From Elusimicrobiota bacterium (GTDB taxonomy: Bacteria > CG03 > SLGR01 > PWQF01): DNA of 6,632 nucleotides. The notes under the pieces are model-generated. The model saw only the letters and a list, made by a program, of their open reading frames with translations. It was not told the origin of the DNA and made no database searches. Location of the stretch: assembly GCA_003557485.1 (NCBI GenBank), contig PWOI01000095.1, positions 1 through 6,632 on the forward strand. Direction: 5' to 3'. Each line of letters opens with the position of its first letter. Within the stretch, counting starts at the first letter, position 1. This document shows, piece by piece, positions 1 through 6,632 of this stretch. The translations under genes and the position numbers were made by a program.

Positions 1-2421
1 GCAGTTGTTTCGGCAGGGGAGAGAATCTCGTCGGGAGTCAGCGATGCGTTGGATGTGGCTGCGGAAACAGTTTCCGTGGCGGTGTCATCAGCCGGGGAAT
101 TTGTGCAGAATGCCGCAGGTGCGTTAAGAGAGAGAATATCGGGAACTTCCAAGGCGGAAGGTGAAGAGGTTGGCCTGGTGCGGCGGGTAGTTTCTGCTGT
201 AGGCGGTGTGATAAGAGGAGTCGGGAATGCTGTTTCTTCTGCTTATCAGGCTGTTAGAACATTTTGTGTCCAGGCTGTAACTACTATTCTTTTTATGAGG
301 AGAGTGAATAATCTTATAGATACAATTGCTGATGAAGAAGCGGATCTGGAAGACAGGATGGAGACGCTTGGAGAATTATATTATTCTCCTCTTAACTTTG
401 GTGAGATGTTGCCTCGGTTTGAGAGAAGGATTTTGAATGCTTTATTTGATGTTGCAAACGATCCTGGAACGGAACCTGAATTGGCTGTAGAAATAGTGTT
501 CGCCATATTTAATCTTTTTTGTTATTTTCCTGCGGCAGGAAGGTCTTCTCTTCATTCAAGGCCGGAAGAAATACAGCAAATGGTTGTAGGCGGGTTGATT
601 TCCAGTATTGAAAGTCCGGTAATTTGTGATGTTTCGGTAATGCACATACTTGTAAATATGTCTTGGTATATAGAAAATGGGGTGAGTGACGGAATCCTTT
701 CAGAGGAAATTCTACACTTTCTGGAAGGCGAAGTGGAACAACTTATAAATCATCTTAGTGGGATAATTTTTGACCCGGAATCCTCCCCCGAAGATGTTGA
801 GTTTGCTTTTAGCCGTCTTATTTTGATTTTTGAAAGCGGAATTGTAGGGAGTGAGGAAGTAGTAAATGAGCTTGCGGCAGTGGTTGCGGCCTTTTCATCA
901 GATGAAGAAACAAGGCATGTTGCGCTTGATGTTTTAAATGGTGTTAGCGGCCGGCTTCAGTTGGAAGTAGTAGGCGGATTGTTGGAATTAATCAGTAGTC
1001 CGCATACAGAACCTGATACCGTAGAATCAGTAATTGAAACGATGGCCATGGTGTTTAATAGTGAAGGGGATGATATAAATTCTTCACTTCAGATTTTAAT
1101 AGCAGCCGGACTCTTTAACCTGGTTTATGACTCCGAAACTCCTCCAGAGTTAATTGAAATTATTTCAGACAGCATCCCAAACTGGGTATTTGATGTCTCC
1201 GAATCCCGTACGGCTTACCAGCAGACTATTTTCAACCACACTTTAGGTTATGTTTTAAATAACCCTGAAACTTCTCCCGAGGCAAAGCAGGCGGCTTTTA
1301 ATATTTTATTTAATATAATTGAAGATGGAGGGTATTATAACTATTACTCGGCTTATTATGCGTTAGCAAATGCGCGTTTTCTGAGCAGTGACGAGATGGA
1401 AATGGTTGTGAGTTTGTTTTTTGACTTGTTAGATGACAATCCTTCTGACCGGACAAGACGAAATGTTTTAAGGGTATTTGCCAACTGCATTATAATAACC
1501 AACCTGGGATTAGACTTTGATGATTTTATGGCGGGAGAGACTGATGAAACTTTTATCTATGATATTGAATACAGAGAGGAGATGGCAGTTGCATTGCTGG
1601 ATAATCTCTCTTTTCTCGAATCAGAAGCTGAAAGTCATTTTGAAGGGATACTTATTTCTTTGTGGGCTTTTGCGGCAAATGACCCGGAATTCAGTGACTC
1701 TGTGAGGGAAAGGACAAGGGATGCCGTTGAAGAAGTTTTTATAAATGAAACAAATGAAAGAATATGGCGGGAATTTGGAGTGGCAGTCCTTGGTGATTAC
1801 GACGAAGATCATATGCAGGCAACTTACAATGTTATGGCATCTCTTCCTCCTGTAATGCACCCTCTGTTAATTAACTTTAATGGGGGTATTGATGTTATGA
1901 CTGGCGGAATATATTCTCCAGCCACAAGAACGATAGAAATAAACCCCAATATGTCTGAATACGATACGGTAAGAGTGCTTTATCATGAAACAGGCCACTA
2001 TGTTCATTTCACTCAGATGGATTCAAACCAGCGGGCAGAATGGAATGTTCTGTGGGAAGAATCATCGGAGGGCGAGGATTATGCCAGAGAATACGGCAGA
2101 GCCAATATTTTAGAAGATTTTGCAACAATGTATGAGGCATATGCTTTAGACACTCAGGGTTTTCTTGCACAGACTATAGCGAATACTGAAGATTCCGGGT
2201 GCGATGTCCGCCTCAGAAAGATTAAGTTTATAGCAGGACTTTTTGCGCACGAGCATACGCTTGAGGACGGCACTGTTGTAGAGGCTTCTTATGTCTTTGA
2301 AGTTGATGAGGAGACAGGCGGGATAACGCGCAGGAGAGTAGCCCTGGCCGGGATGGAGGTAAACGGTGAAACGTACCTTCTTCCGGATTTTAATACTGTA
2401 TATGATACAGACTTTTTTTGA
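1..2421 (+). CDS. Helical-repeat protein with C-terminal HExxH zinc-metallopeptidase-like domain (5' partial)
   Basis: The frame is open from base 1 to the TGA at 2419-2421, giving 806 visible residues, so the true start lies upstream. The TTG at 49 is in frame but has no need to be the start, since the same 11-residue pattern continues on both sides of it. Numbering from base 1, residues 2-46 form an amphipathic segment with 11-residue periodicity. Residues about 115-600 are almost entirely helical, with hydrophobic helix pairs separated by turns of the type NPETSPE, as in ARM/HEAT solenoids. Residues about 615-725 look like a peptidase domain. It has a short strand-like stretch (TRTIEINPN), then HETGH with H662, E663 and H666, then LEDFATMYEAY with E705 as a plausible third zinc ligand (gluzincin arrangement). 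A polar tail of about 80 residues ends the protein. The motif is seen directly; peptidase activity is inferred from it. The substrate and cellular location are unknown because the N terminus is missing. I do not recognise a named family. Confidence 0.85.
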   Translation, partial: AVVSAGERISSGVSDALDVAAETVSVAVSSAGEFVQNAAGALRERISGTSKAEGEEVGLVRRVVSAVGGVIRGVGNAVSSAYQAVRTFCVQAVTTILFMRRVNNLIDTIADEEADLEDRMETLGELYYSPLNFGEMLPRFERRILNALFDVANDPGTEPELAVEIVFAIFNLFCYFPAAGRSSLHSRPEEIQQMVVGGLISSIESPVICDVSVMHILVNMSWYIENGVSDGILSEEILHFLEGEVEQLINHLSGIIFDPESSPEDVEFAFSRLILIFESGIVGSEEVVNELAAVVAAFSSDEETRHVALDVLNGVSGRLQLEVVGGLLELISSPHTEPDTVESVIETMAMVFNSEGDDINSSLQILIAAGLFNLVYDSETPPELIEIISDSIPNWVFDVSESRTAYQQTIFNHTLGYVLNNPETSPEAKQAAFNILFNIIEDGGYYNYYSAYYALANARFLSSDEMEMVVSLFFDLLDDNPSDRTRRNVLRVFANCIIITNLGLDFDDFMAGETDETFIYDIEYREEMAVALLDNLSFLESEAESHFEGILISLWAFAANDPEFSDSVRERTRDAVEEVFINETNERIWREFGVAVLGDYDEDHMQATYNVMASLPPVMHPLLINFNGGIDVMTGGIYSPATRTIEINPNMSEYDTVRVLYHETGHYVHFTQMDSNQRAEWNVLWEESSEGEDYAREYGRANILEDFATMYEAYALDTQGFLAQTIANTEDSGCDVRLRKIKFIAGLFAHEHTLEDGTVVEASYVFEVDEETGGITRRRVALAGMEVNGETYLLPDFNTVYDTDFF
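4..138 (+). repeat. 11-residue (hendecad) amphipathic protein repeat
   Basis: Within the first gene, hydrophobic residues recur every 11 positions in three parallel series: V2, V13, V24, V35, I46; G6, L17, V28, A39; and I9, A20, A31, L42 (numbered from base 1). The rest is mostly Ala, Ser, Gly, Glu and Arg. This a/e/h spacing is typical of hendecad coiled coils and of 11-mer amphipathic helices that bind lipid surfaces, as in apolipoproteins. The array is already in progress at base 1 and probably extends upstream. Beyond residue 46 the periodicity becomes irregular. Confidence 0.55.
457..1284 (+). repeat. ARM/HEAT-like helical repeats with recurring 9-residue turn motif
   Basis: Five related 9-residue turns are seen: NDPGTEPEL (residue 153), FDPESSPED (257), SSPHTEPDT (332), YDSETPPEL (376) and NNPETSPEA (420), numbered from base 1. 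Each precedes a hydrophobic helix. The last three are 44 residues apart, close to the ARM/HEAT unit length. The wider gaps of 104 and 75 residues contain more degenerate units, for example around ESPVICDVSV and SSDEETRHVA. A further divergent unit follows at LDDNPSDRTRR near base 1429. The repeat is visible at protein level only; the DNA copies have diverged. Confidence 0.6.
1984..2124 (+). other. Putative zinc site: HETGH ... LEDFA
   Basis: The HExxH motif occupies 1984-1998 (H662, E663, H666 from base 1), preceded by the hydrophobic VRVLY typical of the active-site helix. A glutamate at 2113-2115 (E705) lies 39 residues after the second histidine in LEDFATMYEAY. An E/D-FA context on the following helix is usual for the third ligand of gluzincin peptidases. 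Metal binding is inferred from these residues. Confidence 0.65.
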
Positions 2422-2434
2422 TGGAGCCTCAAAA

Positions 2435-2463
2435 TTGTGGCGAAAATGGTAAACATATATTAG
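2435..2463 (+). promoter_or_regulatory. Weak candidate sigma70 promoter upstream of lipoprotein gene
   Basis: TTGTGG at 2435-2440 is followed after 17 bases by TATTAG at 2458-2463, both imperfect matches to sigma70 consensus. It lies in the 93-base gap between the metallopeptidase-like gene and the lipoprotein gene. No convincing terminator is seen in this gap, so read-through from the upstream gene is an equal possibility. Confidence 0.2.
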
Positions 2464-2498
2464 TATACGTAAAGAGGATGGGTCGCGGGTTTGAGTGT

Positions 2499-2505
2499 GA
2501 GGGGG
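2499..2505 (+). promoter_or_regulatory. Ribosome binding site of lipoprotein gene
   Basis: GAGGGGG lies nine bases before the ATG at 2515. It supports this start over the overlapping TTG/ATG at 2418/2421, which has no such site. Confidence 0.7.
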
Positions 2506-2514
2506 TAATCTTTA

Positions 2515-2916
2515 ATGAAAGAAAAAGTTTTTATTCTTGTAGTTTCGGCTGCATTTGTGGTTTTCTTTGGGGCCGGTTGCGGCGGAGTAGAAGAAAGCCC
2601 CGTTATAGGTCCGTCTGAAGTTGCAGGAGATGAATATATGAAAGTAAGTTTCTACACAATAGACAGGCAGCGAATGTCCAGGGGGGAATACGTGGGTTTT
2701 GCAGAACTTAAGGGAAACCGGCTTATTGTTGAGGTCTCAGAGACTGAACTTGAGGAAATTCTGAAAAACACCTATGCGACAATGACCGGTGATGAGGTAG
2801 ACGGGAAGCATATAACCAGGTTTGTAGATCTTGAACCCGGCACTCCCGGTCACCTGAAGGCGATAGCTTCGGAAATCCACAGGCATGGTTATATTTCCAG
2901 GGTAGAAAAAAAGTAG
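2515..2916 (+). CDS. Putative lipoprotein of unknown function
   Basis: The 133-residue product starts at ATG after a strong Shine-Dalgarno site. It begins with two lysines and a hydrophobic stretch (residues 5-18) ending in GAGC, a lipobox-like site with Cys22 as the predicted lipidated residue. Glycine at +2 would allow outer-membrane sorting under the E. coli rule; the organism may differ. The -3 position is Gly rather than the usual Leu, so lipidation is likely but not certain. The mature part has a compact domain from about residue 42 (MKVSFYTIDRQRM) to the end, with alternating strand and helix and a distinctive LEPGTPGHLKAIASE segment (residues 106-120). That segment reminds me of small uncharacterised proteins with a PGTPxHL motif; this is recall, not a search result. 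The ATG at 2638 could start a cytoplasmic version but lacks a clear ribosome binding site. The gene lies 93 bases after the upstream gene and 205 bases before the pump operon, so it is probably its own unit or cotranscribed with the upstream gene. No function is assigned. Confidence 0.8.
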   Translation: MKEKVFILVVSAAFVVFFGAGCGGVEESPVIGPSEVAGDEYMKVSFYTIDRQRMSRGEYVGFAELKGNRLIVEVSETELEEILKNTYATMTGDEVDGKHITRFVDLEPGTPGHLKAIASEIHRHGYISRVEKK

Positions 2917-2927
2917 CAGTACTTTTT
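2908..2927 (+). terminator. Weak AT-rich hairpin with T tract at lipoprotein stop
   Basis: AAAAAGTA at 2908-2915 and TACTTTTT at 2920-2927 are perfect inverted repeats around a four-base loop, overlapping the TAG stop at 2914-2916. The run of T in the 3' arm is terminator-like. The stem has only one G:C pair, so it would be a weak intrinsic terminator at best. Confidence 0.25.
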
Positions 2928-2987
2928 GCAGTGTAATTTTTTACCTTCCTTTCATATTGAATTCACACTTTTTTTATTTTTCCGGAG

Positions 2988-2993
2988 TATAAT
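2988..2993 (+). promoter_or_regulatory. Isolated TATAAT box, possible upstream promoter of pump operon
   Basis: A perfect -10 consensus lies 128 bases before the adaptor start. The nearest -35-like hexamer, TTCACA at 2962-2967, is 20 bases away, longer than optimal. A T-rich tract lies between them. It would give a transcript with a leader of about 120 bases if used. Confidence 0.3.
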
Positions 2994-3028
2994 AGTAACA
3001 GGGTTGAAATAGAGGTATAGCTGAAATT

Positions 3029-3057
3029 TTGAATAAAAGAAAGAATGGTATTATAAT
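3029..3057 (+). promoter_or_regulatory. Candidate sigma70 promoter of the efflux operon
   Basis: TTGAAT at 3029-3034 and TATAAT at 3052-3057 are separated by exactly 17 bases. An overlapping extended -10 (TGGTATTAT at 3046-3054) is also present. Transcription would begin near 3064, leaving about 58 bases of leader before the adaptor ATG. This is the best promoter-like sequence in the window and sits in the only gap directly upstream of the pump genes. Confidence 0.55.
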
Positions 3058-3090
3058 TAAATTGAGGTGAGGCTTTAAGGGGTAAAATAT

Positions 3091-3120
3091 ATGAAGAAAT
3101 ACCATTGGGAGAAGAGATAA
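3091..3120 (+). CDS. Possible nine-residue leader peptide upstream of adaptor gene
   Basis: An ATG at 3091 opens a nine-codon frame, MKKYHWEKR, closed by TAA at 3118-3120. AAGGGG at 3077-3082 precedes it by eight bases, a good ribosome binding site with no other obvious client. The stop falls one base before the adaptor ATG at 3122, and the adaptor's own GGGAG site lies inside this frame. Ribosomes finishing the peptide would thus be placed to restart on the adaptor. A short frame can arise by chance, so this is tentative. Confidence 0.3.
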   Translation: MKKYHWEKR

Positions 3121-3121
3121 A

Positions 3122-4330
3122 ATGAGTGGAAAAAGTTCCTTTTATTATTTTTTTAATATTATAAAAAGGTGCAGAGATCTTGCTTTGGGCATATACCGGG
3201 CGAAATATTTCAGGCCTGCGCTTATCCTATATTTTATAATAATGATCCCTCTGACTTATGTGTCGGTATTGTTGGGCAGGCAGGGTGCCTTTATCGAGGC
3301 TGAAGCTGAAGATGAAATTATTATGGTCAAGGCCGCCAGAGTTGATAATAGGGACTTCAGCGATACCCTGTCTGTTATAGGTACGGTAAAAGGGGCTTCC
3401 GAAGTAGATCTGAAGTTTGAGATAAGCGGAAGGGTGCGCTCTTTTAATTTCAGGGAGGGGGATGCTGTGCGCAGGGGTGAAGTTATAGTTTCCCTTGATG
3501 CTGAGGATGTTGTCACAAGAAGAGAACACGCGCAGGCAAAGCTGAATTCTGTTACGTCCCAGTATTTATCTGCCCAGGAGCAGTATGATGTTCACAAGGA
3601 ACTCTATGAAATGGGAGCGATTATCAGGGCCCGCCTCCGTGAAGTGGAGCTTAATGTAAAAGCCCTTGAATCTGAAGTGCAGAGAGAAAGGGCCGAGCTT
3701 CGCCTGGCTGAATCCGAACTCTTAAAAACAGTGATTGCTGCGCCTACCGACGGTGTAATGGGAGCAAGACACGTTGAAACGGGAGATTTTGTTTCTCCCC
3801 ATGACGAGGTGGGAACATTTATAGAAGTGGAAAATGTCTTTGTTGAAGCCGGAATAATAGAACGGGAAATACAGAGAGTGCGAAGAGGCCAGCAGGTAAC
3901 AATTACATTTGATACTTACCCTGACAGGGTTTTTAGCGGGTTTGTGGACAATGTCTCAAGGATGGTGCGCGGCGAGACAAGGACTCTTCCGATACAGATA
4001 AGAATAGAGAACCCCGAACTTAAATTGTTTTCAGGTATGCTTGCCGACTGCGAAATAATGATTGAACATATAGGGGATGTTATAATGGTCCCTTCTGAAA
4101 GTATAATAGACCTGGGGCAGATGACGGTTGTCCCTCTTATCAATTCGCAGGGTGATGATACAGGTGTTGTCGAGCTCCGCCAGGTCGAAACCGGCTATTC
4201 AAGGGCTGACCTGACAGAGATAAGTTACGGGCTTGACCCCGGTGATCTTATCGTGCAAGAAACCCAGCGTCCGTTAAGTGACGGAATGACAGTCAGGGTT
4301 ATTGAAGTAAGTGAGGTGAGCGCAGATTGA
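3122..4330 (+). CDS. RND efflux periplasmic adaptor (membrane fusion protein, HlyD/AcrA-type)
   Basis: This 402-residue protein has the expected size and domain order of RND adaptors, which link an inner-membrane RND permease to an outer-membrane channel. A single transmembrane anchor spans about residues 33-52. The first lipoyl half-motif is at about 88-126 (SGRVRSFNFREGDAVRRGE). A short helical hairpin at about 127-202 includes GAIIRARL and a Glu/Arg-rich return helix. The second lipoyl half follows at about 203-236 (IAAPTDGVMGARHVETGDFV). The beta-barrel is at about 237-315, and a membrane-proximal region begins at VIMVPSESIID (319-330). There is no lipobox; anchoring is by the helix. The roughly 30 residues before the helix are longer than usual for an adaptor. 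The 3122 start is preferred because GGGAG lies ten bases upstream and the next in-frame ATG (residue 41) would cut the anchor in half. The stop overlaps the permease start by four bases, so the two are cotranscribed and probably translationally coupled. The substrate cannot be deduced. Confidence 0.93.
   Translation: MSGKSSFYYFFNIIKRCRDLALGIYRAKYFRPALILYFIIMIPLTYVSVLLGRQGAFIEAEAEDEIIMVKAARVDNRDFSDTLSVIGTVKGASEVDLKFEISGRVRSFNFREGDAVRRGEVIVSLDAEDVVTRREHAQAKLNSVTSQYLSAQEQYDVHKELYEMGAIIRARLREVELNVKALESEVQRERAELRLAESELLKTVIAAPTDGVMGARHVETGDFVSPHDEVGTFIEVENVFVEAGIIEREIQRVRRGQQVTITFDTYPDRVFSGFVDNVSRMVRGETRTLPIQIRIENPELKLFSGMLADCEIMIEHIGDVIMVPSESIIDLGQMTVVPLINSQGDDTGVVELRQVETGYSRADLTEISYGLDPGDLIVQETQRPLSDGMTVRVIEVSEVSAD
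4313..4320 (+). promoter_or_regulatory. Ribosome binding site that decides the TTG start of the permease
   Basis: GAGGTGAG inside the adaptor's last codons is six bases before the TTG at 4327. An in-frame TGA at 4312-4314 rules out any earlier start, and the next in-frame ATG (4366) would remove the start of the first membrane helix. Confidence 0.7.
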
Positions 4331-6632
4331 TTGACAGGATTCTCTCCCGCCCTGTTACTATAATAATGTGTACTCTGGGGGTTGTAATTGTCGGTATTAT
4401 AGCTCTCACAAACCTTCCGATAGAACTTATGCCCTCTGCCGATGAGGGAGAAATATCAATTATTTATGAAGTCCGGGGAGGGGTTCCTCCCGATAAGATA
4501 GAGCATTTTGTGTCGAGGCCCGTCGAAGATGCCGTCGGCGATGTCGATAATCTGGTTGATATACTTTCAATATCCAAGGAAGGCCGGGCAATAATAGTAC
4601 TCAGGTTTTCGCCTGAAGCAGATATGACTGCAGCTTCAATAAATGTCCGGGAAAGACTTGCCCAGATAAGGGATAGGCTTCCCAGTGAAGTGGAGAGGCC
4701 TATTGTAGCCCAGTATAAGCAGGACGACATTCCTATTTTTGTTCTTGCCGCTACGTCTCACACCAGAACCGCTGAAGAGTTACGGGAAGTTGTTGATGAT
4801 ATGATAGAGTCACGCCTTCAGCGACTGGAAGGGGTGGCAAATGTTGATGTTTTTGGAGGGAGAGAGCGGAAGATTATGGTTGAGATTAACCCGTCGCGCC
4901 TTATTTCCTTCAATTTGTCAATGTCGGATATTATTAATGCCATAAACAGGGCAAATGTTTCTATGGTGGCGGGCGAGGCAGATGAGATGGAGAGCCAGTA
5001 TCAGATAATAGCAACAGGCAGGTTTGAGAGCCTGGATGATATAGCCGGACTGGGGGTGGCGGTTTCGGAGGCAGGCAGTATCGTCCGGCTTGCGGATATA
5101 GCTTACATACGGGATTCCTACCTTGAGCCCGACAGCCTTTCAAGGTTGAATAAGCAGAGTAATGTTGCAATATATATTCAAAAAGAGACACTTGCCAGAA
5201 CTGTCAGTGTTGCAAACCTTCTTACAAATGAAATAGAACTGCTCAGGAAAGAGGTTCCCCAGGATATAATTCTTAATGTAATTAAAAATGACGCGGAATA
5301 TATTCAGAGCGCGCTTGATTCAATGAAAATTTCCCTTGTTATGGGTGCGCTACTGGCTGCTGCCGTGCTCATTGTTTTTCTGAGAAAGTTTGTGCTTATT
5401 TTTATCATTTTCCTCTCAATACCCGTATCTGTTCTTATGGCTATGTCTCTACTCTATTTCAATAATGTCACCCTTAATGTCATGACAATGGGCGGACTTG
5501 CCCTCGGTGTAGGTATGCTTCTGGATAATTCCATAGTTGTAATAGAAAATATTTTCAGGACTTATAGGCAGAAGAAAAACATAAGGGAAGCGGTCAGCGG
5601 GGGGGTTTCGGAGGTCTATCTTCCTATTATGGCCGGGACTGTTACTACCGTTATTGTTTTTCTTCCTATTATTTTCCTTAGCGCCGAACTGCGGAAACTT
5701 CAGGGCGATATGGCGCTGGCAATAATGTATTCCCTTCTGGCTTCTCTGTTTGCTTCTCTGACATTGGTTCCTTTTCTCTATCTGAAGTTTGCCTCTGCTC
5801 CCGGCAGGGAAAAGTCACCTGGAAATGAGCTGCATAGAAACTACAAAAAAATAATGGGTAAATTTTTAAAGCTCAGGACCTGGATAATAGGTGGTACGGC
5901 TGTTTTGTTTGCCGCAGCCGCTTTTCTTTTTGCAAGAATTGATATGAACCTTTTTGAAACCCAGGAGGAGAATGAGTTTACGGTTCACGTTGAGCTGCCT
6001 ACCGGAGCAAGGCTGGGCGCCTCGGATGACAGGGTTCAGCAGGTTGAAAATATACTTAAGGATCAGCCGGAAGTTAAAAATGTTTCAACGCGAATAGAGA
6101 AATGGTCTTCACGGCTCTATGTGACCCTTGTGGATTACAGGGATAGAGAAAGGAACAAGGACCAGATAATAGAGTCACTGAGGCCCCAGTTTGAAACAAT
6201 CCAGCCTGCATTTATATATTTTCAGGAATCCCAGGAAATGGCTGAGAAAGAAGTTTTTGTTGAACTGTACGGGTATTCTTATGAAATTCTTAAGAACCTT
6301 GTTCATGAAGTGGGCGGCCGTATAGGAGCCATACCCGGACTGGAAGATGTCAAGATAAGAATGAGGGAAGGCAGGCCGGAAAAAGTTATTATTCCTGACA
6401 GGGCGAGGGTCGCTCTCGCGGGCCTGACAATTTCGGATATTGCCGAAAATATGCATGCCAGGCTCAGGGGGCTTGTTTCTACAAGATACCACGAGGACGC
6501 ACGGGAAATTGAAGTTATAGTGCGCCAGCACAGGCCCACCATATCGGATTTTGAGCAGCTTTACAGGTCAAGGCTGATGATGCCTTCCAGGGTATATGCT
6601 CAGCTTAATCAGATGGCTGACTTCCGGGAAGA
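4327..6632 (+). CDS. RND multidrug efflux permease, HAE1 (AcrB-like) family (3' partial)
   Basis: The frame is open from TTG at 4327 to the right edge, giving 768 residues of a family usually about 1020-1050 long. The N terminus (IDRILSRPVTII) and first helix (about 10-30), ending in LPIELMPS, are standard for the family. A periplasmic porter domain follows (about 31-330), including GVPPDKIEHFVSRPVEDAV and GVANVDVFGG. Helices then lie at about 335-355, 357-379, 386-411, 435-454, 464-486 and 519-538, and the second periplasmic domain begins at FTVHVELPTGARL. Helix 4 carries GMLLDNSIVVIENIF: D400 matches the first proton-relay aspartate of AcrB (D407), while the second (D408) is Asn401, as in many HAE1 relatives. 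The lysine of helix 10 is outside the window. The protein should work as a proton-driven trimer in the inner membrane with the adaptor encoded just upstream; drugs, lipids or metabolites are all possible substrates. The DN pair and general sequence favour HAE1 over the metal-exporting CzcA type, though exact subtype is uncertain. Confidence 0.93.
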   Translation, partial: MIDRILSRPVTIIMCTLGVVIVGIIALTNLPIELMPSADEGEISIIYEVRGGVPPDKIEHFVSRPVEDAVGDVDNLVDILSISKEGRAIIVLRFSPEADMTAASINVRERLAQIRDRLPSEVERPIVAQYKQDDIPIFVLAATSHTRTAEELREVVDDMIESRLQRLEGVANVDVFGGRERKIMVEINPSRLISFNLSMSDIINAINRANVSMVAGEADEMESQYQIIATGRFESLDDIAGLGVAVSEAGSIVRLADIAYIRDSYLEPDSLSRLNKQSNVAIYIQKETLARTVSVANLLTNEIELLRKEVPQDIILNVIKNDAEYIQSALDSMKISLVMGALLAAAVLIVFLRKFVLIFIIFLSIPVSVLMAMSLLYFNNVTLNVMTMGGLALGVGMLLDNSIVVIENIFRTYRQKKNIREAVSGGVSEVYLPIMAGTVTTVIVFLPIIFLSAELRKLQGDMALAIMYSLLASLFASLTLVPFLYLKFASAPGREKSPGNELHRNYKKIMGKFLKLRTWIIGGTAVLFAAAAFLFARIDMNLFETQEENEFTVHVELPTGARLGASDDRVQQVENILKDQPEVKNVSTRIEKWSSRLYVTLVDYRDRERNKDQIIESLRPQFETIQPAFIYFQESQEMAEKEVFVELYGYSYEILKNLVHEVGGRIGAIPGLEDVKIRMREGRPEKVIIPDRARVALAGLTISDIAENMHARLRGLVSTRYHEDAREIEVIVRQHRPTISDFEQLYRSRLMMPSRVYAQLNQMADFRE

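What the first reader, a model, noticed from the sequence alone, without database searches (positions are those of the whole stretch)
1..2421. Helical-repeat solenoid joined to a C-terminal HExxH peptidase-like domain
The sequence shows about 480 residues of ARM/HEAT-like helices followed by HETGH and a downstream E in LEDFA. Zinc peptidases with an N-terminal solenoid and, ahead of it, an amphipathic 11-mer segment are not a combination I recognise as a described family. The solenoid could present substrate or partner proteins to the peptidase. The gene starts outside the window, so further domains and any secretion signal are unseen.
Basis: partly seen in the sequence, partly recalled or inferred. 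Interest (0 to 1): 0.65.

Follow-up and report, generated by a model that had tools for sequence, protein, structure and literature searches.

The report
Exported solenoid metalloprotease with paired lipoprotein
A soda-lake-type Elusimicrobia-like bacterium carries an exported, probably zinc-cutting enzyme on a long helical scaffold, and every relative found sits beside a small membrane-anchored partner gene, intact or decayed, that may restrain it or be its target.

Summary
The 5'-truncated ORF 1-2421 has an amphipathic start, about 480 residues of helices and HETGH (662-666), with E705 39 residues downstream. The C-terminal 293 residues form a real domain: three homologues in one related MAG (43-47% identity) keep H662, E663, H666 and E705 invariant. 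An AlphaFold model of that domain (pLDDT 85.6) aligns best, in the second-look aligner, with the M34 peptidases: anthrax lethal factor catalytic domain Z 11, Pro-Pro endopeptidases Z about 9, rmsd about 3 A. No Pfam or NCBIfam model reaches its cut-off, so it is M34-like, not a filed member. The solenoid is HEAT/ARM-like by homology to HEAT-containing paralogues, and is exchangeable: relatives carry MgtE_N/FliG repeats or none. New here: (1) all copies of the next gene's family (2515-2916, small lipoprotein) found in 386 genomes lie directly downstream of these peptidase genes (two intact, one decayed); (2) relatives share an exported N-terminal module with other secreted proteins; a contig-end fragment is a candidate for the missing start. 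Best reading: exported metalloprotease with a solenoid scaffold and a cognate envelope partner, most likely an inhibitor or immunity protein. The partner's role is inferred, not shown.

The parts
1..2421 (+). 5'-truncated gene for the solenoid-metallopeptidase protein (806 codons visible)
   Evidence: contig edge
1..270 (+). Amphipathic helical segment (residues 1-90) ahead of the solenoid; residues 51 onward align with the same region of the G000:C169 paralogue
340..1776 (+). HEAT/ARM-like alpha solenoid (residues about 114-592; its last part overlaps the conserved C-terminal region)
   Evidence: fold confidence low
1540..2418 (+). Conserved C-terminal M34-like metallopeptidase region (residues 514-806)
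1984..1998 (+). HETGH: predicted zinc ligands H662 and H666, general base E663
2092..2094 (+). Y698, at the place of the oxyanion Tyr of M34 (7 residues before the Glu ligand); Asp in one relative
2113..2115 (+). E705, predicted third zinc ligand (EDFA motif)
2248..2418 (+). C-terminal beta extension ending GETYLLPDFN-x-VY-x4-F; in all four clade members, absent from the short gammaproteobacterial relatives
2515..2916 (+). Small predicted lipoprotein (lipobox FGAGC, Cys22), conserved partner gene of the peptidase

Best explanation
The gene encodes an exported zinc endopeptidase of the anthrax-lethal-factor/Pro-Pro-endopeptidase (M34-like) fold. H662 and H666 with E705 bind zinc, E663 activates water and Y698 probably stabilises the oxyanion (predicted from homology and model). 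The HEAT/ARM solenoid and amphipathic N-terminal part act as a scaffold that binds a partner, substrate or surface and holds the catalytic domain there; relatives use a different helical repeat or none, so it is a targeting part and probably not needed for catalysis. The adjacent small envelope-anchored lipoprotein is its cognate partner, most likely an inhibitor or immunity protein that protects the producer's envelope while the enzyme passes through or acts outside. Shown here: homology, active-site conservation, fold match and gene pairing. Inferred: zinc, activity, export of this copy, the lipoprotein's role and the target.
For: Active-site residues invariant in four homologues. Domain model pLDDT 85.6, pTM 0.86. 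VIA-align 2 rows 1-22 are lethal factor (Z 9.3-11.1) and nearly all the rest are PPEP-1, -2 and -3/Zmp1 (Z 8.4-9.0, rmsd 3.1-3.8 over about 140-155 residues). Profile alignment places YGRANILEDFA on lethal factor's YGRTNEAEFFA (weak, E 0.17). Sub-threshold PF07737 matches in relatives and TIGR04549 at 3e-4 in one. Partner gene: in 386 genomes its homologues occur only in this genome and G005, each directly 3' of an M34-like peptidase gene, one a decayed 3' half. The partner is a lipoprotein here and has a hydrophobic N-terminus without lipobox in G005, as with the VgrG2b immunity family, lipoprotein in some species and TM-anchored in another (PMC6899460). Relatives begin with signal peptides by inspection.
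Against: No curated family model reaches its cut-off. Foldseek alone gave no PDB match at E <= 0.001 and ranked IrrE-type and other unrelated proteins first. The window gene's own N-terminus is unseen. One G005 peptidase has only a decayed partner beside it, and the two peptidases of C97 share one partner. M34 enzymes are also known to sit beside their substrates (PMC12828418), so pairing alone does not show inhibition. The solenoid model has low confidence.
Confidence: 0.5

Rival explanations
1. The lipoprotein is the substrate. The enzyme releases or trims a surface lipoprotein of its own cell, as PPEP-1 and PPEP-2 cleave surface proteins encoded next to them.
For: [quoted passage not shown] The pair is conserved.
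Against: The partner is only 133 aa, has no recognisable adhesin domain and no Pro-Pro pair in the window copy. Its C-terminal part is well conserved and is the only part left in the decayed copy, unlike a linker-like cleavage region.
Confidence: 0.15
2. The protein is an interbacterial or anti-prey toxin of a polymorphic type: shared export module, variable scaffold, M34-like toxin domain, with the lipoprotein as immunity.
For: The shared N-terminal module precedes different C-terminal domains in about 15 proteins of two genomes. Lethal-factor-like peptidases are known toxin domains in polymorphic and PVC-type systems (PMC3482391). A metallopeptidase effector with an envelope immunity protein is known (PMC6899460).
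Against: No delivery system (T6SS, T7SS, PVC, RHS) was seen on these contigs. Several module-bearing proteins end in DUF4402/Ig-like or acidic repeat regions that do not look like toxins.
Confidence: 0.22
3. A non-catalytic or purely scaffolding exported protein: the domain keeps the fold but has lost proteolysis, like C. difficile CD1597.
For: A PPEP homologue without detected proteolytic activity is known (PMC12828418). Y698 is Asp in one relative.
Against: All zinc ligands and the general base are invariant in the four clade members and in the three gammaproteobacterial relatives.
Confidence: 0.08

Closest known systems
Pro-Pro endopeptidases (PPEP-1/Zmp1, PPEP-2, PPEP-3; MEROPS M34 by established knowledge)
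   Same: Fold (Z 8.4-9.0, rmsd 3.1-3.8); HExxH plus Glu 39-40 residues after the second His, Tyr 7 residues before that Glu (PPEP-3 numbers); exported in relatives; adjacent to a conserved partner gene
   Different: Large N-terminal solenoid, C-terminal beta extension, different neighbour (small lipoprotein), no Pfam ATLF match at cut-off; Pro-Pro specificity unknown
Anthrax lethal factor, C-terminal catalytic domain (PF07737)
   Same: Best Z in the second-look alignment (11.1, 170 residues); YGR-x-N-x2-E-x-FA motif
   Different: No protective-antigen-binding domain or partner identified; Glu is 45 residues after the second His in lethal factor against 39 here; 14% identity
Substrate-import-associated zinc metallohydrolase lipoproteins (TIGR04549, PF15890 Peptidase_Mx1; 9urd, 4l7a)
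   Same: Region around and after the Glu ligand aligns in sequence; 4l7a Z 8.9
   Different: Those are lipoproteins associated with substrate import by their family name; no solenoid; scores far below the curated cut-off
VgrG2bC-ter/PA0261 metallopeptidase effector-immunity pair
   Same: HExxH peptidase with an adjacent small envelope protein that is a lipoprotein in some species and TM-anchored in another (PMC6899460)
   Different: T6SS VgrG fusion; no sequence or fold link to this peptidase or lipoprotein was tested
AprA/AprI (serralysin and periplasmic inhibitor)
   Same: Secreted metalloprotease with a small periplasmic inhibitor encoded close by (PMC4070987)
   Different: Metzincin, type I secretion (established knowledge); no homology shown

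Membership tests
M34 / ATLF-type peptidases | HExxH with both His and the general-base Glu | tested here: met
   Invariant in four clade members and three shorter relatives
M34 / ATLF-type peptidases | Glu third ligand in an E-x-FA motif about 39-45 residues after the second His | tested here: met
   E705, 39 residues after H666; PPEP-3 40, lethal factor 45
M34 / ATLF-type peptidases | Oxyanion Tyr 7 residues before the Glu ligand | tested here: met
   Y698 in the window and two of three clade relatives; Asp in the third, Leu in two gammaproteobacterial relatives
M34 / ATLF-type peptidases | Catalytic-domain fold | tested here: met
   VIA-align 2 Z 8.4-11.1, above its stated background of 7-8; Foldseek alone not significant
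M34 / ATLF-type peptidases | Curated profile score (PF07737, 27.4 bits) | tested here: not met
   Window protein not reported for PF07737 at E <= 5; relatives 0.0015 and 0.0064, below cut-off
Pro-Pro endopeptidases | Cleavage between two prolines | not testable with these tools
   Needs enzyme assay
HEAT/ARM repeat proteins | Tandem two-helix repeats recognisable by profile | tested here: inconclusive
   No Pfam HEAT hit on the window protein itself; phmmer to paralogue C169, which has a clear 42-residue period, E 1e-18; paralogue HEAT_2 6.9e-6, just under cut-off
Effector-immunity or protease-inhibitor pair | Conserved adjacent small envelope protein | tested here: met
   Three of three homologue locations, one decayed
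Effector-immunity or protease-inhibitor pair | Toxicity or activity neutralised by the partner | not testable with these tools
   Needs co-expression or inhibition assay

The most novel reading that the evidence does not exclude
An undescribed modular export system in soda-lake Elusimicrobia-like bacteria: one N-terminal export module (signal peptide plus SY-x3-[WF]-x2-P motif) delivers exchangeable scaffolds and C-terminal domains (M34-like metallopeptidase, a putative Cys-His peptidase-like domain, DUF4402/Ig-like), with cognate envelope partner genes beside at least two of the passenger classes, working as an effector-immunity or surface-remodelling repertoire.
Probability: 0.25. Interest if true: 0.72.

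Novelty: new variant of a known kind. Interest (0 to 1): 0.52.

Why it matters
It takes the lethal-factor/PPEP fold into an uncultured, Elusimicrobia-like lineage with a new architecture (helical scaffold, C-terminal beta extension) and gives a concrete, cheap test: a tightly paired small lipoprotein that should bind, inhibit or be cut by the enzyme. If it inhibits, it would be a gene-encoded inhibitor of an M34-like peptidase. The shared N-terminal module gives a handle on an exported-protein repertoire that none of the searched libraries names.

Tried and rejected
Pfam M78/IrrE, DUF6782, SprT, M91 and SET_assoc hits: all below cut-off and largely limited to the HExxH region. Foldseek PDB search of the domain: no significant hit. 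A first genome-contig scan with the window protein alone found nothing; the alignment found two loci of the same G005 genome and three short gammaproteobacterial proteins. No relatives in viral contigs or plasmids for peptidase or lipoprotein. C34-to-window junction: no overlap beyond 2 bases, so adjacency is not shown. C169 as the window gene's 5' end rejected: its 290 residues align with window residues 51-548 as a paralogue. Weak matches to the peptidase core in G058, G077, G291 and G306 were read but not used. Hits to the N-terminal module in G005:C28 and G057 look like a histidine kinase and a CHASE2/cyclase-type protein and were rejected as signal-peptide matches. Pfam did not name the Cys-His-like passenger. 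An alignment of that passenger failed on coordinates and was not repeated.

Full report
Observation. The window is contig C126 of a 2.07 Mb, 212-contig MAG. ORF 1-2421 (+) is open at the contig edge. HETGH lies at 662-666 and the EDFA Glu is residue 705, with Y698 seven residues before it. Residues 1-90 are strongly amphipathic (moment near 100 degrees, 0 of 500 shuffles reach it), and the best self-offset is 11.

The domain is real and conserved. Among 98 genomes searched as relatives, strong matches to the C-terminal region occur only in G005, at three places (47, 47 and 44% identity); a profile search of the 16 genomes held for the phylum found the same three plus a weak one inside a 3,683-codon open frame of G003. 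All ligands and the general base are invariant. Short proteins of Catenovulum, Pleionea and a Kangiellaceae MAG carry only the core.

Fold. AlphaFold of residues 514-806 with seven sequences: pLDDT 85.6, pTM 0.86; HETGH in one helix (model 140-158), E705 in another (190-203). Foldseek alone was not significant. VIA-align 2 on Foldseek's top 1000 chains gave lethal factor (Z up to 11.1, 170 residues, rmsd 5-7) and PPEP-1/-2/-3 (Z 8.4-9.0, rmsd 3.1-3.8) as almost all top rows, with the putative zinc metallopeptidase 4l7a at 8.9. A profile of the core aligns YGRANILEDFA with lethal factor YGRTNEAEFFA (E 0.17) and, at E 9e-4, with a substrate-import-associated zinc metallohydrolase lipoprotein. 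PPEP-3 uses His153, Glu154, His157, Tyr190 and Glu197 (PMC12828418); lethal factor His686, His690 and Glu735 (PMC5668564). Spacing here fits PPEPs. The protein is called M34-like and not filed as ATLF, since the Pfam cut-off is not met.

Solenoid. The full-length model is mostly low confidence but helical from 114 to 592; its Foldseek list is ARM/HEAT proteins. The C169 paralogue, which has a 42-residue period, matches the window protein in five stretches (E 1e-18 for that one comparison). Relatives show that the scaffold can be exchanged: G005:C133 has MgtE_N-like repeats (Pfam 1.9e-42, six stretches) and the two C97 proteins have no long solenoid.

Partner gene. The next gene, 2515-2916, encodes a 133-aa predicted lipoprotein. 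Its homologues in 386 genomes occur only here and in G005: C97:8548-8958 (-), 29 bases after a peptidase gene, and a decayed 3' half about 0.1 kb after the C133 peptidase gene. So each of the three peptidase loci has it. Precedents point two ways: inhibitor or immunity (AprI; PA0261 family) or substrate (PPEP-1/-2). I favour inhibitor or immunity because the protein is small, compactly conserved and envelope-anchored by either of two means; this is inference.

N-terminal module. Proteins of the peptidase family and several others begin with a signal peptide followed by an SY-x3-[WF]-x2-P motif: four in this genome (C34, C67, C169, C200) and eleven in G005. C34 carries a 149-codon 5' piece running off its contig and is a candidate for the window gene's start; the two ends share only 2 bases, so it is unproven.

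Verdict. A new subfamily of M34-like, probably exported metallopeptidase with an unusual scaffold and a conserved partner gene: new variant of a known kind. HExxH domains inside solenoid proteins occur elsewhere (for example a repeat protein with a central HExxH in G077), so the combination alone is not unprecedented.

Noticed in passing
L012 (G000:C200) 374-949 and 2403-3083; L037 (G005:C107) 16164-16655: Small membrane-type proteins homologous between the two genomes (23-25% identity, E 6e-10 and 7e-11) lie beside module-bearing HEAT-DUF4402 proteins: a second apparent pairing.
   Followed up: partly
L075 2244-3875 and 4015-5352; L073 1584-2708: Module-bearing proteins share a C-terminal region with conserved Cys, His and Asp (GNCHSF and SHVMLAYRDPETG-x-WGF in two) that looks transglutaminase- or cysteine-peptidase-like; Pfam names nothing.
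   Followed up: partly
L024 (G003:C106) 3-11051: A giant open frame (3,683 codons) joins a PIG-L deacetylase, an M34-like HEIGH...EDFAE domain, GH65 and a lysine-decarboxylase-like domain.
   Followed up: partly
L013 (G000:C169) 3-15950: A giant open frame of 5,315 codons lies just upstream of a module-bearing HEAT-like paralogue.
   Followed up: no
L010 (G005:C97) 11974-13173 and 745-6264: A serpin-like gene starts divergently beside the tandem peptidase genes, and an alpha-2-macroglobulin-like gene lies on the same contig (recognised by eye).
   Followed up: no
L036 (G000:C67) 3711-6896: A long module-bearing protein (open frame of 1089 codons) with no named domain.
   Followed up: no
window 3122-6630: RND efflux adaptor and permease genes, ordinary; the permease runs off the contig.
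   Followed up: yes
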